A stretch of DNA of 64,000 nt, from contig CALWUJ010000006.1 of NCBI GenBank assembly GCA_944384725.1, positions 24,604 to 88,603 on the forward strand, in the 5' to 3' direction. Below the pieces are notes generated by a model. It did not search any database, was not told where the DNA came from, and was given only the letters and a program-made list of their open reading frames with translations. The stretch is from an uncultured Agathobaculum sp. (lineage in GTDB: Bacteria > Bacillota > Clostridia > Oscillospirales > Butyricicoccaceae). How positions within the stretch are numbered: position 1 is the first letter of the stretch; every line of letters starts with the position of its first letter. The translations under genes were made by a program, and so were the position numbers. Of this stretch, positions 1-64,000 are shown piece by piece.

Positions 1-1
1 G

Positions 2-859
2 GTGTTTGACGACAGCGACTATGAACAGACAGCGGCCTATCAGGATAACCTGCGTCTGCTCGGAGAGTGGAATGGGGCAGGGGATGGCCGTCTGATTGGT
101 GATCTGTGCATTCACGGCGAATATACCTCGACGCCCAAGGTAGTAGAAGCGGTTGCAGCGCAGGCGAAGGCGAGCGGTGTGCGCATGCATATTCATTTGT
201 CCGAGACGCAGGCCGAGCATGAAGAATGCAAGCAGCGTCATGGCATGACACCCGCAGCATACATGCAGGCACGCGGTGTATTTGATGTGCCGACCACGGC
301 GGCGCACTGTGTCTGGCTGGAAGGGGAGGACTTCGAGATCCTTCGCTCGCATGGCGTGACCGTGGCTTGCTGCCCGGCGAGCAATTTGAAGCTGGCATCG
401 GGTTACGCGAACATTCCGAAGATGCTGGATATGGGCATCAATGTGGCGCTTGGCACGGATGGCGCAGCATCCAACAACAATCTGAACATTTTGCAGGACT
501 TGTATCTGTTCGGTATGGTCTATAAAGGATATTACCACGACTCGACGCTCATCACTCCGGCACAGGCATTGTATGCGGCAACGCGTGCAGGTGCGTTGTC
601 GCAGGGTAGAGAGGATAGCGGTCTGCTGCGTGTCGGTTGCCGCGCCGATTTGTGCGTGATCGACACGGACACCCCGCAGTTCACGCCCATGACCGATGCG
701 GCGTGCAACGTGGTTTATGCCGCGCAGGGCGCAGACGTTAAACTGACCATGGTGGACGGCGAGGTGCTGTACCGTGATGGTGCATATACCACGATTGATA
801 TTGAACGGGTGAAAGCAGAAACCCAGCGCTGCACGGATGATATCATTCGGCGGCTGTAA
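2..859 (+). CDS. mtaD: 5-methylthioadenosine/S-adenosylhomocysteine deaminase, C-terminal 285 residues (5' end outside window)
   Basis: This is an amidohydrolase-superfamily protein whose beginning lies before base 1. The visible part contains the metal-binding HIHLSE motif, AAHCVWL, CPASNLKLASG and GTDGAASNN, in the order expected for MtaD/SsnA-type deaminases. The family removes the 6-amino group of methylthioadenosine or S-adenosylhomocysteine in the cytosol. The adjacent purine nucleoside phosphorylase begins 17 bases after the stop and could split the resulting inosine compound, so a nucleoside-salvage operon is likely. Substrate preference is inferred from family and context; other adenosine-type substrates are possible. 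Confidence 0.85.
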   Translation: MFDDSDYEQTAAYQDNLRLLGEWNGAGDGRLIGDLCIHGEYTSTPKVVEAVAAQAKASGVRMHIHLSETQAEHEECKQRHGMTPAAYMQARGVFDVPTTAAHCVWLEGEDFEILRSHGVTVACCPASNLKLASGYANIPKMLDMGINVALGTDGAASNNNLNILQDLYLFGMVYKGYYHDSTLITPAQALYAATRAGALSQGREDSGLLRVGCRADLCVIDTDTPQFTPMTDAACNVVYAAQGADVKLTMVDGEVLYRDGAYTTIDIERVKAETQRCTDDIIRRL

Positions 860-875
860 AGAGGAGAGAGACAAC

Positions 876-1694
876 ATGATTAGCAAAAAGCAAGTAGAGC
901 AATCCGCAGCTTATATACGTTCACGGCTGTCGGTTCTGCCGGAAGTCGGATTGGTGCTTGGTTCTGGGCTGGGGCCGCTGGCGGAACAGTTGCAGGATGC
1001 GGTCACCATTTCCTATGCCGAGATTCCGCATTTTCGCGTTTCGACGGCGCCGGATCATGCCGGTCGGTTGGTTTGTGGTATGCTTGCGGGCAGACGCGTG
1101 GTTTGCATGCAGGGACGGCTGCACGGCTATGAAGGATATGCACCGGATGAAATCGCCTATCCGGTCTATGTGATGCGTGCGCTGGGGGTACAGGCGCTCA
1201 TCCTGACCAATGCTTCCGGCGGCATCAATACCGGTTTTGAGGTTGGCGACTTTATGCTGGTAGAAGACCATATCAATATGACAGGGAAAAGTCCGCTGAC
1301 CGGAGCGAATGATGCTCAGCTTGGCACACGCTTTCCGGACATGACCTTTGCCTATGCACCTGCCTTGCGGGATAAGGCGCTGGCGGCAGCCGACGTGTGC
1401 GGGCTTGTTTTGCGTCGCGGTGTTTACTGTGGCGTGAACGGGCCGCAGTTTGAAACGCCGGCGGAGATTCGCGCGTTCCGTGCACTGGGAGCGGATGCGG
1501 TCGGCATGTCTACGGTGTTTGAGGTGATAGCGGCGGCACATTGTGGTTTGCCGGTCGTTGCGGTGGCGATGATTACCAATATGGCGGCAGGGGTGCTGAT
1601 GCAGCCGCTTTCCGGTGCGGAAGTCAACGAGATCGCTGCACGGCGCGGAACGGACTTCCGACGGTTGATTACAGCCCTCGTGGAAAAAATCTGA
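876..1694 (+). CDS. punA: Purine nucleoside phosphorylase, trimeric (PNP-I) type, 272 aa
   Basis: The enzyme splits purine (deoxy)nucleosides with phosphate into free base and (deoxy)ribose-1-phosphate. The phosphate loop GSGLG is at residues 29-33, the purine-site motif FETPAE at about 192-197 and the base-contacting Asn in MITN at 235, all diagnostic of the PunA/human-PNP family and unlike the hexameric DeoD family. Length is normal. The ATG at 876 is chosen because GAGGAGAGA lies just upstream; a start at 837 would overlap mtaD and has no ribosome binding site. Its position behind mtaD suggests it handles deaminated MTA or SAH as well as inosine and guanosine. Confidence 0.92.
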   Translation: MISKKQVEQSAAYIRSRLSVLPEVGLVLGSGLGPLAEQLQDAVTISYAEIPHFRVSTAPDHAGRLVCGMLAGRRVVCMQGRLHGYEGYAPDEIAYPVYVMRALGVQALILTNASGGINTGFEVGDFMLVEDHINMTGKSPLTGANDAQLGTRFPDMTFAYAPALRDKALAAADVCGLVLRRGVYCGVNGPQFETPAEIRAFRALGADAVGMSTVFEVIAAAHCGLPVVAVAMITNMAAGVLMQPLSGAEVNEIAARRGTDFRRLITALVEKI

Positions 1695-1712
1695 AAAATC
1701 TTAAAAAAACTA

Positions 1713-1741
1713 TTGACAGAAAGCGAACTACGCGATATACT
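1713..1741 (+). promoter_or_regulatory. Sigma-A promoter of tRNA-Pro
   Basis: A -35 TTGACA at 1713-1718, a 17-base spacer and a -10 TATACT at 1736-1741 lie about 40 bases before the tRNA. The match to the vegetative consensus is nearly perfect. It starts only 19 bases after the punA stop. Confidence 0.85.
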
Positions 1742-1782
1742 ATAAAAGCTGTCACGGTTGAGCGATAAAGTGACAGCGAATC

Positions 1783-1859
1783 CGAGGTGTGGCTCAGCTT
1801 GGTAGAGCGCTTCGTTCGGGACGAAGAGGCCGCAGGTTCAAATCCTGTCACCTCGACCA
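1783..1859 (+). tRNA. tRNA-Pro (anticodon CGG)
   Basis: The seven-base acceptor stem CGAGGTG pairs with CACCTCG at 1849-1855, followed by discriminator A and an encoded CCA. The anticodon stem CTTCG/CGAAG encloses loop TTCGGGA, giving anticodon CGG at 1817-1819, which reads the proline codon CCG. The T-loop GGTTCAAATCC is canonical. It is transcribed alone from its own promoter and ends at a strong terminator. Confidence 0.97.
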
Positions 1860-1863
1860 TCTA

Positions 1864-1895
1864 AAAGGCCATCGGCATATGCCGATGGCCTTTTT
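1864..1895 (+). terminator. Intrinsic terminator after tRNA-Pro
   Basis: Bases 1865-1892 form a perfect palindrome (arms AAGGCCATCGGCAT and its complement) followed by a run of T to 1895. Confidence 0.9.
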
Positions 1896-2015
1896 GTACT
1901 TTTTAACAAATAATAGTGACGCAAAATAGATGTTCAAACAAGAAAAAGTACAAAGATTGTTAACAATTTAACCTGTTTTCGTGCATTTATCCTGCACAGA
2001 AAGACGAAAATGTAC

Positions 2016-2044
2016 AGTGTCCTTGAGACAAAGACAAGTGTCCT
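2016..2044 (+). promoter_or_regulatory. Direct repeats 21 bases apart (candidate AraC-type operator)
   Basis: The octamer AGTGTCCT occurs at 2016-2023 and again at 2037-2044, a spacing of 21 bases or two helical turns. AraC-family proteins typically bind such same-face direct half-sites, and an AraC-type gene lies in this locus at 7626-8801. The site is about 80 bases upstream of the candidate -10. That the local AraC protein binds here is inference. Confidence 0.45.
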
Positions 2045-2047
2045 GTG

Positions 2048-2063
2048 CATTTTAGCTAAAATG
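2048..2063. promoter_or_regulatory. Perfect 16-base palindrome CATTTTAGCTAAAATG, candidate operator
   Basis: The two eight-base halves are exact reverse complements with no spacer. It lies only four bases downstream of the direct repeats and upstream of the PTS promoter. It lacks a T run and is too AT-rich to be a terminator, so a dimeric repressor or activator site is the simplest reading. Confidence 0.5.
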
Positions 2064-2122
2064 ACCAAATCAAAAATGCAAAAAAACAGATAAAAAGTGC
2101 AAATTCATTAAAACACTTTTCT

Positions 2123-2130
2123 GGTAGAAT
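2123..2130 (+). promoter_or_regulatory. Extended -10 element, likely PTS operon promoter
   Basis: TGGTAGAAT is a TGn extended -10 with hexamer TAGAAT at 2125-2130, matching the well-formed rpsT promoter -10. No good -35 is present at the right distance, which would fit an activator-dependent promoter. The leader to the first gene would be about 110 bases. Confidence 0.5.
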
Positions 2131-2248
2131 GAAACTTGTAGTTTAGAGGATGCATTTTATTGTTCCCAGGTAAAATGTTTCCGCTTTGTGAAAGAGAGGG
2201 GAATTAGTCAACACGGCCAATGCAAATACTGGAGAAAGGGGAAGGAAA

Positions 2249-2725
2249 ATGCCAGATATTGTATTAACCAGAATCGACAACCGTTTGATCCATGGACAGG
2301 TCGCAACCCAGTGGTGCGGCGTTGTCGGGGCCAACCTGCTGCTGGTTGCAAACGATGCTGTATCGACCGATGAGTTCCGTCAGGGCTTGATGAACATGGC
2401 TGCGCCGTCCTATGCGCAGACCCGTTTCTTCTCTATCGAGAAGACCATCAATATCATCGGTAAAGCGTCGCCGAATCAGCACATCGCAATCATTTGCGAA
2501 TCGCCGCAGGATGTCCTGAAATTGGTCGAGGGCGGTGTACCGATCAAAAAGGTGAACATTGGAAACATGCATATGGCGGATGGGAAACGTCAGGTTGCAA
2601 CTTCTGTCGCAGTAGACGACAATGATGTAGCATGCTTTAAAAAGCTGCAGGAGCTGGGTGTGGAACTTGAGATTAAGCGAGTTCCGGATACGCCCGCGGA
2701 GAATATCGAAAAATTGTTCAAGTGA
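2249..2725 (+). CDS. agaV: PTS mannose/fructose/sorbose-family IIB component, probably N-acetylgalactosamine-specific, 158 aa
   Basis: This soluble phosphotransfer protein passes phosphate from IIA to the sugar during uptake. The signature RIDNRLIHGQV at residues 8-18 contains the phosphorylated His15, and the length is normal for a mannose-family IIB. A strong AAGGGGAAGG ribosome binding site precedes the ATG. It opens an operon with IIC, IID and IIA. GalNAc or galactosamine as substrate is inferred from neighbours agaS, nagA/agaA and the kbaY/kbaZ aldolase genes; sequence alone does not separate it from related amino-sugar IIB proteins. Confidence 0.9.
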   Translation: MPDIVLTRIDNRLIHGQVATQWCGVVGANLLLVANDAVSTDEFRQGLMNMAAPSYAQTRFFSIEKTINIIGKASPNQHIAIICESPQDVLKLVEGGVPIKKVNIGNMHMADGKRQVATSVAVDDNDVACFKKLQELGVELEIKRVPDTPAENIEKLFK

Positions 2726-2759
2726 TATTTACCCGAAAGCACCTGGAAAGGAGTAAGTA

Positions 2760-3584
2760 ATGGAAATTACCATCATCCAGGCGATCTTGGTCTTTGTAGT
2801 AGCCTTTATCATGGGTATTGACCAGTTCAGCTTCCTGGAATCTTTGTATCAGCCGATCTTTACCTGCCCGCTTATCGGTGCCATCCTTGGCAACTTTGAG
2901 CTCGGCGTAGTTGTCGGCGGTTCTTATCAGCTCGTTCAGATCGGTTCCATGCCGATCGGTGGCGCTCAGCCCCCCAATGCGATCCTCGGCGGCATCATGG
3001 CTACCGTATTCGCGGTATCGCTGGGCATGGAAGCTACGCCGGAAGGCGTAGGCGCGGCACTTGGCCTTGCGATTCCGTTCGCAGTATTCGGCCAGTACGC
3101 TGTAACCCTGACCTTCACCATCATGTCCGGTATGATGGCAAAGGCTGACCAGTGCGCGGAGAACGCGGACGTCAAGGGTATCCGCAACATCAACTTCATG
3201 GAAATGGCTATTCTCGGCACCTTGTTTGGTCTGCTGGCAGTTGCTGGTCTGTACGGCGGCTCCGCTCTCGGCCAGACGTTGCAGAATTTCTCGTTCCAGT
3301 TCTCTTGGGTCATGGCAGGTCTCGACGCTGCCGGCGGCGCAATGAAGTTTGTAGGTTTCGCAATCCTGATGAAGGTTATGATGTCCAACGAGATGTGGGG
3401 CTTCCTGCTGGCCGGCTTTGCTATGGCTCTGCTGTGCGCTGCTAACGCTTCCACCTCTGGCGCGACCCTCATCCTGTGCGCATTCGTAGGCGCGGCGATC
3501 GCGATCTATGACTTCTCGATCAACACGAAGATCAAGGCGAATGCTGGCGCTGGCAACATGGGAGGTGACTCGGATGGCATATAA
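2760..3584 (+). CDS. agaW: PTS mannose-family IIC membrane component, 274 aa
   Basis: IIC forms part of the sugar channel in the cytoplasmic membrane together with IID. The protein is strongly hydrophobic, with helices beginning at about residues 5, 35, 70, 100 and 150 onward. The typical segment GGSYQLVQIGSMPIGGAQPP around residues 52-71 matches the IIC signature of this family. It starts 34 bases after IIB with AAAGGAG upstream. Its last 11 bases overlap the start of the IID gene, so the two are probably translationally coupled. Substrate specificity is inferred from the locus. Confidence 0.9.
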   Translation: MEITIIQAILVFVVAFIMGIDQFSFLESLYQPIFTCPLIGAILGNFELGVVVGGSYQLVQIGSMPIGGAQPPNAILGGIMATVFAVSLGMEATPEGVGAALGLAIPFAVFGQYAVTLTFTIMSGMMAKADQCAENADVKGIRNINFMEMAILGTLFGLLAVAGLYGGSALGQTLQNFSFQFSWVMAGLDAAGGAMKFVGFAILMKVMMSNEMWGFLLAGFAMALLCAANASTSGATLILCAFVGAAIAIYDFSINTKIKANAGAGNMGGDSDGI

Positions 3585-4575
3585 TATTCCCGAGAAGTAT
3601 CAGGATCTGACCCCTGCACCGCAGGTTGATAAAAAGACCCTGAATAAGATGGTTTGGCTGTCCTGCTTCCTGCAGGCATCCTTCAACTACGAGAGAATGC
3701 AGGCTTGTGGCTGGCTGTGGGGCATGCTCCCGGGCCTTCAGAAGATCCACACCAATAAGGAAGACCTCAAGGCTTCCATGGCACATAACCTGGACTTCCT
3801 GAACACCCACCCGTTCCTCGTAACGTTCGTAATGGGCATCGTGCTTTCGCTTGAGCAGAACAAGGCTGACACCCAGACGATCCGTTCTGTACGTATTTCC
3901 GCTGCCGGCCCGCTTGGCGGTATCGGCGACGCACTGTTCTGGCTGACGCTGGTTCCGATCACCGCAGGTTTGACCGCGAATATCGCCCTGCAGGGCAATT
4001 TCCTCGGCGCAATCCTGTTCCTGATCATCTTTAACGCAGTACAGTTTGCAGTTCGTTTCGGCCTGATGTACTGGTCTTATGGCCTTGGTACTAAGGCGGT
4101 TACCATGCTGACCTCGAGCGCGAAGGAGTTCACCCGTGCGGCGTCCATCCTCGGCGTATTCGTAGTTGGCGGTCTGATTGCGAACTACGGCGGCACCACC
4201 GTCCGTATGATCGTTGGCGACACCCAGATCAACATTCAGGGTCTGCTGGACGGCATTCTGCCGAAGCTGATCCCGCTGCTGATTACCCTCGGCCTGTACG
4301 TCCTCATCAAGAAGGGCTGGACGCCTGTTAAGTGCATCCTGCTCATTCTGGCTTGTGGTATCGTAGGCTGTGCGTTCGGCATCTGGACTGGTAACTCTCA
4401 GGCAATGGATGCAGACGGCAACACCATCCCCGGCGGCTACACCCCGCTGGTTGAGTGGTACGATTATCCGGAACCCGCTCCGGCTGAAAAGACCGGTCAG
4501 CAGGCTTGGGATGCTCTGACCTCGGTTGTTACCGAGCTGCAGGGTGCTGGTGTAACGGTTACTATGCCCGAATAA
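3574..4575 (+). CDS. agaE: PTS mannose-family IID membrane component, 333 aa
   Basis: IID is the second membrane subunit of the transporter. Typical features are the N-terminal WLSCFLQASFNYERMQ segment, RSVRISAAGPLGGIGDALFW around residues 107-126 and several C-terminal membrane helices. The ATG at 3574 is chosen because GGAGGT lies at 3561-3566 inside the end of IIC; an in-frame start at 3508 has no such site. At 333 residues it is longer than most IID proteins (roughly 270-300). The extra length is a polar, Pro- and Glu-rich stretch near the C-terminus (about residues 288-333). Confidence 0.9.
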   Translation: MAYNIPEKYQDLTPAPQVDKKTLNKMVWLSCFLQASFNYERMQACGWLWGMLPGLQKIHTNKEDLKASMAHNLDFLNTHPFLVTFVMGIVLSLEQNKADTQTIRSVRISAAGPLGGIGDALFWLTLVPITAGLTANIALQGNFLGAILFLIIFNAVQFAVRFGLMYWSYGLGTKAVTMLTSSAKEFTRAASILGVFVVGGLIANYGGTTVRMIVGDTQINIQGLLDGILPKLIPLLITLGLYVLIKKGWTPVKCILLILACGIVGCAFGIWTGNSQAMDADGNTIPGGYTPLVEWYDYPEPAPAEKTGQQAWDALTSVVTELQGAGVTVTMPE

Positions 4576-4686
4576 AATAGAACAGTTTGTCGGAGTGTGT
4601 GCTTCGGCAAGATAAAGCGATAGGGGGAGATGGCGATTGGGATCATTTCCCCCTATTGATTGAAATGAAAGAAATCAGGTGTTTGT

Positions 4687-5382
4687 GTGAGTGGAATAAC
4701 AGCGGCGGTCATTTTTCTTCTGTTTGCGTGCTATCTGGGCATTCAGGTGTTCAAGAATTTCCAGCTTCGGCAGTTGAATGTCAGCCTAAAAGCAAAGGAT
4801 TACGAAACGGTGGAAAAGCTGGCGGATATGTCGATGACCCGCAAGCTGCTGGGAGATTATACCTGCGATTTGTACAAGCTGCGTGCACTGTATCTTGCTC
4901 AGGATACCGCACATTTTGAAGAAATGCTGCAGCATATGATTGCGGCAACGTACAAAAATCCCGCGGATAAAAAGAGCTTTCTGGAACAGTATTTCCATAC
5001 TTTTCTGCTCAAGGAAAATCAGAAATACGCAGATTGGCTGCTCGAAGCGATCCGACAGAGCGGAGATGAGAAGCTCATACGCTACACCGAACAGGCCTAT
5101 GAGGTTATATTCAATAAGCGCACCGATCTGATTGAGACAATGGACGCGCAGATCGATGCCAAGCAGTATTATGGGTTCCCACTGGGTGTTGTCCTGTTCA
5201 TGATTGGCAAACAATATGAATATCTGGGCGATGAGGAGAACGCGGGGTCGTATTACCGGAGTGCGAAGGTATGCTTCCATCCAAAAGCGCTCTATATTCC
5301 GGTGATTCGGGAAAACCTCAAGCGGCTGGGACAGCCCGAGGACATTCAGGAGGGAATGCGTGCGCAGTCGCGCCGCCGTTAA
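4687..5382 (+). CDS. Unknown membrane-anchored TPR-like protein inside the PTS operon, 231 aa
   Basis: I do not recognise a named family. Residues 5-21 form one hydrophobic segment that could be an N-terminal anchor, leaving about 205 mostly helical residues. Patterns such as YYRSAKVCFHPKALY and LYKLRALYLAQD resemble tetratricopeptide-type helical hairpins. The start is GTG at 4687 with AGG seven bases upstream. The gene lies between IID and IIA on the same strand, with about 110 bases before it and 37 after it, so it is very probably co-transcribed with the transporter. A scaffold or regulatory role for the PTS is possible but only inference. Confidence 0.75.
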   Translation: MSGITAAVIFLLFACYLGIQVFKNFQLRQLNVSLKAKDYETVEKLADMSMTRKLLGDYTCDLYKLRALYLAQDTAHFEEMLQHMIAATYKNPADKKSFLEQYFHTFLLKENQKYADWLLEAIRQSGDEKLIRYTEQAYEVIFNKRTDLIETMDAQIDAKQYYGFPLGVVLFMIGKQYEYLGDEENAGSYYRSAKVCFHPKALYIPVIRENLKRLGQPEDIQEGMRAQSRRR

Positions 5383-5419
5383 GCGTTCAACCAACATGAT
5401 GGAGAATAGGAGAAGAACA

Positions 5420-5848
5420 ATGATTGGATTACTGGTAACTGGACATGCGAATTTCGGTTCCGGACTGACGAGCTCGCTGAATTTGATTGCAGGTGAGCAG
5501 GAAAACTATAAGTATGTAGATTTTCTGCCGGAGTACAGCCTGGAAGATCTGTCGCGGGAGCTGTCTAAGGCGATGGATGAACTGAAGGATTGCGAAGGCA
5601 TTTTGGTATTCTCCGACCTGCCGGGCGGCACTCCGTTTAAGACGGCGGTTGAAGTAGGTTTTCCGCGCGGCAATGTAAATGTTATCGCGGGCACCAACCT
5701 GCCGATGATGGTGGAGATCGCCATGTCGCGCAAATTCATTGATGATCTGGAGACTCTGACGCAGTCTGCGCTGGAAACCGGCAAAGAGCAGATTGTTAAA
5801 TACGAATTCAAGAAGGTTGAGCAGCAGGAGTCGGATGACGGTATCTGA
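5420..5848 (+). CDS. agaF: PTS mannose-family IIA component, 142 aa
   Basis: This cytosolic domain receives phosphate from HPr. It starts with a beta strand leading to GHANFGSGL, where His9 is the phosphorylation site, and contains the family motif SDLPGGTPF around residues 74-82. Length is right for a single-domain IIA; in many relatives IIA is fused to IIB, but here it is separate. The ATG at 5420 follows AGGAGAAG at 5408-5415. It completes the IIB-IIC-IID-IIA set, and the neighbouring AgaS-type gene follows 115 bases later. Confidence 0.9.
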   Translation: MIGLLVTGHANFGSGLTSSLNLIAGEQENYKYVDFLPEYSLEDLSRELSKAMDELKDCEGILVFSDLPGGTPFKTAVEVGFPRGNVNVIAGTNLPMMVEIAMSRKFIDDLETLTQSALETGKEQIVKYEFKKVEQQESDDGI

Positions 5849-5963
5849 TTGATACGGTTCGATAGGATATTTGCTTCTACCTTACACACATAAAAACATT
5901 TTGGGTCATGACCTGCCGTGCGAATGAAAAACGCAGGGCGGGCCCGAAAGGAGAAAAAGGAAA

Positions 5964-7145
5964 ATGAACAAGATTTTTGATGTCACTGCGGATAAGATGC
6001 AGGAGACCATGTCCACCTTTACGCTCAATGAGATCTATCAGCAGCCGGCAACCTGGAAAAAGACCTGCGCGCAGATCAAGGAGCATAAGGATGAGCTGAA
6101 GAAGTTTATCGATCAGGTAATCACCTGTGAGGACTTTGACGTGATCCTGACCGGTGCCGGCACCAGCGAGTTTGTTGGCAACGCACTGTTCCCGGCGCTG
6201 ACCAGCAAGCTGAACTACAAGGTAAAGTCCTATGGCACGACCGATCTCGTTGCAACGCCTGAGGCATACCTGTCCCGCACCAAGCCCACGCTGCTTATCA
6301 GCTTCGGCCGTTCCGGCAATTCGCCGGAGTCCGTCGGCGCGATTGATGTTGCGGAGGCGGTTTGCGACAACATTCATCACCTGTTTGTGACCTGCAACAA
6401 GGATGGTGCGCTGTCCAAGCGTGCAGCTACTACCGGCAACTGCTACGCAATCAACCTGACCGACGAAACCCATGACCAGAGCTTTGCTATGACTTCGAGC
6501 TTCTCGAACATGTATCTGGCAACCCTGCTCTGCTTCCATCTGGATGATCTGGACGAGACGATCGCCAAGGTCGAAAAGATTATGGCGACTGGTCAGGCTT
6601 TCCTGGACAACAAGTACGGCATTGCACAGAAGATCGTTGATGAATACGATTTCAACCGCATTGTATATCTGGGCAGCAACTGCCTGAAGGGCATTGCGCA
6701 GGAGTCTGCGCTGAAGATGCTGGAGCTGACCGCAGGCCGCGTTGTCACCATGTATGATACGCCGCTTGGCTTCCGTCATGGCCCTAAGTCTATCATTGAT
6801 GACAACACCATCACGGTGGTTTACCTGAGCGACAACGCTTACACCCGTCAGTACGAGATCGACCTGATCAAGGAGATGAGCGGCCAGCGCAAGGGCAACA
6901 AGATCGTTGCTGTCATGAGCAAGGCAGATGATGCGGTTGCAGCACTGGTAGATTACACCGTAGTGTATGATCAGGAAGGCGAGAACGAAAACGCGCTGCT
7001 CGGTCTGGATTATATTCTGTTCGCGCAGACGCTGGCTGTTCTCAAGTCTCTGTCGATGGGCATTACGCCGGACAATCCGTGCCCGACCGGCGAGGTAAAC
7101 CGTGTTGTTAAGGGCGTTACGCTATACCCCTACACCAGAGCGTAA
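5964..7145 (+). CDS. agaS: SIS-domain aldose-ketose isomerase, AgaS type (galactosamine-6-phosphate deaminase/isomerase), 393 aa
   Basis: AgaS converts galactosamine-6-phosphate to tagatose-6-phosphate and ammonia. Two SIS domains are visible: the first with GAGTSEFVGNALFPAL and SFGRSGNSPESV near residues 55-120, the second with YLGSNCLKGIAQESALK and DTPLGFRHGPKS near 230-280. The full length of about 390 residues fits AgaS and not the shorter NagB family. A strong GAAAGGAGAAAAAGG site precedes the ATG. It lies directly behind the PTS genes, which together with a deacetylase and the KbaY/KbaZ pair supports a GalNAc route. Confidence 0.9.
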   Translation: MNKIFDVTADKMQETMSTFTLNEIYQQPATWKKTCAQIKEHKDELKKFIDQVITCEDFDVILTGAGTSEFVGNALFPALTSKLNYKVKSYGTTDLVATPEAYLSRTKPTLLISFGRSGNSPESVGAIDVAEAVCDNIHHLFVTCNKDGALSKRAATTGNCYAINLTDETHDQSFAMTSSFSNMYLATLLCFHLDDLDETIAKVEKIMATGQAFLDNKYGIAQKIVDEYDFNRIVYLGSNCLKGIAQESALKMLELTAGRVVTMYDTPLGFRHGPKSIIDDNTITVVYLSDNAYTRQYEIDLIKEMSGQRKGNKIVAVMSKADDAVAALVDYTVVYDQEGENENALLGLDYILFAQTLAVLKSLSMGITPDNPCPTGEVNRVVKGVTLYPYTRA

Positions 7146-7239
7146 AAGCGGTTTTATAAGCAAAAAGCATAGCGGCAATATCCTGTGCATACAGAGATAG
7201 ATGCGCTGCATGCTTTCGCCCGTGCGGCATGGGCAAAGA

Positions 7240-7272
7240 AAACGGGGCGGCCGCAGCCGCCCCGTTTGCATT
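7240..7272 (+). terminator. Intrinsic terminator after agaS
   Basis: A perfect 11-base-pair GC-rich stem, 7240-7250 with 7257-7267 and loop CCGCAG, is followed by the short T-rich tail TTTGCATTTG. It marks the end of the PTS-agaS operon. Confidence 0.75.
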
Positions 7273-7300
7273 TGTCCATCGTGCCATATGGGAATGATAC
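7272..7300 (+). promoter_or_regulatory. Possible sigma-A promoter of yajC
   Basis: TTGTCC at 7272-7277, a 17-base spacer and TGATAC at 7295-7300 lie between the agaS terminator and yajC. The -10 is weak, so this is a tentative call. Confidence 0.35.
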
Positions 7301-7325
7301 CAAATGCGAGGAGTTTAAAAACAAT

Positions 7326-7601
7326 ATGAATTGGGAAGTAATCCTGTGGACCTGTGTAACCATTGCCGTGCTGCTGATCGTAGTGGCGTTGGCCGTTTCC
7401 ATCATGTCGGCGCGCAATATGCGCAAGAGCCGGGAGCGGATGGCGCAGCTGCAATCGGATATCAAGGTTGGTGCGTCGATCATGTTTGGCGGCGGCATCT
7501 TCGGCAAGATTGTAAAGATCAAGGATGACCTGATTGATGTGGAAGTCAGCAAGGGTGTCGTCATCCAGATTTCCCGTTACGCCATTCAGACAGTGGAGTA
7601 A
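7326..7601 (+). CDS. yajC: YajC-family preprotein translocase accessory subunit, 91 aa
   Basis: YajC is a small single-pass membrane protein associated with SecDF. Residues 4-26 form the membrane helix, followed by a basic patch and the typical beta-rich segment with GASIMFGGGIFGKIVKI. The size is right for the family. The ATG at 7326 is supported by GAGGAG at 7308-7313; longer starts would run through the agaS terminator. It is isolated from secDF or tgt and sits alone inside the amino-sugar locus, tail to tail with the AraC gene, 24 bases away. Confidence 0.82.
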   Translation: MNWEVILWTCVTIAVLLIVVALAVSIMSARNMRKSRERMAQLQSDIKVGASIMFGGGIFGKIVKIKDDLIDVEVSKGVVIQISRYAIQTVE

Positions 7602-7625
7602 AGTCGTGGTATGATGGCGAGGCGG

Positions 7626-8801
7626 TCAGTTATTCTCGCTGGCCGCAATTTCCTTTGCGTATTCACTGGGAGAAAGATCAAAGTATTTTTTGAACAGCCG
7701 GGAGAAATAGTGGATGGAGCTGAAGCCAAGCATATCCGCGATTTCGCTGATGGTATACTGGTTTTCCCGGATCAGCTCCTTGCTTTTTTGCAGCTTGATA
7801 TTGAGCAAATAGCTTTTCGGGGAATTATGCAGATACATCTTGAACAATGCCTGTAAAGAGGTGCGGGACATAAAGAATTTGTGACAGATCTGTTCAATCG
7901 TGATCGGTTCCGTCACTTTCTGCTCCATGTATGCCAGAATCTGCTGCAACAGGTCGCTCTGTGAATTCTGGTTGAGGCTGAGCAGACTGTGCTCTTCTTC
8001 CAACTCATTGCAAAGCAGGCACAGACGGGTGATGGTTTCCTGCAAGTGGCAAAGCATCAGCGTCTGCGCATGCGGTGTGTGCATGGTGGTGTCCTCAATC
8101 ATTTTGTAGAGCGCATCCCGCAGACCGTTGGTGCAATGAAAGACATGCCCCAGCAAAATCTGTGATTCGGAAAGCTCCATATCAAAAGATACGGATAAGT
8201 AGTTGCAGGCACTGTCCTTTTGAAGCCGTTTGGCGTGTTCGCTGTCCGGCTTACACAGGATAAGATCGCCCGCAGACAGTGTGCAGATCGTGTCGGCGAA
8301 GGTTACGGTCAGTGTGCCGTTGTGCACATAAAGCAGTTCGTAATATGCATGACCCGCGCGGTTGAAGCAATAGGCATTCTCTTCGGTGAAGTAATAGTAA
8401 TCCAGAATTTCCAGCACATTGAACCGGACCGGCTGGAGCTGAAAGGTGAACGGCTCAGGCAAATTGAGCTTGGTATGGCGGCTTTCCGGTGCGAGCAGAT
8501 AATAGGCTGCTTCATCGGATACCGGCAAAATATTGAAGCAAACGCCGGGATGGATTTTCAGGTAATGGTGGATGGGAAAGGTTTTCAGATCAACAGGATC
8601 GGGCTGGGAGCCTACCACGATAGAAGCCAGTCCGCTGATCAATTCAATATACACTTCGCAAGGGAAGCAGAAAAGCTGCTCCATTGTTTTGGTATGCGTA
8701 AGAAACTGCATACAGGCAAGATGGTGTTCCTCCAAATCGATCGGTTCATAATAAATCGATCCGAATTCGAGAAAACTGTCATAAAAGGCTTGATTATTCA
8801 T
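7626..8801 (-). CDS. AraC-family transcriptional regulator, 391 aa
   Basis: The C-terminal 100 residues hold two helix-turn-helix motifs, seen in ITIEQICHKFFMSRTSLQAL and ISEIADMLGFSSIHYFSRLF, the classic AraC DNA-binding domain. The N-terminal half contains a cupin-like segment around residues 150-230 (for example HAYYELLYVHNGTLTVTF) that could sense a sugar or sugar phosphate. The ATG is preceded by AGGGGA. It is divergent from the deacetylase gene, 158 bases away. Its position makes it the obvious candidate regulator of the amino-sugar genes; ligand and mode of action are unknown. Confidence 0.9.
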   Translation of the reverse strand: MNNQAFYDSFLEFGSIYYEPIDLEEHHLACMQFLTHTKTMEQLFCFPCEVYIELISGLASIVVGSQPDPVDLKTFPIHHYLKIHPGVCFNILPVSDEAAYYLLAPESRHTKLNLPEPFTFQLQPVRFNVLEILDYYYFTEENAYCFNRAGHAYYELLYVHNGTLTVTFADTICTLSAGDLILCKPDSEHAKRLQKDSACNYLSVSFDMELSESQILLGHVFHCTNGLRDALYKMIEDTTMHTPHAQTLMLCHLQETITRLCLLCNELEEEHSLLSLNQNSQSDLLQQILAYMEQKVTEPITIEQICHKFFMSRTSLQALFKMYLHNSPKSYLLNIKLQKSKELIRENQYTISEIADMLGFSSIHYFSRLFKKYFDLSPSEYAKEIAASENN

Positions 8802-8861
8802 GGCAAATCCCCTATTGTCTGATGCTTTGCATATCTTGCAGTAAGTACAAATCTAATTTCT

Positions 8862-8890
8862 ATTTTAGTATATTTTTGAGGTAATTGCAA
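8862..8890 (-). promoter_or_regulatory. Sigma-A promoter of the AraC gene
   Basis: On the minus strand TTGCAA (8890-8885), a 17-base spacer and TAAAAT (8867-8862) form a good vegetative promoter. TTGCAA is its own reverse complement, so the same hexamer could also serve as a -35 for the divergent deacetylase gene, whose -10 region is poor. Confidence 0.7.
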
Positions 8891-8900
8891 GCATACCTGT

Positions 8901-8911
8901 ATTGTAACAAT
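8901..8911. promoter_or_regulatory. Palindrome ATTGTAACAAT in the araC/nagA divergent region
   Basis: An exact five-base inverted repeat around one central A lies where the -10 of the deacetylase promoter should be. It may be an operator overlapping that promoter. Half-sites do not match the palindrome upstream of the PTS genes. Confidence 0.4.
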
Positions 8912-8959
8912 AGAAACCTTGCTGGAAAAGCGCAGCAATAGGATAGCAGGAGGAGAAAA

Positions 8960-10105
8960 ATGATTATTCAAAGTAAAAAGGTTTGGTTTGCCGATCAGTT
9001 TGTCGCGGCGCAGGTCGAGATGGAAGATGGAAAGATCGCCGGTGTCTATCCGTATGGCACCAAGCCGGTTGATAAGGATTACGGCAGCGAACGCATTCTG
9101 CCGGGCTTTATCGATGTGCATTGTCACGGTGCTTATGGTTTTGACACCAATGATGCGGAAGAAGAAGGTCTGCGTTACTGGACACGCCACATTGTAGAGG
9201 AAGGCGTAACCGCATTTCTGCCGACCACGATTACCCAGAGCGAGCAGGTGCTGACCGCGGCGCTCAAGAATGTGGCCAAGGTAGTTGCCGACGGCTATGA
9301 GGGTGCGGAAATTCTGGGCGCGCATTTTGAAGGACCTTATCTGGATATGGTCTACAAGGGAGCGCAGCCGGAGCAGCACATTGTGAAGCCTACGGTAGAG
9401 CAATTCAAGAAGTATCAGGAAGCGGCCAACGGTCTGATTAAGTATATTACCATGGCGACCGAAACCGATGAGGATTTTGCACTGACCCGGTATTGCGCGG
9501 CAAATGGCGTGGTGGTCAGCATCGGTCATTCTGCTGCGACCTATGAGCAGGCCGTGATGGCGGTTGCAAATGGTGCGCGCACCATGACCCATGTTTATAA
9601 CGGCATGACGCCGTTTAACCACCGTGCAAACGGTCTGGTCGGTGCGGCTTACCGCATCCGCAGCATGTACGGTGAGATCATCTGCGACGGAAACCACTCC
9701 ACGCTGGCCGCCCTCAATCAGTTCTTCCATGAAAAGGGCGCGGACTATGCGGTATTGGTCACCGATGCACTGATGGCAAAGGGCAAGCCGATCGGCTCGA
9801 AGTTCTTGTTTGGTGGCAACGAAATCGAGATTTATCCGGATGGCAGTGCGCACCTGACCTCGACCGGTGGTCTGGCAGGTTCGACGTTGTGCGTCAATAA
9901 GGGTCTGCGTATCCTGATCGAAGAGGCTCAGGTACCGGTCAGCACGGCGATCAACGCCTGCACCAAGAACCCGGCGGCTTGCTTGGGTATCGAGGATCGT
10001 AAGGGTTCGATCAAGGTTGGCTTGGATGCTGATCTGGTGGTTCTTGACCGCGACTACAATGTGCTCCAGACCTATTGCAAGGGAAAAGGAATGTTAGATG
10101 AGTAA
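8960..10105 (+). CDS. agaA: N-acetylglucosamine/N-acetylgalactosamine-6-phosphate deacetylase, 381 aa
   Basis: The enzyme removes acetate from an N-acetylated hexosamine-6-phosphate. Visible active-site motifs are HCHG at residues 54-57, Glu124 in AHFEGPYL, His190 in GHSAAT, His211 in MTHVYNGM and the catalytic Asp269 in VTDALMAKG. Length is normal for NagA/AgaA. AGGAGGAG precedes the ATG. GalNAc-6-phosphate as the natural substrate is inferred from the AgaS and KbaY/KbaZ genes around it; by sequence alone NagA would be an equally valid name. Its stop overlaps the start of the next gene by 8 bases. Confidence 0.9.
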   Translation: MIIQSKKVWFADQFVAAQVEMEDGKIAGVYPYGTKPVDKDYGSERILPGFIDVHCHGAYGFDTNDAEEEGLRYWTRHIVEEGVTAFLPTTITQSEQVLTAALKNVAKVVADGYEGAEILGAHFEGPYLDMVYKGAQPEQHIVKPTVEQFKKYQEAANGLIKYITMATETDEDFALTRYCAANGVVVSIGHSAATYEQAVMAVANGARTMTHVYNGMTPFNHRANGLVGAAYRIRSMYGEIICDGNHSTLAALNQFFHEKGADYAVLVTDALMAKGKPIGSKFLFGGNEIEIYPDGSAHLTSTGGLAGSTLCVNKGLRILIEEAQVPVSTAINACTKNPAACLGIEDRKGSIKVGLDADLVVLDRDYNVLQTYCKGKGMLDE

Positions 10106-10628
10106 GAAACAGCAAATCCCCAATACACAGTTGTCCGGCAGAAACATATATACGGATAAGAAAAAGCGCGTCATCTATTATGACACGCTGACCAAGCAGG
10201 GCTATCTGATCGACAAGAAGAACGAAGGTTCGATCATGTTCTATCAGAACCGTCTGGTCATCATTCTGTTCGCAGCGATCCTGTGTGCGGGTACTTTCCT
10301 GACTTGGCAGCAGGCAACGCTCGCGGGCGTGGCGCTGTTTGCCGTGGTTGAGTTGTACTACCGCAAAAAGCTTTTCAAGAACCTTGAAGTTGTTACGGAT
10401 ATGGACTTTGGGCGGCGTTTGACACCGCTTCAGTCAATTGTTGCACGCAAGAGCCGTGAAAAAGTGATGGCGTTGATCGTGCTTTGGGCTGTGTTCGCGG
10501 TTCTCGTTCCGCTTAACGCCTATATGGAGCAATATTCGCTTGCTTTGATGGTGCTCAGCGGTGGTTTGGCGCTGGTTGGTGTGTATTTCTGTGTGCTGCA
10601 TATCGTGGCGCTCACCCGGATGAAGTGA
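10098..10628 (+). CDS. Unknown four-helix membrane protein coupled to the deacetylase gene, 176 aa
   Basis: No named family is recognised. The first 45 residues are polar and Lys-rich; four hydrophobic segments follow at about residues 50-67, 69-86, 121-140 and 146-169, with a charged loop between the second and third. The ATG lies inside the last codons of agaA (8-base overlap), so translation is coupled. It ends in front of a strong bidirectional terminator, making a two-gene unit with agaA. A role in handling the deacetylation product or in sugar uptake can be imagined but nothing in the sequence shows it. Confidence 0.75.
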   Translation: MSKKQQIPNTQLSGRNIYTDKKKRVIYYDTLTKQGYLIDKKNEGSIMFYQNRLVIILFAAILCAGTFLTWQQATLAGVALFAVVELYYRKKLFKNLEVVTDMDFGRRLTPLQSIVARKSREKVMALIVLWAVFAVLVPLNAYMEQYSLALMVLSGGLALVGVYFCVLHIVALTRMK

Positions 10629-10632
10629 CAAA

Positions 10633-10664
10633 TAAAAACCCATCGCGCCCGCGATGGGTTTTTA
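10633..10664. terminator. Bidirectional intrinsic terminator between the agaA unit and kbaY
   Basis: AAAAACCCATCGC at 10634-10646 pairs with GCGATGGGTTTTT at 10651-10663 around loop GCCC. T runs on both strands serve the two converging genes. Confidence 0.92.
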
Positions 10665-10675
10665 TACAGAGTATA

Positions 10676-11527
10676 TTAGGCTTTGCCGGCAGAACCACAG
10701 ATAGCAATTTTGCCCTTGACCGTTTCAATGACGTTTGCAATGCCGACCTTGCAGTATTTCTTCGGGTCGAACACGTCGGGGTCTTTCTGGAGGTACTCCT
10801 TAACGCCGTTGCTGAACGCGATGCGCAGCTCGGTGGCAAAGTTGACCTTGCAGATACCGCGGGTGATGGACTCCTGCACTGCTTCATCCGGTACGCCGGA
10901 TGCACCATGCAGCACCAGCGGGATGGAAACGACTTCGCGGATCGCGCTCAAGCGTTCAAAATCCAGCTTGGGCGTGCCCTTGTACAGGCCGTGTGCTGTA
11001 CCGATCGCAATTGCGAGCGAGCCAACGCCTGTGCGTTCGACGAATTCCTTTGCCTGCTGCGGATCGGTGAACGGATTGCCGTCGCCGCCCTCTAGGTCGT
11101 CCTCTTTGCCGCCGACCTTACCCAGCTCGGCTTCCACGCTGATGCGGGACGGGGCGCAGGCATCGACCACCCGGCGGGTCAGGGCGATGTTATCCTCGAA
11201 TGCATCGTGTGAGCCGTCGATCATGATGGAGGTATAGCCGGTACGCAGTGCCTGCATCGCAAGGTCGAAGCTCTCGCCGTGGTCAAGATGCATGGCAACC
11301 GGCACGTCGGTGCGTTCGGCTGCCGCGCGTACCATGGCAAGATAGTAGTCCAGACCGGCATATTTAACGGTGGACGGCGTGGTTTGCATGATGACGGGGG
11401 AGCGCATCTCTTCCGCTGCACGGACGACGGCCATCACCATCTCCATGTTTTCGACATTGAACGCGCCGACGGCATAATGACCGGCCTGTGCGTCCAGCAG
11501 CATTTTTTCTGTTGTTACCAAAGGCAT
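10676..11527 (-). CDS. kbaY: Class II tagatose/fructose-bisphosphate aldolase, catalytic subunit KbaY/GatY type, 283 aa
   Basis: The zinc enzyme cleaves tagatose-1,6-bisphosphate to dihydroxyacetone phosphate and glyceraldehyde-3-phosphate. HLDHG at residues 80-84 carries the catalytic Asp82 and zinc ligand His83, with GTAHGLYKG near 177 and HGASG near 208 supplying the other metal ligands. The 283-residue size is typical of KbaY/GatY. The ATG at 11527 follows AGAGGG; an in-frame start 24 bases earlier lacks a site. Pairing with kbaZ, which is divergent here, argues for tagatose-bisphosphate, although fructose-bisphosphate cannot be excluded. Confidence 0.87.
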   Translation of the reverse strand: MPLVTTEKMLLDAQAGHYAVGAFNVENMEMVMAVVRAAEEMRSPVIMQTTPSTVKYAGLDYYLAMVRAAAERTDVPVAMHLDHGESFDLAMQALRTGYTSIMIDGSHDAFEDNIALTRRVVDACAPSRISVEAELGKVGGKEDDLEGGDGNPFTDPQQAKEFVERTGVGSLAIAIGTAHGLYKGTPKLDFERLSAIREVVSIPLVLHGASGVPDEAVQESITRGICKVNFATELRIAFSNGVKEYLQKDPDVFDPKKYCKVGIANVIETVKGKIAICGSAGKA

Positions 11528-11575
11528 AATCCAACCCTCTTTCTCCTGCATAATGCGGGATGTTTTGATGCCTCT

Positions 11576-11584
11576 ATTTTACCA
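11576..11584 (-). promoter_or_regulatory. Extended -10 of the kbaY promoter
   Basis: Read on the minus strand, TGGTAAAAT is a TGn extended -10 with hexamer TAAAAT, 49 bases before the kbaY ATG. The matching -35 (TTTTCA) is weak. Confidence 0.55.
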
Positions 11585-11645
11585 TAGGGGAATCCGGATG
11601 AAAAGCCTTGCGGTGGAGAAATGTGCCGCGCTGTCGGACAACAGG

Positions 11646-11674
11646 GACAAATTGCGGCAAAAATGCAAATTGTC
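11646..11674. promoter_or_regulatory. Inverted repeat in the kbaY/kbaZ divergent region, candidate operator
   Basis: GACAAATTGC at 11646-11655 and GCAAATTGTC at 11665-11674 are reverse complements except for one position, with a nine-base spacer. Their location between two divergent genes of one pathway suggests a shared control site. Confidence 0.5.
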
Positions 11675-11775
11675 GTTTAACAACCCCAAAGCCGAAATGA
11701 GAAAAATGTGTTACCATATAAGCAGGACCGTATGGCTGTGCCACGGGCTTGCTGAAATAAGAGGAGGAATTTTTT

Positions 11776-13095
11776 ATGAATTATAATCCGCTGAAAAAGT
11801 TGGTAGAACTCCAGAAGCAGGGCAAAAGCGTTGGTATTTATTCCGTTTGCAGCGCGAATGGCTATGTTATTGAGGCAGCGCTCAAGCGTGGCCTGTCGGA
11901 CGGCTCTTGCGTTCTGATTGAGTCGACTGCCAACCAGTGTGACCAGAACGGTGGCTACACCGGCATGAAGCCGATGGATTTCAAGCAGTTTGTGCTGGGC
12001 GTAGCTGACAAGGTCGGCTTTGACAAGTCCAAGCTGTTCCTTGGCGGCGACCACCTTGGCCCGTTGACCTTTGCCGGCAAGCCGGAGGCCGAGGCAATGG
12101 CAGACGCGGAAGAACTCATTCGCCATTATGTCGGCGCGGGCTTTACCAAGATCCATATTGACACCAGCATGAAGGTCGCAGATGATGACCCGAACACCCG
12201 CCTGAGTGATGAGACGATTGCCCGCCGCGGTGCTCGTCTGGCACGTGTGGCAGAGGAGACCTATCACAAGCTGCTCGAGACTGATCCGAACGCGATCGCG
12301 CCGGTTTACATCGTCGGCAGTGAGGTGCCGATTCCGGGCGGTCAGGTCGGCGCAGATCAGGGCGTGCAGGTCACCCGCGTAGACGACTTTAAGAACACGG
12401 TTGCGACCTTTGAGAATGCATTCCGTAAGGAAGGATTGGACGAGGCTTGGAGCAACGTCATTGCCGTTGTGGTTCAGCCGGGTGTCGAGGAAAAGGACAG
12501 CGGCTGCACCGAGTATGACCGCGCCAAGGCAGCAGAGCTGATGGCGTCCATCAAGGATTTCCCGAATCTGGTGTTCGAGGGTCACTCGACCGACTACCAG
12601 ACCAAGATTAAGCTGCGCGAGCTGGTTGAGGACGGCGTAGGCATCCTCAAGGTTGGCCCGGCGCTGACATTTGCGATGCGCGAAGGCATGTTTGCGCTGG
12701 CGCATATCGAGGAAGAGCTGCTCTATGGCACGGATATTGAGCCGAGCCACTTCATCGAGACGCTGGACAAGGCTATGCTGGCGGATGACAAGCACTGGAA
12801 GAAGCACTATCAGGGCACTGAACTTGAAATCCGCATGAAGCGCAAATATTCTTTCTCCGACCGCTGCCGCTACTACATGCCGACTCCGTCGGTAGAAGAG
12901 GCGAAGGAGCGCCTGATCGGTAACCTGCGCAAGCTGGGCATTCCGCTCAACCTGCTCAGCCAGTTCATGCCCATTCAGTACACCAAGGTGCGTGAGGGCC
13001 TGCTGGAGAACGATCCGGTTGCACTGGTCGAGGATCGCATCATCAACACCATGGACGAATACCTGTACGCAACCCATCAGAAGGAACTGATGTAA
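11776..13095 (+). CDS. kbaZ: D-tagatose-1,6-bisphosphate aldolase subunit KbaZ/GatZ, 439 aa
   Basis: KbaZ/GatZ is the non-catalytic partner needed for full activity and stability of KbaY/GatY. The protein opens with LVELQKQGKSVGIYSVCSAN and contains the family stretches GGDHLGPLTF (about residues 90-99) and IHIDTSMK (about 130-137). Its length is normal for the family. AAGAGGAGG lies before the ATG. It is transcribed away from kbaY from a 248-base shared control region, unlike the co-directional arrangement usual in enterobacteria, and ends at a bidirectional terminator. Confidence 0.9.
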   Translation: MNYNPLKKLVELQKQGKSVGIYSVCSANGYVIEAALKRGLSDGSCVLIESTANQCDQNGGYTGMKPMDFKQFVLGVADKVGFDKSKLFLGGDHLGPLTFAGKPEAEAMADAEELIRHYVGAGFTKIHIDTSMKVADDDPNTRLSDETIARRGARLARVAEETYHKLLETDPNAIAPVYIVGSEVPIPGGQVGADQGVQVTRVDDFKNTVATFENAFRKEGLDEAWSNVIAVVVQPGVEEKDSGCTEYDRAKAAELMASIKDFPNLVFEGHSTDYQTKIKLRELVEDGVGILKVGPALTFAMREGMFALAHIEEELLYGTDIEPSHFIETLDKAMLADDKHWKKHYQGTELEIRMKRKYSFSDRCRYYMPTPSVEEAKERLIGNLRKLGIPLNLLSQFMPIQYTKVREGLLENDPVALVEDRIINTMDEYLYATHQKELM

Positions 13096-13110
13096 GCAGT
13101 TCAAACAAGA

Positions 13111-13138
13111 AAAAAGGACGGCGAAAGCCGTCCTTTTT
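13111..13138. terminator. Bidirectional terminator after kbaZ
   Basis: AAAAAGGACGGC at 13111-13122 pairs with GCCGTCCTTTTT at 13127-13138 around a GAAA tetraloop. It also serves the converging ArsC-like gene. Confidence 0.92.
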
Positions 13139-13151
13139 GTTTTGCACTTGG

Positions 13152-13487
13152 TTATTCCCAGTTTGTCCACACGTCGGGCTGATAGCCGACGGTAGCTTGT
13201 CTGCCGTTGCGCACGATAGGTGTTTTGAGAAGCGTGCCATCCTCGAGCAGCTTTTCCTTTTTGTCCTCGTCATAAGCGAGATAGGCGAGTGAAGCATAGC
13301 CCTTGCTCTTTTCATCGAGTACCGCGTCCAGCCCGCCAACGGCTTTGAGCACGCTGTCCAGTTCGCCGCGGGACATGCCTTTTTGCGCAAGATCAATCAT
13401 CTGAAACTTGATGCCGCGTTCCTTAAACCAACGCTGGGCTTTCTTGGTGTCAAAGCACTTGTTTTTGCCAAATATCTGAATGTTCAT
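13152..13487 (-). CDS. ArsC/Spx-family thioredoxin-fold protein, 111 aa
   Basis: The N-terminus MNIQIFGKNKCFDTKKAQRW has the ArsC-like thioredoxin fold start with a single Cys11; no CxxC pair is present, so it is not a classical Spx. The segments GGLDAVLDEKSKGY and LLKTPIVRNGRQATVGY are typical of the YffB/ArsC-related group, where the late Thr-Pro-Ile is the cis-proline region. The ATG at 13487 follows GGAGAC. True arsenate reduction is not indicated because no ars genes are nearby; a thiol-based role is more likely. The gene is separate from the spore block downstream. Confidence 0.82.
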   Translation of the reverse strand: MNIQIFGKNKCFDTKKAQRWFKERGIKFQMIDLAQKGMSRGELDSVLKAVGGLDAVLDEKSKGYASLAYLAYDEDKKEKLLEDGTLLKTPIVRNGRQATVGYQPDVWTNWE

Positions 13488-13548
13488 TGCATCCGTCTCC
13501 TTTGCCAACAGTATAGCAAAGCGCACGGCGGGACGCAAGGGGGATCGG

Positions 13549-14382
13549 TTATTGCTTGGCACGACGAGACAGGCGCAGAACGCCGTAGGAATGCGAGAAA
13601 AGCAGCAGCAGCACACAGGCGAGTGCGGCGCAGCGGCCGAGTTCACAAAGCAGCAGAGGGACGGCGAAAAACACTTCGCCATGGCGTGCAAAATCACCGA
13701 TCGCAGCAAGTCCCGCTGCGGAGAAATTGGGATAAGGAAGCAAGGCGGCGGTATGCACACCCAGCAACAGTGTGGTACGCAGCGAGATCAGCGCAAACAG
13801 CGCACCGCCGGTGGCCAGACCGCGCGCCGCTGCACCGGAAAGCCGTTCCGGCAAAGAGAGCGAGAGCACAAGTGATGCGGGCAGCAGGCGCAGCAGAATA
13901 CGGCCGGTCTCGCGCGGCAGAGTGGCATCGGGCATGCCCCAGTGCATCGGCTGAAGCTGTGAGACGGTCAGAATGCCGCTCAGGATAACAATGACCCCGG
14001 CCAGCCATGCAACCGGCAGCGCCCACATGGCGCAGCGGTTGAGCCCTGACGTCGCAGCGAGCATGGTGCAAACGGTAAGGAGCAGGATCAGGCTCCAAAG
14101 CGGACGGGAGGAAAACACTGTGCTGCGCAGAAAGACGCCCATGCGTGCAAGAGAGGATGTCAGCGGCCAGAGTGCAAACAGCGCAAGCAGCCATTGCAGC
14201 GCACGGGATCGCTGCCAGATCGGGGCAAGGCGCGCTCCACCCGCACAGATCAAGGCGCAGATCAGGCTGGCCAGCGCTGCTGCATAGACTGTTTGCGTAC
14301 CGGCGGTCGTGTACAGGATTTCGCTCAGCGGCAGCAGCGCGAACAGCGCAGCGCCCCAACGGGGGAATAAGCGTTCACGCAT
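13549..14382 (-). CDS. GerAB-like spore germination membrane protein (short form), 277 aa
   Basis: The protein is almost entirely membrane-embedded, with about eight hydrophobic segments. It occupies the position of the B subunit in a gerA-type germinant receptor operon, after GerAA and a GerAC-like lipoprotein. It is some 80-90 residues shorter than typical GerAB proteins, which have ten helices. The ATG at 14382 follows GGAGGCG and overlaps the gerAC end by 8 bases. Sequence motifs are weak, so the call leans on context and topology. In the spore it would lie in the inner membrane and take part in nutrient sensing. Confidence 0.7.
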   Translation of the reverse strand: MRERLFPRWGAALFALLPLSEILYTTAGTQTVYAAALASLICALICAGGARLAPIWQRSRALQWLLALFALWPLTSSLARMGVFLRSTVFSSRPLWSLILLLTVCTMLAATSGLNRCAMWALPVAWLAGVIVILSGILTVSQLQPMHWGMPDATLPRETGRILLRLLPASLVLSLSLPERLSGAAARGLATGGALFALISLRTTLLLGVHTAALLPYPNFSAAGLAAIGDFARHGEVFFAVPLLLCELGRCAALACVLLLLFSHSYGVLRLSRRAKQ

Positions 14383-15007
14383 GGGCGCCGCCTCCAATCT
14401 CGCCGCCGTCGAGGAAGCACGACAACCGCTCGTTGGCAAAGACGGCGGTGCCTGCGGGCGCGGTTTGACCGAATTCGTCCAGATGCAGCGCGGGCAGGAT
14501 GGCGGTGCCATCAGCGTGCAGCACTTCAGACACGCGGTAGAGCGGCATATCGGGCAGAGTACCTTCCTGCGCGGCGCGGTCGAGCAGTTCACTGAGCGCA
14601 TATATTTCATCGTCGGCTTGCAGCAGGTCGGTAGCAGCGCCGTCGCGCACGACCGCGACGCGCAGGCTGAGACGAACATCGTTTTCCGTGCACAGGTAAT
14701 CCGCCAGTGGTAGGATGCTTTCCTCAGCGACGCTTTCACTGATGAGCAGCACCTGCGCATGGCTCAGATACAGATCTCCGGGCAGGATATTGCTGAGATT
14801 GGTCAGCAGTTCAGGCAGGTCGCGTCCGGTGGCGGAAAGATAGGCGGGTGAGGCAGCATCGTCCAGACTGTCCTGCCGTACGACCTCGGCGGTCAGACGG
14901 TAGACGTCGTCCGTGCGGTCGAGCGCAAGTGCGGAGACCGGAGAGACTTCACGGGCGCAGCCACATAGCAGCAGAGAAAGCAGCAGTAAAATTCCGGGCA
15001 GTTTCAA
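14375..15007 (-). CDS. GerAC-like spore germination lipoprotein, strongly shortened, 210 aa
   Basis: A signal peptide with lipobox LLLCGC (Cys about residue 17) is followed by a segment resembling the N-terminal GerAC domain, including ALALDRTDDVYRLTAEVV and LSHAQVLLISESVAEE. Normal GerAC proteins have about 350-400 residues; the C-terminal domain is absent here and the next gene begins at once, without debris of a frameshift that I can see. The start is TTG at 15007, overlapping the gerAA stop as TTGA and preceded by AAAGGGGGAC. The protein would be anchored on the outer face of the inner spore membrane. Confidence 0.72.
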   Translation of the reverse strand: MKLPGILLLLSLLLCGCAREVSPVSALALDRTDDVYRLTAEVVRQDSLDDAASPAYLSATGRDLPELLTNLSNILPGDLYLSHAQVLLISESVAEESILPLADYLCTENDVRLSLRVAVVRDGAATDLLQADDEIYALSELLDRAAQEGTLPDMPLYRVSEVLHADGTAILPALHLDEFGQTAPAGTAVFANERLSCFLDGGEIGGGAHA

Positions 15008-16455
15008 GGTTTGTCCCCCTTTGATGAATTCCGTTTGACCGCAAAGCGGTCGTACCGCATGAAAAACCATGGTGCCCGCAGCCAAGCGTCCTCCTGTTCT
15101 GCCTGTACACGCGGGATCAGGTTGAGCAGATAGGGTATCGAGCACGAGTGCATTCGGCAAAGCCAGGTCAGTACCAACGCGAGTGCAAAGCTGACGCCAT
15201 ATAGGCCATAGGCAGCGGCTCCAGCCAAAAGCGCAAAACGAAGCCACAAGGTTGCGGTTTGCAGTTTGGGTACCATCAAACCGGTCACACCCGCAATGGC
15301 TACCACAATCACCGTCGGCGCAGCGGCAAATCGTGCCGAAACCGCAGCCTGTCCGAGCACCAAGCCGCCGACGATGCTCATCGTCTGGCCCATTGCGCCC
15401 GGCGTGCGCGCACCGGCCTCTTTGAGCGCTTCCAGCACGAGCAGCAGCAAAAAGGTCTCCCATCCGATGGGCAGCGGCACGCCGCGTTGTGCCGCTGAGA
15501 CGGCAAACAGCAGCCGTGCGGGAACCAGCTCACGGTGATACAGCATCAGTGCGATATAAACTGCGGGAAAGGTGATGGTAAAAACAAAGCCTGCCACGCG
15601 CAGCAGGCGGGATAGGTTGGCCTGCAAAAAGCTGATATAGTAATCGTCGTTAGATTGGAAGCATTCCTGAAACAGAAAGGGGGCGGTCAGCACGACCGGA
15701 CTGCCGTCCACTACAATGGCGCAGCGGCCTTCTACAAGCCGCGCGGCGACTACGTCCGGGCGTTCGGTCGTGCCGAGAGTAGGAAAGGGTGATAAACGAT
15801 GGTCGCGGATGCGCTCGGCCAGATAGTTGGCATCCAGTACGCTGTCGATATCGAGCGCCTCCAGCTTGCGCTTGAGATGGGCAATCAGCTTTTGCTCGCA
15901 TACCCCTGCCAGATAACAAAGGCAGACGACTGTATTGGTGCGGCTGCCGATGCGCAGAAAGGTGAATTTGAGCCGTTTGTCATTGAGCCTGCGGCGGATG
16001 AGGGCGAGATTCGGCATAAAGCATTCGGTGAAGCCCTCGCGCGGGCCGGAAAGCACACGTTCATTTTCGGGCTCGGACGCACTGCGTACGGAAAATCCCT
16101 TGGTGTTGACCACGACCGGCCGCGCTTCCCCTTCGGTGAATACCACCGTATCGCCATACAGGAAGGAGGCGAACAGCTTGGAAACATCGGTCTCCACGCG
16201 GCTGTCGTTAATTTGCAGCACGGTTTGGCAAAGTGTTTCTGCCGACGCGCGGCCCAAATCCGAGCAAACGATTGGCCGGATGACACTTTGGTTGATAGCA
16301 ATGTTATTGACCATGCCGTCGAAGAAGAATACGGCACAGGAAAGACCGGCATGACCGACCGCGCGGCGTGTGACGAACGTGTTATCACCCTGAAAAATAG
16401 TCTGCATCAGGCGGATGTTGCTTTCCAAATCGGTGGAGAATGTGATGGTATCCAT
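15004..16455 (-). CDS. gerAA: GerAA-family spore germination receptor subunit, 483 aa
   Basis: GerAA subunits form the core of the nutrient germinant receptor in the inner spore membrane. The N-terminal 260 residues are soluble, with the typical DTNTVVCLCYLAG-like segment and VDGSPVVLTAPFLFQECFQS. Membrane helices begin after residue 280 with RLLRVAGFVFTITFPAVYIA and include TMSIVGGLVLGQAAV, a hallmark of the family. Length is normal. AAGGGGTGA precedes the ATG. Order and spacing (45 bases after spoIIP, overlap with gerAC) suggest late, forespore expression, though no specific promoter was identified. Confidence 0.92.
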   Translation of the reverse strand: MDTITFSTDLESNIRLMQTIFQGDNTFVTRRAVGHAGLSCAVFFFDGMVNNIAINQSVIRPIVCSDLGRASAETLCQTVLQINDSRVETDVSKLFASFLYGDTVVFTEGEARPVVVNTKGFSVRSASEPENERVLSGPREGFTECFMPNLALIRRRLNDKRLKFTFLRIGSRTNTVVCLCYLAGVCEQKLIAHLKRKLEALDIDSVLDANYLAERIRDHRLSPFPTLGTTERPDVVAARLVEGRCAIVVDGSPVVLTAPFLFQECFQSNDDYYISFLQANLSRLLRVAGFVFTITFPAVYIALMLYHRELVPARLLFAVSAAQRGVPLPIGWETFLLLLVLEALKEAGARTPGAMGQTMSIVGGLVLGQAAVSARFAAAPTVIVVAIAGVTGLMVPKLQTATLWLRFALLAGAAAYGLYGVSFALALVLTWLCRMHSCSIPYLLNLIPRVQAEQEDAWLRAPWFFMRYDRFAVKRNSSKGDKP

Positions 16456-16500
16456 GGTTTCACCCCTTATTGGGGGTATTTTGTGCCAAATGGTGCGGGC

Positions 16501-17562
16501 TTATACGTTATTGAGATCATCGGCCAGCGTCTGTCCGAACAAATGGATGGCGGCGAGTGCTTCCGGCATGGTATTGCCCGAAGAGCCGACTTCAATCAGC
16601 ATCGAGCCAGCCCGTACATGCTGGTTGAAACGCTGGGTTCGTAAGTTGACAGGACGCATCAGACCGGGGTAGGCGCGGTTGAGCTGGTATTGCAGACCGG
16701 TGACATAGTTCAGATTGTCCTGCCAGTTGGGGTGGGTCAGTCCGCCGTCATCCGTACCGACGACGAACATCAGCTGCGCCATTTCTTCGCCGTCAATGGT
16801 ACAGGAAGTTTTGTAGGCCTGCCCGTCGTCGGTCAGAATAGAGTCACGGTGCAGGTCGATGACGATTTGAATAGATGGATATTCTTCGACTGCCTGCTCG
16901 ATGGCAGCGAGCGAGCGGTCATACGAGCCGGAATAGGCGGGGGAGTCGAAAATGTCGCGAATATGTATGGTTTCGATGCCGTTATCCTGCAAAACGCTTT
17001 GCAGCTCGTCACCAACACGCACAACATTGTAACGGGTGTCGGTTGTGCGTTCGTTTTCAGTCGGTGTGTAGGGGAAGGCAGCGTCTGGTGTGTAGCTTTC
17101 GCTGCCGTGCGTATGTACGATAAGCACCTGTGGACCGTCTCCGCTGACATGGATGGCGGCATCCGATGCCAGACAGGCCGCCACATCAACCGCATAGGAG
17201 GTCTCGTTATTGACGGTAATGGTGGTAGCCTTATCCGCGGCATCCAGCACCGGGTTGTCGTTTTCGTCTTCTTGCGGGATATAAGTGCTTTCTGCAAGCG
17301 GGCTTTCCGCGTCCTCACTCAATGCGGATGCCGCTGTGCGGGGAACGAAAACCGCAGCCTGATCGGGCGAAAGTCCCAGTTCAAGCGAAACCGCGCGCAT
17401 AATAAAATCGCCGTTTCCTGCCAGACGCATCAACGCCTGCTGCGCGGTGGATTCGCCGCCCATGCGCGAAAACAGCAGCAGCGAGGCGGCAATGCACAGT
17501 GTAACAGCGGCGGGCAGACCGATGCCATGCCGCCGCCGAGTGGATTTTCTGCGCCTTTTCAT
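16501..17562 (-). CDS. spoIIP: Stage II sporulation protein P (peptidoglycan hydrolase), 353 aa
   Basis: SpoIIP is the amidase/endopeptidase of the engulfment complex with SpoIID and SpoIIM. A basic N-terminus and one membrane helix (about residues 14-32) precede a linker and the catalytic domain, marked by VLIVHTHGSESYTPD and VIDLHRDS and ending with MLIEVGSSGNTMPEA. These are diagnostic. The ATG at 17562 is favoured over an in-frame GTG nine bases earlier because the GGAGG at 17575 region is correctly spaced for it. The gene lies 75 bases after gpr with a candidate sigma-E promoter between them. Confidence 0.93.
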   Translation of the reverse strand: MKRRRKSTRRRHGIGLPAAVTLCIAASLLLFSRMGGESTAQQALMRLAGNGDFIMRAVSLELGLSPDQAAVFVPRTAASALSEDAESPLAESTYIPQEDENDNPVLDAADKATTITVNNETSYAVDVAACLASDAAIHVSGDGPQVLIVHTHGSESYTPDAAFPYTPTENERTTDTRYNVVRVGDELQSVLQDNGIETIHIRDIFDSPAYSGSYDRSLAAIEQAVEEYPSIQIVIDLHRDSILTDDGQAYKTSCTIDGEEMAQLMFVVGTDDGGLTHPNWQDNLNYVTGLQYQLNRAYPGLMRPVNLRTQRFNQHVRAGSMLIEVGSSGNTMPEALAAIHLFGQTLADDLNNV

Positions 17563-17589
17563 GGTTGCCACCTCCCTGCGTTTTGTTCT

Positions 17590-17618
17590 ATCATACGCCC
17601 GTCCGTGCGCGAGTATGA
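17590..17618 (-). promoter_or_regulatory. Candidate sigma-E promoter of spoIIP
   Basis: On the minus strand TCATACT (17618-17612), 14 bases, then CGTATGAT (17597-17590). The -35 fits the Bacillus sigma-E consensus KMATATT at six of seven positions and the spacer is right; the -10 fits CATACAMT less well. Confidence 0.45.
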
Positions 17619-17637
17619 CCGAAAGATGGCAGGAGTT

Positions 17638-18525
17638 TCAAGACAGATACAGGTCGATATCGCTGACAGACAGGTGCGGGTGCAGCGCCATGTTGACGGC
17701 ATAGCCGATCACGCGGGCAATATCGGCAACTTCGCGGTCGATATCGCGCGTGGTGACCATGACCGGCAGGGAAAGATCGTCGAGGGCTTCGCAGGAGGAG
17801 CCGCCAAGCTGCGCGGCGATTTCGTGCGCAAGTGTTGCGCCGTCCACGACGGTTGGCACACCGATAGCGATGACCGGCACACCGAGCGTATCGCTGTTGA
17901 GCGCCGCGCGCGCATTGCCGACACCCGCGCCGGGCGTGATGCCGGTATCGGCCAACTGGATGGTGCGCAGCAGACGGCTCAGCCGTCCGGCGGCAAGCGC
18001 ATCCACTGCGAGCACGGCGGCAGGCTTGACGCGATCCAGCACACCACAAATCACCTCGCCGGTTTCCACGCCGGTCTGCCCCAGCACACCGGGCGCGAGG
18101 GCAGATACCGGACGCCAGGAGGCAAATACGTCCGGCACCTGCTCGACCAGATGGCGGGTAGCGATCACATGGTCGATTGCCTGCGGGCCGATGGCGTCCG
18201 GGGTAATCATGCGGTTGCCGAGCCCCGTGACCAGAACCGGGCCGGAGGATGCGCTGTCCGGCAGTAGATCAGTTAGAAGCGTGCTCAGTGCGCGGCAGGC
18301 GCGTGGAAACGCATCCTCTTCGCGCCGGACGAGCGCATCCAGTTCCAATGTCACATATCGTCCGCAGGGCTTGCCGATTTCCCGCGCTGCATGCTCGGTT
18401 AAAATATCCACTTCGTTGACCGAAAAGCCTTCAATCGTGCGTTCAGTCTGCCGCACCTGCCGTAAGTTTGCTGCATGGGGCAGATTTTGTACTGCTTCCA
18501 CTGCCAAATCCGTGCGAAAAGCCAT
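17638..18525 (-). CDS. gpr: GPR germination endopeptidase, 295 aa
   Basis: GPR degrades small acid-soluble spore proteins during germination. MAFRTDLAVEA matches the region around the autoprocessing site, and VTGLGNRMITPDAIGPQ, TGVETGEV and GVPTVVDGATL are family signatures. Almost nothing precedes FRTDLAVE, so any propeptide is only a few residues. The ATG at 18525 follows GGAG at eight bases; an in-frame GTG at 18534 would overlap that site. A GTATA at 18575-18571 with a suitably spaced purine-rich element resembles a forespore (sigma-F/G) promoter, but weakly. It is divergent from rpsT, a common arrangement. Confidence 0.93.
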   Translation of the reverse strand: MAFRTDLAVEAVQNLPHAANLRQVRQTERTIEGFSVNEVDILTEHAAREIGKPCGRYVTLELDALVRREEDAFPRACRALSTLLTDLLPDSASSGPVLVTGLGNRMITPDAIGPQAIDHVIATRHLVEQVPDVFASWRPVSALAPGVLGQTGVETGEVICGVLDRVKPAAVLAVDALAAGRLSRLLRTIQLADTGITPGAGVGNARAALNSDTLGVPVIAIGVPTVVDGATLAHEIAAQLGGSSCEALDDLSLPVMVTTRDIDREVADIARVIGYAVNMALHPHLSVSDIDLYLS

Positions 18526-18594
18526 TGCATTCACTCCTTTTTTGAGTATTTTACGGCGCGTCGGATTTTTTATACAGAATCATGGAAAAAAGAC

Positions 18595-18623
18595 TTGCAT
18601 TTTGGGAAAAGTGATGGTAGAAT
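18595..18623 (+). promoter_or_regulatory. Sigma-A promoter of rpsT
   Basis: TTGCAT at 18595-18600, a 17-base spacer and TAGAAT at 18618-18623 with an upstream TGG extended -10. Confidence 0.8.
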
Positions 18624-18664
18624 AAAAACACTGACGAATAGATAACGAAGGAGGTGTTTTCGGA

Positions 18665-18928
18665 ATGCCCAACATCAAGTCTGCAAAGAAGCGTGTCAAG
18701 GTTAACGCTGTCAAGGCGATGAACAACCAGATGGCTAAGAGCGCGCTCAAGACCACGCTGAAGAAGTTCGATACGGCTGTTGCTGCCGGTGATAAGGCGG
18801 AAGCGACTGTTGCTTATACGACCGCTGTCAAGGCGGTTGATCAGGCGGCTGCCAAGCACCTCCTGCATAAGAACAACGCGGCCAACAAGAAGAGCAAGAT
18901 GACTACCAAGCTCAACGGCATGGCGTAA
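18665..18928 (+). CDS. rpsT: 30S ribosomal protein S20, 87 aa
   Basis: S20 is a primary binder of 16S rRNA in the small subunit. MPNIKSAKKRVKV and the Lys/Ala-rich helices with LHKNNAANKKSKM are characteristic, and the length is exact. GAAGGAGGTG is a near-perfect ribosome binding site. The gene has its own promoter and terminator and is transcribed away from gpr. Confidence 0.97.
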   Translation: MPNIKSAKKRVKVNAVKAMNNQMAKSALKTTLKKFDTAVAAGDKAEATVAYTTAVKAVDQAAAKHLLHKNNAANKKSKMTTKLNGMA

Positions 18929-18948
18929 GAGTTCGTAATAGAACAAAG

Positions 18949-18981
18949 AAAAATCCCGAGACAAAAGTCTCGGGATTTTTT
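18949..18981 (+). terminator. Intrinsic terminator after rpsT
   Basis: AAAATCCCGAGAC pairs with GTCTCGGGATTTT around loop AAAA, followed by six T. Confidence 0.93.
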
Positions 18982-19039
18982 GCGTCCATCATGCAGAAAG
19001 CGTCTTGGTATGAGTCCAAGCGCAAAAAGAGTTGCAGTT

Positions 19040-19135
19040 ATGAAGAAAATCAGTAAAGCACAAGTGGCGGTTTGGATTTTTGCGGCGATGGTGCTCAGTT
19101 ACCGGTGGTATCGGGAAGAGCAGCGTGCCGGATGA
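19040..19135 (+). CDS. Possible small membrane peptide, 31 aa
   Basis: The reading frame MKKISKAQVAVWIFAAMV... has a Lys-rich start, one hydrophobic segment (about residues 7-21) and a charged tail ending RREEQ-like, the layout of bacterial single-pass micropeptides. The ribosome binding site is poor (AAAGAG about nine bases upstream) and no promoter was identified between the rpsT terminator and its start. It could be a real small protein or chance. Confidence 0.3.
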   Translation: MKKISKAQVAVWIFAAMVLSYRWYREEQRAG

Positions 19136-19256
19136 CGAGAAAGCAACACAATGTTCCCCACGCGCAGTTGTGACGAAAAGGGATAGGAAAATAGGGAAAA
19201 ACGTGGGAAATTGCGGATAATGAAAACCGAAACAATAATTTTATTCAACTTTTAAC

Positions 19257-19285
19257 TTGCCAAGTGGGGACGAATGTGATATAAT
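19257..19285 (+). promoter_or_regulatory. Sigma-A promoter of the SLH protein gene
   Basis: TTGCCA at 19257-19262, a 17-base spacer and a perfect TATAAT at 19280-19285, giving a leader of roughly 60 bases. Confidence 0.85.
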
Positions 19286-19352
19286 TTTGCAGTAAGTTTA
19301 CATGGGTGGAGGAAATCACCCATGTTGTCCACCTTACGGCAAGGAGAAGATT

Positions 19353-20444
19353 ATGACAAGAACGCGTAAGCTGGCAGCAGTGATGCTGCTGGTTGTTGTC
19401 GTTGCAGTAAGCGTGCTGACAGCTGCGCTTGCGACGGACAACACGGAAACCTATGCGTATTTGCCCGATCACTCTGTTTATTTCTATGACGTTACAGAGA
19501 AGTACGCATGGGCTCACCGCGAAATTGATACGCTTGCGGTTGCAGGGGTAATCAAGGGGAGCGGTAATCATCTGTTTTACCCGGGCAGCGCCATTACCCG
19601 GGCGGATTTCATTGTGATGCTGGATCGTGCATTTGGCATGAGCAAGGCGCTGGATAGCGGCCTGATTGATTCGAGCGGTACTTTTGTGGATGTGCCGGGT
19701 AACACATATTATAGTAAGTCTGTTACTGCGGCAAGGGCTTTCGGTGTCGCTACAGGAACGGATGATAACCGTTTTCTGCCCGATCAGAACATGACCCGAC
19801 AGGATGCTATGGTATTTCTCAATCGCACGCTGAGCCGTACGCAGCTGACGTTGCCGATCGGAACTTTGTCGGGTTACTCGGATATTGACCAGATATCCAG
19901 TTATGCTCGCGAAGCGGTCAGTGCATTGGTCAATGCCAGAGTCATCAGCGGTTCCAATGGAAAGCTGAGCCCAACGGCGAATGTCACCCGCGCGGAAATG
20001 GCGGTCATGCTGTATCGCGCGACCCACTTGCTGGACGGAGGAACCAATGCGGTTTACCAGCAGCGCGGCAATGTGGTCAATCTTTGCATCGGCGCGCAGA
20101 GCTACTGCGATGTGGTGATTGAAAATTATGATTCCAGTGTGCAATATCAGGGCCTGATGCAATATACCAATCTGCGGCAGGAGAATGGTGTCACATATAT
20201 CACGCTGACCAACCCGCAGAAAATCAACTACGCGGTGACGTATACTGATGGACAGTTCTTGTTCAAAGATGCGCAGAGTGGTGAGACGTTCACCATGCCG
20301 GCGGCATCAAACTGCGTGGCAGTGGATGTAACGCAGCCATATCACCAGATCGATGCACCGGTCAGCACAGGAAATGTGTATCGCTATTGCTATCCGTCTG
20401 TTGTCAATGGCGAGGTTTCGATCATCTATTATACAACTGCATAA
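19353..20444 (+). CDS. Secreted S-layer homology (SLH) domain protein, 363 aa
   Basis: A signal peptide (basic MTRTRK, then a hydrophobic core, likely cleavage near residue 28) is followed by three SLH repeats at about residues 42-95, 105-160 and 168-225. Each has the family pattern, for example LFYPGSAITRADFIVMLDRA and LSPTANVTRAEMAVMLYRA. SLH domains bind pyruvylated secondary cell-wall polymers. The C-terminal 135 residues are beta-rich and unassigned. The ATG at 19353 follows AAGGAGA. The gene stands alone between its promoter and a bidirectional terminator. Confidence 0.9.
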   Translation: MTRTRKLAAVMLLVVVVAVSVLTAALATDNTETYAYLPDHSVYFYDVTEKYAWAHREIDTLAVAGVIKGSGNHLFYPGSAITRADFIVMLDRAFGMSKALDSGLIDSSGTFVDVPGNTYYSKSVTAARAFGVATGTDDNRFLPDQNMTRQDAMVFLNRTLSRTQLTLPIGTLSGYSDIDQISSYAREAVSALVNARVISGSNGKLSPTANVTRAEMAVMLYRATHLLDGGTNAVYQQRGNVVNLCIGAQSYCDVVIENYDSSVQYQGLMQYTNLRQENGVTYITLTNPQKINYAVTYTDGQFLFKDAQSGETFTMPAASNCVAVDVTQPYHQIDAPVSTGNVYRYCYPSVVNGEVSIIYYTTA

Positions 20445-20452
20445 AAGCAAAC

Positions 20453-20484
20453 AAAAACCACCGGATGTGTCCGGTGGTTTTTTT
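20453..20484. terminator. Bidirectional terminator after the SLH protein gene
   Basis: AAAAACCACCGGA pairs with TCCGGTGGTTTTT around TGTG, with long T run to 20484; serves the converging acyltransferase gene too. Confidence 0.92.
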
Positions 20485-20491
20485 GTTTGTG

Positions 20492-21808
20492 TCAGTCTTT
20501 TGCCAAACGAAGGCCGTCATAGCGGGTAACGTGGAAGGTATAGGGCAGCGCGGTGGTTTCAAAGCCGATCTCGCGCAGTACGGCGCGGATATTCTCAACA
20601 AGATGATAATTGAAATCGCGCTGGGAGATGGAAACCTTGAGTGTATCCTTGTACGAACTGATCAGAATGCCGAACGGCTGAAATGCGCAGGGTAAAATTG
20701 CGGCATAATCGGCCACAAGCGGCTCCATGCTGGGCGGCAGCTTGAATTCACCGATGTTGGTCAGGATGAAGCTGTCGCGGCGGATATAATCGCGCGCCTG
20801 CTGGCGCATCATCTGTTCCTTTTCGTCGATGGGCATGTCCAGTTTGTGGGATTTTGCAACGCGATTTGCATTTTTCAGAGCCCAGAATACCGCATGCGGC
20901 AGGTTTTTCTGCGTATCGAAATAAGCTTTGCAGGCTTGGCAGGCTTCCAGAAACGGCATGCTGAAATACTCATAGAAAAACGGCAGATCCAGCAGGGAGA
21001 CAAAGAAGCGTGTGGTTGTGGTTTTGACATACGCGCGCAGATCCATCGGCACTTCGGCAATGATCGGTTCAGTGCGGTCAGTACCCTCATAGTAGGTGCG
21101 ATACATGCCCATGGAGATCGCGGTCATGAGGAAGGTCATAGGCGTTACGCCGTTGCCTTTGGTGTATTCGAGCAGCTGCGGCAAAGACATGGTCAGTTCC
21201 GTGGTCAGTTCGTTATCATCATTGCTGCTGTCATATTCCGGCATGTGGAACGAGGGAACGTCCGGGTGATGATCGGCATCCGATTGCGGCATACCGCGCA
21301 GACGCAGATAGCCGTCTTCGCAATCCTGCGGCGTAAACTGTGTTTCATTGGTGCGGATGGAACGACCGGGGTCCACGTCGTGTCCCATGCCCTTGAGATA
21401 ATAATATAGAATACTGCGAATGAACTGGTCAAAGCCGCGACCGTCCGAAATACAGTGCTGGTATTCCAGATAAATCGTGTTATCCTTATAGCCGCACAGG
21501 AACAGATAGCCGTTCGTGTCTTCCGAGCCAATGTAGTATGGCGACAGGTCGTTCATTGGCAGAATCTTGGGCGGTTGATTCAGAATGCGATAGTGATATT
21601 GTGTTTCACCGCGTACAAGGCCGAGCGCAAACTGCGGATAGCGGTCCAGCGTAGTGCGCACGGCTGCCAGCAGTACGCGCGGATCGACCGGTTCGGTCAT
21701 ACGGATGATGTGACGCGGTGCGGTTGTCAGATCTTTGTGTGTGGCATACATAAAAATAGCGCCGTAGCTGTCTACTTTCAACAGCGCATCTTGATAGGCT
21801 TCATTCAT
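20492..21808 (-). CDS. Stand-alone condensation-domain-type acyltransferase, 438 aa
   Basis: The HxxxDG motif is visible in YQHCISDGRGF, the catalytic signature of the CoA-dependent acyltransferase superfamily that includes NRPS condensation domains, PapA5 and alcohol acetyltransferases. The rest, with RYPQFALGLV early and LTNIGEFKLPP late, fits a two-lobed condensation fold of about 430 residues. No adenylation or carrier domain is attached or nearby, so peptide synthesis is not implied. The ATG at 21808 follows GGGAGGT; an in-frame GTG nine bases earlier overlaps that site. Substrate unknown. Confidence 0.75.
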   Translation of the reverse strand: MNEAYQDALLKVDSYGAIFMYATHKDLTTAPRHIIRMTEPVDPRVLLAAVRTTLDRYPQFALGLVRGETQYHYRILNQPPKILPMNDLSPYYIGSEDTNGYLFLCGYKDNTIYLEYQHCISDGRGFDQFIRSILYYYLKGMGHDVDPGRSIRTNETQFTPQDCEDGYLRLRGMPQSDADHHPDVPSFHMPEYDSSNDDNELTTELTMSLPQLLEYTKGNGVTPMTFLMTAISMGMYRTYYEGTDRTEPIIAEVPMDLRAYVKTTTTRFFVSLLDLPFFYEYFSMPFLEACQACKAYFDTQKNLPHAVFWALKNANRVAKSHKLDMPIDEKEQMMRQQARDYIRRDSFILTNIGEFKLPPSMEPLVADYAAILPCAFQPFGILISSYKDTLKVSISQRDFNYHLVENIRAVLREIGFETTALPYTFHVTRYDGLRLAKD

Positions 21809-21982
21809 AACAGACACCTCCCATTACAATATTTTATTATAAATCAAATTGCGTTAAAAAAACAGGGAATCCACGCAGAATTTGGAAAAACGTAACAGAG
21901 ATTTTTTGTGCAGCCAGTGAGTTAACTTTTTGTCCGGTCCCTTTGTGCGGCAAAAAGCATACGCTGGATGGGAGGGATTTCT

Positions 21983-23053
21983 GTGATTACGATCAGTTTG
22001 TGCATGATTGTGAAGAATGAGGAGGCTGTTTTGGCGCGATGTCTGGACAGTGTGGGGGAGATAGCGGATGAAATTATTGTAGTGGATACCGGGTCATCCG
22101 ACCGGACAAAGGAAATCGCTGCACAGTACGGACAGGTGTTTGATTTTGTTTGGTGTGAGGATTTTGCTGCGGCACGGAACTATTCTTTTGCACAAGCGAC
22201 AAAGGACTTTATCCTGTGGTTGGATGCGGATGATGTAATTACACCGGAGGATAAAGCACGTTTTTGGAAGCTCAAACAAGAACTGGATGAAACCACCGAC
22301 GTGGTTATGCTGCCGTATCATACCGCTTTTGATGAGCGCGGGCGTCCAACTTATACCTATTATCGGGAACGGCTGCTGCGGTGTGCGGCAGGTTTTCAAT
22401 GGGTGGGCGCGGTGCATGAATGCATCGCACCGTGCGGGCACGTTCGGTATGGAGAGGCAGCAGTGACACATCGGAAGGAAAAAACGTCGGATAGTGATCG
22501 GAATTTGCGGATTTACGAGAAGCTGTTGGCGCGTGGAGAGCAGCTGGATGCGCGTGGGCAATTTTATTATGCGCGCGAATTGATGATGCACCAGCGGTTT
22601 GTCCAAGCGGTTGCGGCGTTTGAAAATTTTTTGCAGAGGCCGGACGGCTGGCTTGAAAACCGGATCGAGGCGTGCAGAAATTTGGCGAATTGCTTTTTGT
22701 CGTTAGGGAAGCGGGAGCAGGCACGGCAGGCATTGGTGCACTCGTTTGCGTTGGACAGCCCGCGTGGAGAAACCTGCTGCGCCTTGGCTGCCTTGGAAAT
22801 GGAGGATGGCAGGCTCCAGCAGGCGCGGTTTTGGTATGAAACCGCATTGCATGTGCCATATGCGGAGCAAAACGGCGCTTTTGTCAAGCCGCTGTGTTAT
22901 GGATATATTCCGTGTTTGGGATTGTGCATGTGCTGCGATCGGCTTGGGCGGCACGCGGAAGCAGCCGAATGGAATGAGCGTGCCGCAGTGTATTGGCCGG
23001 AATCCCCAGCGGTTGCCTATAATCGACGATATTTTGCGGGTTTGGAGCGGTAA
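21983..23053 (+). CDS. Family 2 glycosyltransferase with C-terminal TPR-like helices, 356 aa
   Basis: The N-terminal 200 residues are a GT-A domain with SLCMIVKNEEAVLARCLDS, EIIVVDTGSSDRT and LWLDADDVIT (DxD metal site), typical of SunS/protein-modifying family 2 enzymes. The C-terminal 150 residues form TPR-like helical repeats (for example CCALAALEMEDGRLQQARFW). GTG at 21983 is the likely start because GGGAGGGA sits correctly before it; an ATG at 21968 lies within or before that site. It precedes the collagen-like gene by 81 bases on the same strand. Glycosylation of that protein is an inference supported by analogy with exosporium glycoproteins. Confidence 0.82.
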   Translation: MITISLCMIVKNEEAVLARCLDSVGEIADEIIVVDTGSSDRTKEIAAQYGQVFDFVWCEDFAAARNYSFAQATKDFILWLDADDVITPEDKARFWKLKQELDETTDVVMLPYHTAFDERGRPTYTYYRERLLRCAAGFQWVGAVHECIAPCGHVRYGEAAVTHRKEKTSDSDRNLRIYEKLLARGEQLDARGQFYYARELMMHQRFVQAVAAFENFLQRPDGWLENRIEACRNLANCFLSLGKREQARQALVHSFALDSPRGETCCALAALEMEDGRLQQARFWYETALHVPYAEQNGAFVKPLCYGYIPCLGLCMCCDRLGRHAEAAEWNERAAVYWPESPAVAYNRRYFAGLER

Positions 23054-23089
23054 GGCAGTGTCAATAGAACGGAAGAAAGCATAGACTGA

Positions 23090-24235
<1,146 letters not shown>

Positions 24236-24270
24236 ATATTTGTCGGGAACACAGGTGTCTGCCGATGGCA

Positions 24271-24300
24271 AAGGCCCGGCCGCTTAAGCGGTCGGGTCTT
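24271..24300. terminator. Hairpin after the collagen-like gene, possible terminator
   Basis: AAGGCCCGGCCGC at 24271-24283 pairs, with a few G-T wobbles, with GCGGTCGGGTCTT at 24288-24300. The following tail is only moderately T-rich, so termination efficiency is uncertain. Confidence 0.45.
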
Positions 24301-24386
24301 GTGCTGCTTTCTGGATAAAAATGTTGAAAAAACGCGAATTTATCCGGAAATAGGAATAAATAGGTTCGACTTCTTGTATGGGGTAT

Positions 24387-24394
24387 GCTATACT
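24387..24394 (+). promoter_or_regulatory. Extended -10 before the zinc-ribbon protein gene
   Basis: TGCTATACT is a TGn extended -10 (hexamer 24389-24394). A TTCGAC 18 bases upstream is a modest -35. Confidence 0.6.
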
Positions 24395-24458
24395 ATACGT
24401 ATTCTATAAGCATCAGCCGGATAGCAAACCGCAGCATACAAAAAAGAAGGGAAACGGC

Positions 24459-24647
24459 ATGACGATTTTAACCTGCGAATGTGGAAATGAAATTTATATT
24501 ATGGATGAAACCCAAGCGACCGCATGGCAATGTGATGCGTGTGGACAGTGGTATGATTTTTTTGGTGTGAAAGTAGCGGAGCCGGGGCAAAATGAACCCA
24601 AGCCCTCGCCGCATTTGATCAACTGGAGCGCAGGGGAAGATCTGTAA
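24459..24647 (+). CDS. Small zinc-ribbon-like protein, 62 aa
   Basis: Two Cys pairs, CEC near residue 6 and CDAC near 25-28, are 16 residues apart and would form a zinc knuckle; the remaining 30 residues are polar without a known domain. The ATG at 24459 follows GAAGGGA. It lies 12 bases before degV and probably shares its transcript from the extended -10 promoter. Function unknown; small zinc-ribbon proteins often act in nucleic-acid or protein binding. Confidence 0.75.
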   Translation: MTILTCECGNEIYIMDETQATAWQCDACGQWYDFFGVKVAEPGQNEPKPSPHLINWSAGEDL

Positions 24648-24659
24648 AAGGAGAATGAG

Positions 24660-25550
24660 ATGATCAATAAACAAAAAATTGCGCTGTTGACGGATTCCTG
24701 TGCAGATATTCCGCAGGCTTTGGTGCGGCGGTATGACATTTATGTGGTACCGCTCAAACTGATTTTCTCGGATGGCGAATATGCCGATGGTGTAGATATT
24801 ACGCCGGATGAAGTGTATCGTCGGCTGCCGCAGGAAATTCCCAAAACGACACTGCCGAGCGGCGATATGGTGGAGCAGGCGTTTGCTCGGATCAAGCAGG
24901 CCGGATATACCAAAGTGTTGGCGATTAACCTATCCGGCGGCTTGAGCGGTACCAGCAATATGGTGCGTTTGATTGGAGAGCAGACCGTCGGTTTGGAGGT
25001 CGCTTCGTTTGATACACGGAGCGGCTCTTTGGGTATTGGCATGACGGTGATCCAAGCGGCGCGTTGGATCGAAGAGGGGTGGTCGTGGAGCGAACTGCTG
25101 CGCGCCATACCTGTGCTGATTCGGAACACGCATGTATTTTTCTGTGTGGATACATTAGAATATTTGCAGAAGGGCGGTCGCATCGGTAAAATTGCCGCCG
25201 TAGCGGGAACGCTGCTGCAAATCAAACCGATCATCTCTTTTACACCGGATGGGGAATTGATCAGTGTGGCCAAAATCCGCGGACGAAAAGCTGCGATGCA
25301 GAAAATGGCGCAGTTGGCCATGGCGCTGATGCCGCGCGGCGTGCCATTTAATTTGGCGGTCGCACATGGGAGCTCGTCGTCTGAACTCAAGGAGATACGG
25401 GAGCTTGCGCAGAAAAGCCTGCCGGATTATCAGCATTTGATGGAGGGGGAAATCGACTGCACGCTGGGGGCGTATGTGGGGCCGCACCTGTTGGGCATCG
25501 GTGTACAAATGTTGACCGAAGCACTTTCTACTGCCGGGAAAGAAAATTAA
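24660..25550 (+). CDS. DegV-family fatty-acid-binding protein, 296 aa
   Basis: DegV (FakB-type) proteins bind a fatty acid, and in the FakAB system present it for phosphorylation by a FakA kinase. The N-terminal IALLTDSCADIP and the stretches NLSGGLSGTSNMV (ligand loop), FDTRSGSLGIGM and DTLEYLQKGGRIGKI are family signatures. Length is normal. AAGGAG precedes the ATG. No fakA homologue is in the window, so the gene would depend on a kinase encoded elsewhere. Which fatty acid it prefers cannot be read from the sequence. Confidence 0.92.
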   Translation: MINKQKIALLTDSCADIPQALVRRYDIYVVPLKLIFSDGEYADGVDITPDEVYRRLPQEIPKTTLPSGDMVEQAFARIKQAGYTKVLAINLSGGLSGTSNMVRLIGEQTVGLEVASFDTRSGSLGIGMTVIQAARWIEEGWSWSELLRAIPVLIRNTHVFFCVDTLEYLQKGGRIGKIAAVAGTLLQIKPIISFTPDGELISVAKIRGRKAAMQKMAQLAMALMPRGVPFNLAVAHGSSSSELKEIRELAQKSLPDYQHLMEGEIDCTLGAYVGPHLLGIGVQMLTEALSTAGKEN

Positions 25551-25582
25551 CGGTACTGTAACTTTTGTATTCCGGTTTTGAT

Positions 25583-25590
25583 GCTATAAT
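25583..25590 (+). promoter_or_regulatory. Extended -10 promoter of the polysaccharide deacetylase gene
   Basis: TGCTATAAT with a perfect TATAAT at 25585-25590 and a TGn extension; the -35 region (CTTTTG) is weak. It lies 53 bases before the ATG. Confidence 0.65.
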
Positions 25591-25643
25591 AAACCAATAG
25601 AGAATATATTCAATTAGTAACTGGTAGGAAGGAATGAACGGAA

Positions 25644-27455
25644 ATGACATATCAATCGTCGCACCGGACAACGTACCGGCGCCACAGACACCGCCGCCGT
25701 AACAGTCACTATGGCGTGTTGATCGCACTGATTCTGGTGGTGATCATCGCAGTCCCAGTCGCGTTTCATGTTGTCAAAGGAATATCCAGTGCGATTTTTG
25801 GTGGGGATCGGAATCAGCTGGTATACCAAGTGGACAATACACGCGCATTTTCGGACGGTAAAACAGTTGACCTGAATGGTGCTGCACCGTATCGGGACAG
25901 CAGCGGAACGGTTTTTGTGTCGGCAAAGTCCTTGTGCGACAATCTGAAGCTGGAACTATCCTGGGAAGAAAGCAGCAAAACGGCTGTGATTACCGAGCAC
26001 AAAGATACGCTGCGCATGCAGGTGGACAGCAAAACTGCACAGTTCAATGAAGAAACGAAAACCTTGTCGGCTGCCCCAGCATTAAAAGACGGCACGGTTT
26101 ATGTGCCGGTTCGGGATATCTGTCAGACGTTTTCGTGGCAGGTAGGCGAGCTGGGTGCGGACATGGGCGATCTGGTTGTGGTTTCTCAGTCCAAAAAGGC
26201 GCTCGATGATGAAAAAATGGGCAAGATTGCCGACGAAGCCTTGGCGGAACTTGGCCCATCGGAGACACAGCTGGCGGCCGACAGTGTGATCATGCGCACG
26301 GATTCCGATAAGCTGCAATATCAGGGCGAGGTCCGGCAGATGAAGGAAGAGGGCAATCACCGCGGCGCACCTGTCATGGAACGGGATGGCGCGCAATATG
26401 TGCCGCTGAGTGCAGCGGTGACGACATTGGGCGGCACGGCTTCTTTTGATGGCAGTCATGAGTGGACGGTAGACTATAACGGTATCCAATCGACCGTACA
26501 GGATAATGGCAAAGCCAAGGTCAATGGCGACCGTGTAAAGGGCGATAACATCAGCGCCTTTACAGATGAGGAAAGCGGTCGGTTTTATGTATCCGCATCG
26601 CTGTTTGCCGCAGTGCTCGGCAAAACCTATACGGGTCTGGAGGATGGTGCATTTGTATTCACCGCAACTTCTCTGGATGGCTTTGATAGCCAGAAAGCTT
26701 ACTTGTCTGGTCAGACGAGCGGACTGACACAAGCGGTTAGCGTAAATGTGCCGGATGCGGATGTGTATATTGCGTTGACGTTCGATGACGGACCGACCGG
26801 TGCGCTTGACGGATATCCGAACGGATTGACGGCAACTCTGCTGGATGGTCTGAAAGAGCGCGGTGCGCATGCGACCTTCTTCATGGTTGGCGATCGTGTC
26901 AACATGTTCAGCAGTACGCTGCCGCGGCTGGCGTCCGAAGGGCATGAATTGGGCAACCATACGATGACCCACCCGATGCAGCATCTGACCGGACTGAATA
27001 CGGACGGCATTCGGCAGGAAATTTCCTCCGCAACGAATACCATTCAGGAGAAAGCAGGGCAGGCCCCCACGGTATTGCGTCCGGTTGGCGGCGGCGTGAA
27101 CAGCGATGTCAAGGCAGTTGCCAAGGAGCTGGGATTGCCGATTATCAACTGGAATGTGGATACGCAGGATTGGCGCAACCGTGATGCGCAAAGCGTACAC
27201 GATGCGATCGTAAATGCAGGGGACGGATCAGTGGTTCTGATGCATGACCTGTATCCGACCTCGGTCAAGGGTGTGCTTTCAGCGATTGACGAACTGCAAA
27301 GCCGCACGGATAAGACCTATGCGTTTGTTACGGTTTCCGAGCTTGCGGCAGTCAAGGGCATTGCACTGGAGCCGGGCGTTGTCTACAATGGCTTGACCGA
27401 TAAGGTCGCGCAGGAGATTGCGGACGGCACCTATGCGCCGACGGAATTTACCTGA
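25644..27455 (+). CDS. Membrane-anchored polysaccharide deacetylase with N-terminal copper-amine-oxidase-like (stalk) domains, 603 aa
   Basis: A short Arg/His-rich cytosolic end is followed by one membrane helix (about residues 28-50). Residues 55-340 hold two repeats resembling the copper amine oxidase N-terminal domain (GTVYVPVRDICQTFSW and AQYVPLSAAVTTLGG), probably wall-binding stalks. The C-terminal NodB domain from about residue 374 has TFDDGP with Asp381/Asp382, the metal-site GNHTMTHP, RPVGGG and VLMHD. Such enzymes deacetylate peptidoglycan or related amino-sugar polymers outside the cell. The third motif is RPVGG instead of the usual RPPYG. Single-gene unit ending in two hairpins. 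Confidence 0.9.
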   Translation: MTYQSSHRTTYRRHRHRRRNSHYGVLIALILVVIIAVPVAFHVVKGISSAIFGGDRNQLVYQVDNTRAFSDGKTVDLNGAAPYRDSSGTVFVSAKSLCDNLKLELSWEESSKTAVITEHKDTLRMQVDSKTAQFNEETKTLSAAPALKDGTVYVPVRDICQTFSWQVGELGADMGDLVVVSQSKKALDDEKMGKIADEALAELGPSETQLAADSVIMRTDSDKLQYQGEVRQMKEEGNHRGAPVMERDGAQYVPLSAAVTTLGGTASFDGSHEWTVDYNGIQSTVQDNGKAKVNGDRVKGDNISAFTDEESGRFYVSASLFAAVLGKTYTGLEDGAFVFTATSLDGFDSQKAYLSGQTSGLTQAVSVNVPDADVYIALTFDDGPTGALDGYPNGLTATLLDGLKERGAHATFFMVGDRVNMFSSTLPRLASEGHELGNHTMTHPMQHLTGLNTDGIRQEISSATNTIQEKAGQAPTVLRPVGGGVNSDVKAVAKELGLPIINWNVDTQDWRNRDAQSVHDAIVNAGDGSVVLMHDLYPTSVKGVLSAIDELQSRTDKTYAFVTVSELAAVKGIALEPGVVYNGLTDKVAQEIADGTYAPTEFT

Positions 27456-27483
27456 TGGAAAAGCAATAAATAAAATGCAATGG

Positions 27484-27519
27484 AAGCCACCAGCACGTTT
27501 AGATACGGCTGGTGGCTTT
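27484..27519 (+). terminator. Intrinsic terminator after the deacetylase gene
   Basis: AAGCCACCAGC at 27484-27494 pairs with GCTGGTGGCTT at 27508-27518; loop of 13 bases, short T tail. Confidence 0.7.
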
Positions 27520-27531
27520 CCCTTGCGTGAA

Positions 27532-27567
27532 AAAAGCAGGCAGACGCTTTTGCGTCTGCCTGCTTTT
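27532..27567. terminator. Bidirectional terminator between the deacetylase and dacF
   Basis: A perfect 16-base-pair stem (27532-27547 with 27552-27567, loop TTTT) with A/T-rich ends on both sides. Confidence 0.9.
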
Positions 27568-27580
27568 GTGATGCTTGCTG

Positions 27581-29074
27581 TTATCTGCGGCGTCTGCGCT
27601 GAAAATTGGTGTTTTCGTATCTTGAACGCAGGTTTTTGCGCTGCTGGCGGCGGCGTATACCGCCGAATGTCAGGTTAAACAGAATATACAGTACGACAAA
27701 TACTGCCAAAACGATTAGAATAACCTTAAATACTGTGCTTTGGAAGAAGTTGCTGAGTTGATCGGCATAGTAGAGCACAGGGCTTCTTTCAACATCGCTG
27801 AGCGCTACCAGCTCGACTGTACCGTAATTCGTGCCGTTATAGGAATAGGTGACGCTACCGATCACATCGCCTGCTTTGATGGGTGCGTCCACGCTGTCCG
27901 GTGCGGTAATCGGAGGATCTTGGGTGAGTTCTTCGATATCCAAATCCTTGGGAACCAAAGCCACCAGATCATTTTTGGCAGTCAGCACCAGCTTGTCCGT
28001 ATCGGTGGATAGCTCCACATCGATTTGTTTGACAGTGTCGCCCTGCTTGACAAGTGTTTTGGAGGTGAAGTTATCAAAACCCCACTCAAACAGCGCTTTG
28101 GTGTCCGTGAAGCTGGCAGGGATTTCGGGGTAATCAGCCGATTTTTCGTCACATCCCATGACCACAGAGTACAGTTCAGCGTCGCCGTATTTTGCGTAGC
28201 CCGCAAAACAGTTGCCTGCCTGCGAGGTGTTGCCGGTTTTGATACCCAAACAATAGTTATACGCATAAGCGGCGTACGAGCTGAGGATGAGCTTATTGGT
28301 AGTCAGAATGATGCGTTCATCCTGCATGTTGGTTTTGGACATACGGTGCTGTACGGTGGAAACGATGTCCGCAAAGGTTTCGTCCTGCATGGCAGCGTAG
28401 CTGATTTTGTACAGGTCGCGTGCGGTGGTATAATGGTCGTCATCGTGCAGACCGCAGGGATTGGAAAAGTGTGTGCCGGTGCAGCCAAGCTCAGCGGCGC
28501 GCTCATTCATCATATTGACGAAGTTTTCATAGGTGCCGCCGACGTGACGGGCGAGCATGTAGGCCGCTTCGTTGGCAGAGGGCAGCATCAGCGCATACAG
28601 AAGGTCCTCCACGGTAACGGTTTCGCCTTGTTTGATACCGGCGTTTGAACTATCCGCAGACAGCTTTTTAAAGTCGGATGCTTCTGCAGTGACCGTTTCG
28701 CTCAGATCGGTCACGTTTTCAAGCACGATCAGCGCAGTCATGATTTTTGTTGTGGAAGCCGGATAGCGGCGCTCATCCGCATTTTTCTCATACAGCACCA
28801 TGCCGGTGCCCGGGCTGATGAGCAGCGCGGCTTCGGCGTTGAGTGTAGGTGCATTGGATGCGGCAGCAATGACATTGGCGTTGCTCGCTTGATTAGCAGT
28901 ATCCGTGCCTTCGGAGTCGGTGCTTTCCGTGTCGCTGTCGGTATCTGAGTAATCAGAAACCGTGTCTTCATCCTCTGGCGCAGCAAACGCCTGCGGCAGC
29001 GGGACGGCAGCAAACAGCAAAATGAAGCACAGGGCAAGCGCTGTGCAGCGGTTCCATAGTATATTATTTTTCAT
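27581..29074 (-). CDS. dacF: D-alanyl-D-alanine carboxypeptidase, PBP5/DacF family, 497 aa
   Basis: This low-molecular-weight penicillin-binding protein trims the terminal D-Ala of peptidoglycan stems. A signal peptide (cleavage near AFA-AP, residue 31) and an acidic Asp/Ser/Thr linker precede the catalytic domain with YPASTTK (SxxK), LPSANEAAYM (SxN) and GIKTGNT (KTG). A beta-rich C-terminal domain, a membrane helix near residue 455 and a basic Arg-rich tail follow. The tail membrane helix is longer than the amphipathic anchor usual in PBP5. The ATG at 29074 overlaps the upstream small gene by 11 bases. dacF, dacA or dacB roles cannot be separated by sequence alone. Confidence 0.9.
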   Translation of the reverse strand: MKNNILWNRCTALALCFILLFAAVPLPQAFAAPEDEDTVSDYSDTDSDTESTDSEGTDTANQASNANVIAAASNAPTLNAEAALLISPGTGMVLYEKNADERRYPASTTKIMTALIVLENVTDLSETVTAEASDFKKLSADSSNAGIKQGETVTVEDLLYALMLPSANEAAYMLARHVGGTYENFVNMMNERAAELGCTGTHFSNPCGLHDDDHYTTARDLYKISYAAMQDETFADIVSTVQHRMSKTNMQDERIILTTNKLILSSYAAYAYNYCLGIKTGNTSQAGNCFAGYAKYGDAELYSVVMGCDEKSADYPEIPASFTDTKALFEWGFDNFTSKTLVKQGDTVKQIDVELSTDTDKLVLTAKNDLVALVPKDLDIEELTQDPPITAPDSVDAPIKAGDVIGSVTYSYNGTNYGTVELVALSDVERSPVLYYADQLSNFFQSTVFKVILIVLAVFVVLYILFNLTFGGIRRRQQRKNLRSRYENTNFQRRRRR

Positions 29075-29303
29075 TGGTATCCCCCAGTGAGAAGTCAGCA
29101 TCGGTGAAATGGCCACGCAGCGCCGCCGGCTTGGGCGGCACACGGCGCAGGGGATCGTATCGGAACGAACGGCAATGATCGGTTCCGTCTACTACACCGC
29201 GGCGGCGGCAGGCAATGCGCTGGCCGTCGGCCAGCGGTGTGCCATGTGAGCAATAAGTACAGCGTGGCTCAATATTTTTGCGCAGCAGCTTTTTCAGCTT
29301 CAT
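29064..29303 (-). CDS. Small conserved Cys-containing protein, 79 aa
   Basis: The sequence has Cys pairs CTYC near residues 15-18 and further Cys at about 32 and 44, then a YDPLRRVPPKP segment; I recall similar short proteins next to sporulation and wall genes in other Clostridia, but no function is known. The frame ends inside the dacF start, and ylbJ ends 36 bases upstream, so the three form one minus-strand unit. The Cys spacing suggests metal binding. The ribosome binding site is a modest GGAG. Confidence 0.7.
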   Translation of the reverse strand: MKLKKLLRKNIEPRCTYCSHGTPLADGQRIACRRRGVVDGTDHCRSFRYDPLRRVPPKPAALRGHFTDADFSLGDTNEK

Positions 29304-29339
29304 GCGTCAGGTCACTCCAATCTAATGTTCTGTGACCCA

Positions 29340-30383
29340 TTATATCTTATTTTTCGCTTTTTTTCCAGACCAAATTGTAAACAACATCAAAAGCAATATC
29401 AGGAAGAAAATCGGATAGTGACGCTGCGATGCTGCGTTGCCCATGGGGGCGAAGGCTGGCAGTGCGGCGGGCGAAATGCGGGTTATCAGTGCGGTGAGGG
29501 CAGCTGCCATAGCGCCGTGCAGCAGTTTGCAGGCGGCAAATCCGTGCATGGGCAGACCGGCAGGCTCTGCCAATGCGCGCGCCTGAAACTGCACGGCCAG
29601 TCCGCCGAAACCCAGCAGGAACGAGGTGAGCGTCAGTTTTACACGGCTGGGCAGAGGAACTGTGTGAAGTGCATCCAGACCGGAGGTCAGTTCCAGCATG
29701 CCGGAGAGCGCATTGCCGTATGGGAAGTATGATAAAACCGGTTGTGCCAGCCGCAGCAGCACGCAAAAAACGGTCAGAAAAGCGGTGACGGTCAGTGCGG
29801 TGGCAGCTGCCTGCTGCACGGCAGCGCAAAATACGGCGGAAAAACTTTGGGTGGGGGTGCGGTCTTGCGGAGCGGATGTCTCGGTTTCAGGTGTATATTG
29901 TGCCGGACGCGCAACCAGCAGCCCAGTGAGCAGGGCAGTCAAAATATGGATGCCGTAAAGCGTTGCACCTGTGCGCGCGCTGCCGAAAATGCCGAGTCCA
30001 GCCAGTCCAATGCAGAAGCCGGGGCTGGCGCAGTTGCAGAAGGTGTTGACCCGCTCCGCAGTATCACGCGAAAGCACGCCCTGCCGCAGCAGATCGACCG
30101 TGGTCGCCGTTCCGACCGGATAGCCGCCGGTCAGTCCAAGGATAACAGCAGGAGCGGCAGAGGATGGCAGATGGTACAGCCGTGCGAGCGGACGCGCGGC
30201 GAGGCGGGTCAGCGCTTGTGCCAGTCCGCTGCGCACCAACAGGCCGCTTGCCAGAAAAAACGGAAACAGCGCGGGCAGCGCCTGTCCGGCGGCGAGGGAA
30301 AGACCGTTGCGCACACCGTCAGCACAGGCGGCAGGAAACAGCAGGAACGCCGCAAATAGGGCCAGAGAGAAAAAGAGTTTCAT
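29340..30383 (-). CDS. ylbJ: YlbJ-type sporulation integral membrane protein (nucleoside-recognition/gate domain), 347 aa
   Basis: Strongly hydrophobic, with about eight to nine membrane helices. ILGLTGGYPVGTAT and NTFCNCASPGFCIGLAG are the typical gate-domain motifs of YlbJ/SpoVM-type sporulation proteins. In Bacillus, YlbJ belongs to the sigma-E regulon and is needed for heat-resistant spores. Here it is divergent from yqfC, another sigma-E gene, with an 89-base intergenic region, which supports a sporulation role. The start codon at 30383 is ATG. Confidence 0.85.
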   Translation of the reverse strand: MKLFFSLALFAAFLLFPAACADGVRNGLSLAAGQALPALFPFFLASGLLVRSGLAQALTRLAARPLARLYHLPSSAAPAVILGLTGGYPVGTATTVDLLRQGVLSRDTAERVNTFCNCASPGFCIGLAGLGIFGSARTGATLYGIHILTALLTGLLVARPAQYTPETETSAPQDRTPTQSFSAVFCAAVQQAAATALTVTAFLTVFCVLLRLAQPVLSYFPYGNALSGMLELTSGLDALHTVPLPSRVKLTLTSFLLGFGGLAVQFQARALAEPAGLPMHGFAACKLLHGAMAAALTALITRISPAALPAFAPMGNAASQRHYPIFFLILLLMLFTIWSGKKAKNKI

Positions 30384-30440
30384 GCACGCACCTCCGATGC
30401 ATCAGGATATGCAGTGCTGTCAAGTTTGATGCTGCCCGTG

Positions 30441-30448
30441 CATACAAT
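30441..30448 (+). promoter_or_regulatory. Candidate sigma-E -10 of yqfC
   Basis: CATACAAT matches the Bacillus sigma-E -10 consensus CATACAMT exactly and would start transcription shortly before the GGAGGAGGG of yqfC. The upstream -35 match is poor. Confidence 0.5.
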
Positions 30449-30472
30449 AGCCCGAACGGAGGAGGGACGCAA

Positions 30473-30730
30473 ATGGCGCATGACGGGTTGGGCGAGCTGA
30501 TCGACGATCTGCATGGCTTCCGGCCGCGCGTGGAGATCATCGGCAACAGCCGCGTGGTGGTGGAAAACCATCGCGGCATTCAGGAATATGAGCAGGGACT
30601 GCTGCGGGTAAAGTGCAGCGGCTGCGAGGTGCGTATCGTGGGCGCGGGACTGGAACTGACCGCGCTTTCGCTGGATGAACTGGCGGTCACCGGGACGATC
30701 GTTTCGGTAGAGTATACGACGGCAGGATAA
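30473..30730 (+). CDS. yqfC: YqfC/YabP-family sporulation protein, 85 aa
   Basis: The short protein consists of the YabP/YqfC domain with RVEIIGNSRVVVENHRGIQ and a repeated beta pattern ending in GTIVSVEYTT. In Bacillus it belongs to the mother-cell regulon and is needed for efficient sporulation, with yqfD as partner. The ATG at 30473 follows GGAGGAGGG. It is 18 bases before yqfD, the usual order. Confidence 0.9.
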   Translation: MAHDGLGELIDDLHGFRPRVEIIGNSRVVVENHRGIQEYEQGLLRVKCSGCEVRIVGAGLELTALSLDELAVTGTIVSVEYTTAG

Positions 30731-30748
30731 CGGAAAGGGGATGAGAGT

Positions 30749-31975
30749 ATGCTTGCGCGGCTCTGGCGTCTGGCACGCGGACAGGTGCGCGTGCGCGTGA
30801 CGGGTGCAAGCCTGCCGCGCTTTCTCAATCTGTGCGCTGCGAAAGACCTCATGCTGCGGCGGATGGAGCGCACAGCGTGGAATGAAATGTATGCTACGTT
30901 GTCGCTTGCTGATTTTCGTGCGCTGCGGCGGTATATGGGGCGCACAGGCTGCCGGGTCCATATCGTGCACCGGCGGGGAATGCCATTTTGGGCGGCGCGT
31001 TTGCGGCCGCGCACCGCATTGTGGGGTGGCCTTGCGTTGCTGATGCTGCTTTGCTGGGTGTTGTGTGCGCATATCTGGTCGATCGAAGCGCATATCGACC
31101 CTGCGCTCGATGAGGCGGAGGTGATGCAGCAGCTGGAAGAATTGGGCGTGCATATCGGTGCGCGGATCAGCGAACTGGATACGCGCAGCATCCGCTGGAA
31201 GATGCTCGGCAAGCAGCCCAATATGACGTTTTTATCGCTCAACATTAGCGGGAACAGTCTGACAATCGAAGCTTACGGCATTATGCCGCCGGAGGAAAAA
31301 ATCGACCAGGATGCGGTCGTCAAAGTCGTTGCCGCGCGGGAGGGCGTCATCAAAAGTGTGAAAGCGCTTGAGGGGCAGCCCATGGTGCAGGCGGGAGATG
31401 CCGTCGAAACAGGTGACACGCTTATCAGCGGTTTGGTACCTCCTACGCGGGAGGAGGGGAATTATCATCTGACACATGCACGTGGTGAGGTAGAGGCATA
31501 TACGATGCATCAGGTGACGGCGGCGCGCGCGCTCGAAACCGAAAACAAGGTATATACCGGCAAGGTGCGGCGGCAGTATGCGCTGGTTTTGGGAAATCAA
31601 CGGTTAAATTTATATATTGGGAGTGGAATTGACGGGGGCACCTGTGATAAAATAATAGAAACCAGAACACTGCGTCTGTCGGACAGCGTCGTGTTCCCGG
31701 TGTCGCTGGTCGTGCAGACCTATGTGTTTTATGAGCGCAAGCCGCAGACGGATACGGTGGAGGATGTGCGGGTCGAAATGCTCTCGCGTGCGCTGGAGGA
31801 GATCGCTTCCGGTATGGATGGTTCGGTCACAGAGCACAGTGAAACGCTCACCGAGCAGAACGGCGCGGCAGTGCTGCGAATGACCGTGCATGCGGTTGAG
31901 CAGATTGGTGTCGAGGCAGTCGATGACAGCACCATCCCGGAAAAACAGCCGGCAGAAGACGAGGCTTCGCCATAG
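30749..31975 (+). CDS. yqfD: Sporulation protein YqfD, 408 aa
   Basis: YqfD is a bitopic membrane protein of the mother cell. The cytosolic N-terminus (LPRFLNLCAAKDLMLRRMER) is followed by a membrane helix near residues 88-106 (GGLALLMLLCWVLCAHIWSI) and a large extracytoplasmic region with AREGVIKSVKALEGQPMVQAGDAV, a hallmark repeat. Length is normal. A ribosome binding site AAAGGGGATG lies upstream. The following phoH gene begins within 40 bases, so one operon from yqfC through era and recO is plausible. Confidence 0.9.
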   Translation: MLARLWRLARGQVRVRVTGASLPRFLNLCAAKDLMLRRMERTAWNEMYATLSLADFRALRRYMGRTGCRVHIVHRRGMPFWAARLRPRTALWGGLALLMLLCWVLCAHIWSIEAHIDPALDEAEVMQQLEELGVHIGARISELDTRSIRWKMLGKQPNMTFLSLNISGNSLTIEAYGIMPPEEKIDQDAVVKVVAAREGVIKSVKALEGQPMVQAGDAVETGDTLISGLVPPTREEGNYHLTHARGEVEAYTMHQVTAARALETENKVYTGKVRRQYALVLGNQRLNLYIGSGIDGGTCDKIIETRTLRLSDSVVFPVSLVVQTYVFYERKPQTDTVEDVRVEMLSRALEEIASGMDGSVTEHSETLTEQNGAAVLRMTVHAVEQIGVEAVDDSTIPEKQPAEDEASP

Positions 31976-32013
31976 CATACAGCGGCATGCGGAAAGAGAA
32001 TAAGGAAAGCAAG

Positions 32014-33036
32014 GTGCAAACCATAGAAAAGACAATACAGGTGGAGAGAACCGAACTGCTGATGTCGGTTTTCGGCGCGTTTGACGAGAATATTAAGCTG
32101 ATCGAGCGGGAGCTGGGCGTTTCGGTCGTCAGCCGGGGAACCGAGCTGAAAATTTCGGGTGAAGCGGCGGAGGTGGAGACGGCGTCGCATACCATTGAGG
32201 CGCTGGTCTCCATGGCGGCGCGCGGCGACGCGATCGGCACGCAGACCGTGCAATATGTCATTGGATTGGCGCGCGACGGTCGTGAGGCTGAGGTGCATAC
32301 CATGAGCCGAGATGTTCTGTGCATCACGGCGAAGGGAAAGCCGATCAAGGCCAAAACGCTCGGCCAGAAGCGGTATATGGAAGCCATTCGCAAAAATACG
32401 ATCGTCATGGGCGTTGGCCCTGCGGGCACGGGCAAGACCTATCTTGCCGTGGCCGCGGCGGTTGCGGCCTTCCGGGACAAGCAGGTCTCCCGCATTATCT
32501 TGACACGCCCTGCGGTTGAAGCGGGCGAAAAGCTGGGCTTCCTTCCGGGCGACCTGCAAAGCAAGGTCGATCCCTATTTGCGCCCGCTGTATGACGGCTT
32601 GTTTGACATGCTTGGCGCGGAGAATTTTGCCAAATATCAGGAGCGCGGTTCGATTGAGGTAGCACCCTTGGCCTATATGCGCGGCCGCACGTTAGATGAC
32701 AGCTTCATCATTCTGGACGAAGCGCAGAATACCACGCCGGAGCAGATGAAAATGTTCCTGACCCGTCTGGGGTTCGGTTCGCAGGCGGTGATCACGGGTG
32801 ATATCACCCAGATCGACCTGCCGGACGGGAAGCAGTCCGGCCTGAAAGAAGCGCTGCGCGTGCTTGACGGGGTGGAGGGCATCGCTCAATGCTATCTGAC
32901 CGAAAAGGACGTGGTGCGGCATGAACTGGTGCAGCGCATCGTCAAGGCGTATGCGGACTACGAAGGGAAAAAGGGCAGGAGCAAAACGCAGGACAACAAG
33001 CACCCTGCTTTCCGCCGAAAAGGGGAGAAACGATGA
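32014..33036 (+). CDS. phoH: PhoH-family ATPase/RNA-helicase-like protein, 340 aa
   Basis: The protein has an N-terminal KH-like segment (about residues 10-85) and a P-loop ATPase domain with GPAGTGKTYLA (Walker A, about 133-143) and FIILDEAQNTT (Walker B). PhoH-type proteins are linked to RNA metabolism and always sit near ybeY and era. GTG at 32014 is chosen because AAGGAAAG is well spaced before it; an in-frame ATG at 31987 (349 residues) lacks a site. Its stop overlaps the ybeY start (ATGA). Confidence 0.92.
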   Translation: MQTIEKTIQVERTELLMSVFGAFDENIKLIERELGVSVVSRGTELKISGEAAEVETASHTIEALVSMAARGDAIGTQTVQYVIGLARDGREAEVHTMSRDVLCITAKGKPIKAKTLGQKRYMEAIRKNTIVMGVGPAGTGKTYLAVAAAVAAFRDKQVSRIILTRPAVEAGEKLGFLPGDLQSKVDPYLRPLYDGLFDMLGAENFAKYQERGSIEVAPLAYMRGRTLDDSFIILDEAQNTTPEQMKMFLTRLGFGSQAVITGDITQIDLPDGKQSGLKEALRVLDGVEGIAQCYLTEKDVVRHELVQRIVKAYADYEGKKGRSKTQDNKHPAFRRKGEKR

Positions 33037-33527
33037 GCCATCAGATCAATATCGGGTTTGAAACCCGGGTGGAAGATGAGCAGGCAGTCAGCGAGCTGAT
33101 CCGCACCTGTGCGCTGCGCGTGCTCGAGAGTGAGGGCGTGCCGTTTGATGCGGAAATCGACGTGACCGTTGTGGATGCCGATGAGATTCGGCAGCTCAAT
33201 GCGGAATACCGGGACAAGGATGCAGTGACCGATGTGCTGTCTTTCCCGATGTATGATTTTTTGAACGGAAACCCACAGGAAGAGCTGGAAGCAGAGCAGG
33301 ACTCGGGCTGTGTCATGCTGGGTGACATGATCTTGTGCTACACGCGCGCCGTCGAGCAGGCGGCAGAATTTGGCCATTCGCCTGCGCGGGAGTGCGGTTA
33401 TCTGACAACCCATTCGGTGCTGCACCTGCTGGGGTATGACCACGAGCGGAACGATGAGGACACGCGCTTGATGCGCGCCAAGGAGGAGGACAACCTCACC
33501 TTTCTTGGACTGACCAGAGAGAACTGA
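33033..33527 (+). CDS. ybeY: Endoribonuclease YbeY, 164 aa
   Basis: YbeY is a zinc endoribonuclease for 16S rRNA 3' maturation and ribosome quality control. The metal motif HSVLHLLGYDH (three His) is present at about residues 128-138, and AVTDVLSFPM is typical. Start and stop overlap the neighbours by a base or two, as expected in the phoH-ybeY-dgkA-era order. Length is normal. Confidence 0.95.
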   Translation: MSHQINIGFETRVEDEQAVSELIRTCALRVLESEGVPFDAEIDVTVVDADEIRQLNAEYRDKDAVTDVLSFPMYDFLNGNPQEELEAEQDSGCVMLGDMILCYTRAVEQAAEFGHSPARECGYLTTHSVLHLLGYDHERNDEDTRLMRAKEEDNLTFLGLTREN

Positions 33528-33528
33528 T

Positions 33529-33996
33529 ATGGGGAAGAACATCCGAAAATTGCATGAAAGCTTCCAGCATGCGCTGCGCGGATTGGGATTGTGCATTCAA
33601 TGGGAGCGCAACTTCCGTGTGCATATGGTCGCGGCGTTTTATGTGACCATTTTTGCGCTGATGGGGCGTGCGGGCGTGGCAGAAGCGGCGATTTTTTGCA
33701 TCTGCTTTGGCCTGACCATGGGCGCGGAACTGATGAATACCGCGATCGAGCGGTTGTGTGACCGGCAGGCCAGCGGATATGACGGGTTTGTCCGTAATGC
33801 GAAAGATATCGCGGCGGCGGGCGTGTTTGTGTGTGCCGTAGCTTGCGCGGCAGTCGGCATCTGCATTTTTCTCGGCAGAGGGGTGCTGTGGACGGCGGTG
33901 CAGTTTCTGCTCGCGCATCTTTGGGCATTGATGGCGCTGTTGGTGACTATTCCAATTGCACTTTGGTTTATATTTCATTATGGGAGAATACAATGA
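33529..33996 (+). CDS. dgkA: Undecaprenol/diacylglycerol kinase DgkA, 155 aa
   Basis: The small membrane kinase of Gram-positive bacteria phosphorylates undecaprenol for cell-wall carrier lipid recycling. GAELMNTAIERLCDR and VRNAKDIAAAGV are the family signature. Three or four helices are visible; the protein is some 25-30 residues longer than typical, with an additional C-terminal hydrophobic helix (about residues 125-150). Its stop overlaps the era start. Confidence 0.93.
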   Translation: MGKNIRKLHESFQHALRGLGLCIQWERNFRVHMVAAFYVTIFALMGRAGVAEAAIFCICFGLTMGAELMNTAIERLCDRQASGYDGFVRNAKDIAAAGVFVCAVACAAVGICIFLGRGVLWTAVQFLLAHLWALMALLVTIPIALWFIFHYGRIQ

Positions 33997-34889
33997 GCAA
34001 GATTACGAAAACTGCGGTCGTCTCGGTGGTCGGCCGCCCGAATGTCGGCAAATCCACGCTGACCAATAAGCTGGTGGGGCAGAAGGTTGCCATCGTTTCC
34101 AGCAAACCGCAGACCACGCGCACGCGCATCACGGGTGTGCTCAGCCGTGGGGACACGCAGTATGTCTTTCTGGACACGCCCGGCCTGCACAAGCCGCGTT
34201 CCCGTCTGGGTGACTACATGTGCAAAGTCGTGACTGATACCGTGTCTGAGGTCGATGTGGCGGCACTGGTCGTTGAGCCGATCGCCAACATCGGTCCGGC
34301 GGAGGAAAGTTTGATCGCACAGATCAAGCAGCACCACATGCCGTCCATTCTGGTCATCAATAAGATCGACACGGTCAAAAAGGAAGAACTTCTTGCGGTC
34401 ATTGCCACTTATGCGGAGGCGCATGAATTTGACGCGGTGGTGCCGGTTTCGGCGCGCACAGGCGAGGGGCTGAATGATTTCCTGTCTGAAGTAGACAAAT
34501 ATGCCCTCGAAGGCCCGCAGCTGTTCCCGGATGATATGATATCTGACCAGCCGGAGCGGCAATTGGTGGCTGAGATTGTGCGCGAAAAAATGCTGCGTTT
34601 GCTTGACCGTGAAGTACCGCACGGCGTTGCCGTCGGCATTGAGCGCTGGCATGAGCGTGAGGATGGCTTGATTGAGATCAACGCAGTTATCTACTGTGAG
34701 AAAAACAGCCACAAGGGCATTATCATTGGCAAACAGGGCGCGATGCTGAAAGAAATCGGCCGACAGGCGCGCGCAGATATTGAGCGCATGCTGGATGCGA
34801 AGGTGTTTCTTGAGCTTTGGGTCAAGGTCAAGGAAGGCTGGCGCAATAATCAGTATCAGATGCGCAACTTCGGCTACGAGGATCAATAA
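33993..34889 (+). CDS. era: GTPase Era, 298 aa
   Basis: Era is an essential GTPase that binds the 3' end of 16S rRNA during 30S assembly. G1 is GRPNVGKST, G3 is DTPGLHKP, G4 is NKID and G5 is VSARTGEG; the C-terminal KH domain carries GIIIGKQGAMLKEIG. The ATG at 33993 overlaps the dgkA stop (ATGA). Longer in-frame starts run far into dgkA and are excluded. Length is normal. Confidence 0.96.
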   Translation: MSKITKTAVVSVVGRPNVGKSTLTNKLVGQKVAIVSSKPQTTRTRITGVLSRGDTQYVFLDTPGLHKPRSRLGDYMCKVVTDTVSEVDVAALVVEPIANIGPAEESLIAQIKQHHMPSILVINKIDTVKKEELLAVIATYAEAHEFDAVVPVSARTGEGLNDFLSEVDKYALEGPQLFPDDMISDQPERQLVAEIVREKMLRLLDREVPHGVAVGIERWHEREDGLIEINAVIYCEKNSHKGIIIGKQGAMLKEIGRQARADIERMLDAKVFLELWVKVKEGWRNNQYQMRNFGYEDQ

Positions 34890-35633
34890 ATGGCGGAGGT
34901 CAGGCTGCGCGCGCTCATTTTGCGTGAGGTGGATTTCGGCGACTTTGACCGCTATCTGACCGTGCTGACCGAATACGGCCGCAAAAGCGAAATTCTGTAC
35001 AAAAACGCGCGGCGGGGTAAAAAACAGAACCCTGCCGCGCGGCAGTTTTGTTATTCCGAACTCATCCTGTCCGAGCGGGGCGGGAAGTACGCGCTGCGTG
35101 AGGCCGACCTGGTGCACTCTTTCTTTTCGCTTGCAGAGGACATTGAGCGGTATGCGCTTGCGTGCTATCTGGCCGAACTGGCTGGCGCAGCAACCGGGCC
35201 GGATGAGGACAGTCCGGCGGTCTGCCGTCTGCTGCTGCACGCCTTGTATGCGCTGGAGGGGAAAAAACGCGATCCCGCACTGGTAAAAGCGGCATTTGAG
35301 TGGCGCGTGCTCGCGGAAAGCGGCTATGCACCTGATTTGGCGGGCTGCGGTGTGTGCGGACAGCCGATCACGCAGCCGCCTGTGTGTTTTTCTGTGCGAG
35401 CGGGCACGGCGGCGGATGATAAGTGCGCCGCACGCGTCGGCGGGTATGAACGGCTGGCGGATGGCACGCTGCGCGCGATATTGCATGCACTTTCGGCGGA
35501 GCCGCAAAAGGCGTACGCTTTTGCATTGTCCGGCGCGGCAAGGGAGCAATTCTGTCGGCTTGCTGAGCAGTATGTGCAGTATCACCTCGGCTGTGGGTTC
35601 GACAGCTTGCAGTTTTACAAATCTGTATTATAA
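34890..35633 (+). CDS. recO: DNA repair protein RecO, 247 aa
   Basis: RecO acts with RecF and RecR to load RecA. The N-terminal OB fold with ILREVDFGDFDRYLTVLTEYGR and the Cys motif CGVCG near residues 152-156 fit the family; the second Cys pair of the zinc site is replaced by single Cys residues, as seen in some RecO. The gene begins at the base after the era stop. Its end contains the mutS2 promoter. Confidence 0.93.
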   Translation: MAEVRLRALILREVDFGDFDRYLTVLTEYGRKSEILYKNARRGKKQNPAARQFCYSELILSERGGKYALREADLVHSFFSLAEDIERYALACYLAELAGAATGPDEDSPAVCRLLLHALYALEGKKRDPALVKAAFEWRVLAESGYAPDLAGCGVCGQPITQPPVCFSVRAGTAADDKCAARVGGYERLADGTLRAILHALSAEPQKAYAFALSGAAREQFCRLAEQYVQYHLGCGFDSLQFYKSVL

Positions 35634-35634
35634 T
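35607..35634 (+). promoter_or_regulatory. Sigma-A promoter of mutS2 inside the recO end
   Basis: TTGCAG at 35607-35612, a 16-base spacer and a perfect TATAAT at 35629-35634, 24 bases before the mutS2 ATG. It overlaps the recO stop codon. Confidence 0.8.
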
Positions 35635-35657
35635 ACTTTGTATTTTGGGAGTTTGTG

Positions 35658-38051
35658 ATGAATCGTTTAGGCGAAAAATCCTTAAAAACACTGGAATATT
35701 ATGAAATTCTTGAGCGGCTGGCCGCGCAGGCTGCGTCGGACGCGGCCAAAGCGAAATGCCGTGCGCTGCGTCCGCTCGATGACCATGAGCAGGCGCAGGT
35801 CTGGATGGATCAGACCACAGATGCGAAAAATCGTATGATCCGGCATGGCAGTCCCTCGTTCGGCGGTATCCGTGAGGTGGGTGCGATTCTGCTGCGCGCT
35901 GACCGCGGCGGTACGCTGAATCCGCGCGAGCTGCTCGATGTGGCAAGTCTGCTGCAAACCGCGCGCCGCGCATTGGTATATGATGCGGAGCAGGAGGAAA
36001 AGACGGCGCTGACGCCGATTTTTGGTTTGCTCACTGGTAACCGATCGCTGGAGGAAGCGATTACGACCGCAATCGTGTCCGAGGAGGAGATCGCGGACGG
36101 CGCCTCCCCGGAACTGCTGTCCATCCGCCGCGAGCTGCGGCGCATTTCGGGCAAGGTGCGCGAGACGCTCAATCGCCTGATTGCGGGCGAACGGTCGAAG
36201 TATTTGCAGGAAACCATTATCACCCAACGAAACGGGCGTTTTGTGGTGCCGGTCAAGGCCGAACATCGCGGCGATATTCCGGGTCTGGTGCACGATACTT
36301 CGTCCACCGGTGCGACGGTGTTTGTTGAGCCGCAGCAGGTGGTCGAGATCAACAACCAGATCAAGGTGCTCGAAGGCCGTGAGGAAGCCGAGATCGAGCG
36401 CATTCTTGCGGAATTGTCGAGCGAAGTTGCGAGCTATAAAAATGCGATCGAGCAGGACTTTGACGCGCTGGTGTCGCTCGATTTTGTGTTCGCGCGCGCC
36501 AAGCTGTCGTTCGAGATGAATGCAGCTCCGCCGGTGCTTTCGGATGGAAATGGCCGCTGCCGCCTGCTGCGCGCACGGCATCCGCTGCTGGATAAGGACA
36601 AGGCAGTACCGATCGACATCGCAATCGGCGGTGAGTATGATACACTGGTCATCACCGGACCGAATACGGGCGGCAAAACCGTGTCGCTGAAAACGCTGGG
36701 TCTATTGTCGCTGATGGCGGCATCCGGCTTGCACATTCCGGCGAATGAGCAGAGCGAAATTGCATTGTTTGAGCATGTTTACGCCGATATTGGCGATGAA
36801 CAGAGCATTGAGCAATCCTTGTCCACATTCTCCGCGCACATGAAAACCATTGTGTCAATCATGGATTGCTGCGGTCAGGGCGATTTGGTGCTGTTTGACG
36901 AGTTGGGCGCGGGCACCGACCCGGTCGAGGGTGCGGCGCTTGCGGTCGCGGTCATTGGCTATGCGCGCCAGATGGGCGCGTGTGTGGCGGCGACAACACA
37001 TTATGCGGAACTGAAAACCTTTGCGCTCACGACTGACGGCGTCGAAAACGCCTCGTGTGAGTTCAACGTGCAGTCCTTGCAGCCGACCTATCGCTTGTTA
37101 ACTGGTATTCCGGGCAAATCCAATGCGTTTGCGATCGCGGCGCGGCTGGGACTTCAGCCCACCATCATTGAGCGCGCAAAGGAGCAGGTTTCGACCGAGG
37201 ACGCGCGTTTTGAGGATGTGCTGGCCGAACTCGAACGCGAGCGCCGCCGCGTCGAACAGATGCGGGATGAAGCGGCGAAGATGCGTTCGGCGGCGCAGTC
37301 TGAACGCGATAAGATGCGCGCGGAGCGCGACGCGGCAGAAGAACGCGCAGATAAAATGCTGGAAAGCGCGCGCAGTCAGGCCGATCGCATCCTGAAGGAC
37401 GCGCGCATGACGGCCGAGACCGTCTTTGACGAGCTCGAGGATATGAAGAAAAAGGCACAGAAGAAAAACGCCGATCAGAACCTTGCCGCGGCCAAGGCCG
37501 CGCTGCGCGGTGTCATCACGCAGACCGAAAACGAACAGCGCCGCGGTGTGCAAAAGCGTGTGGTTGAGGCGGATGAACAGCGTCCGGTCAAGAAAGGCGA
37601 CCGTGTGCGGCTGCTGAATGTCGGCGGCGTGCTGGCGGATGTTCTTGCGCCTGCGGATAAGAGCGGTAATGTGCAGGTGCAGGCGGGACCGATGAAAATG
37701 GCGGTCAAGGAGAATGAACTGCGTCTGGTTGAACAGCCAAAAGCAGCGAAAAAGCCCGCACCACAGCCGCGGCGGAACGCACCCGCGCGCGAACTCAACC
37801 TGCGCTCGGCGGCGAGCGAGGTCGATGTGCGTGGTATGAGCGCGGAGGAAGCACTGTTTGAGGTCGATAATTTCCTGTCCCGTGCGATCATGGCGGGACT
37901 GCCGTCGGTGACGGTGATTCACGGCAAGGGAACCGGCGTGCTGCGAAATGCGGTGCAGCAGCATTTGCGCAGCAACAAGCGTGTCAAAAGCGTGCGCAGC
38001 GGTGTGTACGGCGAAGGCGAACAGGGTGTGACCATCGTGGAGCTGCGCTGA
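35658..38051 (+). CDS. mutS2: Endonuclease MutS2, 797 aa
   Basis: MutS2 acts against recombination or on stalled ribosomes in Gram-positive bacteria rather than in mismatch repair. The core and clamp helices lead to the ATPase domain with GPNTGGKT at residues 334-341, LVLFDELGAGTDPVEGAAL (Walker B/signature) and a long coiled coil (about 510-620, rich in Glu/Arg). A C-terminal Smr domain (about 715-797) shows VDVRGMSAEEAL and VIHGKGTGVLR. The N-terminal mismatch domain of MutS is absent, as expected. ATG at 35658 follows GGGAG; a GTG three bases earlier is possible. Confidence 0.95.
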   Translation: MNRLGEKSLKTLEYYEILERLAAQAASDAAKAKCRALRPLDDHEQAQVWMDQTTDAKNRMIRHGSPSFGGIREVGAILLRADRGGTLNPRELLDVASLLQTARRALVYDAEQEEKTALTPIFGLLTGNRSLEEAITTAIVSEEEIADGASPELLSIRRELRRISGKVRETLNRLIAGERSKYLQETIITQRNGRFVVPVKAEHRGDIPGLVHDTSSTGATVFVEPQQVVEINNQIKVLEGREEAEIERILAELSSEVASYKNAIEQDFDALVSLDFVFARAKLSFEMNAAPPVLSDGNGRCRLLRARHPLLDKDKAVPIDIAIGGEYDTLVITGPNTGGKTVSLKTLGLLSLMAASGLHIPANEQSEIALFEHVYADIGDEQSIEQSLSTFSAHMKTIVSIMDCCGQGDLVLFDELGAGTDPVEGAALAVAVIGYARQMGACVAATTHYAELKTFALTTDGVENASCEFNVQSLQPTYRLLTGIPGKSNAFAIAARLGLQPTIIERAKEQVSTEDARFEDVLAELERERRRVEQMRDEAAKMRSAAQSERDKMRAERDAAEERADKMLESARSQADRILKDARMTAETVFDELEDMKKKAQKKNADQNLAAAKAALRGVITQTENEQRRGVQKRVVEADEQRPVKKGDRVRLLNVGGVLADVLAPADKSGNVQVQAGPMKMAVKENELRLVEQPKAAKKPAPQPRRNAPARELNLRSAASEVDVRGMSAEEALFEVDNFLSRAIMAGLPSVTVIHGKGTGVLRNAVQQHLRSNKRVKSVRSGVYGEGEQGVTIVELR

Positions 38052-38188
38052 AACCGGTTTCGGCAGATGGGATAAATTTTGCGCATTTTTTTGCGAAAAA
38101 CCGTCATACAGGGCAAAATGCCTTATATCTTCGCACAATGCAGGAAAAAATTCATCAAAAACGCAAAAGCGGCGGGCGCAAAAGAGAC

Positions 38189-38217
38189 TTGACGAAATCG
38201 ACAAAAGAGGATAGACT
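38189..38217 (+). promoter_or_regulatory. Sigma-A promoter of the HPr-like gene
   Basis: TTGACG at 38189-38194, a 17-base spacer and TAGACT at 38212-38217. Confidence 0.75.
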
Positions 38218-38256
38218 ATATATAACGGATTTGAAGAAATAGGAGCGATGCAGATT

Positions 38257-38520
38257 ATGTATTCGAAAGAGGTACAGGTTACCAATCAGGTAGGCTTATA
38301 TGCCCGTCCCGCTACGTTTTTTATTCAGAAGGCCAATGAGTTCAAGTCGACGATCCTGGTAGAGAAGGAAGAGCGCCGCGTTAACGCGAAGAGCTTGCTC
38401 GGCATTCTGTCCCTGGGCATTACCAAGGGCACTACCATCAACCTGATCGCAGACGGCCCGGACGAGGAAGAGGCTGTTTCTGCTCTGGTTGAGCTGATTA
38501 CGTCCAACTTTACCGACTAA
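38257..38520 (+). CDS. HPr paralogue with Tyr15 in place of the catalytic His (Crh-like), 87 aa
   Basis: The fold is a clear HPr: GLYARPA at residues 13-19, NAKSLLGILSLG at 43-54. The histidine that normally accepts phosphate from enzyme I (His15 in GLHARPA) is Tyr15, so it cannot serve as a PTS carrier. The regulatory Ser46 is kept. This is the pattern of Bacillus Crh, which has Gln15 and acts only in catabolite control via Ser46 phosphorylation. The ATG at 38257 puts both residues at canonical positions; an ATG at 38248 is too close to AGGAG. It has its own promoter and terminator, and no ptsI is nearby. Confidence 0.88.
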   Translation: MYSKEVQVTNQVGLYARPATFFIQKANEFKSTILVEKEERRVNAKSLLGILSLGITKGTTINLIADGPDEEEAVSALVELITSNFTD

Positions 38521-38537
38521 GTTATCGCATCCTGAGG

Positions 38538-38567
38538 AAAAGCGCCGAATTGATCGGCGCTTTTTTT
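38538..38567 (+). terminator. Intrinsic terminator after the HPr-like gene
   Basis: AAAAGCGCCGA pairs with TCGGCGCTTTT around five bases, with T run to 38567. Confidence 0.92.
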
Positions 38568-38604
38568 ATCGGAGGCATTCGCTGCAAAAAGGAGGCGGTT
38601 CGCC

Positions 38605-40428
38605 GTGACAAGGGAACAACTCAAGGAGCGTGTACGCCGTCTGCCGATGCAGCCGGGCGTGTATCTGCACAAGGACAAAACCGGCAAGGTGATCTATGTC
38701 GGTAAAGCGAAGCTGCTGCGCAACCGTGTATCCAACTACTTTCAGCCGCCAGAACGCCTGAACGCAAAAACCAGACAACTGGTCAGTCATATTGATGATT
38801 TCGACATTATTGTGACCGAAAGCGAATTTGAAGCGCTTGTGCTGGAAAACTCGATGATCAAAAAGTACAAGCCCAAGTATAATATCCTTTTGAAGGACGA
38901 TAAGGGCTATCCCTATATTCGGCTGAACACCGATGCACCCTATCCGGCATTTACGGTTGTTTCGCGTCCGGCACGCGATGGGGCGCGCTATTTTGGACCG
39001 TATCCGGGCCGTGTGGCGGCACGGCGGGCAATTGATACGATCAGCGAGGCGCTGCTGCTTAAGACTTGCGCGCGTGTGTTCCCGCGTGATATCGGCAAGG
39101 AACGGCCGTGCCTGAACCAGCATCTTGGACGCTGCTGTGCCCCGTGCACAGGAAAAGTCAGTCCGGAGGAATATCATGCGCTGATTCATCAGGCAATTGC
39201 GTTGTTTGAAGGCAATGCGAAGCAGTTGGAAAAAGAACTGACCGAGAAGATGAACGAAGCGGCGGAAGAATTGCAGTTTGAGCGTGCAGCGATGCTGCGT
39301 GACCGCCTGCGCGCCGTGCAAAAGCTGGGAACGCGGCAGCATGTGGTCGCAGGCGCGTTCGCGGAACTGGATATCATCGCGTTTGTGCAGGGGCAGACAC
39401 GGGCATGTGTGTGCGTGCTGCATTATGCGGGCGGCGCCTTGCAGGACAAAGAATATACGCTGTTCCACCTGACGGGCAGCGATCCGGCTGAGGTGCTTTC
39501 CTCATTCGTCAAGCAATATTATGCGCAGCGCGGCGCGGTGCCCAAAACCGTGCTGCTGTCGCACGAAATTGAGGAGCAGGACGCGGTCGGGGAGTATTTA
39601 TCCTCGATTGCGGAGCGCAAGGTCGAGCTGGCTGTACCGCAGCGCGGCGAGCGACGTGTGCTGACCAGACTTGCGGAGAAAAACGCACGCGAGGAGATCG
39701 AGCGGCGCGAAAAACAGTCCGAACGGCGGCATAAATCGCTCGAATTGCTGCAAAATGTGACTGGTATGCTGGCTCTGCCGCTGCGTCTGGAAGCGTATGA
39801 TATCTCTAACTTTGCCGGGCAGGATACGGTCGGTTCGATGGTCGTGTTTGTGGAAGGACAGCCGAAAAAAAGCGCCTACCGGAAGTTTAAGATCGCCTGC
39901 GCTGCCAACGGGCAGGATGACTATGCCTCCATGCGAGAAATGCTGACGCGCCGTGTGCAGCGATATGTAGATGGCGATGAGAAGTTTGCACCTTTACCCA
40001 ATGCGTTTCTGATTGACGGCGGCTTGGGGCACGTCCGCGTATGCAAAGAGGTGCTCGACTCGTTTGGACTGCAAACGCCGTGTTTTGGTATGGTAAAGGA
40101 TGATAAGCATCGTACCCGCGCTTTGGTCGCGCCGGATGGACGGGAGTTCGGCATCTCAGCCACGCCTGCATTGTTTGCGCTGATCGGACGGATTCAGGAG
40201 GAAGTGCACCGGTTTGCTATTGAGTATAACCGCAAGCTGGGTGGTAAAAAGGTGCGCGGCTCGACGCTGGACAAGATCCCCGGTGTGGGGGACAAGCGCC
40301 GCGCGGAGTTGCTGCATCATTTTGGCAGCATTGACAATATCCGCAAGGCAAGCGAACAGGAATTGGCGCGTATTTTGCCGCGCAATGCGGCGCAGGCGGT
40401 GTTTGATTATTTCCACAAGGAGGACTGA
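38605..40428 (+). CDS. uvrC: Excinuclease ABC subunit C, 607 aa
   Basis: UvrC makes both incisions in nucleotide excision repair. The GIY-YIG domain (GVYLHKDKTGKVIYVGKA, about residues 15-33), a UVR motif near 200-235, the RNase-H-like C-terminal nuclease with LEAYDISNFAG and DGGLGHV, and two helix-hairpin-helix motifs (DKIPGVGDKRRAELL) appear in the normal order. The start is GTG at 38605, nine bases after AAAGGAGG. rsmD begins three bases after its stop. Confidence 0.96.
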   Translation: MTREQLKERVRRLPMQPGVYLHKDKTGKVIYVGKAKLLRNRVSNYFQPPERLNAKTRQLVSHIDDFDIIVTESEFEALVLENSMIKKYKPKYNILLKDDKGYPYIRLNTDAPYPAFTVVSRPARDGARYFGPYPGRVAARRAIDTISEALLLKTCARVFPRDIGKERPCLNQHLGRCCAPCTGKVSPEEYHALIHQAIALFEGNAKQLEKELTEKMNEAAEELQFERAAMLRDRLRAVQKLGTRQHVVAGAFAELDIIAFVQGQTRACVCVLHYAGGALQDKEYTLFHLTGSDPAEVLSSFVKQYYAQRGAVPKTVLLSHEIEEQDAVGEYLSSIAERKVELAVPQRGERRVLTRLAEKNAREEIERREKQSERRHKSLELLQNVTGMLALPLRLEAYDISNFAGQDTVGSMVVFVEGQPKKSAYRKFKIACAANGQDDYASMREMLTRRVQRYVDGDEKFAPLPNAFLIDGGLGHVRVCKEVLDSFGLQTPCFGMVKDDKHRTRALVAPDGREFGISATPALFALIGRIQEEVHRFAIEYNRKLGGKKVRGSTLDKIPGVGDKRRAELLHHFGSIDNIRKASEQELARILPRNAAQAVFDYFHKED

Positions 40429-40431
40429 GCA

Positions 40432-41019
40432 ATGCGTGTGGTATCCGGTACGGCGCGGGGGTGCAGATTGCAGCCTGTGCCTGGAATGAATACTCGGCCG
40501 ACGACCGATCGCGTCAAGGAAAATGTGTTCAACTTGATTCAGGATCACGTCCGTGGAGCGCGGGTGCTCGATCTGTTTGCCGGCACGGGACAACTCGGCA
40601 TCGAGGCGCTTTCGCGCGGAGCGCAGTACTGTGATTTTGTGGAGCATAACAAAACAGCATACAATATCGTGTGTAAAAATACAGAAGCGGCGCGTGTGTC
40701 CGATCGCGCTGGGCTGCATCGAACGGAGTCTGATGCGTTCCTTTCGCATGCGGAAAAACAGGGATATGACCTTATTTTTCTCGATCCTCCGTATGGCGGC
40801 AGGATTTTGGAAAATGCACTGGCGAGCATAGAAACGTTTGACATTCTGTCTGCGGATGGTATAATAATATGCGAAAGTGCAGTAGAGGATCGGTTCACGC
40901 ATGGGTTTGAGACCATTCGTGAGCGTCGTTATGGAGCAACTATGATTACCGTTCTGCGTCGGCGGGACGGCGGAACGGATGAAGAAGATGAGAACTGCGA
41001 TTTATCCGGGCAGCTTTGA
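40432..41019 (+). CDS. rsmD: 16S rRNA (guanine966-N2)-methyltransferase RsmD, 195 aa
   Basis: RsmD methylates G966 of 16S rRNA using S-adenosylmethionine. RVVSGTARGCRL at the start, DLFAGTGQLGIEALSRGA (SAM loop) and FLDPPYGG (catalytic DPPY) are diagnostic. The C-terminal ten or so residues are Asp/Glu-rich and overlap the coaD start by about 41 bases. The rsmD-coaD order is conserved across Firmicutes. Confidence 0.93.
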   Translation: MRVVSGTARGCRLQPVPGMNTRPTTDRVKENVFNLIQDHVRGARVLDLFAGTGQLGIEALSRGAQYCDFVEHNKTAYNIVCKNTEAARVSDRAGLHRTESDAFLSHAEKQGYDLIFLDPPYGGRILENALASIETFDILSADGIIICESAVEDRFTHGFETIRERRYGATMITVLRRRDGGTDEEDENCDLSGQL

Positions 41020-41473
41020 CCCGGTCACTTTAGGTCATCTGGATATTATACGCCGCGCTTCGGTCATGTTTGATCGGCTGATCGTTGCGGTGATGCATAA
41101 CCAGAACAAGAAACCGATGTTTTCGGTCGAGGAGCGGATGGAGTTCCTTCGTCGAACAACGGACGGACTGCCGAATGTGGAGGTTGCGTCCTTTGGCGGC
41201 CTGCTTGCGGACTATGCGAAACAGCAGGGGGCTTGTGCGGTGGTCAAGGGCTTGCGCGCGGTTTCGGATTTTGAGTATGAATTCCAGATGGCGCTGGCAA
41301 ATCGGAAGCTGAATCCGGAATTGGATACGGTGTTCCTGATGACGAGCGCGGAATATATGTACCTGTCGTCCTCGGTGGTGAAGGACATTGCGGTACATGG
41401 CGGCAGTGTCGCCGGCTTTGTCCCGGATGGGATTATGCAGGATATTGTGCGCCGCACAAGAAAGGAAGGCTAA
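40979..41473 (+). CDS. coaD: Phosphopantetheine adenylyltransferase CoaD, 164 aa
   Basis: CoaD makes dephospho-CoA, the penultimate step of coenzyme A synthesis. IYPGSFDPVTLGHLDII holds the nucleotidyltransferase TxGH-like site, and YLSSSVVKDIA is the typical C-terminal ISSxxxR/K-type motif. Start choice is uncertain: ATG at 40979 or, closer to the family N-terminus, ATG at 40988; both have weak ribosome binding sites, consistent with coupling to rsmD. Confidence 0.94.
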   Translation: MKKMRTAIYPGSFDPVTLGHLDIIRRASVMFDRLIVAVMHNQNKKPMFSVEERMEFLRRTTDGLPNVEVASFGGLLADYAKQQGACAVVKGLRAVSDFEYEFQMALANRKLNPELDTVFLMTSAEYMYLSSSVVKDIAVHGGSVAGFVPDGIMQDIVRRTRKEG

Positions 41474-41476
41474 ACG

Positions 41477-41932
41477 ATGGCAACTTTGGACGAACTGATC
41501 AACAGCATGTACGATATGGTGCAGGACGCTAAGGGAATCCCGCTGGCGGGCGAAAAGTGCATCATCGAACGTGACCATCTGCTCGATCTGCTCGATGAGC
41601 TGCGCGCGACGCTGCCGAATGATTTGCAGGTCGCACAGGATATCGTGGCCAAGCGCAGCGAGATGCTGGCTTCCGGAAAGCGTGAGGCGGAGGCGATTCG
41701 CCGTCAGGCAGAGGAGGATGCACGCCAGATGGTTTCGGAGACCGAAATCGTGGTGGCTGCCCGCCGTAAGGCCAAGGAAGTGCAGGGAAATGCGGAAATT
41801 CAGGCGCGTGAGTTGCGCCGCGTGGCTAATGAGTACTGTGAGGATACCCTCAAACGTACAGAGGAAGCGGTGGCGCTTTCGTTGGAGGAAGTGCGCAAGG
41901 CACGTCAGCGTTTTAAGAGCATTGCAAAGTAA
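41477..41932 (+). CDS. Coiled-coil protein downstream of coaD, ATPase-subunit-like, 151 aa
   Basis: The chain is almost wholly charged and helical, with heptad-rich regions from about residue 45 to 145 (for example KREAEAIRRQAEEDARQMV). Similar proteins next to coaD in Clostridia are often labelled ATPase, after resemblance to V-type ATPase stalk or DivIVA-like coils; the role is unknown. It starts three bases after the coaD stop and ends at a strong terminator, closing the uvrC-rsmD-coaD unit. Confidence 0.75.
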   Translation: MATLDELINSMYDMVQDAKGIPLAGEKCIIERDHLLDLLDELRATLPNDLQVAQDIVAKRSEMLASGKREAEAIRRQAEEDARQMVSETEIVVAARRKAKEVQGNAEIQARELRRVANEYCEDTLKRTEEAVALSLEEVRKARQRFKSIAK

Positions 41933-41941
41933 CAACATGAG

Positions 41942-41974
41942 AAAAACAGCTGCTGAAAAGGCAGCTGTTTTTTT
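41942..41974 (+). terminator. Intrinsic terminator before the dcw cluster
   Basis: AAAAACAGCTGC pairs with GCAGCTGTTTTT around a seven-base loop, followed by T to 41974. Confidence 0.93.
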
Positions 41975-42295
41975 GTGCTGCGAAAAAATGGGATGCAAAT
42001 TGTATGCAATGGCCACCTTTCCCACTTTGACCCACATGGGGAATACGGAGCAGGAAAGCTCTCTGCAAAGATGCTTGGAACGTAGTAGAATAGTGGAGGA
42101 CTGGTGGGATTTTCCCCCACTGGAGCGCTCTGGAAGGGAAATGACAAAACTATCGAACAAGTGTTTGAAAATTGCAAAAATCGTCGAAACAACGAATTTA
42201 TGGCCATAATCTTCGGCAAAATAATGCGAAAAAAATCTTGCAATCTATTCGGCGTACCGCTATAATGGAAGCAAGGTGGTGAGAAGTGGGGTAAA
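41975..42295. other. Control region upstream of mraZ
   Basis: About 320 bases without a gene. A strong sigma-A promoter lies at 42238-42266 and repeats resembling MraZ boxes overlap the mraZ start. A second set, CCCAC at 42021 and 42031 (period 10) read on the minus strand as GTGGG, lies near 42013-42035. A short GTGGG/CCCAC hairpin is at about 42104-42122. Confidence 0.6.
42238..42266 (+). promoter_or_regulatory. Sigma-A promoter of the dcw cluster
   Basis: TTGCAA at 42238-42243, a 17-base spacer and perfect TATAAT at 42261-42266. Start of transcription about 42273. Confidence 0.88.
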
Positions 42296-42303
42296 GTGTC
42301 ACA
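42274..42303 (+). promoter_or_regulatory. Three ten-base direct repeats, candidate MraZ operator
   Basis: AGGTGGTGAG, AAGTGGGGTA and AAGTGTCACA follow each other with an exact period of ten, starting at 42274, 42284 and 42294. They resemble the AAAGTGKNNN repeats bound by MraZ in mycoplasmas and lie across the transcription start and the mraZ start codon, so autorepression is likely. The match is to a published consensus for another organism. Confidence 0.55.
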
Positions 42304-42757
42304 GATTCCACCAAAGCGAAAGTGTGGTGTGAATCCGGTGAAGGGCGAGTACAAACATTCCGTTGACGCAAAGGGGCGGCTGGCAATGCCGGCCAAGTTG
42401 CGCGAGGAATTGGGCGAGCACTTCACTGTCACCAAGGGCCTGGACGGCTGCCTTGCGGTTTATCCGGAAAAGGAATGGGAAGCCTTGGAGGATCGCATTC
42501 GCAGCTTGGGCAATGGCGAAAAGGCACGCCGCGTCAAGCGCTATTACTTTGCCAATGCGTTTGATGCGCAGCTCGATGCACAGGGCCGCATTCTCATCCC
42601 CGCGAATTTGCGTGAGTTTGCCGATCTGCAAAAAGATGTTGTGGTGATCGGTCAACTGGATCACGCGGAAATTTGGAACAGCGACAAGTGGCGCGCTTAC
42701 AACGAAGAAATCGATGCGGAAAGCGTTGCCGCCGATGTGGAAGATATGGATTTTTAA
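42296..42757 (+). CDS. mraZ: Transcriptional regulator MraZ, 153 aa
   Basis: MraZ is an AbrB-like ring-forming DNA-binding protein controlling its own dcw operon. Two copies of the fold are visible: GEYKHSVDAKGRLAMPAKLR near residues 17-36 and FDAQLDAQGRILIPANLREF near 87-106. The start is GTG at 42296, leaving a 16-residue extension before the family's usual beginning; a GTG at 42338 would remove it but has no ribosome binding site. The leader is only about 23 bases. It heads the cluster that continues with rsmH. Confidence 0.9.
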   Translation: MSQIPPKRKCGVNPVKGEYKHSVDAKGRLAMPAKLREELGEHFTVTKGLDGCLAVYPEKEWEALEDRIRSLGNGEKARRVKRYYFANAFDAQLDAQGRILIPANLREFADLQKDVVVIGQLDHAEIWNSDKWRAYNEEIDAESVAADVEDMDF

Positions 42758-42778
42758 CCGGACAGGCAGGAGGGAACT

Positions 42779-43714
42779 ATGGAATTTCATCATGTATCCA
42801 TTCTGCTGGAACCATGCCTTGAAGCACTTCAAATCAAACCGGACGGCGTTTATGTTGATGCCACGACCGGCGGCGCCGGACACTCGCTCCGCATTGCGGA
42901 GCGTTTGCATGATAACGGACGTTTAATCTGCATTGACCGCGACGATGAAGCATTGGAAAATGCAAAAACCCGCCTGCGCGATGTGTGGCAGCGGGTAACG
43001 ACGGTCAAAAGTGATTTTCGTGAAATCGATCATGTGCTGGAGTCGCTCGGACTGCCGGGCGCAGACGGTATCCTGTTTGACTTGGGGGTTTCTTCCCCAC
43101 AGCTCGATCATGCGGAGCGCGGTTTTTCCTACATGCAGGATGCGCCGCTGGATATGCGCATGGACCGGACACAGAAGCTGACGGCTTATGAAGTGGTAAA
43201 CGGTTGGAGCCGGGAGGAGATCCGTCGTATCCTGTTCGAGTATGGAGAAGAACGATATGCGCCGCTGATTGCCGCGGCGATTGAACGTGAACGGGCGAAA
43301 AAACCGATTGAAACCACGTTGGAACTGGTTGATATTATCAAAAGCGCGATGCCGGGCAAGGCAAAGCGCGAAAAACAACATCCAGCAAAACGCAGCTTTC
43401 AGGCGATTCGTATTGCGGTAAACGATGAACTGGGTGCGGTGCGGGAAGCAATGGACAAAGCAATTGATTGTCTCAATCCGGGCGGACGGCTTGCGGTGAT
43501 CACGTTTCATAGCTTAGAGGACCGTATTGTAAAAGCAGCGTTTCAACAAGCGGCGCAGGGATGCACCTGCCCGAAAGAGTTTCCGGTTTGTGTGTGCGGG
43601 AAAAAACCGAAAGTACGGCTGACGCCGCGTAAGCCCATCCTTCCGGATGAAAGAGAGATCGGAGAAAATCCCAGAGCACGCAGCGCCAAGCTGCGCGTAT
43701 GCGAAAAGATATGA
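42779..43714 (+). CDS. rsmH: 16S rRNA (cytosine1402-N4)-methyltransferase RsmH, 311 aa
   Basis: RsmH (MraW) methylates C1402 of 16S rRNA. HHVSILLEPCLEAL, VDATTGGAGHS (SAM loop, about residues 27-37), FDLGVSSPQLD and RSFQAIRIAVNDEL are family signatures; the length is normal. GGCAGGAGGG precedes the ATG. It is the second gene of the dcw cluster, 21 bases behind mraZ. Confidence 0.96.
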   Translation: MEFHHVSILLEPCLEALQIKPDGVYVDATTGGAGHSLRIAERLHDNGRLICIDRDDEALENAKTRLRDVWQRVTTVKSDFREIDHVLESLGLPGADGILFDLGVSSPQLDHAERGFSYMQDAPLDMRMDRTQKLTAYEVVNGWSREEIRRILFEYGEERYAPLIAAAIERERAKKPIETTLELVDIIKSAMPGKAKREKQHPAKRSFQAIRIAVNDELGAVREAMDKAIDCLNPGGRLAVITFHSLEDRIVKAAFQQAAQGCTCPKEFPVCVCGKKPKVRLTPRKPILPDEREIGENPRARSAKLRVCEKI

Positions 43715-43743
43715 AATAGCAACCGCAGGAGAAAGGAAATGCA

Positions 43744-44229
43744 ATGATGACTGCCAGCAGGGAAAGCGTGGCCTATGAACAATATGAAGAACGTTTTCCG
43801 GTGCCAGAGGAGCAGAAACGCAATTTGCGCGTAGCGCCTACACCGCGTCGGCGTAAAAAAGCGCGGGTAAGACCTAGCTTGCTGGGATGCTTTGTGGTCG
43901 TGGCAATTGCCGCAGTGTATATCCTGGTTTGTCAGATGCAGCTGACGCAGCTGAGCGCCGAGGTTGGCGAACAGAATGATACGCTCAATGAATTGGCGGC
44001 GGAAAATGTATCGCTGACGACTAAGCAGATCAACAGCGTGAATTTGGATGAGGTAGAGGAATATGCGGTAAACAATCTGGGGATGGTCAAGATGGATAAT
44101 TCTCAGATTGAATATGTGGAACTGACCAACCCGGATACCGTGACGGTAGCGGATAGCGGCGTATCGCTTGGATCGCTGTTTGCAGGTTTGGCACGCAGCT
44201 TTTCTGCGATTGTGGAATATATTCGATGA
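43744..44229 (+). CDS. ftsL: Cell-division protein FtsL-like, 161 aa
   Basis: The layout is that of FtsL/DivIC: a basic cytosolic N-terminus (about residues 1-50), one membrane helix (46-65, LLGCFVVVAIAAVYILVCQM) and an extracytoplasmic coiled coil with LSAEVGEQNDTLNELAAENV. A tail of some 55 residues with no clear similarity follows. Position between rsmH and the penicillin-binding protein is the classical ftsL site. Two adjacent ATG codons (43744, 43747) are possible starts. Confidence 0.82.
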   Translation: MMTASRESVAYEQYEERFPVPEEQKRNLRVAPTPRRRKKARVRPSLLGCFVVVAIAAVYILVCQMQLTQLSAEVGEQNDTLNELAAENVSLTTKQINSVNLDEVEEYAVNNLGMVKMDNSQIEYVELTNPDTVTVADSGVSLGSLFAGLARSFSAIVEYIR

Positions 44230-44322
44230 GTAAATGAATAGGATGCGTACAGGGGAGTGAGAGGTGGAAACTTCTGACTCCTTACGCTTTTTATAACGGG
44301 ATTACGGAGGAAAGGAAATACC

Positions 44323-46725
44323 ATGGCAGCAAAGGGACCGAACAATCAAATGCGTGCGCGAATCGGTGTAATGACCTTGGCGTTTGTGGTGTTTGGATTT
44401 GGACTGGTGGGAATACGTCTGCTGTATATGCAGGTGTTCCATCATGATTTTTATGTGCAGCAGGCGGCGTCTCTGCAAACACGCGATACGTTTATCACCC
44501 CGAACCGCGGTAAAATCTACGATGCCAACATGCAGGTCTTGGCGGAATCGGCTGAGGTAGAGCGCATTGTTGTGTCCCCGAAGGGCGTGGTGGACGAGAC
44601 AAAAACAGAAGAAAAGTCTGCGCAGGCACAGCAGCAGACACTGGCACAGATTTTAGCGGATGAACTGAGTCTGGATTATGATGCGGTGCTCAAGAAAATT
44701 CAGAAAACCGATTCGGAGTATGAGATTATTGCCCAAAAGGTCGACAAAGATATTGCCAAAGCACTGTATGAGAAGTTGGAACAAGCGGGTTGTACGGGCG
44801 TGTATTCTGAACCGGATACCAAACGATACTATCAGCAGGGTGCGTTCCTTTCTGCTGTGCTCGGCTATGTCAGCAGTGATAATAGCGGTGCATATGGCTT
44901 GGAATCACAGTATAATGACGTGCTTTCGGGCACGGCTGGACGTATCGTGCGTGTACAAAATGCGCAGAATAAGGATATGACGCCGGATACTGAGCAATAC
45001 ATTCCTGCACAGGATGGCGATTCGCTGGTGTTGACCATTGACAGCGATATCCAGAACTTTTTGGAAAAGCATCTGGAAACCGCGCTTGCGGACAATCCGG
45101 AGGCGCGCGACGGTGTATCCGGCATCGTGATGAATGTCAAAACCGGTGAAGTGCTGGCAATGGCATCCATGCCGGATTATGATCCGAACAACTCCTACAT
45201 GATTACGGATGAACGGTACATTGAGGAACTGAAAACCAATGTGCAGGCGGCCTTGACGGAGGCCGGTATTACCGCGGAAGTGAGCGACAAGTATTATCAG
45301 GAAGGCGGACTCGCCAATCTGCCGGAGAGCGTGCAGAAAAATGATGAGCTGGTTGATAAATTAACCGAAATTCGCTCCAAACTGCTCTATAAAATGTGGT
45401 ATAATCCCGTAGTAACAGATAACTACGAGCCGGGTTCTACATTCAAGCTGATGAATGTGGCAACGGCTTATGAGCTGGGTTTAGCGCACGAAGAGGACAC
45501 TTATTATTGCAGTGGTTCGATGATGGTTGGTGACTGGTCCAAGCCGATTCAGTGTTCGAACACCAGCGGTCACGGCACACAGACGTTGACCGAAGCGCTG
45601 ATGAATTCGTGCAACGTGGCGATGATGCAAATTGTCGCCAAAACCGGTAAGGATCGCTTTTATGAATTTTACAAAGCGTTCGGTTTGACAGAGCCGACCG
45701 GCATTGACCTTCCCAGCGAAAGCAAAGGCCAGTTCCATGACGTGAATGTAACCAGCGAATGGAACGAAGTATCGCTTGCAACGGCATCATTTGGTCAGCG
45801 TTTCACTGTAACACCGTTGCAGGAGCTGAACATGGTTTGCGCGATCGTGGACGATGGCAAGCTCAAGCAGCCGTATGTGGTCAAGGAAATCCTTGGTTCG
45901 GATGGTTCGGTCAAGTCTACGACCGAAACCAATGTCATTCGTCAGGTGATTTCGGAGGAAACCTCGGCCTATATGCGAGAGGCAATGGAAGCGGTCGTAT
46001 CCGGCGGTACGGGCAAAAATGCGTATGTATCCGGTTATCGCATCGGTGGCAAAACCGCGACCTCGGAAATTTTGCCGGAATACGACGATGAAGGCAATGT
46101 GATTGACAAAGAGGACCGGTATACGGCATCCTTTATTGGTGTAGCACCGATGGACGATCCGCAGATTGCTGTCCTCGTTGCTATCAACGACCTGCCGGAG
46201 TCGGCTCCGCACGGCGGCGGCGCGATCGCCGCGCCGGTGGTTGGCCGCATTATGGAAGATGTGCTGCCGTATATTGGTGTAACGCCGGTTTACTCGGATG
46301 AAGAGAATGATCGTCGCGAGCTGACCGTGCCGAGCGTGATCGGTTCGACGGAGGAAGCGGCTGCAAGTGCATTGGAACAGGCAGGGTTTGCTTACCGCGT
46401 CGTAGGCGACGGTGACACGGTCACCGATCAGGTGCCGTCCGGCGGTGTTCGCATCCCGGCAAGCGGCAAGGTGATTCTGTATATGGGTGAGAGCAAACCG
46501 ACCGAGCAGGTTACTGTGCCGGATCTAACGGGCTTGACACCGGATCAATGTCGTAGTACATTGGAAGAATATGGGCTGTATTTGAAACAGAAGGGTGTTG
46601 CATCTTCTCAGGTTACGGGCAACACATCAGCAAGCAGGCAGAGCCCGGCATCTGGTTCAAAGGTGAATATCGGCGCAGTGGTAACGGTAGAATTCTCGGA
46701 TACCACGAACGTCAACGACCGATAG
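44323..46725 (+). CDS. spoVD: Class B penicillin-binding protein, FtsI/SpoVD type with two PASTA domains, 800 aa
   Basis: The transpeptidase crosslinks peptidoglycan in septum or spore cortex. An N-terminal membrane helix (about residues 14-36) leads to the dimerisation domain with TPNRGKIYDAN, then the catalytic domain with YEPGSTFKLMN (SxxK), MNSCNVAMMQI (SxN as SCN) and GGKTATSE (KTG as KTA). Two C-terminal PASTA domains start at about residues 665 and 729 (VPSVIG, VPDLTG). Only one class B protein is in the cluster, so it may serve both division and sporulation; the name spoVD rather than ftsI rests on the PASTA domains. Confidence 0.93.
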   Translation: MAAKGPNNQMRARIGVMTLAFVVFGFGLVGIRLLYMQVFHHDFYVQQAASLQTRDTFITPNRGKIYDANMQVLAESAEVERIVVSPKGVVDETKTEEKSAQAQQQTLAQILADELSLDYDAVLKKIQKTDSEYEIIAQKVDKDIAKALYEKLEQAGCTGVYSEPDTKRYYQQGAFLSAVLGYVSSDNSGAYGLESQYNDVLSGTAGRIVRVQNAQNKDMTPDTEQYIPAQDGDSLVLTIDSDIQNFLEKHLETALADNPEARDGVSGIVMNVKTGEVLAMASMPDYDPNNSYMITDERYIEELKTNVQAALTEAGITAEVSDKYYQEGGLANLPESVQKNDELVDKLTEIRSKLLYKMWYNPVVTDNYEPGSTFKLMNVATAYELGLAHEEDTYYCSGSMMVGDWSKPIQCSNTSGHGTQTLTEALMNSCNVAMMQIVAKTGKDRFYEFYKAFGLTEPTGIDLPSESKGQFHDVNVTSEWNEVSLATASFGQRFTVTPLQELNMVCAIVDDGKLKQPYVVKEILGSDGSVKSTTETNVIRQVISEETSAYMREAMEAVVSGGTGKNAYVSGYRIGGKTATSEILPEYDDEGNVIDKEDRYTASFIGVAPMDDPQIAVLVAINDLPESAPHGGGAIAAPVVGRIMEDVLPYIGVTPVYSDEENDRRELTVPSVIGSTEEAAASALEQAGFAYRVVGDGDTVTDQVPSGGVRIPASGKVILYMGESKPTEQVTVPDLTGLTPDQCRSTLEEYGLYLKQKGVASSQVTGNTSASRQSPASGSKVNIGAVVTVEFSDTTNVNDR

Positions 46726-46735
46726 GAGGAGAAAA

Positions 46736-48178
46736 ATGAAATTACAGGAACTACTCCGCGGGGTTGCGGTGAAAAGCAGCACGGCAGCGGATGATCTGGA
46801 AATCCGTGAGGTGCGGTATGATTCGCGTGCTGTGCGGGCGGGCGACCTGTTTGTCGCCATCCGCGGTTTCGCAACGGACGGACATCAATATATCAGCAAG
46901 GCGCTCGAACAGGGCGCGGTTGCGGTAGTGTGTGAAGAGGCACCTGCAGGCGCACCCGCGGTTGTGGTTGAAAATGCCCGTCAGGCGCTGGCGGAAATCG
47001 CGGCAAACCGCTTCGGGCACCCGGCGGACAGCATGGTGATGCTGGGCGTGACCGGCACCAACGGCAAGACTACGACCACCTATCTGGTGAAGCATATGCT
47101 GGAGGACGCGGGGCACAAGGTTGGCTTGATCGGCACCAACCAAAACCTGATTGGCGACGAGGTGATCGAAACCGAGCGTACCACCCCCGAAAGCTATGAG
47201 CTGCACGCGCTGTTCGCGCGGATGCGCGACGCAGGCTGCACGCATGTGATCATGGAGGTGTCCTCGCATTCGCTCGTGCTCGACCGGGTATATGGTATTC
47301 CTTTTGCGGTCGGCGCGTTTACCAACTTGACGCAGGATCATTTGGATTTTCATAAAACGATGGAAGAGTATCGCAAGGCAAAGGCTACGCTGTTTGCCAT
47401 CAGCGAAAAAGGTGTCATCAATCTGGATGATGACGCGGCACAGGCGATGCTGGCGGATGCAAAATGTCCGTGTCTGACTTTCTCGTGCGAGAAGGATGCA
47501 GCGGATCTGACAGCAAAAAATATCTGCCTGCATGCGGATGGCGTGGAATTTGTTGCGACGACCAAAGGAGAGCTGGCGCGCGTCAAGCTGCCGATTCCGG
47601 GGCATTTCTCGGTGGAAAATGCGCTTGCTGCGTTGGGCATAGTGTTGCAAACCGGTATGTCGCTCGCGGATGCGGCGCATTCGCTTGCAACGGCGACGGG
47701 TGTGAAAGGCCGCGTCGAGGTCGTTCCGACCGATACGGACTACACCGTGCTGATTGATTATGCGCATACACCGGATGGAGTGGAAAATGTGCTGCGCGCG
47801 GTGCGCGGTTTTGCCAAGGGACGTGTGATCGCGCTATTCGGCTGCGGCGGCGACCGTGACCGTACCAAGCGCCCGAAGATGGGCAAGATTGCGGCGGATC
47901 TGGCGGATTTCTGTGTTGTTACGAGCGATAACCCGCGTACAGAAGATCCGAAAGCGATCATCGACGATATTCTGGAGGGCATGCAAGGCACGAAAACACC
48001 AATGGAGGTGATCGTGGACCGCCCGGAAGCGATTCATTGGGCGTTGGCGCATGCGAAAAAGGATGATGTGATCGTGCTGATGGGTAAGGGACATGAAACC
48101 TATCAGGAGATCAATCATGTTAAGCATCATATGGACGAACGCGAGATTGTTGCGTTGTTCTTTGACAATAAGGGATAA
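46736..48178 (+). CDS. murE: UDP-N-acetylmuramoyl-L-alanyl-D-glutamate ligase MurE, 480 aa
   Basis: MurE adds the third amino acid to the peptidoglycan precursor. GVTGTNGKTTTTYL (ATP loop, about residues 103-116) and VLIDYAHTPDGVENVL are typical. The motif TSDNPRTEDP contains DNPR, the signature for meso-diaminopimelate rather than lysine, so the wall is predicted to be of the DAP type. GGAGGAG lies before the ATG. Length is normal. Confidence 0.95.
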   Translation: MKLQELLRGVAVKSSTAADDLEIREVRYDSRAVRAGDLFVAIRGFATDGHQYISKALEQGAVAVVCEEAPAGAPAVVVENARQALAEIAANRFGHPADSMVMLGVTGTNGKTTTTYLVKHMLEDAGHKVGLIGTNQNLIGDEVIETERTTPESYELHALFARMRDAGCTHVIMEVSSHSLVLDRVYGIPFAVGAFTNLTQDHLDFHKTMEEYRKAKATLFAISEKGVINLDDDAAQAMLADAKCPCLTFSCEKDAADLTAKNICLHADGVEFVATTKGELARVKLPIPGHFSVENALAALGIVLQTGMSLADAAHSLATATGVKGRVEVVPTDTDYTVLIDYAHTPDGVENVLRAVRGFAKGRVIALFGCGGDRDRTKRPKMGKIAADLADFCVVTSDNPRTEDPKAIIDDILEGMQGTKTPMEVIVDRPEAIHWALAHAKKDDVIVLMGKGHETYQEINHVKHHMDEREIVALFFDNKG

Positions 48179-48228
48179 GAAAAAGCGCGGAATTGGCGCA
48201 AATTCAAACACAATGGGGGAGCGAGTGC

Positions 48229-49611
48229 ATGGAACGATTTACGCTGGCGCAGGCGGCGGAGTGGACCGGAGGGTCAGTAGTGGGAGAAGCGGCTTTCACA
48301 GCCGTTTCCACCGACTCCCGACAGATTCCGTCTGATGCGCTGTTCCTGCCGATTAAGGGAGAGCGGTTCGACGCGCATGACTTTATCGATAAGGCGATCG
48401 GAAATGGAGCGGCTGCGGTGGTATCGCACCGACAGAATGAGGAATACTCTGTGCCGACGCTGTATGTGGAAAATACTTCACAGGCGTTGCTCGATCTGGC
48501 GGGCGGTTATCGTCGATTGTGCGGCGGCAAGGTGGTCGGTGTCACCGGTTCGGTGGGAAAGACGACTACCAAAGAATTGCTCTATGCGGTGCTGTCACAG
48601 GGATTGCGTGCGCAAAAGACCGAAGGCAACCTGAATAACGAAATCGGTTTGCCGCTGACCCTGTTCCGCATGACGCGGGACACCGAGGTTATGGTCGCTG
48701 AAATGGGCATGAACCATTTTGGCGAGTTGTCGCGCATGACAGCGGCGGCACAGCCGAATATCGCGGTTATCACCAACATCGGTACTTCGCATATCGAGTT
48801 TCTCGGCTCGCGCGAGGGTATTTGCAAGGCAAAACTCGAAATTCTGGAAAGTCTCCAGCCGGGCGGCTGTGCGGTATTGTGCGGCGACGAGCCGCTTTTG
48901 TGGGAGAAACGGGAGCATTTGGGTTGCCGGGTAGTCACCTATGGCATCGAAAATCCTGCATGTGATTTGACGGCATGCTTGCATAAAGATGGTACATTTG
49001 ATATCATAAACAACAAACTGCCCGAAGTGGCTTTGGCCTGCGGCGAGCGCTTTTCTGCAAAGCTTGCTGTTCCGGGCGCGCACAATGTGCTCAACGCTTT
49101 GGCTGCGGCAGCGGTGGGTCTGCTGTTGGGCGAAACACCTGAGCAGATTGCGCAGGGCCTCGCGTCGTATGAGGCGAGCGGCATGCGGCAGAACATTTAC
49201 GAGCAGGACGGCTATCAGATTTACGCCGACTGCTATAATGCCAGCCCGGACGCGATGGAAGCAACGCTGGCAGTGCTCGGTACCATGGCGCCTGAGGGCC
49301 GCCGTTTTGCTGTGCTTGGTTCAATGCTCGAACTGGGGGATTATGCGGAGGAAGGACACCGCAGAGCGGGCCGTGCAGCGGCGAAGCATGCGGATGCCTT
49401 GTATGCCTACGGGCCGGATGCGCAAGCGATGGTTGCAGGGGCAAAAGAAAATGGAATGGAACGGGCGTTTGCGTTTGATGACCAGACGGAATTGGTCGCG
49501 GCGCTGCGGCAGGACGCTGCAATGGGAGACGCCCTATTGTTTAAGGGCAGCCGCGGCATGCAGATGGAGCGCGCGCTTGCGATGTTCTTAGGGGAGGACG
49601 TGGAAGAATGA
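48229..49611 (+). CDS. murF: UDP-N-acetylmuramoyl-tripeptide--D-alanyl-D-alanine ligase MurF, 460 aa
   Basis: MurF completes the pentapeptide by adding D-Ala-D-Ala. VVGVTGSVGKTTTKEL is the ATP loop (about residues 104-119), followed by EGNLNNEIGLPLTLF and MNHFGELSRM, then DCYNASPDAMEATL, all diagnostic. The ATG at 48229 follows GGGGGAG and gives the correct N-terminus (FTLAQAAEWTGG). Its stop overlaps the mraY start (ATGA). Confidence 0.95.
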   Translation: MERFTLAQAAEWTGGSVVGEAAFTAVSTDSRQIPSDALFLPIKGERFDAHDFIDKAIGNGAAAVVSHRQNEEYSVPTLYVENTSQALLDLAGGYRRLCGGKVVGVTGSVGKTTTKELLYAVLSQGLRAQKTEGNLNNEIGLPLTLFRMTRDTEVMVAEMGMNHFGELSRMTAAAQPNIAVITNIGTSHIEFLGSREGICKAKLEILESLQPGGCAVLCGDEPLLWEKREHLGCRVVTYGIENPACDLTACLHKDGTFDIINNKLPEVALACGERFSAKLAVPGAHNVLNALAAAAVGLLLGETPEQIAQGLASYEASGMRQNIYEQDGYQIYADCYNASPDAMEATLAVLGTMAPEGRRFAVLGSMLELGDYAEEGHRRAGRAAAKHADALYAYGPDAQAMVAGAKENGMERAFAFDDQTELVAALRQDAAMGDALLFKGSRGMQMERALAMFLGEDVEE

Positions 49612-50609
49612 CACCAGCAAATCTTTATACGGCATTGATTGCCTGCACGGTCGCGTTCGTGCTGACCGCTGCGATCGGGCCTGCTGTGATCCGGTATCTG
49701 CGCAAAATGAAGTTTGGCCAGAAAATCCTTGAGATCGGGCCGAAATGGCATATGAATAAGCAGAACATTCCGACGATGGGCGGATTTATGTTCATCATCG
49801 GTATTGCCGTTGCGGTAGCGGCGGGCAACAGCTTTGCAGGAGAAATTTGTATGTCCTCGCTGGCGGTGCTCGGCCTTGCGGTGGCATATGGTGCGGTCGG
49901 CATGGTGGATGACTATGCCAAGATCCGCAAGAAGGAAAACGCTGGCCTTACCCCTAAGCAGAAGCTGGTGCTTCAGATTCTTGTGGCGGGTGCGTTTATT
50001 CTGGTGCTTTTCCTTGGAGCGGATAGTGCGCCGCGCCTATGGATTCCGTTTACCGATATTGTTTTCTTCTGGCCGTGGCCGTTGTACATTATTTTCGCGG
50101 CATTCGTCATTGTGGGCGCGGATAACGCGGTCAACCTGACCGACGGTATCGATGGTCTTGCGGCTGGTGTCACGCTGCCGGTAGCGCTGTTTTTTGTCTT
50201 TGTCGGCATTGCGCGCGGCGACGCAGGTGTTGTGATTTTCGCGGCGGCGCTGGCAGGCGGTCTTGCGGCATTCTTGATCTATAATTTTAACCCCGCAAAA
50301 GTCTTTATGGGCGATACGGGTTCCCTGTTCCTCGGCGGCGCAGTGGCAGGTCTGGCATTCGCATGCGATATGCCGCTGATTCTGCTGATCGTCGGCTTGA
50401 TCTACATTATTGAAACACTGTCGGTCATTCTTCAGGTGACCTATTTTAAGGCAACGCATGGCAAGCGTCTGTTCAAAATGGCGCCGATCCATCATCATTT
50501 TGAGATGTGCGGCTGGGGCGAGAAAAAGATCGTGCTGACCTTCTCTGGCATCACGGTACTGCTCTGCCTGCTGGCTTACTTTGTGGCACTGGCTCCGGTG
50601 CTGCCCTAA
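49608..50609 (+). CDS. mraY: Phospho-N-acetylmuramoyl-pentapeptide transferase MraY, 333 aa
   Basis: MraY makes lipid I in the membrane. About ten helices are visible. TMGGFMFIIG, GMVDDYAKIRKK (Asp-Asp site), NLTDGIDGLAAG and the loop IHHHFEMCGWGEKKI are the family's catalytic and binding motifs. ATG at 49608 overlaps the murF stop. murD is expected next in most Clostridia but is not there. Confidence 0.96.
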   Translation: MTPANLYTALIACTVAFVLTAAIGPAVIRYLRKMKFGQKILEIGPKWHMNKQNIPTMGGFMFIIGIAVAVAAGNSFAGEICMSSLAVLGLAVAYGAVGMVDDYAKIRKKENAGLTPKQKLVLQILVAGAFILVLFLGADSAPRLWIPFTDIVFFWPWPLYIIFAAFVIVGADNAVNLTDGIDGLAAGVTLPVALFFVFVGIARGDAGVVIFAAALAGGLAAFLIYNFNPAKVFMGDTGSLFLGGAVAGLAFACDMPLILLIVGLIYIIETLSVILQVTYFKATHGKRLFKMAPIHHHFEMCGWGEKKIVLTFSGITVLLCLLAYFVALAPVLP

Positions 50610-50634
50610 TTCTTAACCCTTCGGAGGTGTCCTC

Positions 50635-51900
50635 ATGGCTTCAACAACCAGACAGGCGCGTTCGCCGCGCCGACCGGATCCACGACGGCGGGTCGCTACA
50701 ACCCGCCCGGCGCTTCGGCCGGATCGTGCGCCCGTACCGCGCGATGGTGCTATGATGCGAACATATACAAAACCTCCTGCACGGACACATGCGCGCGCGC
50801 GGGTGCGCGCACACGTGTGGGATGTGGGTGTGTTTGGTTCTGTGCTGCTGCTGCTGGTGATCGGCCTGATCGCACTGTTTTCCGCAAGCTATTCCAATGC
50901 GCTGTTTTATCACAATAACGCTACTTATTTTATTACCAGACAGGGTGCAATTGCGGCGGCGGGTGTCGTTGCGATGATTATAATTTCCAAAATCAGCTAT
51001 AAGCTATATGCGCGCTTTCACAAGGAAATGATGATTGTATCGCTCATCCTGCTGGTTCTGGTTATTACACCGCTCGGCACGGCATCCAAGGGTGCACAGC
51101 GCTGGCTGTTCGGCTTCCAGCCGTCCGAGCTGGCAAAAATCACGGTTATTGTTTGCTTTGCCTATTGGATTTCGCGCGATACGCAGGGTATCCGAAGCTT
51201 TAAGGGTCTGATCAAACCGTATGGATTCTTGTTGGTGGCTTATATCGTGCTGCTGTTCTTTGAACCGCACACCTCAGCCATGATGATTATTTGTGGTCTG
51301 GGCGTGGTCATTCTGGTGGCAGGCGGTATGCGCCTGTGGTATTTTGGACCGATCCTTGTGGCTGCTGCGGGTATTTTAACCGTATTCTATTTTGCTTTTG
51401 AACATGTACAGGAGCGCTTTTCCGTTTGGCTGGACCCGTTTTCCAACATGCAGGGCGAGGGCTGGCAGGGTGCAATGAGCCAGATCGCGATCGGCTCGGG
51501 CGGACTGCTCGGCCGCGGTCTGGGCAAGGGCATGCAGAAGCATCTGTATTTGCCAGAACCGCAGAACGACTTTATCTTCTCCTCTTGGTGTGAAGAGATG
51601 GGGTTTGTGGGCGCAATGCTGGTTTTGCTGCTGTTTGCGTATCTGATTTTCCGCGGTTTTCGTATTGCGCGGGCAGCGCCCGATAAGTTCAGCTGTTTGC
51701 TGGCAACCGGTATCACGGCAAAGCTGGCGATTCAAACGCTGATGAATCTGTGCGTTATCACGGGTATTATCCCGGTTACCGGCGCGAGTTTGCCGTTTTT
51801 CAGTTACGGCGGTACGGCGCTGCTGATGCAGATGGGAGAAATGGGCATACTGCTGAATATCTCCCGCTATGCGCGTGTGGAAACCCGCGCAGAAGAATAA
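50635..51900 (+). CDS. ftsW: FtsW/SpoVE-family SEDS glycosyltransferase with Arg/Pro-rich N-terminal extension, 421 aa
   Basis: SEDS proteins polymerise glycan strands together with a class B penicillin-binding protein. After about 65 polar residues, ten helices follow. KGAQRWLFGFQPSELAKI, VWLDPFSN (catalytic Asp in WLDP), IGSGGLLGRGLGKG and LPEPQNDFIF are signatures. The first 60 residues contain about 18 Arg and many Pro and are unusual for the family. The ATG at 50635 has GGAGGT six bases upstream; later ATG codons at 50752 have none. SpoVE and FtsW cannot be separated by sequence here. Confidence 0.92.
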   Translation: MASTTRQARSPRRPDPRRRVATTRPALRPDRAPVPRDGAMMRTYTKPPARTHARARVRAHVWDVGVFGSVLLLLVIGLIALFSASYSNALFYHNNATYFITRQGAIAAAGVVAMIIISKISYKLYARFHKEMMIVSLILLVLVITPLGTASKGAQRWLFGFQPSELAKITVIVCFAYWISRDTQGIRSFKGLIKPYGFLLVAYIVLLFFEPHTSAMMIICGLGVVILVAGGMRLWYFGPILVAAAGILTVFYFAFEHVQERFSVWLDPFSNMQGEGWQGAMSQIAIGSGGLLGRGLGKGMQKHLYLPEPQNDFIFSSWCEEMGFVGAMLVLLLFAYLIFRGFRIARAAPDKFSCLLATGITAKLAIQTLMNLCVITGIIPVTGASLPFFSYGGTALLMQMGEMGILLNISRYARVETRAEE

Positions 51901-51954
51901 GGAGAAATTGGCCTGTGCAATCTGCATCGGGCTTTCGGAAAAGGGGGAACCTAC

Positions 51955-53091
51955 TTGAGACTGTATATCACCGGCGGCGGTACGGGCGGTCATGTGACGC
52001 CTGGGCTGGCGATTGCACGCTATTTTGAACACAAGCATCCGGATACGGTGGTGCGTTTTGCGGGTTCGGCGCGCGGAATTGAGAACAAGCTGGTGCCGCG
52101 CGAGGGTTATCCGCTGGATGCGATCGAGATCATCGGTATGTCGCGTTCGCTCAGCCCAAAGGGTTTGGCGCATAATATAAAGGCGGCGAAGCTGGCAGTG
52201 TCGGCTGTCGGCAAGGCGAAAAAACTGCTGCGGCAGGCGCGGCCGGACTGCGTCATCGGCTGCGGCGGTTATGCGTCGTTTGCCGTGGTACGGGCGGCGC
52301 AGCAGATGGGGATTCCGACTGTGCTGCTGGAGGTCAACGCACTGCCCGGCAAGGTGACCAAGATGCTCTCTAAAAAGGCGGATCGCGTGCTGGTCTGCTT
52401 TGAACAGGCCAAGGAAATTCTGGGCGGAGGAGAGAAAATCGTGCTGACCGGTGCGCCGGTGCGCGGCGAAATTCTTGTAGCGGATCGCGCAAAAGCGCGT
52501 GCTCGCTTTGGCCTGACCGAACAGGATCAGCTGGTTGTCTCGTTCTGGGGCTCAATGGGCGCAAAATATATGAACGAACATATGGCAGGCACGATTGCAC
52601 TGGAATGCAAAAACAACGTGCCGTACCATCATGTGCATGCCACGGGTGCGGCGGCACGCGAGTGGCTGCCGCGTATGGCAAAAGAGCAGGGTGCGGATTT
52701 AGAGAAGCATCCTAACATCGAAGTGACCGAATATATTTATGATATGGCTGACCGGCTTGCTGCGGCGGATCTGGTCGTCTGCCGCGCAGGCGCGGCGACG
52801 ATGGGTGAGCTGTGCATGCTGGGTCGGCCTGCACTTCTGGTGCCGTCTCCGTTTGTGGCGGAAAATCATCAGGAGAAGAATGCACGTGCGCTGGAAAAAG
52901 CGGGCGGATGCCGTGTGCTGCTGGAAAAGGATGCGTCACCGCAAAAGCTGTACGATGAGATACAGCTGATGCTGTCCGATCGCGACCGGCTGCGGCAAAT
53001 GGGGCAGGCCGCTACCAGTCTGGCTGCGCATGACGCGAGCGAAAAGATTTATCGTGAGATCCTGTGGGCAATTGAGCATCACGGGAAATAA
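51955..53091 (+). CDS. murG: UDP-N-acetylglucosamine transferase MurG, 378 aa
   Basis: MurG converts lipid I to lipid II on the inner membrane face. LYITGGGTGGHVTPGLAIA at the start, GCGGYASF and RAGAATMGELCMLGRPALLVPSP are the UDP- and lipid-binding motifs. The start is TTG at 51955 with AAGGGGGAAC upstream; no ATG gives the correct N-terminus. Length is a little above the usual 355-365. Confidence 0.95.
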   Translation: MRLYITGGGTGGHVTPGLAIARYFEHKHPDTVVRFAGSARGIENKLVPREGYPLDAIEIIGMSRSLSPKGLAHNIKAAKLAVSAVGKAKKLLRQARPDCVIGCGGYASFAVVRAAQQMGIPTVLLEVNALPGKVTKMLSKKADRVLVCFEQAKEILGGGEKIVLTGAPVRGEILVADRAKARARFGLTEQDQLVVSFWGSMGAKYMNEHMAGTIALECKNNVPYHHVHATGAAAREWLPRMAKEQGADLEKHPNIEVTEYIYDMADRLAAADLVVCRAGAATMGELCMLGRPALLVPSPFVAENHQEKNARALEKAGGCRVLLEKDASPQKLYDEIQLMLSDRDRLRQMGQAATSLAAHDASEKIYREILWAIEHHGK

Positions 53092-53111
53092 AAAAACGAA
53101 GGGACGCCAAC

Positions 53112-54068
53112 ATGGGACGCAGAAAGCGAAGACAGAGAACGCCCGAGAAAATGCGTCGGCGAGCCAGCCGGCGGCAGCGCTTTTTTCATACGATAGGGCG
53201 CATCTTGTTTCTCGGCATTTTGCTGGCGGCGGCGATATTGGCGCTGACGGTTTTTTTTAAGGTAGATACCATCACGGTGGAGGGTGCACAGAAATACCAC
53301 GCGGAAGAGATCGTTGCGGGTATGGATGTCAAGCAAGGGGACAACCTCTATTTGTGGAATAAGGTAAAAGTTTGCAATGCGATGCTGGAAAAGTTCCCGT
53401 ATCTCCAAACCGTGCAGATCCGGCGGCATTTGCCCAATGCCTTGGTTGTCACGGTGACGGAATGCACGGCATCCGTCGCCATTGCGTCGGATGGCGGGTA
53501 TCTTCTGCTCAGCAAGGAGGGCAAAGCGCTGGAACAAAGCGCAACCAATAACGGTCTGCCGATTGTTACAGGTATGACCTTATCTGATGTTCCGCTCGGC
53601 AAAATCCTATCGAGCGAATCGGGTGAGTCGGCAGATGAGCTGCTGACCATTTTGCAGACGATGGATGCGGCCGGTATGCTCGGGGACCTTTCGTTTATTA
53701 ATTTGTCTGATCTGCATGATATCCATATCGGGTATCAAAAACGGTTTGATATCCGGGTGGATTCGGTGGACAACCTGGCGTATGATTTGCGCTTTGCGCA
53801 AACGGTGATCGAGGAGCGTCTGTCGCCATCCGATATTGGACAACTGTATTGGGATTCGCAAAACCGTTTGCATTATGTGCCGGATACTGCGGAAAATATC
53901 GAAAAAGCCGGTCTTGGATTGACTGTCTCTCCGACGGTTCCGAATACCACGACAGAGGATACCGCGCAGCAGACAGAAGAAGGGGATTCGCAGTCGACAG
54001 ATGCGTCTGAGGGAAGTGAGGACGAAGAAAATATGGCGGATGAAGAGAGCGCCGATGAGGATGCATAA
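53112..54068 (+). CDS. ftsQ: Cell-division protein FtsQ/DivIB, 318 aa
   Basis: A very basic N-terminus (MGRRKRRQRTPEKMRRRASR) precedes one membrane helix (about residues 30-50) and a POTRA domain with FKVDTITVEGAQKYHAEEIV, then the beta domain. The last 45 residues are acidic and low-complexity (Glu/Asp/Thr), which looks like a disordered tail. It is the last gene of the wall cluster before ftsZ; ftsA, which usually follows, is absent. Confidence 0.88.
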   Translation: MGRRKRRQRTPEKMRRRASRRQRFFHTIGRILFLGILLAAAILALTVFFKVDTITVEGAQKYHAEEIVAGMDVKQGDNLYLWNKVKVCNAMLEKFPYLQTVQIRRHLPNALVVTVTECTASVAIASDGGYLLLSKEGKALEQSATNNGLPIVTGMTLSDVPLGKILSSESGESADELLTILQTMDAAGMLGDLSFINLSDLHDIHIGYQKRFDIRVDSVDNLAYDLRFAQTVIEERLSPSDIGQLYWDSQNRLHYVPDTAENIEKAGLGLTVSPTVPNTTTEDTAQQTEEGDSQSTDASEGSEDEENMADEESADEDA

Positions 54069-54107
54069 GAAAAAGGGAGGAAAAAAGGACAAAAGAAGGC
54101 CGGAATA

Positions 54108-54132
54108 CCTTGCACAGCATGGATTTGCAAGG
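54108..54132. promoter_or_regulatory. Inverted repeat CCTTGCA...TGCAAGG upstream of ftsZ
   Basis: Exact seven-base arms at 54108-54114 and 54126-54132 are 11 bases apart and lie about 70 bases before the ftsZ -35. No T run follows, so an operator is more likely than a terminator. Confidence 0.4.
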
Positions 54133-54203
54133 ACATTTGGCATAAATTTGGTGGAAAGATACAGAAAACTTTCAGTTTTTTTTGAGCAATTCACTAATTT
54201 CTG

Positions 54204-54232
54204 TTGCAAAATGGAACAATTAGAGGTAAAAT
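54204..54232 (+). promoter_or_regulatory. Sigma-A promoter of ftsZ
   Basis: TTGCAA at 54204-54209, a 17-base spacer and TAAAAT at 54227-54232, about 105 bases before the ftsZ ATG. Confidence 0.8.
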
Positions 54233-54337
54233 TAAAACAATAGGGACAGCTCGCTTGTGATAGACAGCGGCGTCTGCACAAAAGAACGTAAAAGATAATC
54301 TGAACGATTCTTTATCATAAAACGGAGGATGGCAATA

Positions 54338-55486
54338 ATGGGTTTCGAGTTTGAACAGGGCTTGGATAATGTAGTGAACATTAAAGTAATCGGCGTAGGC
54401 GGCGGCGGCGGTAACGCAGTCAACCGCATGGTCGAAAGTGGTGTGCAGGGTGTTGAGTTTGTTTCTGTCAACACGGATATGCAGGCGCTGAACTATTCTC
54501 AGGCTGGTACCAAGATCCAGATCGGCGAAAAGCTGACGAAGGGACAGGGCGCGGGCGCAAACCCGGAGATCGGCCGCAAGGCAGCGGAAGAAAGCAAGGA
54601 GCAGATCGCTGCGGCGCTTGCAAATACACATATGGTCTTTATCACGGCCGGCATGGGCGGCGGCACCGGTACCGGTGCGGCGCCGGTGGTTGCGCAGATC
54701 GCTCGTGAAATGGGTATCCTGACGGTTGGTGTTGTCACCCGCCCGTTCGCGTTTGAAGGAAAGAAGCGTTTGGAGCAGGCTCTGGGCGGCATTGATGAGC
54801 TGAACAAGAATGTCGACTCGCTGGTTATCATTCCGAACGAGCGACTCAAGTACGTATCCGAGCAGAAGATCACCTTTAAGAATGCATTTGAAATCGCGGA
54901 CGGCGTGCTCCGTCAGGCGGTTGCAAACATTTCCGAGCTGATCACTGTTCCGGGCTTCATTAACCTGGACTTCGCTGATGTTACTTCGGTCATGAAGGAC
55001 GCAGGTTATGCACATATCGGTACCGGCCGCGCTGCTGGGAAAGATAAGGCGGCCGAAGCGGCTCGCATGGCAATTTCCAGCCCGCTGCTGGAAACCTCGA
55101 TCGATATGGCGCACGGTGTCATCGTTTCTGTTATCGGTTCGGACGATATCGGTCTGGATGAGGTTGAGACGGCGGCTACCATGGTGCAGCAGGCAGCGCA
55201 TCCGGATGCACATATCATCTTCGGTGCATTCATTGATGATACCATGGACGACGAGATTCGCGTTGTAGTTATTGCCACCGGCTTTGACAACATTCCGAAC
55301 TCTGCAAAAATGAATATGGACGGCAAGCAGCCCGAACAGGCTTCCGGCTCCGGTTTGTTTACCGAGGCATCCACTGCGGCAGCAGAGGAGAAGCCCGCTT
55401 CCACGCAGTCCAAGTCCAGCGATCTGGGTTCGGACGATGCGGCGTTCGATGTGCTGATGCGTATTTTCGATAAGGACCATCGCTAA
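54338..55486 (+). CDS. ftsZ: Cell-division GTPase FtsZ, 382 aa
   Basis: FtsZ polymerises into the cytokinetic ring. [13 protein letters not shown] and the tubulin signature [11 protein letters not shown] (about residues 105-115) are present, along with the synergy loop NLDFADV. A variable linker (about 320-365) ends in the conserved C-terminal peptide [12 protein letters not shown]-like segment that normally contacts partner proteins. The ATG at 54338 is nine bases after GGAGG; the ATG at 54329 abuts it. It is transcribed from its own promoter and ends at a terminator. Confidence 0.97.
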
Positions 55487-55511
55487 GTACAGCTGAAAAT
55501 AGTGTCCCTGA

Positions 55512-55537
55512 AAAACAGCCCTGTGAAGGGCTGTTTT
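55512..55537 (+). terminator. Intrinsic terminator after ftsZ
   Basis: AAAACAGCCC pairs with GGGCTGTTTT around TGTGAA. Confidence 0.85.
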
Positions 55538-55586
55538 GGTCTGAAAAGACCTTGTAAAATTCTTGTAATAAAGGAGTGTGATCACC

Positions 55587-55646
55587 GTGAGTGCAGACCC
55601 TCGAAGTAAAAAGATCAAAATAACTCGCGGTGGCACAGCTATGTAA
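55587..55646 (+). CDS. Possible 19-residue leader peptide before the CorA-type gene
   Basis: GTG at 55587 has AAGGAG ten bases upstream and opens MSADPRSKKIKITRGGTAM, then stop. It ends 22 bases before the transporter start. It could be a leader peptide influencing expression of the transporter or a chance frame. Confidence 0.3.
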   Translation: MSADPRSKKIKITRGGTAM

Positions 55647-55668
55647 AGCCGCGGAAAGGCGGTAAGAT

Positions 55669-56610
55669 ATGGTAGAATTTTACAAGACTGTTGACGGGAG
55701 AATCACGGAAATTGCCGGCTTTGCCGAGGGATGCTGGGTGAATATGGTGCATCCCAGCTCGGATGAACTGGAAGAAATCGCTCGTGCGGCGCATGTTGAA
55801 GAAGAATTCATTCGCGCGGCACTTGACCCAGAGGAAAGTTCGCGTGTCGAGACCGAGGACGATCAGCTGTTGATGATTGTCGACATCCCGATGGTGGAAA
55901 AAAACTCGGTGGAGGACGGCGGACAGATGTTCAGCACACTGCCAATGGGCATTGTGGTGGCGCAGAACGCGGTCATCACGGTCTGTCTGGAGGATAGCAT
56001 CATCCTGCGGTCGATTGCAGAAGGTGCGGTCAAGGGCGTACACACGGCGCTGCGCACTCGGTTTGTATTTCAGATCCTGCTGCGTGTGGCTGGGCGCTTC
56101 CTGAAAAACCTGCGCATGATCGAGCGCGACTTTACCCGGATCGAAAAGCGGCTGTATGACTCGCTTAAGAACGAAGAATTGATCCAGCTGCTTGGCTTAT
56201 CCAAATCACTCGTTTACTTCTCTGCATCGCTCAAGGGCAATGAAGTGACGATGGAAAAAGTACTGCGTGGGCGCGTACTCAAGCTGTACGAAGATGACCG
56301 GGATATCCTGGAGGATGCGCTGATCGAGATCCGTCAGGCTATCGAGATGGCTGGGATTTATTCGAGCATTTTGTCCGGTACGATGGACGCCTATGCATCG
56401 GTTGTATCCAACAACTTGAATATCATCATGAAGGTGCTCACGGTTTTGACTATCATCATGACGATTCCCAATATCATCTTCGGTTTTTACGGCATGAATA
56501 TCGAAGGCGGCGGCTTGCCGGGCGATTTTGTCTGGTGGATTCCGCTGCTGATTTCGGTCGCTGCGTGTTTTTTTGCGTGGTTCATGCTCAAAAAGAAGAA
56601 TCTGGACTGA
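55669..56610 (+). CDS. corA: CorA-family magnesium/divalent cation transporter, 313 aa
   Basis: CorA pentamers admit Mg2+ (sometimes Co2+ or Ni2+) through the membrane. A large soluble N-terminal funnel (about residues 1-240) with a long stalk helix leads to two membrane helices near 250-270 and 285-305. The first ends in FYGMN, the GMN selectivity signature, before the short periplasmic loop. AAAGGCGGT lies before the ATG. Length is normal. The gene stands alone with its own terminator. Confidence 0.93.
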   Translation: MVEFYKTVDGRITEIAGFAEGCWVNMVHPSSDELEEIARAAHVEEEFIRAALDPEESSRVETEDDQLLMIVDIPMVEKNSVEDGGQMFSTLPMGIVVAQNAVITVCLEDSIILRSIAEGAVKGVHTALRTRFVFQILLRVAGRFLKNLRMIERDFTRIEKRLYDSLKNEELIQLLGLSKSLVYFSASLKGNEVTMEKVLRGRVLKLYEDDRDILEDALIEIRQAIEMAGIYSSILSGTMDAYASVVSNNLNIIMKVLTVLTIIMTIPNIIFGFYGMNIEGGGLPGDFVWWIPLLISVAACFFAWFMLKKKNLD

Positions 56611-56618
56611 AAATTTTG

Positions 56619-56644
56619 GCGCCGCGTTTGCGGCGCTTTTGTTT
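56619..56644 (+). terminator. Intrinsic terminator after corA
   Basis: GCGCCGC pairs with GCGGCGC around GTTT, then TTTTG and TTTT. Confidence 0.85.
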
Positions 56645-56655
56645 TCCGGGCAAAT

Positions 56656-56685
56656 AAAAAGGGCGCGTGTATACGCGCCCTTTTT
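56656..56685. terminator. Bidirectional terminator between corA and the sigma/anti-sigma unit
   Basis: AAAAAGGGCGCGT pairs exactly with ACGCGCCCTTTTT around GTAT. Confidence 0.92.
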
Positions 56686-56691
56686 GCGGTG

Positions 56692-57741
56692 TCAATTTTC
56701 CCATACAAGGGGAATGGTTTGGCCGAAGATCGTGATGGATTCCATCTCTTCCAGCGGAATGATTTCCGGAAGCAGGCCGGTATTGGCGTGGCCGATCTGC
56801 CACAGGTCGTAGGTTGTACCATCCTTAAGCGTCAGGATAGGGGAGCCGCCCTCGGTGTAATATTCGTTGTCGTACTCGTCCGGTATGCCGTCTAGATACA
56901 GGTTCATATCATCGTCGAAGATCATTTCCTTATCGAAGTGCCACTCCAGATGGTAGAAGGACGGTGTGAACGCGATGCTGTCGATTGTGACATTCAGATT
57001 GCCGTAGGGGATGACCTGACCAGCCTGTGCGTACACAGCGGTATCGGTGCTTTCCAGCGGTACCTCAAGTACCCAATCGCCCTTGACAAGGGTCTGATCC
57101 GGCCCTGCGTAGTTGCCTTCGTGCATGTAGCTGATGATATTGGAGAAGGTAAAACGCGCTGTCTTTCCTTCCCACTGGTCAACACTGCTCATATCCATTT
57201 CGATCTGGAAGAAAAACTGCGTCATGTCAGTATCGTAACACGGTCCCCAGCTGCCGGTGATGATCTGTCCGTCCAGTCGGGATTCGACCTGCTCAAAGGT
57301 GAGAAAGTCAGTCTGTGGTTGCTCCTGTAAATCGACGAACGGCGTGCCATCCTCCTTGGCAACCGAGAAGATGGCGTATGCGGTTTGTTCATCAGCGTAG
57401 ACACCATCAAGTGTGACGGTAACGCCGTGATCGGTATCACTGGCACCGCTGGCAACAAAGCCGGTGTTGGTCTCAATATTACCGGCAGATCCTCCGAAAA
57501 ATTCCGCAAGCCGTGCACGGCCTACTTCCGGGTCAGCAAAATAGCCCACGACTGCGCCTGCTGCTGCTGTAAACGCCAGTATGCATGCGGCTACGGCTGC
57601 AATGCAGATTACCTTGCGGGGATGCCGCCGTTTTTTCGGCTGGGGAGCGGTTTGTGCTGCCTGAGTCAGTTTTTGTATCAGCATAGTCTGTTCCTCCTCG
57701 GTAAAGCGCAGCGCATCGAGCGCTTTGTTATAGTGTCTCAT
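56692..57741 (-). CDS. Membrane protein partnered with an ECF sigma factor (DUF4179-like, putative anti-sigma), 349 aa
   Basis: About 40 cytosolic residues (ALRFTEEEQTMLIQKLTQAA) precede one membrane helix (about residues 45-65) and a 280-residue extracytoplasmic, beta-rich, acidic domain. This is the layout of anti-sigma factors of the DUF4179 type that follow Clostridial ECF sigma genes. The ATG at 57741 lies inside the sigma-factor end (14-base overlap) with GGAGGG correctly spaced, so the two are translationally coupled. A regulatory role is inferred from layout and linkage; the sensed signal is unknown. Confidence 0.78.
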   Translation of the reverse strand: MRHYNKALDALRFTEEEQTMLIQKLTQAAQTAPQPKKRRHPRKVICIAAVAACILAFTAAAGAVVGYFADPEVGRARLAEFFGGSAGNIETNTGFVASGASDTDHGVTVTLDGVYADEQTAYAIFSVAKEDGTPFVDLQEQPQTDFLTFEQVESRLDGQIITGSWGPCYDTDMTQFFFQIEMDMSSVDQWEGKTARFTFSNIISYMHEGNYAGPDQTLVKGDWVLEVPLESTDTAVYAQAGQVIPYGNLNVTIDSIAFTPSFYHLEWHFDKEMIFDDDMNLYLDGIPDEYDNEYYTEGGSPILTLKDGTTYDLWQIGHANTGLLPEIIPLEEMESITIFGQTIPLVWEN

Positions 57742-58228
57742 ATTCGCTGCCCTCCAGTTCTTGTTTGAGTTTAGCGCGGGCGCGGGCGAGCCGTTGCCGT
57801 ACGGCAGCAGGCTTTGCCCTGACCATTGTCGCGATTTCTTCGGCGTTGTAGCCTTCATAATAGTACAGATAGATTACCTCGCGGTATTTGACCGGCAGAC
57901 GCTGTACCGCGGCCAGCACGCCGGAATCCTCTGCGGGGAGAAAGGGAACCTCACGTTCGATCAATTCGTCCAATGGGACAGAACGGCGGCGCCAGCCGCT
58001 CTTAAGGATGTCCTTGCACTCATTGATTGCCATGCGGAGGATAAAAGCACGCGTTTCACCCTCAGTATCAAATTTTCGGTCGATTTGCAGCAGTTTCAGA
58101 AAAATATTCTGGCATACATCCTGTGCGTCCGCCCGGCCGAGCGAATACGTAAAGCATAGACGCAGGATCATGCCTGAATATAACCGAACGAAAGTTGCTG
58201 CATCCGCTGCGTCCTGCCAGACGGGCAT
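57728..58228 (-). CDS. ECF-type RNA polymerase sigma factor, 166 aa
   Basis: Region 2 is visible around residues 20-75 (YSLGRADAQDVCQNIFLKLL, core binding and -10 recognition), region 4 around 110-155 with LYYYEGYNAEEIATMV and VRQRLARARAKLKQEL (-35 helix-turn-helix). Regions 1 and 3 are missing, as in ECF factors. The ATG at 58228 follows GGGG at a good distance; an ATG at 58237 abuts it. It is co-transcribed with the membrane protein, its probable anti-sigma factor. Confidence 0.92.
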   Translation of the reverse strand: MPVWQDAADAATFVRLYSGMILRLCFTYSLGRADAQDVCQNIFLKLLQIDRKFDTEGETRAFILRMAINECKDILKSGWRRRSVPLDELIEREVPFLPAEDSGVLAAVQRLPVKYREVIYLYYYEGYNAEEIATMVRAKPAAVRQRLARARAKLKQELEGSEYETL

Positions 58229-58336
58229 TCGGATCATCCCCTTTCACTACGATAACGATTGAACACTGGGTTGTGTGACAAAGCAGCAAAATATTTTTGG
58301 TCTTCATCATTTCTTTCGGAATGGAGCAGAGAATTA

Positions 58337-58345
58337 TGCTATACT
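58337..58345 (+). promoter_or_regulatory. Extended -10, upstream promoter P1 of the glycosyltransferase
   Basis: TGCTATACT with hexamer TATACT at 58340-58345; it would give a leader of about 200 bases. Confidence 0.5.
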
Positions 58346-58466
58346 GCGATCAGCGTAACGAGAAAATGTGACAAAAAACAGTGATGAAAATTGCAGAAAA
58401 AATCGCTGACTTTTTGTGCGAACAGAGAAAAATGATGGTAAATGAGTGAAAAAGCATAAAAAATAG

Positions 58467-58494
58467 TTGCATTAGCCGAGAATAGTGCTATGAT
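58467..58494 (+). promoter_or_regulatory. Sigma-A promoter P2 of the glycosyltransferase
   Basis: TTGCAT at 58467-58472, a 16-base spacer and TATGAT at 58489-58494 with TGC extension. Confidence 0.7.
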
Positions 58495-58554
58495 ATTACA
58501 AGGAAAAAACGGGATGAAAATTTTCGGACAAACATAAAGGAGCGAAGGATCTTT

Positions 58555-59838
58555 ATGCTTCGGTTTTTAGAGAGTCTGCAATTTGTTTTATTTGTATTTT
58601 TTACGGCAGCCTATGCGTATCAAATCGTATATCTTGCGGTCGGTCTGCTTGGAAAAGGCCGTCAGGGAAAGCAGGATGCCAAATTGCATCGGTATGCGGC
58701 GATCATTGCGGCGCGCAATGAAGCGGGCGTGATCGGGGATTTGATTAAAACGCTAAAACAGCAAGACTATCCTACGGAGCTGCTTGATGTTTTCGTCATT
58801 GCGGATAACTGTACGGACAGCACGGCGGAGGTTGCCCGCAAAGCGGGGGCAATCGTCTATGAACGCTTTAATAAGGTGCAGGTCGGCAAGGGATACGCGC
58901 TGGACTATCTGTTCCACCATATTTTTGAGGATTATGGCGAAAAGACGTATGACGGCTTTTTTGTATTTGATGCGGACAATCTGGTAGACCCGCAGTTTGT
59001 GCGCGAGATGAACAAAATGTTCGATACCGGCGAGTACACCGCGCTTACCAGCTATCGCAATTCGAAAAATTTCTGCGACAACTGGATTTCCGCAGGCTAT
59101 GCGCTGTGGTTCCTGCGTGAGGCTCGCTTCCTGAACCGTCCGCGTACCCAGTTGGGCATCAACTGCGCTGTTTCTGGCACTGGTTTTCTGGTTGCGGCGG
59201 ATGTGATCCGCGAGGAGGGTGGCTGGCCTTATCATCTGCTCACCGAGGACATCGAATTCTCCATTGCGTGCGCGGTACGCGGTCGAAAGATCGGTTATTG
59301 CGGTACGGCAATTATTTATGATGAGCAGCCGGTAGAGTTCTGTCAGTCGTGGGATCAGCGTTTGCGCTGGAGCAAGGGCTTTTATCAGGTAGATGCGAAA
59401 TACACGGCTCCGCTGCTGCGCGGCTGCATGCGCGGCGGCAGAAAAGGTATGTCCTGCTATGATATGCTGATGACGGTTGCTCCCTGTAATTTGGTGACGA
59501 TCGGCGTGTTGGGCTTGGCGTTGTTCGCTTGCCTGAGCAGTTTGTCCCAGCCCGCATTCATTACATACCGGGTGCTGCGTATGTTGGGCCGGATCATTTT
59601 TACTACGGTCAAGGGCATTTCGTTCAGCCTGTTTCTCTTTGGTGCGTTTACCATGGCGGCGGAGTGGAAGCAAATCCGGGGCAGCGTTTGGAAAAAGATC
59701 TTTTATGTGTTTACTTTCCCGCTGTTCATGCTGACTTACATTCCGATTTCGCTGGTTGCGTTGGTCGGAAAGGTGGAGTGGAAACCCATTCGCCACGGCC
59801 TTACGGCAAAAGCACGTAATGAAAACGAGAGCGCTTGA
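58555..59838 (+). CDS. Membrane glycosyltransferase, family 2, processive type, 427 aa
   Basis: An N-terminal helix (about residues 8-30) leads to a GT-A domain: YAAIIAARNEAGVIGDLI, VFDADNLVDP (DxD), LTEDIEFSIACAVRG (TED) and QSWDQRLRWSKGF (QxxRW), the full motif set of processive or chitin/cellulose-synthase-like enzymes. Three to four helices follow after residue 300. It would build or transfer sugar on the membrane's inner face; no partner exporter or polymer genes are next to it. Ribosome binding site AAGGAG. Substrate unknown. Confidence 0.88.
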   Translation: MLRFLESLQFVLFVFFTAAYAYQIVYLAVGLLGKGRQGKQDAKLHRYAAIIAARNEAGVIGDLIKTLKQQDYPTELLDVFVIADNCTDSTAEVARKAGAIVYERFNKVQVGKGYALDYLFHHIFEDYGEKTYDGFFVFDADNLVDPQFVREMNKMFDTGEYTALTSYRNSKNFCDNWISAGYALWFLREARFLNRPRTQLGINCAVSGTGFLVAADVIREEGGWPYHLLTEDIEFSIACAVRGRKIGYCGTAIIYDEQPVEFCQSWDQRLRWSKGFYQVDAKYTAPLLRGCMRGGRKGMSCYDMLMTVAPCNLVTIGVLGLALFACLSSLSQPAFITYRVLRMLGRIIFTTVKGISFSLFLFGAFTMAAEWKQIRGSVWKKIFYVFTFPLFMLTYIPISLVALVGKVEWKPIRHGLTAKARNENESA

Positions 59839-59854
59839 TTCTTCTGCATGTATT

Positions 59855-59892
59855 AAAAAACTGCTGCAACATGATGTTGCAGCAGTTTTTTT
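59855..59892. terminator. Bidirectional terminator after the glycosyltransferase
   Basis: CTGCTGCAAC pairs with GTTGCAGCAG (59861-59870 with 59876-59885), flanked by A and T runs on both sides. Confidence 0.93.
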
Positions 59893-59893
59893 A

Positions 59894-60331
59894 TCATTCA
59901 ATGCAATGCGGTCTGCCACTGGAATATAATTCACGCCGGATGGCTGCAAACATGCGTTCCGCCATATCCAGATAACGTCGGACTTCCATTTCGCCAATCT
60001 CAAACGGAAGGTCGGTTGGATATCTTGTTTCGATATACAGGTCATTGAGTGCGGCGCTTTCGTCCAGATATTCCGAGAATGCATCAGCGTCCTGCTGGAT
60101 GGCCTGACGGCAGAGATAGGTCAGGTTGTGACCGTCAAAGTGTCGACCGGTGCGGAATAGCAAATAGCCCTTGAGCGCTTTCTCGATAGCCTGCTGGCAG
60201 TGGAACGCAATGTTGTAATGGTCGCCGCCATAGGTCAGCAGCAGGCGCGCACATTGCAGGTCGCATAACGCCTTATCCAGCCATTTGTAATAGAAATGGC
60301 TGTCGGATGCGCCTTTACGTTTCCTGCCCAT
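59894..60331 (-). CDS. HEPN-domain protein, 145 aa
   Basis: The helical HEPN fold is seen in KWLDKALCDLQCARLLL, IAFHCQQAIEKALKGYLLF and ETRYPTDLP, the last being typical of HEPN partners of minimal nucleotidyltransferases. A RHFDGH (R-x4-H) near residues 63-68 matches the loose catalytic pattern of HEPN RNases, but its placement is uncertain. The ATG is preceded by AGGTGA and lies inside the upstream nucleotidyltransferase-like gene (17-base overlap), so the two form a unit like HepT/MntA toxin-antitoxin pairs. Confidence 0.85.
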   Translation of the reverse strand: MGRKRKGASDSHFYYKWLDKALCDLQCARLLLTYGGDHYNIAFHCQQAIEKALKGYLLFRTGRHFDGHNLTYLCRQAIQQDADAFSEYLDESAALNDLYIETRYPTDLPFEIGEMEVRRYLDMAERMFAAIRRELYSSGRPHCIE

Positions 60332-60626
60332 AAATCACCTGCCCTTTCTGGGCAATCCATGCGGCATAAGAGGTTTCCTCTTCCAGCAGTTCATCCCATT
60401 CATCGGCGGTGTAGACACTTAAGTTGACCGGAACATCAGCGGAAAGCGCCAGATGCAGCTGCGTGCGCAGATGCCGGCAATCCGAACCATTCGGTACAAT
60501 CACGCATAGGCTGAACGATTTGAGTTTGCCGGTGGCCATGGTGCGCTTTTCTGCAAACAAAATAATTCGACGTGGCTGACACACACGGAGAATATCCCGT
60601 TCCGCTTGTTGGATTGACTCAGTCAT
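60315..60626 (-). CDS. Degenerate minimal nucleotidyltransferase (MNT) paired with HEPN, 103 aa
   Basis: Size, fold (RRIILF strand, C-terminal DVPVNLSVYTADEWDEL) and overlap with the HEPN gene identify an MNT. Aligned by position, the family motif IILFGSxARG is IILFAEKRTM (Gly25-Ser26 replaced by Ala-Glu) and the metal-binding DxD is S37-F-S39. Both catalytic features are therefore lost. The ATG at 60626 follows GCAGGAGG; a TTG at 60650 is less likely. It overlaps the thioesterase end by 8 bases, and may work as a non-catalytic antitoxin. Confidence 0.75.
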   Translation of the reverse strand: MTESIQQAERDILRVCQPRRIILFAEKRTMATGKLKSFSLCVIVPNGSDCRHLRTQLHLALSADVPVNLSVYTADEWDELLEEETSYAAWIAQKGQVIYGQET

Positions 60627-61362
60627 GGGCGGATGCCTCCTGCGTTTCAAATGGCGTTAGCGTTGCAAGCGCTTCAAAGTGCGCTTTTCCATCTGCCTCG
60701 CCGCGCACATAGCGCGCGCCGTCCACCGTGCCGCAGAGCAGCTCCAGTTGCTCACCGTAAGCGGTTTCAGCGGTATAATTGACTTGCAGGGAGGAGACAA
60801 AGCCCGGTTGCCGCTGCAAGTCGAGGGCGTCTGAAATCAGTTCTACAATGCGCACGTTGTTGACGTGGTTGTTGACATCCAGATCAGAGTACTGCACGGC
60901 GTGGATATGGTGCGGCCGTACCGTGTCGCAGGACAGTTTGGGCAGCGGATCGAATAGCGTTCCGCGCGCTGTGTGCAGATAGCTTTCCGCCACCGGGAAA
61001 GCGCTGGGACGCAGGATACGGTGCGATACGGGATCGAGTGTGACCCACATGGATTGTGCGTCGCCAATCTGCTGTTCGTCTGCGAAAAACGCAAAGCAGC
61101 GGTACCAGCTTGCACCGCGGATGCCGGGACACCATGTCTCGCATCGGACACGCTCATACGGGTGCAGAGGACGCGTCAGACGCGCTTTCATGCGCGATAG
61201 GACCCAGACTATGTTGAGCTCGTCCTGCGCGAGGTGGAGCGATTCTGCATGCACTGTGGCGGCATCCTGCATAATCAGCCAGAGAAAGGACGGCTTTGCA
61301 ATGCCGCGGTTATCAATATGGCCATAGTTGACTTCATATTCGCGGGAAAGAAGATCTGCCAA
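60619..61362 (-). CDS. Acyl-ACP thioesterase (FatA-like double hot-dog), 247 aa
   Basis: The enzyme releases free fatty acids from acyl carrier protein. Two hot-dog domains are visible; the first opens REYEVNYGHIDNRGIAK, the second with QYSDLDVNNHVNNVRIVEL carries the catalytic Asp-Asn-His cluster of bacterial FatA-type enzymes. The start is TTG at 61362, nine bases after AGGAGG. It is the first gene of a minus-strand unit with the MNT and HEPN genes, an odd combination. Acyl length preference cannot be seen. Confidence 0.9.
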   Translation of the reverse strand: MADLLSREYEVNYGHIDNRGIAKPSFLWLIMQDAATVHAESLHLAQDELNIVWVLSRMKARLTRPLHPYERVRCETWCPGIRGASWYRCFAFFADEQQIGDAQSMWVTLDPVSHRILRPSAFPVAESYLHTARGTLFDPLPKLSCDTVRPHHIHAVQYSDLDVNNHVNNVRIVELISDALDLQRQPGFVSSLQVNYTAETAYGEQLELLCGTVDGARYVRGEADGKAHFEALATLTPFETQEASAHD

Positions 61363-61382
61363 GGGAAAACGCCTCCTTGAAA

Positions 61383-62654
61383 TCAGTGAAACAGGCTGGC
61401 AATAAATCGGGAAACCAATTCAAGCAGAGAGGACTGCTGGACGGAGGTCTCCGGCGTGGTATCCGGGATATTTTCGCCCTCGGTATAGTGCTGGGAAAGC
61501 ATGGCCGCGCAGCCGTCTACCTTTTGCAGGGAAGAATAGCTGAAGAATACCTCGCCTTGGATATCAATGCTGTCATCCAACAGGGTGAGCTGGCGCTGCA
61601 GCTCTTCGGTACCGTACCAGACATCACCCGGCTCCGCTTCAGCTGCGCGATAAGCGCCGATGCCGATATACAAGGCAACGTCGCTGGTGGAAACCACCTG
61701 CTGCCACCAGTCTACCAGAATTTCAAAATCGGCAATCTCATAGCCGATGGACCAGTAAAGCTGCGGGCAGATATAGTCGACCGTTCCCTTTTTGATCCAT
61801 TCCACCGAATCACAGTATATTTCGCGGTAAGACGAGCGGCCATTGGTTTCGCTGCCCTTGGGATTGTTGGCTTTGTTATCCCAGATACCGGCGGGGCTGA
61901 CGCCGAACGACAGTTCCGGGTCGATTTCATGCAGTGTTTCATCAAGAGAAGCAATCAAGGTATTGACATTGTCGCGCCGCCAATCGCCAATGTCGCTGAA
62001 ATCGCTTCCATAGCGGGAAAAGGTCGCGGAATCGTCAAAATCGGTTCCCGGATAGAAATAGTCATCCAAGTGGATGCCGTCTACATCATAGTTTTTCACA
62101 ATTTCGGCTGCGCCATCCACTACCAGCTGCTGCACTGCCGACAGGCCGGGGTTAAAATAGTAATTGTCCTCGTATTCGACAACCCATTCCGGATGCTGCT
62201 TGGCCGGGCTGTTTTCGGGCAGAGAATCCCATTCGCTTTGGCCGTCCTTGGTGATGCGGTATGGGTTGATCCAAGCGTGCAGCTGCAAGCCGCGGCTGTG
62301 CGCTCCTTCAACCCAGTAGGCCAGAACGTCAAAATCGCCGTCCGGTGCCTGTCCGACGGTACCGCTGATATAGCGGCTCCACGGGAAAATCTTCGACGGA
62401 TAGAGTGCGTCTGCCGAAGGACGAACCTGTAAAAAAACCGTATTCAGCCCCATTGCCGCGATGTTGTCGAGAACAGTATCTGCCTCGCTTTTGAGTGCAT
62501 CGACTGACAGGCCTTGTGCGGAGGGATAATCAATATTATATATGGTTGAAACCCATACGCCGCGCATACCGTCTTGCGCGGTCTGGACAGCGCCGGCACT
62601 GGAAAAAATCAGCGTGAGTACCAGAACAATGGAAAGAATGCGTTGCTTGAGCAT
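61383..62654 (-). CDS. Secreted glycosyl-hydrolase-like protein, GHL10/DUF187 type, 423 aa
   Basis: After a signal peptide (cleavage about AGA-VQ, residue 22) the chain follows the GHL10 pattern: GVWVSTIYNIDYPS, GLNTVFLQVRPSADALYPS, LQLHAWINPYRI, VDGIHLDDYFYPG and VDYICPQLYWSIG, which build a TIM-barrel active site with several Asp/Glu. Such proteins are thought to act on glycans of the wall or host outside the cell. The ATG follows AAGGAG. It begins next to the divergent pyridoxal kinase; substrate is unknown. Confidence 0.88.
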   Translation of the reverse strand: MLKQRILSIVLVLTLIFSSAGAVQTAQDGMRGVWVSTIYNIDYPSAQGLSVDALKSEADTVLDNIAAMGLNTVFLQVRPSADALYPSKIFPWSRYISGTVGQAPDGDFDVLAYWVEGAHSRGLQLHAWINPYRITKDGQSEWDSLPENSPAKQHPEWVVEYEDNYYFNPGLSAVQQLVVDGAAEIVKNYDVDGIHLDDYFYPGTDFDDSATFSRYGSDFSDIGDWRRDNVNTLIASLDETLHEIDPELSFGVSPAGIWDNKANNPKGSETNGRSSYREIYCDSVEWIKKGTVDYICPQLYWSIGYEIADFEILVDWWQQVVSTSDVALYIGIGAYRAAEAEPGDVWYGTEELQRQLTLLDDSIDIQGEVFFSYSSLQKVDGCAAMLSQHYTEGENIPDTTPETSVQQSSLLELVSRFIASLFH

Positions 62655-62727
62655 GGAAAGACTCCTTTGACCTTAGCGTAAATATTATAATTATTTTACC
62701 ATTGCAGGCAGGAGAAAGCAAGAATGA

Positions 62728-62756
62728 TTGACACGGGCGCGGATTCATCGTATGAT
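62728..62756 (+). promoter_or_regulatory. Sigma-A promoter of the pyridoxal kinase gene
   Basis: TTGACA at 62728-62733, a 17-base spacer and TATGAT at 62751-62756. It overlaps any start upstream of 62788, which supports the internal ATG. Confidence 0.85.
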
Positions 62757-62787
62757 GGAACACGGACAGAAAAAGGATGTGAATGGC

Positions 62788-63654
62788 ATGCAAAAAAAGG
62801 TTCTGGCGCTGCATGATTTATCGGGCTTTGGCCGATCGTCGCTGGTGCCTATCATTTCGGTGATTTCCGCGGGCGGGCATCAGTGCGTGCCGCTGCCGAC
62901 TGCGGTGTTTTCTACCCATACCGCGATACCCGGCTGGGTGACCACAGATTTGACTGACTCGATGCAGGGAACCATCGACCAGTATGATGAGCTGGCTTTA
63001 CGCTTTGAAGCGATTTACGCGGGCTTTCTCGGTTCGGCGGATCAGATCGACTGCGTTGGAGAGGCGGCAAAGCGCCTTAAAAAAACGGACGGAGTGACTT
63101 TGATCGACCCGGTAATGGGTGATAACGGCAAGGTGTATGATACCTATACGCCGGAAATGTGCACCCGGATGCGTGAGCTTTGTGCGATTGCGGATATCAT
63201 CACACCCAATACCACCGAAGCGGCGATTCTGCTCGACCGTGACCCGTACAGCAAGCCGGGCAGTGTGGAGGAAGCGTGGGAATGGCTGCGTGCGCTGCGC
63301 GCGCGTTATCATGCGCGGGTGGTATTGACGGGACTGGATTTTGCAGAGGGACGTGTTGGTTCGGGCTGCCTTTCCGAATCCGGCGGCGCACTCAGTCTGC
63401 ATCGTCGGATTGATCGGTACTATCCGGGTACCGGTGACCTGTTTGCGTCCGCCATGCTCAGTGAGCTGCTCAATGGCGCAAAGCTGGAGGATGCATGCGA
63501 ATTGGCAGGGGAGTATGTAAAAGATTGTATTGCTTATACGATGGAACAGCAGACCGACCCGATGCATGGCGTTCAGTTTGAGAAAGTGCTGCCTAAGTTG
63601 ATTGATGGAACGTATCGGCGCGAACTACGGGAACGGCCGCTGCGGCACGAATAA
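62788..63654 (+). CDS. pdxY: Pyridoxal/pyridoxamine kinase, PdxK/PdxY type, 288 aa
   Basis: The kinase phosphorylates vitamin B6 vitamers at the 5'-OH. KVLALHDLSGFGRSSL (N-terminal sugar-kinase-like site), VTLIDPVMGDNGKVYD, IITPNTTEAAILL and YPGTGDLFAS (anion hole with catalytic Asp) are characteristic of the PdxY group of the ribokinase superfamily. The start at 62788 has AAGGATG upstream. The gene stands alone with a strong promoter and terminator. Naming as pdxY rather than pdxK is tentative. Confidence 0.9.
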   Translation: MQKKVLALHDLSGFGRSSLVPIISVISAGGHQCVPLPTAVFSTHTAIPGWVTTDLTDSMQGTIDQYDELALRFEAIYAGFLGSADQIDCVGEAAKRLKKTDGVTLIDPVMGDNGKVYDTYTPEMCTRMRELCAIADIITPNTTEAAILLDRDPYSKPGSVEEAWEWLRALRARYHARVVLTGLDFAEGRVGSGCLSESGGALSLHRRIDRYYPGTGDLFASAMLSELLNGAKLEDACELAGEYVKDCIAYTMEQQTDPMHGVQFEKVLPKLIDGTYRRELRERPLRHE

Positions 63655-63655
63655 G

Positions 63656-63686
63656 AAAAAAGCACCGCGCAAAGCGGTGCTTTTTT
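63656..63686 (+). terminator. Intrinsic terminator after the pyridoxal kinase gene
   Basis: AAAAAAGCACCGC pairs with GCGGTGCTTTTTT around GCAAA. Confidence 0.93.
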
Positions 63687-63720
63687 GTCTGGTTTATAAG
63701 CCCGATATACCCCAATGCGA

Positions 63721-63753
63721 AAAAACACCTGTCAGAGACAGGTGTTTTCTTTT
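63721..63753 (-). terminator. Terminator of tRNA-Gly
   Basis: AAAACACCTGTC (63722-63733) pairs with GACAGGTGTTTT (63737-63748); on the minus strand it follows the tRNA immediately and ends in T's. Confidence 0.85.
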
Positions 63754-63829
63754 TGGAGCGGCTGACGAGGCTCGAACTCGCTACCTCCACCTTGGCAAGG
63801 TGGCGCTCTACCAGATGAGCTACAGCCGC
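63754..63829 (-). tRNA. tRNA-Gly (anticodon GCC)
   Basis: Read on the minus strand, acceptor GCGGCTG pairs with CAGCCGC, followed by T and an encoded CCA. The anticodon stem CCACC/GGTGG encloses TTGCCAA, anticodon GCC. The T-arm GAGTTCGAGCC is canonical. Confidence 0.97.
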
Positions 63830-63865
63830 ATTTTGTATCGCGCCGAACTCATCAGCGCGATATTT

Positions 63866-63894
63866 ATTATAGCGGAGAGTGGATAGATTGTCAA
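63866..63894 (-). promoter_or_regulatory. Consensus sigma-A promoter of tRNA-Gly
   Basis: On the minus strand TTGACA (63894-63889), exactly 17 bases, TATAAT (63871-63866): a perfect consensus. The remaining bases to 64000 are AT-rich and show no gene. Confidence 0.92.
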
Positions 63895-64000
63895 GAAAAA
63901 AATGAAAATTAAGTAAAGTTTTTTGTAGAGGTACAATACATATTGGACAGTTGAATAAAAAGGATGAAGGATAAGGCCTCATCGGTTAAAGTTGAGTTAC

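Follow-up and report, generated by a model that had tools for sequence, protein, structure and literature searches.

A Tyr15/Ser46 HPr-like protein encoded between mutS2 and uvrC in Agathobaculum and its relatives, a probable HPr-kinase-only switch

The HPr-like gene between mutS2 and uvrC

The window, i.e., the whole stretch of 64,000 nucleotides of an uncultured Agathobaculum sp. that was analyzed here, carries on its forward strand a gene for an HPr-like protein of 87 amino acids (positions 38257 to 38520), as judged from its translation, its Pfam match, and its orthologues. The upstream neighbor is mutS2 (35655 to 38051) and the downstream neighbor is uvrC (38605 to 40428), both on the same strand, with uvrC being the syntenic anchor of the lineage. 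The sequence-only reading had described the gene as encoded alone and without ptsI, and its neighbors are indeed mutS2 and uvrC, at distances of 205 and 84 bases, respectively. The gene looks like a single-gene unit. A sigma-70-like promoter match upstream (TTGACG-17-TAGACT, 38189 to 38217, forward strand) is weak, scoring 9/12, with one such match found where 0.5 were expected. Downstream, an intrinsic terminator on the same strand (38538 to 38567) consists of AAAAGCGCCGA, a loop, TCGGCGCTTTT, and a T run, with a folding energy of -20.9 kcal/mol (z -4.4), and similar hairpins follow the gene in several relatives. The terminator scan did not list this hairpin because its T run pairs with an A run ahead of the stem, but folding detected it.

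The mechanically assigned open reading frame starts at 38248, nine bases ahead of 38257. The ribosome-binding site AGGAG (38241 to 38245, forward strand) lies only 2 bases before the ATG at 38248, but 11 bases before the ATG at 38257, and the latter layout is the same in the relatives, whose Tyr15 proteins begin with M[YF][ST][KQ]. Start 38248 was therefore rejected, and the earlier assignment of the start to 38257, with canonical HPr numbering, is upheld by the spacing and the N-termini.

The protein begins with MYSKEVQVTNQVGLYARPATFFIQKANEFKSTILVEKEERRVNAKSLLGIL and belongs to the HPr family, with the HPr domain spanning its whole length: PF00381 matches residues 3 to 82 with an E-value of 1e-30, and the TIGR01003 score is above the cut-off of that model. 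In HPr, His15 is the residue that enzyme I phosphorylates, and Ser46 is modified by HPr kinase in response to fructose-1,6-bisphosphate and phosphate. Codon 15 of the window gene (TAT, 38299 to 38301) encodes a tyrosine at the position that is histidine in the sister families, so that the phosphoacceptor of a PTS phosphocarrier HPr is absent. Codon 46 (AGC, 38392 to 38394) encodes the serine that is the HPr-kinase site in canonical numbering; its surroundings read VNAKSLLG, and Arg17 is intact. Translation and alignment thus confirm the combination of Tyr15 and Ser46 that had been noted before.

Conservation in the family and origin of Tyr15

The family is that of Agathobaculum, Butyricicoccus, and Intestinibacillus (Butyricicoccaceae), and we examined a sample of 61 of its genomes, consisting of the source genome and 60 relatives of at least 85% completeness. 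The Tyr15/Ser46 gene is present in 58 of them, in one copy each, and the three assemblies without it (G008 with one HPr match; G043 and G044 with none) are all fragmented. Tyr15 is encoded by TAT in 45 genes and by TAC in 13, and Tyr15 and Ser46 are both invariant in all 58 genes despite codon variation at the two sites, a pattern that is more than chance. A sequencing error at codon 15, against which the sequence-only reading had cautioned, is ruled out by these 58 genes and their two Tyr codons. Over the 58 genes, 46 of 86 positions are invariant, 45 of them being encoded by two or more different codons, and residues 10 to 24 are all invariant.

All 58 family Tyr15 genes adjoin mutS2 and/or uvrC (42 both, 12 uvrC, 4 mutS2), as opposed to none of the 75 family His15 genes, 5 of which lie at contig edges. 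A similar gene occupies the mutS2/uvrC locus in 38 of 54 cases from other families of the order (35 of 51 with His15 and all 3 with Arg15) and in 14 of 18 class-level orthologues. These uvrC-linked His15/Ser46 HPrs of the order and class share the locus of the window protein and are 55-82% identical to it. Position 15 is the only fully discriminating site, with Tyr in 58 of 58 family sequences versus His in 135 of 135 His15/Ser46 orthologue sequences, the latter being two sets that share some genomes, and the exchange from His to Tyr is one base change. The Tyr15 protein is, on locus and identity, the orthologue of the order's ordinary uvrC-linked His15/Ser46 HPr, altered at one codon family-wide. 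What had been described as a paralogue in a clostridial background is hence a real Tyr15 HPr, but not an odd single-genome paralogue.

Outside the family, no Tyr15 was found among the domains read, 69 from 54 order genomes and 67 from 44 class genomes, a few weaker matches being left aside. In named genomes, a scan from which 80 of at least 593 loci were kept gave 14 Tyr15 and 66 His15 loci, all 80 with Ser46; 11 of the 14 Tyr15 loci are from Agathobaculum, Butyricicoccus, or Intestinibacillus, and the other three are labelled Clostridia. A tree of 237 HPr domains, which had too few columns to be well resolved and was used only to count changes, required one change to Tyr15, or two when columns 15 and 45-46 were left out. 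Ser46 versus other residues required two changes on this poorly resolved tree, which suggests that the PTS-type HPr branched off long ago and is not a recent copy. The other branch has, in this family, lost His15 in addition, so that the split became two-sided.

Two further kinds of HPr-like proteins were observed in the order. The uvrC-linked HPr of its other families has His15, except that one genome in each of three families (G062 at L209, G085 at L217, and G112 at L211) has an Arg15/Ser46 orthologue and no enzyme I match; these are independent losses of His15. In addition, G095 encodes an HPr-like protein (L213, 2361-2588, reverse strand) that lacks the active-site loop, keeps the Ser46 helix (VDAKSIMGIFSLD), and is divergent from the normal HPr gene. 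By its residues, this protein is a kinase-site-only mini-HPr. Similarly shaped weak matches, which begin at position 19 or 20 of the profile, occur in 24 of the 54 order genomes, and the family search with a threshold of 1e-4 listed none.

Distribution of the two phosphorylation sites, enzyme I, and HPr kinase

The source genome (1.94 Mb in 47 contigs, 78% complete) contains two HPr domains at E<=10. The search for a second HPr with His15 that had been proposed earlier was thus successful, and the absence of any other HPr, which would have spoken against the earlier view, did not occur. The second HPr has 85 amino acids, with His15 and Arg46, and adjoins genes for a PTS EIIB and a glucosamine-6-phosphate isomerase; a nagA-like gene, named from its sequence, is nearby, so that the cluster resembles an N-acetylglucosamine PTS. 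A full enzyme I with three domains and an HPr kinase with both domains are also present. In this genome, a PHP-domain gene and a gene for a ROK-family sugar kinase come after hprK (L441, 8527-11480, forward strand), and a gene of this ROK family is likewise found behind hprK in regions from G001, G020, G037, and G041. No shared effector gene near hprK emerged in 18 regions, in only part of which hprK could be placed.

The family search gave 159 HPr matches in 59 of the 61 genomes, of which we read 133: 58 Tyr15/Ser46, 44 His15/Arg46, 28 His15/Lys46, 1 His15/His46, and 2 His15/Ser46. A few more His15/Ser46 proteins could lie among the 26 unread, lower-scoring matches. As 73 of the 75 His15 domains read lack Ser46 and the Tyr15 protein keeps it, the two phosphorylation sites appear to be divided between separate proteins in this family. 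An exception is G057, a genome in 390 contigs in which the Tyr15 gene and enzyme I occur together with two His15/Ser46 HPrs and HPr kinase gave no match (L086, L088, L126).

The His15 HPr without Ser46 goes together with enzyme I, being found in 50 of the 62 genomes that have enzyme I versus 1 of the 79 that lack it, a comparison in which the class genomes were partly chosen for an unusual residue 15 and are not random. Within the family, 40 genomes have enzyme I, and a His15 HPr was read in 39 of them; the remaining one, G024, has unread HPr matches, one of which lies beside its enzyme I. All 21 family genomes without enzyme I have HPr kinase, 19 have the Tyr15/Ser46 gene, and in 18 the Tyr15/Ser46 protein is the only HPr read. 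HPr kinase is present in 59 of the 61 family genomes, with no match in G009 and G057, and its P-loop reads GDSGVGKS in 42 of 44 readings and GDSGIGKS in two (30 family loci taken for the kinase plus larger regions, some genomes being read twice). Outside the family, 66 of 67 genomes with a Ser46 HPr have HPr kinase (53 of 54 in the order, and all 13 class genomes with a non-His15 protein), as compared to only 2 of the 13 class genomes in which no HPr matched at 1e-10.

Non-His15 Ser46 proteins were also found in 18 of the 80 genomes outside the family, with Q, E, N, R, K, or G at residue 15. Of these 18 genomes, 14 lack enzyme I, and each of the four with enzyme I also has a His15 HPr. However, more than loss of the PTS is needed to explain the change of His15, which is retained in 44 of the 58 non-family genomes that lack enzyme I, and the residue may have a role apart from enzyme I. 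Among the 54 order genomes outside the family, 41 have no enzyme I match, 53 have HPr kinase, and most keep a His15/Ser46 HPr.

CcpA, Crh, and the proposed role of the Tyr15/Ser46 protein

CcpA had been considered as the partner of the window protein, a suggestion that does not hold up in the Agathobaculum/Butyricicoccus family, where no recognizable form was found. None of the 61 family genomes and none of 80 other genomes passed the cut-off of the NCBIfam CcpA model, which the controls B. subtilis and L. lactis both exceeded. As this cut-off is a strict one (G159, which has the docking residues, reaches 335 versus 442), we inspected the HPr-docking residues of CcpA, which we take to be Asp296, Arg303, and Lys307. 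The three residues occurred together in none of the 30 best LacI-type family hits, which came from 30 of the 36 family genomes that gave any, versus 2 of 30 from the order and class; L318 did not align at the docking residues in this comparison. LacI-family proteins at 1e-40 were found in 35 of the 40 family genomes with enzyme I, and 20 of the 21 without enzyme I have no match to the CcpA model at 1e-40. These results make it unlikely that the family has a canonical CcpA, and very unlikely for the members that lack enzyme I, and the partner or target of the Tyr15/Ser46 protein is probably not CcpA.

It is therefore unlikely that the protein acts as a classical Crh, with its phospho-Ser46 form serving as co-repressor for a CcpA so divergent that the model misses it. 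The intact Ser46 helix and Arg17, the LacI-family proteins in the enzyme I genomes, and the strictness of the cut-off would agree with such a role, but no family genome exceeds that cut-off, the docking triad is missing from the family hits, and 19 of the 21 enzyme-I-less genomes keep the Tyr15/Ser46 gene even though 20 of these 21 lack a match at 1e-40. Rather doubtful, too, is the idea that the protein would carry two signals, one at Ser46 and one at Tyr15, with the tyrosine being phosphorylated in a regulated manner or serving as a new docking residue. It would fit the constancy of Tyr through synonymous codon changes in all 58 genomes, which amount to 13 genus-level groups, and the R, Q, E, N, K, or G found in other lineages lacking His15; yet residues 10 to 24 are all invariant in the family, so that the constancy of Tyr15 is not special, and a founder change with general constraint suffices.

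Continued service as a PTS phosphate carrier via another residue is very improbable: we saw nothing in its favor beyond a few genomes with many HPr copies, whereas a histidine phosphoacceptor is, as established knowledge has it, chemically required, and a His15 HPr is at hand in nearly all enzyme I genomes of the family. The least probable view is that of a PTS-dead, functionless relic heading for loss. The catalytic His is indeed lost, and the closely similar protein that is 55-82% identical has both sites, but more than half of the positions are invariant over 58 genes, nearly all of them with varying codons, and the gene tracks HPr kinase and is retained as the only HPr read in 18 genomes.

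The preferred reading, of a dedicated regulator, resembles Crh in its logic. In Bacillus and Parageobacillus, the crh gene is located in the rapZ-yvcK-whiA neighborhood, unlike the window gene between mutS2 and uvrC. Crh shares with the window protein the HPr fold, a residue 15 other than His, the kept Ser46 and its surroundings, and an HPr kinase in the genome, and among solved structures, Crh ranks second as a match, behind a dual-site HPr-related protein. However, residue 15 is Tyr and not Gln, and the score of 101.4 bits with NF010354, presumably the Crh model, is below the cut-off of 123. A coexisting His15 HPr, as with Crh, is found in the source genome and in the 39 enzyme I genomes, but not in the 18 without enzyme I, and the CcpA partner is not recognizable by sequence. 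Moreover, Crh is a side duplicate, whereas the window protein is orthologous to the dual-site HPr of its order, and the partner HPr has lost Ser46 in this family, whereas Bacillus HPr has both sites. The Crh-like logic proposed by the sequence-only reading is accordingly supported insofar as a paralogue without His15 keeps Ser46; it does not cover the other side of the split, since the His15 partner has Arg46. In sum, the Tyr15/Ser46 protein is of the Crh kind in logic, by convergence, and differs in origin, partner HPr, and probable output.

Dual-site clostridial HPrs (Clostridioides difficile, Tepidanaerobacter, Thermoanaerobacterium) have the same fold and Ser46 region as the window protein, but His at the active site. 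The PTS-linked Arg/Lys46 HPr, likewise of HPr fold and occurring in enzyme I genomes, represents the opposite half of the split, with His15 kept and Ser46 lost, and forms a deep separate clade in the poorly resolved tree. An HPr of C. acetobutylicum reportedly has a poorly kept Ser46 region, and C. cellulolyticum is said to have Crh without HPr. We found no description of a Tyr15 HPr or of a two-sided split of HPr in the open-access literature, subscription papers being mostly outside this search. C. difficile HPr is described as phosphorylated at the Ser46 equivalent (PMC8730811), and dual-site clostridial HPr with its active-site His as also serving the PTS (PMC4374699, PMC4634974). The Crh literature likewise describes Crh as having Gln15 and being phosphorylated by HPr kinase, and unphosphorylated Crh as inhibiting methylglyoxal synthase in Bacillus (PMC9631020, PMC13130090). 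This direct inhibition is one model for how the Tyr15/Ser46 protein might act on a target.

The best reading is that the Tyr15/Ser46 protein would be an HPr-kinase-only, PTS-blind switch. With a probability of roughly 0.7, we propose that the uvrC-linked, HPr-kinase-responsive HPr of the family was made a dedicated regulator by the exchange of His15 to Tyr, with a separate PTS carrier and a non-CcpA output. The single exchange would make the protein unable to take phosphate from enzyme I. As known from the enzyme, HPr kinase/phosphorylase would phosphorylate Ser46 when glycolytic intermediates are high and dephosphorylate it when they are low, and the phospho-Ser state would then signal carbon status only. 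Where a PTS exists, the separate His15 HPr encoded with PTS genes would be the phosphate carrier for sugar uptake and, with Arg or Lys at residue 46, would be invisible to HPr kinase. The cross-talk of a dual-site HPr would thereby be removed. The phospho-Ser form would probably exert direct protein-protein control of a non-CcpA target, such as a permease, an enzyme, or another regulator. More tentatively, and with odds slightly short of even, HPr may be fully split in this family into a PTS-only carrier and a kinase-only switch, and HPr kinase signaling in much of the order may be independent of PTS and CcpA, as the switch and its kinase are retained in genomes that have neither enzyme I nor CcpA-like regulators.

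It has not been clear from Bacillus Crh why a second HPr persists alongside an HPr that has a Ser46 of its own. With the sites on separate proteins family-wide, these bacteria would offer a natural system in which the PTS state and the HPr-kinase state can be read apart, and the members without enzyme I and CcpA would allow asking what HPr kinase does without its two textbook outputs. The setting is that of gut butyrate producers, in which the usual two jobs of one protein are apparently divided between two genes.
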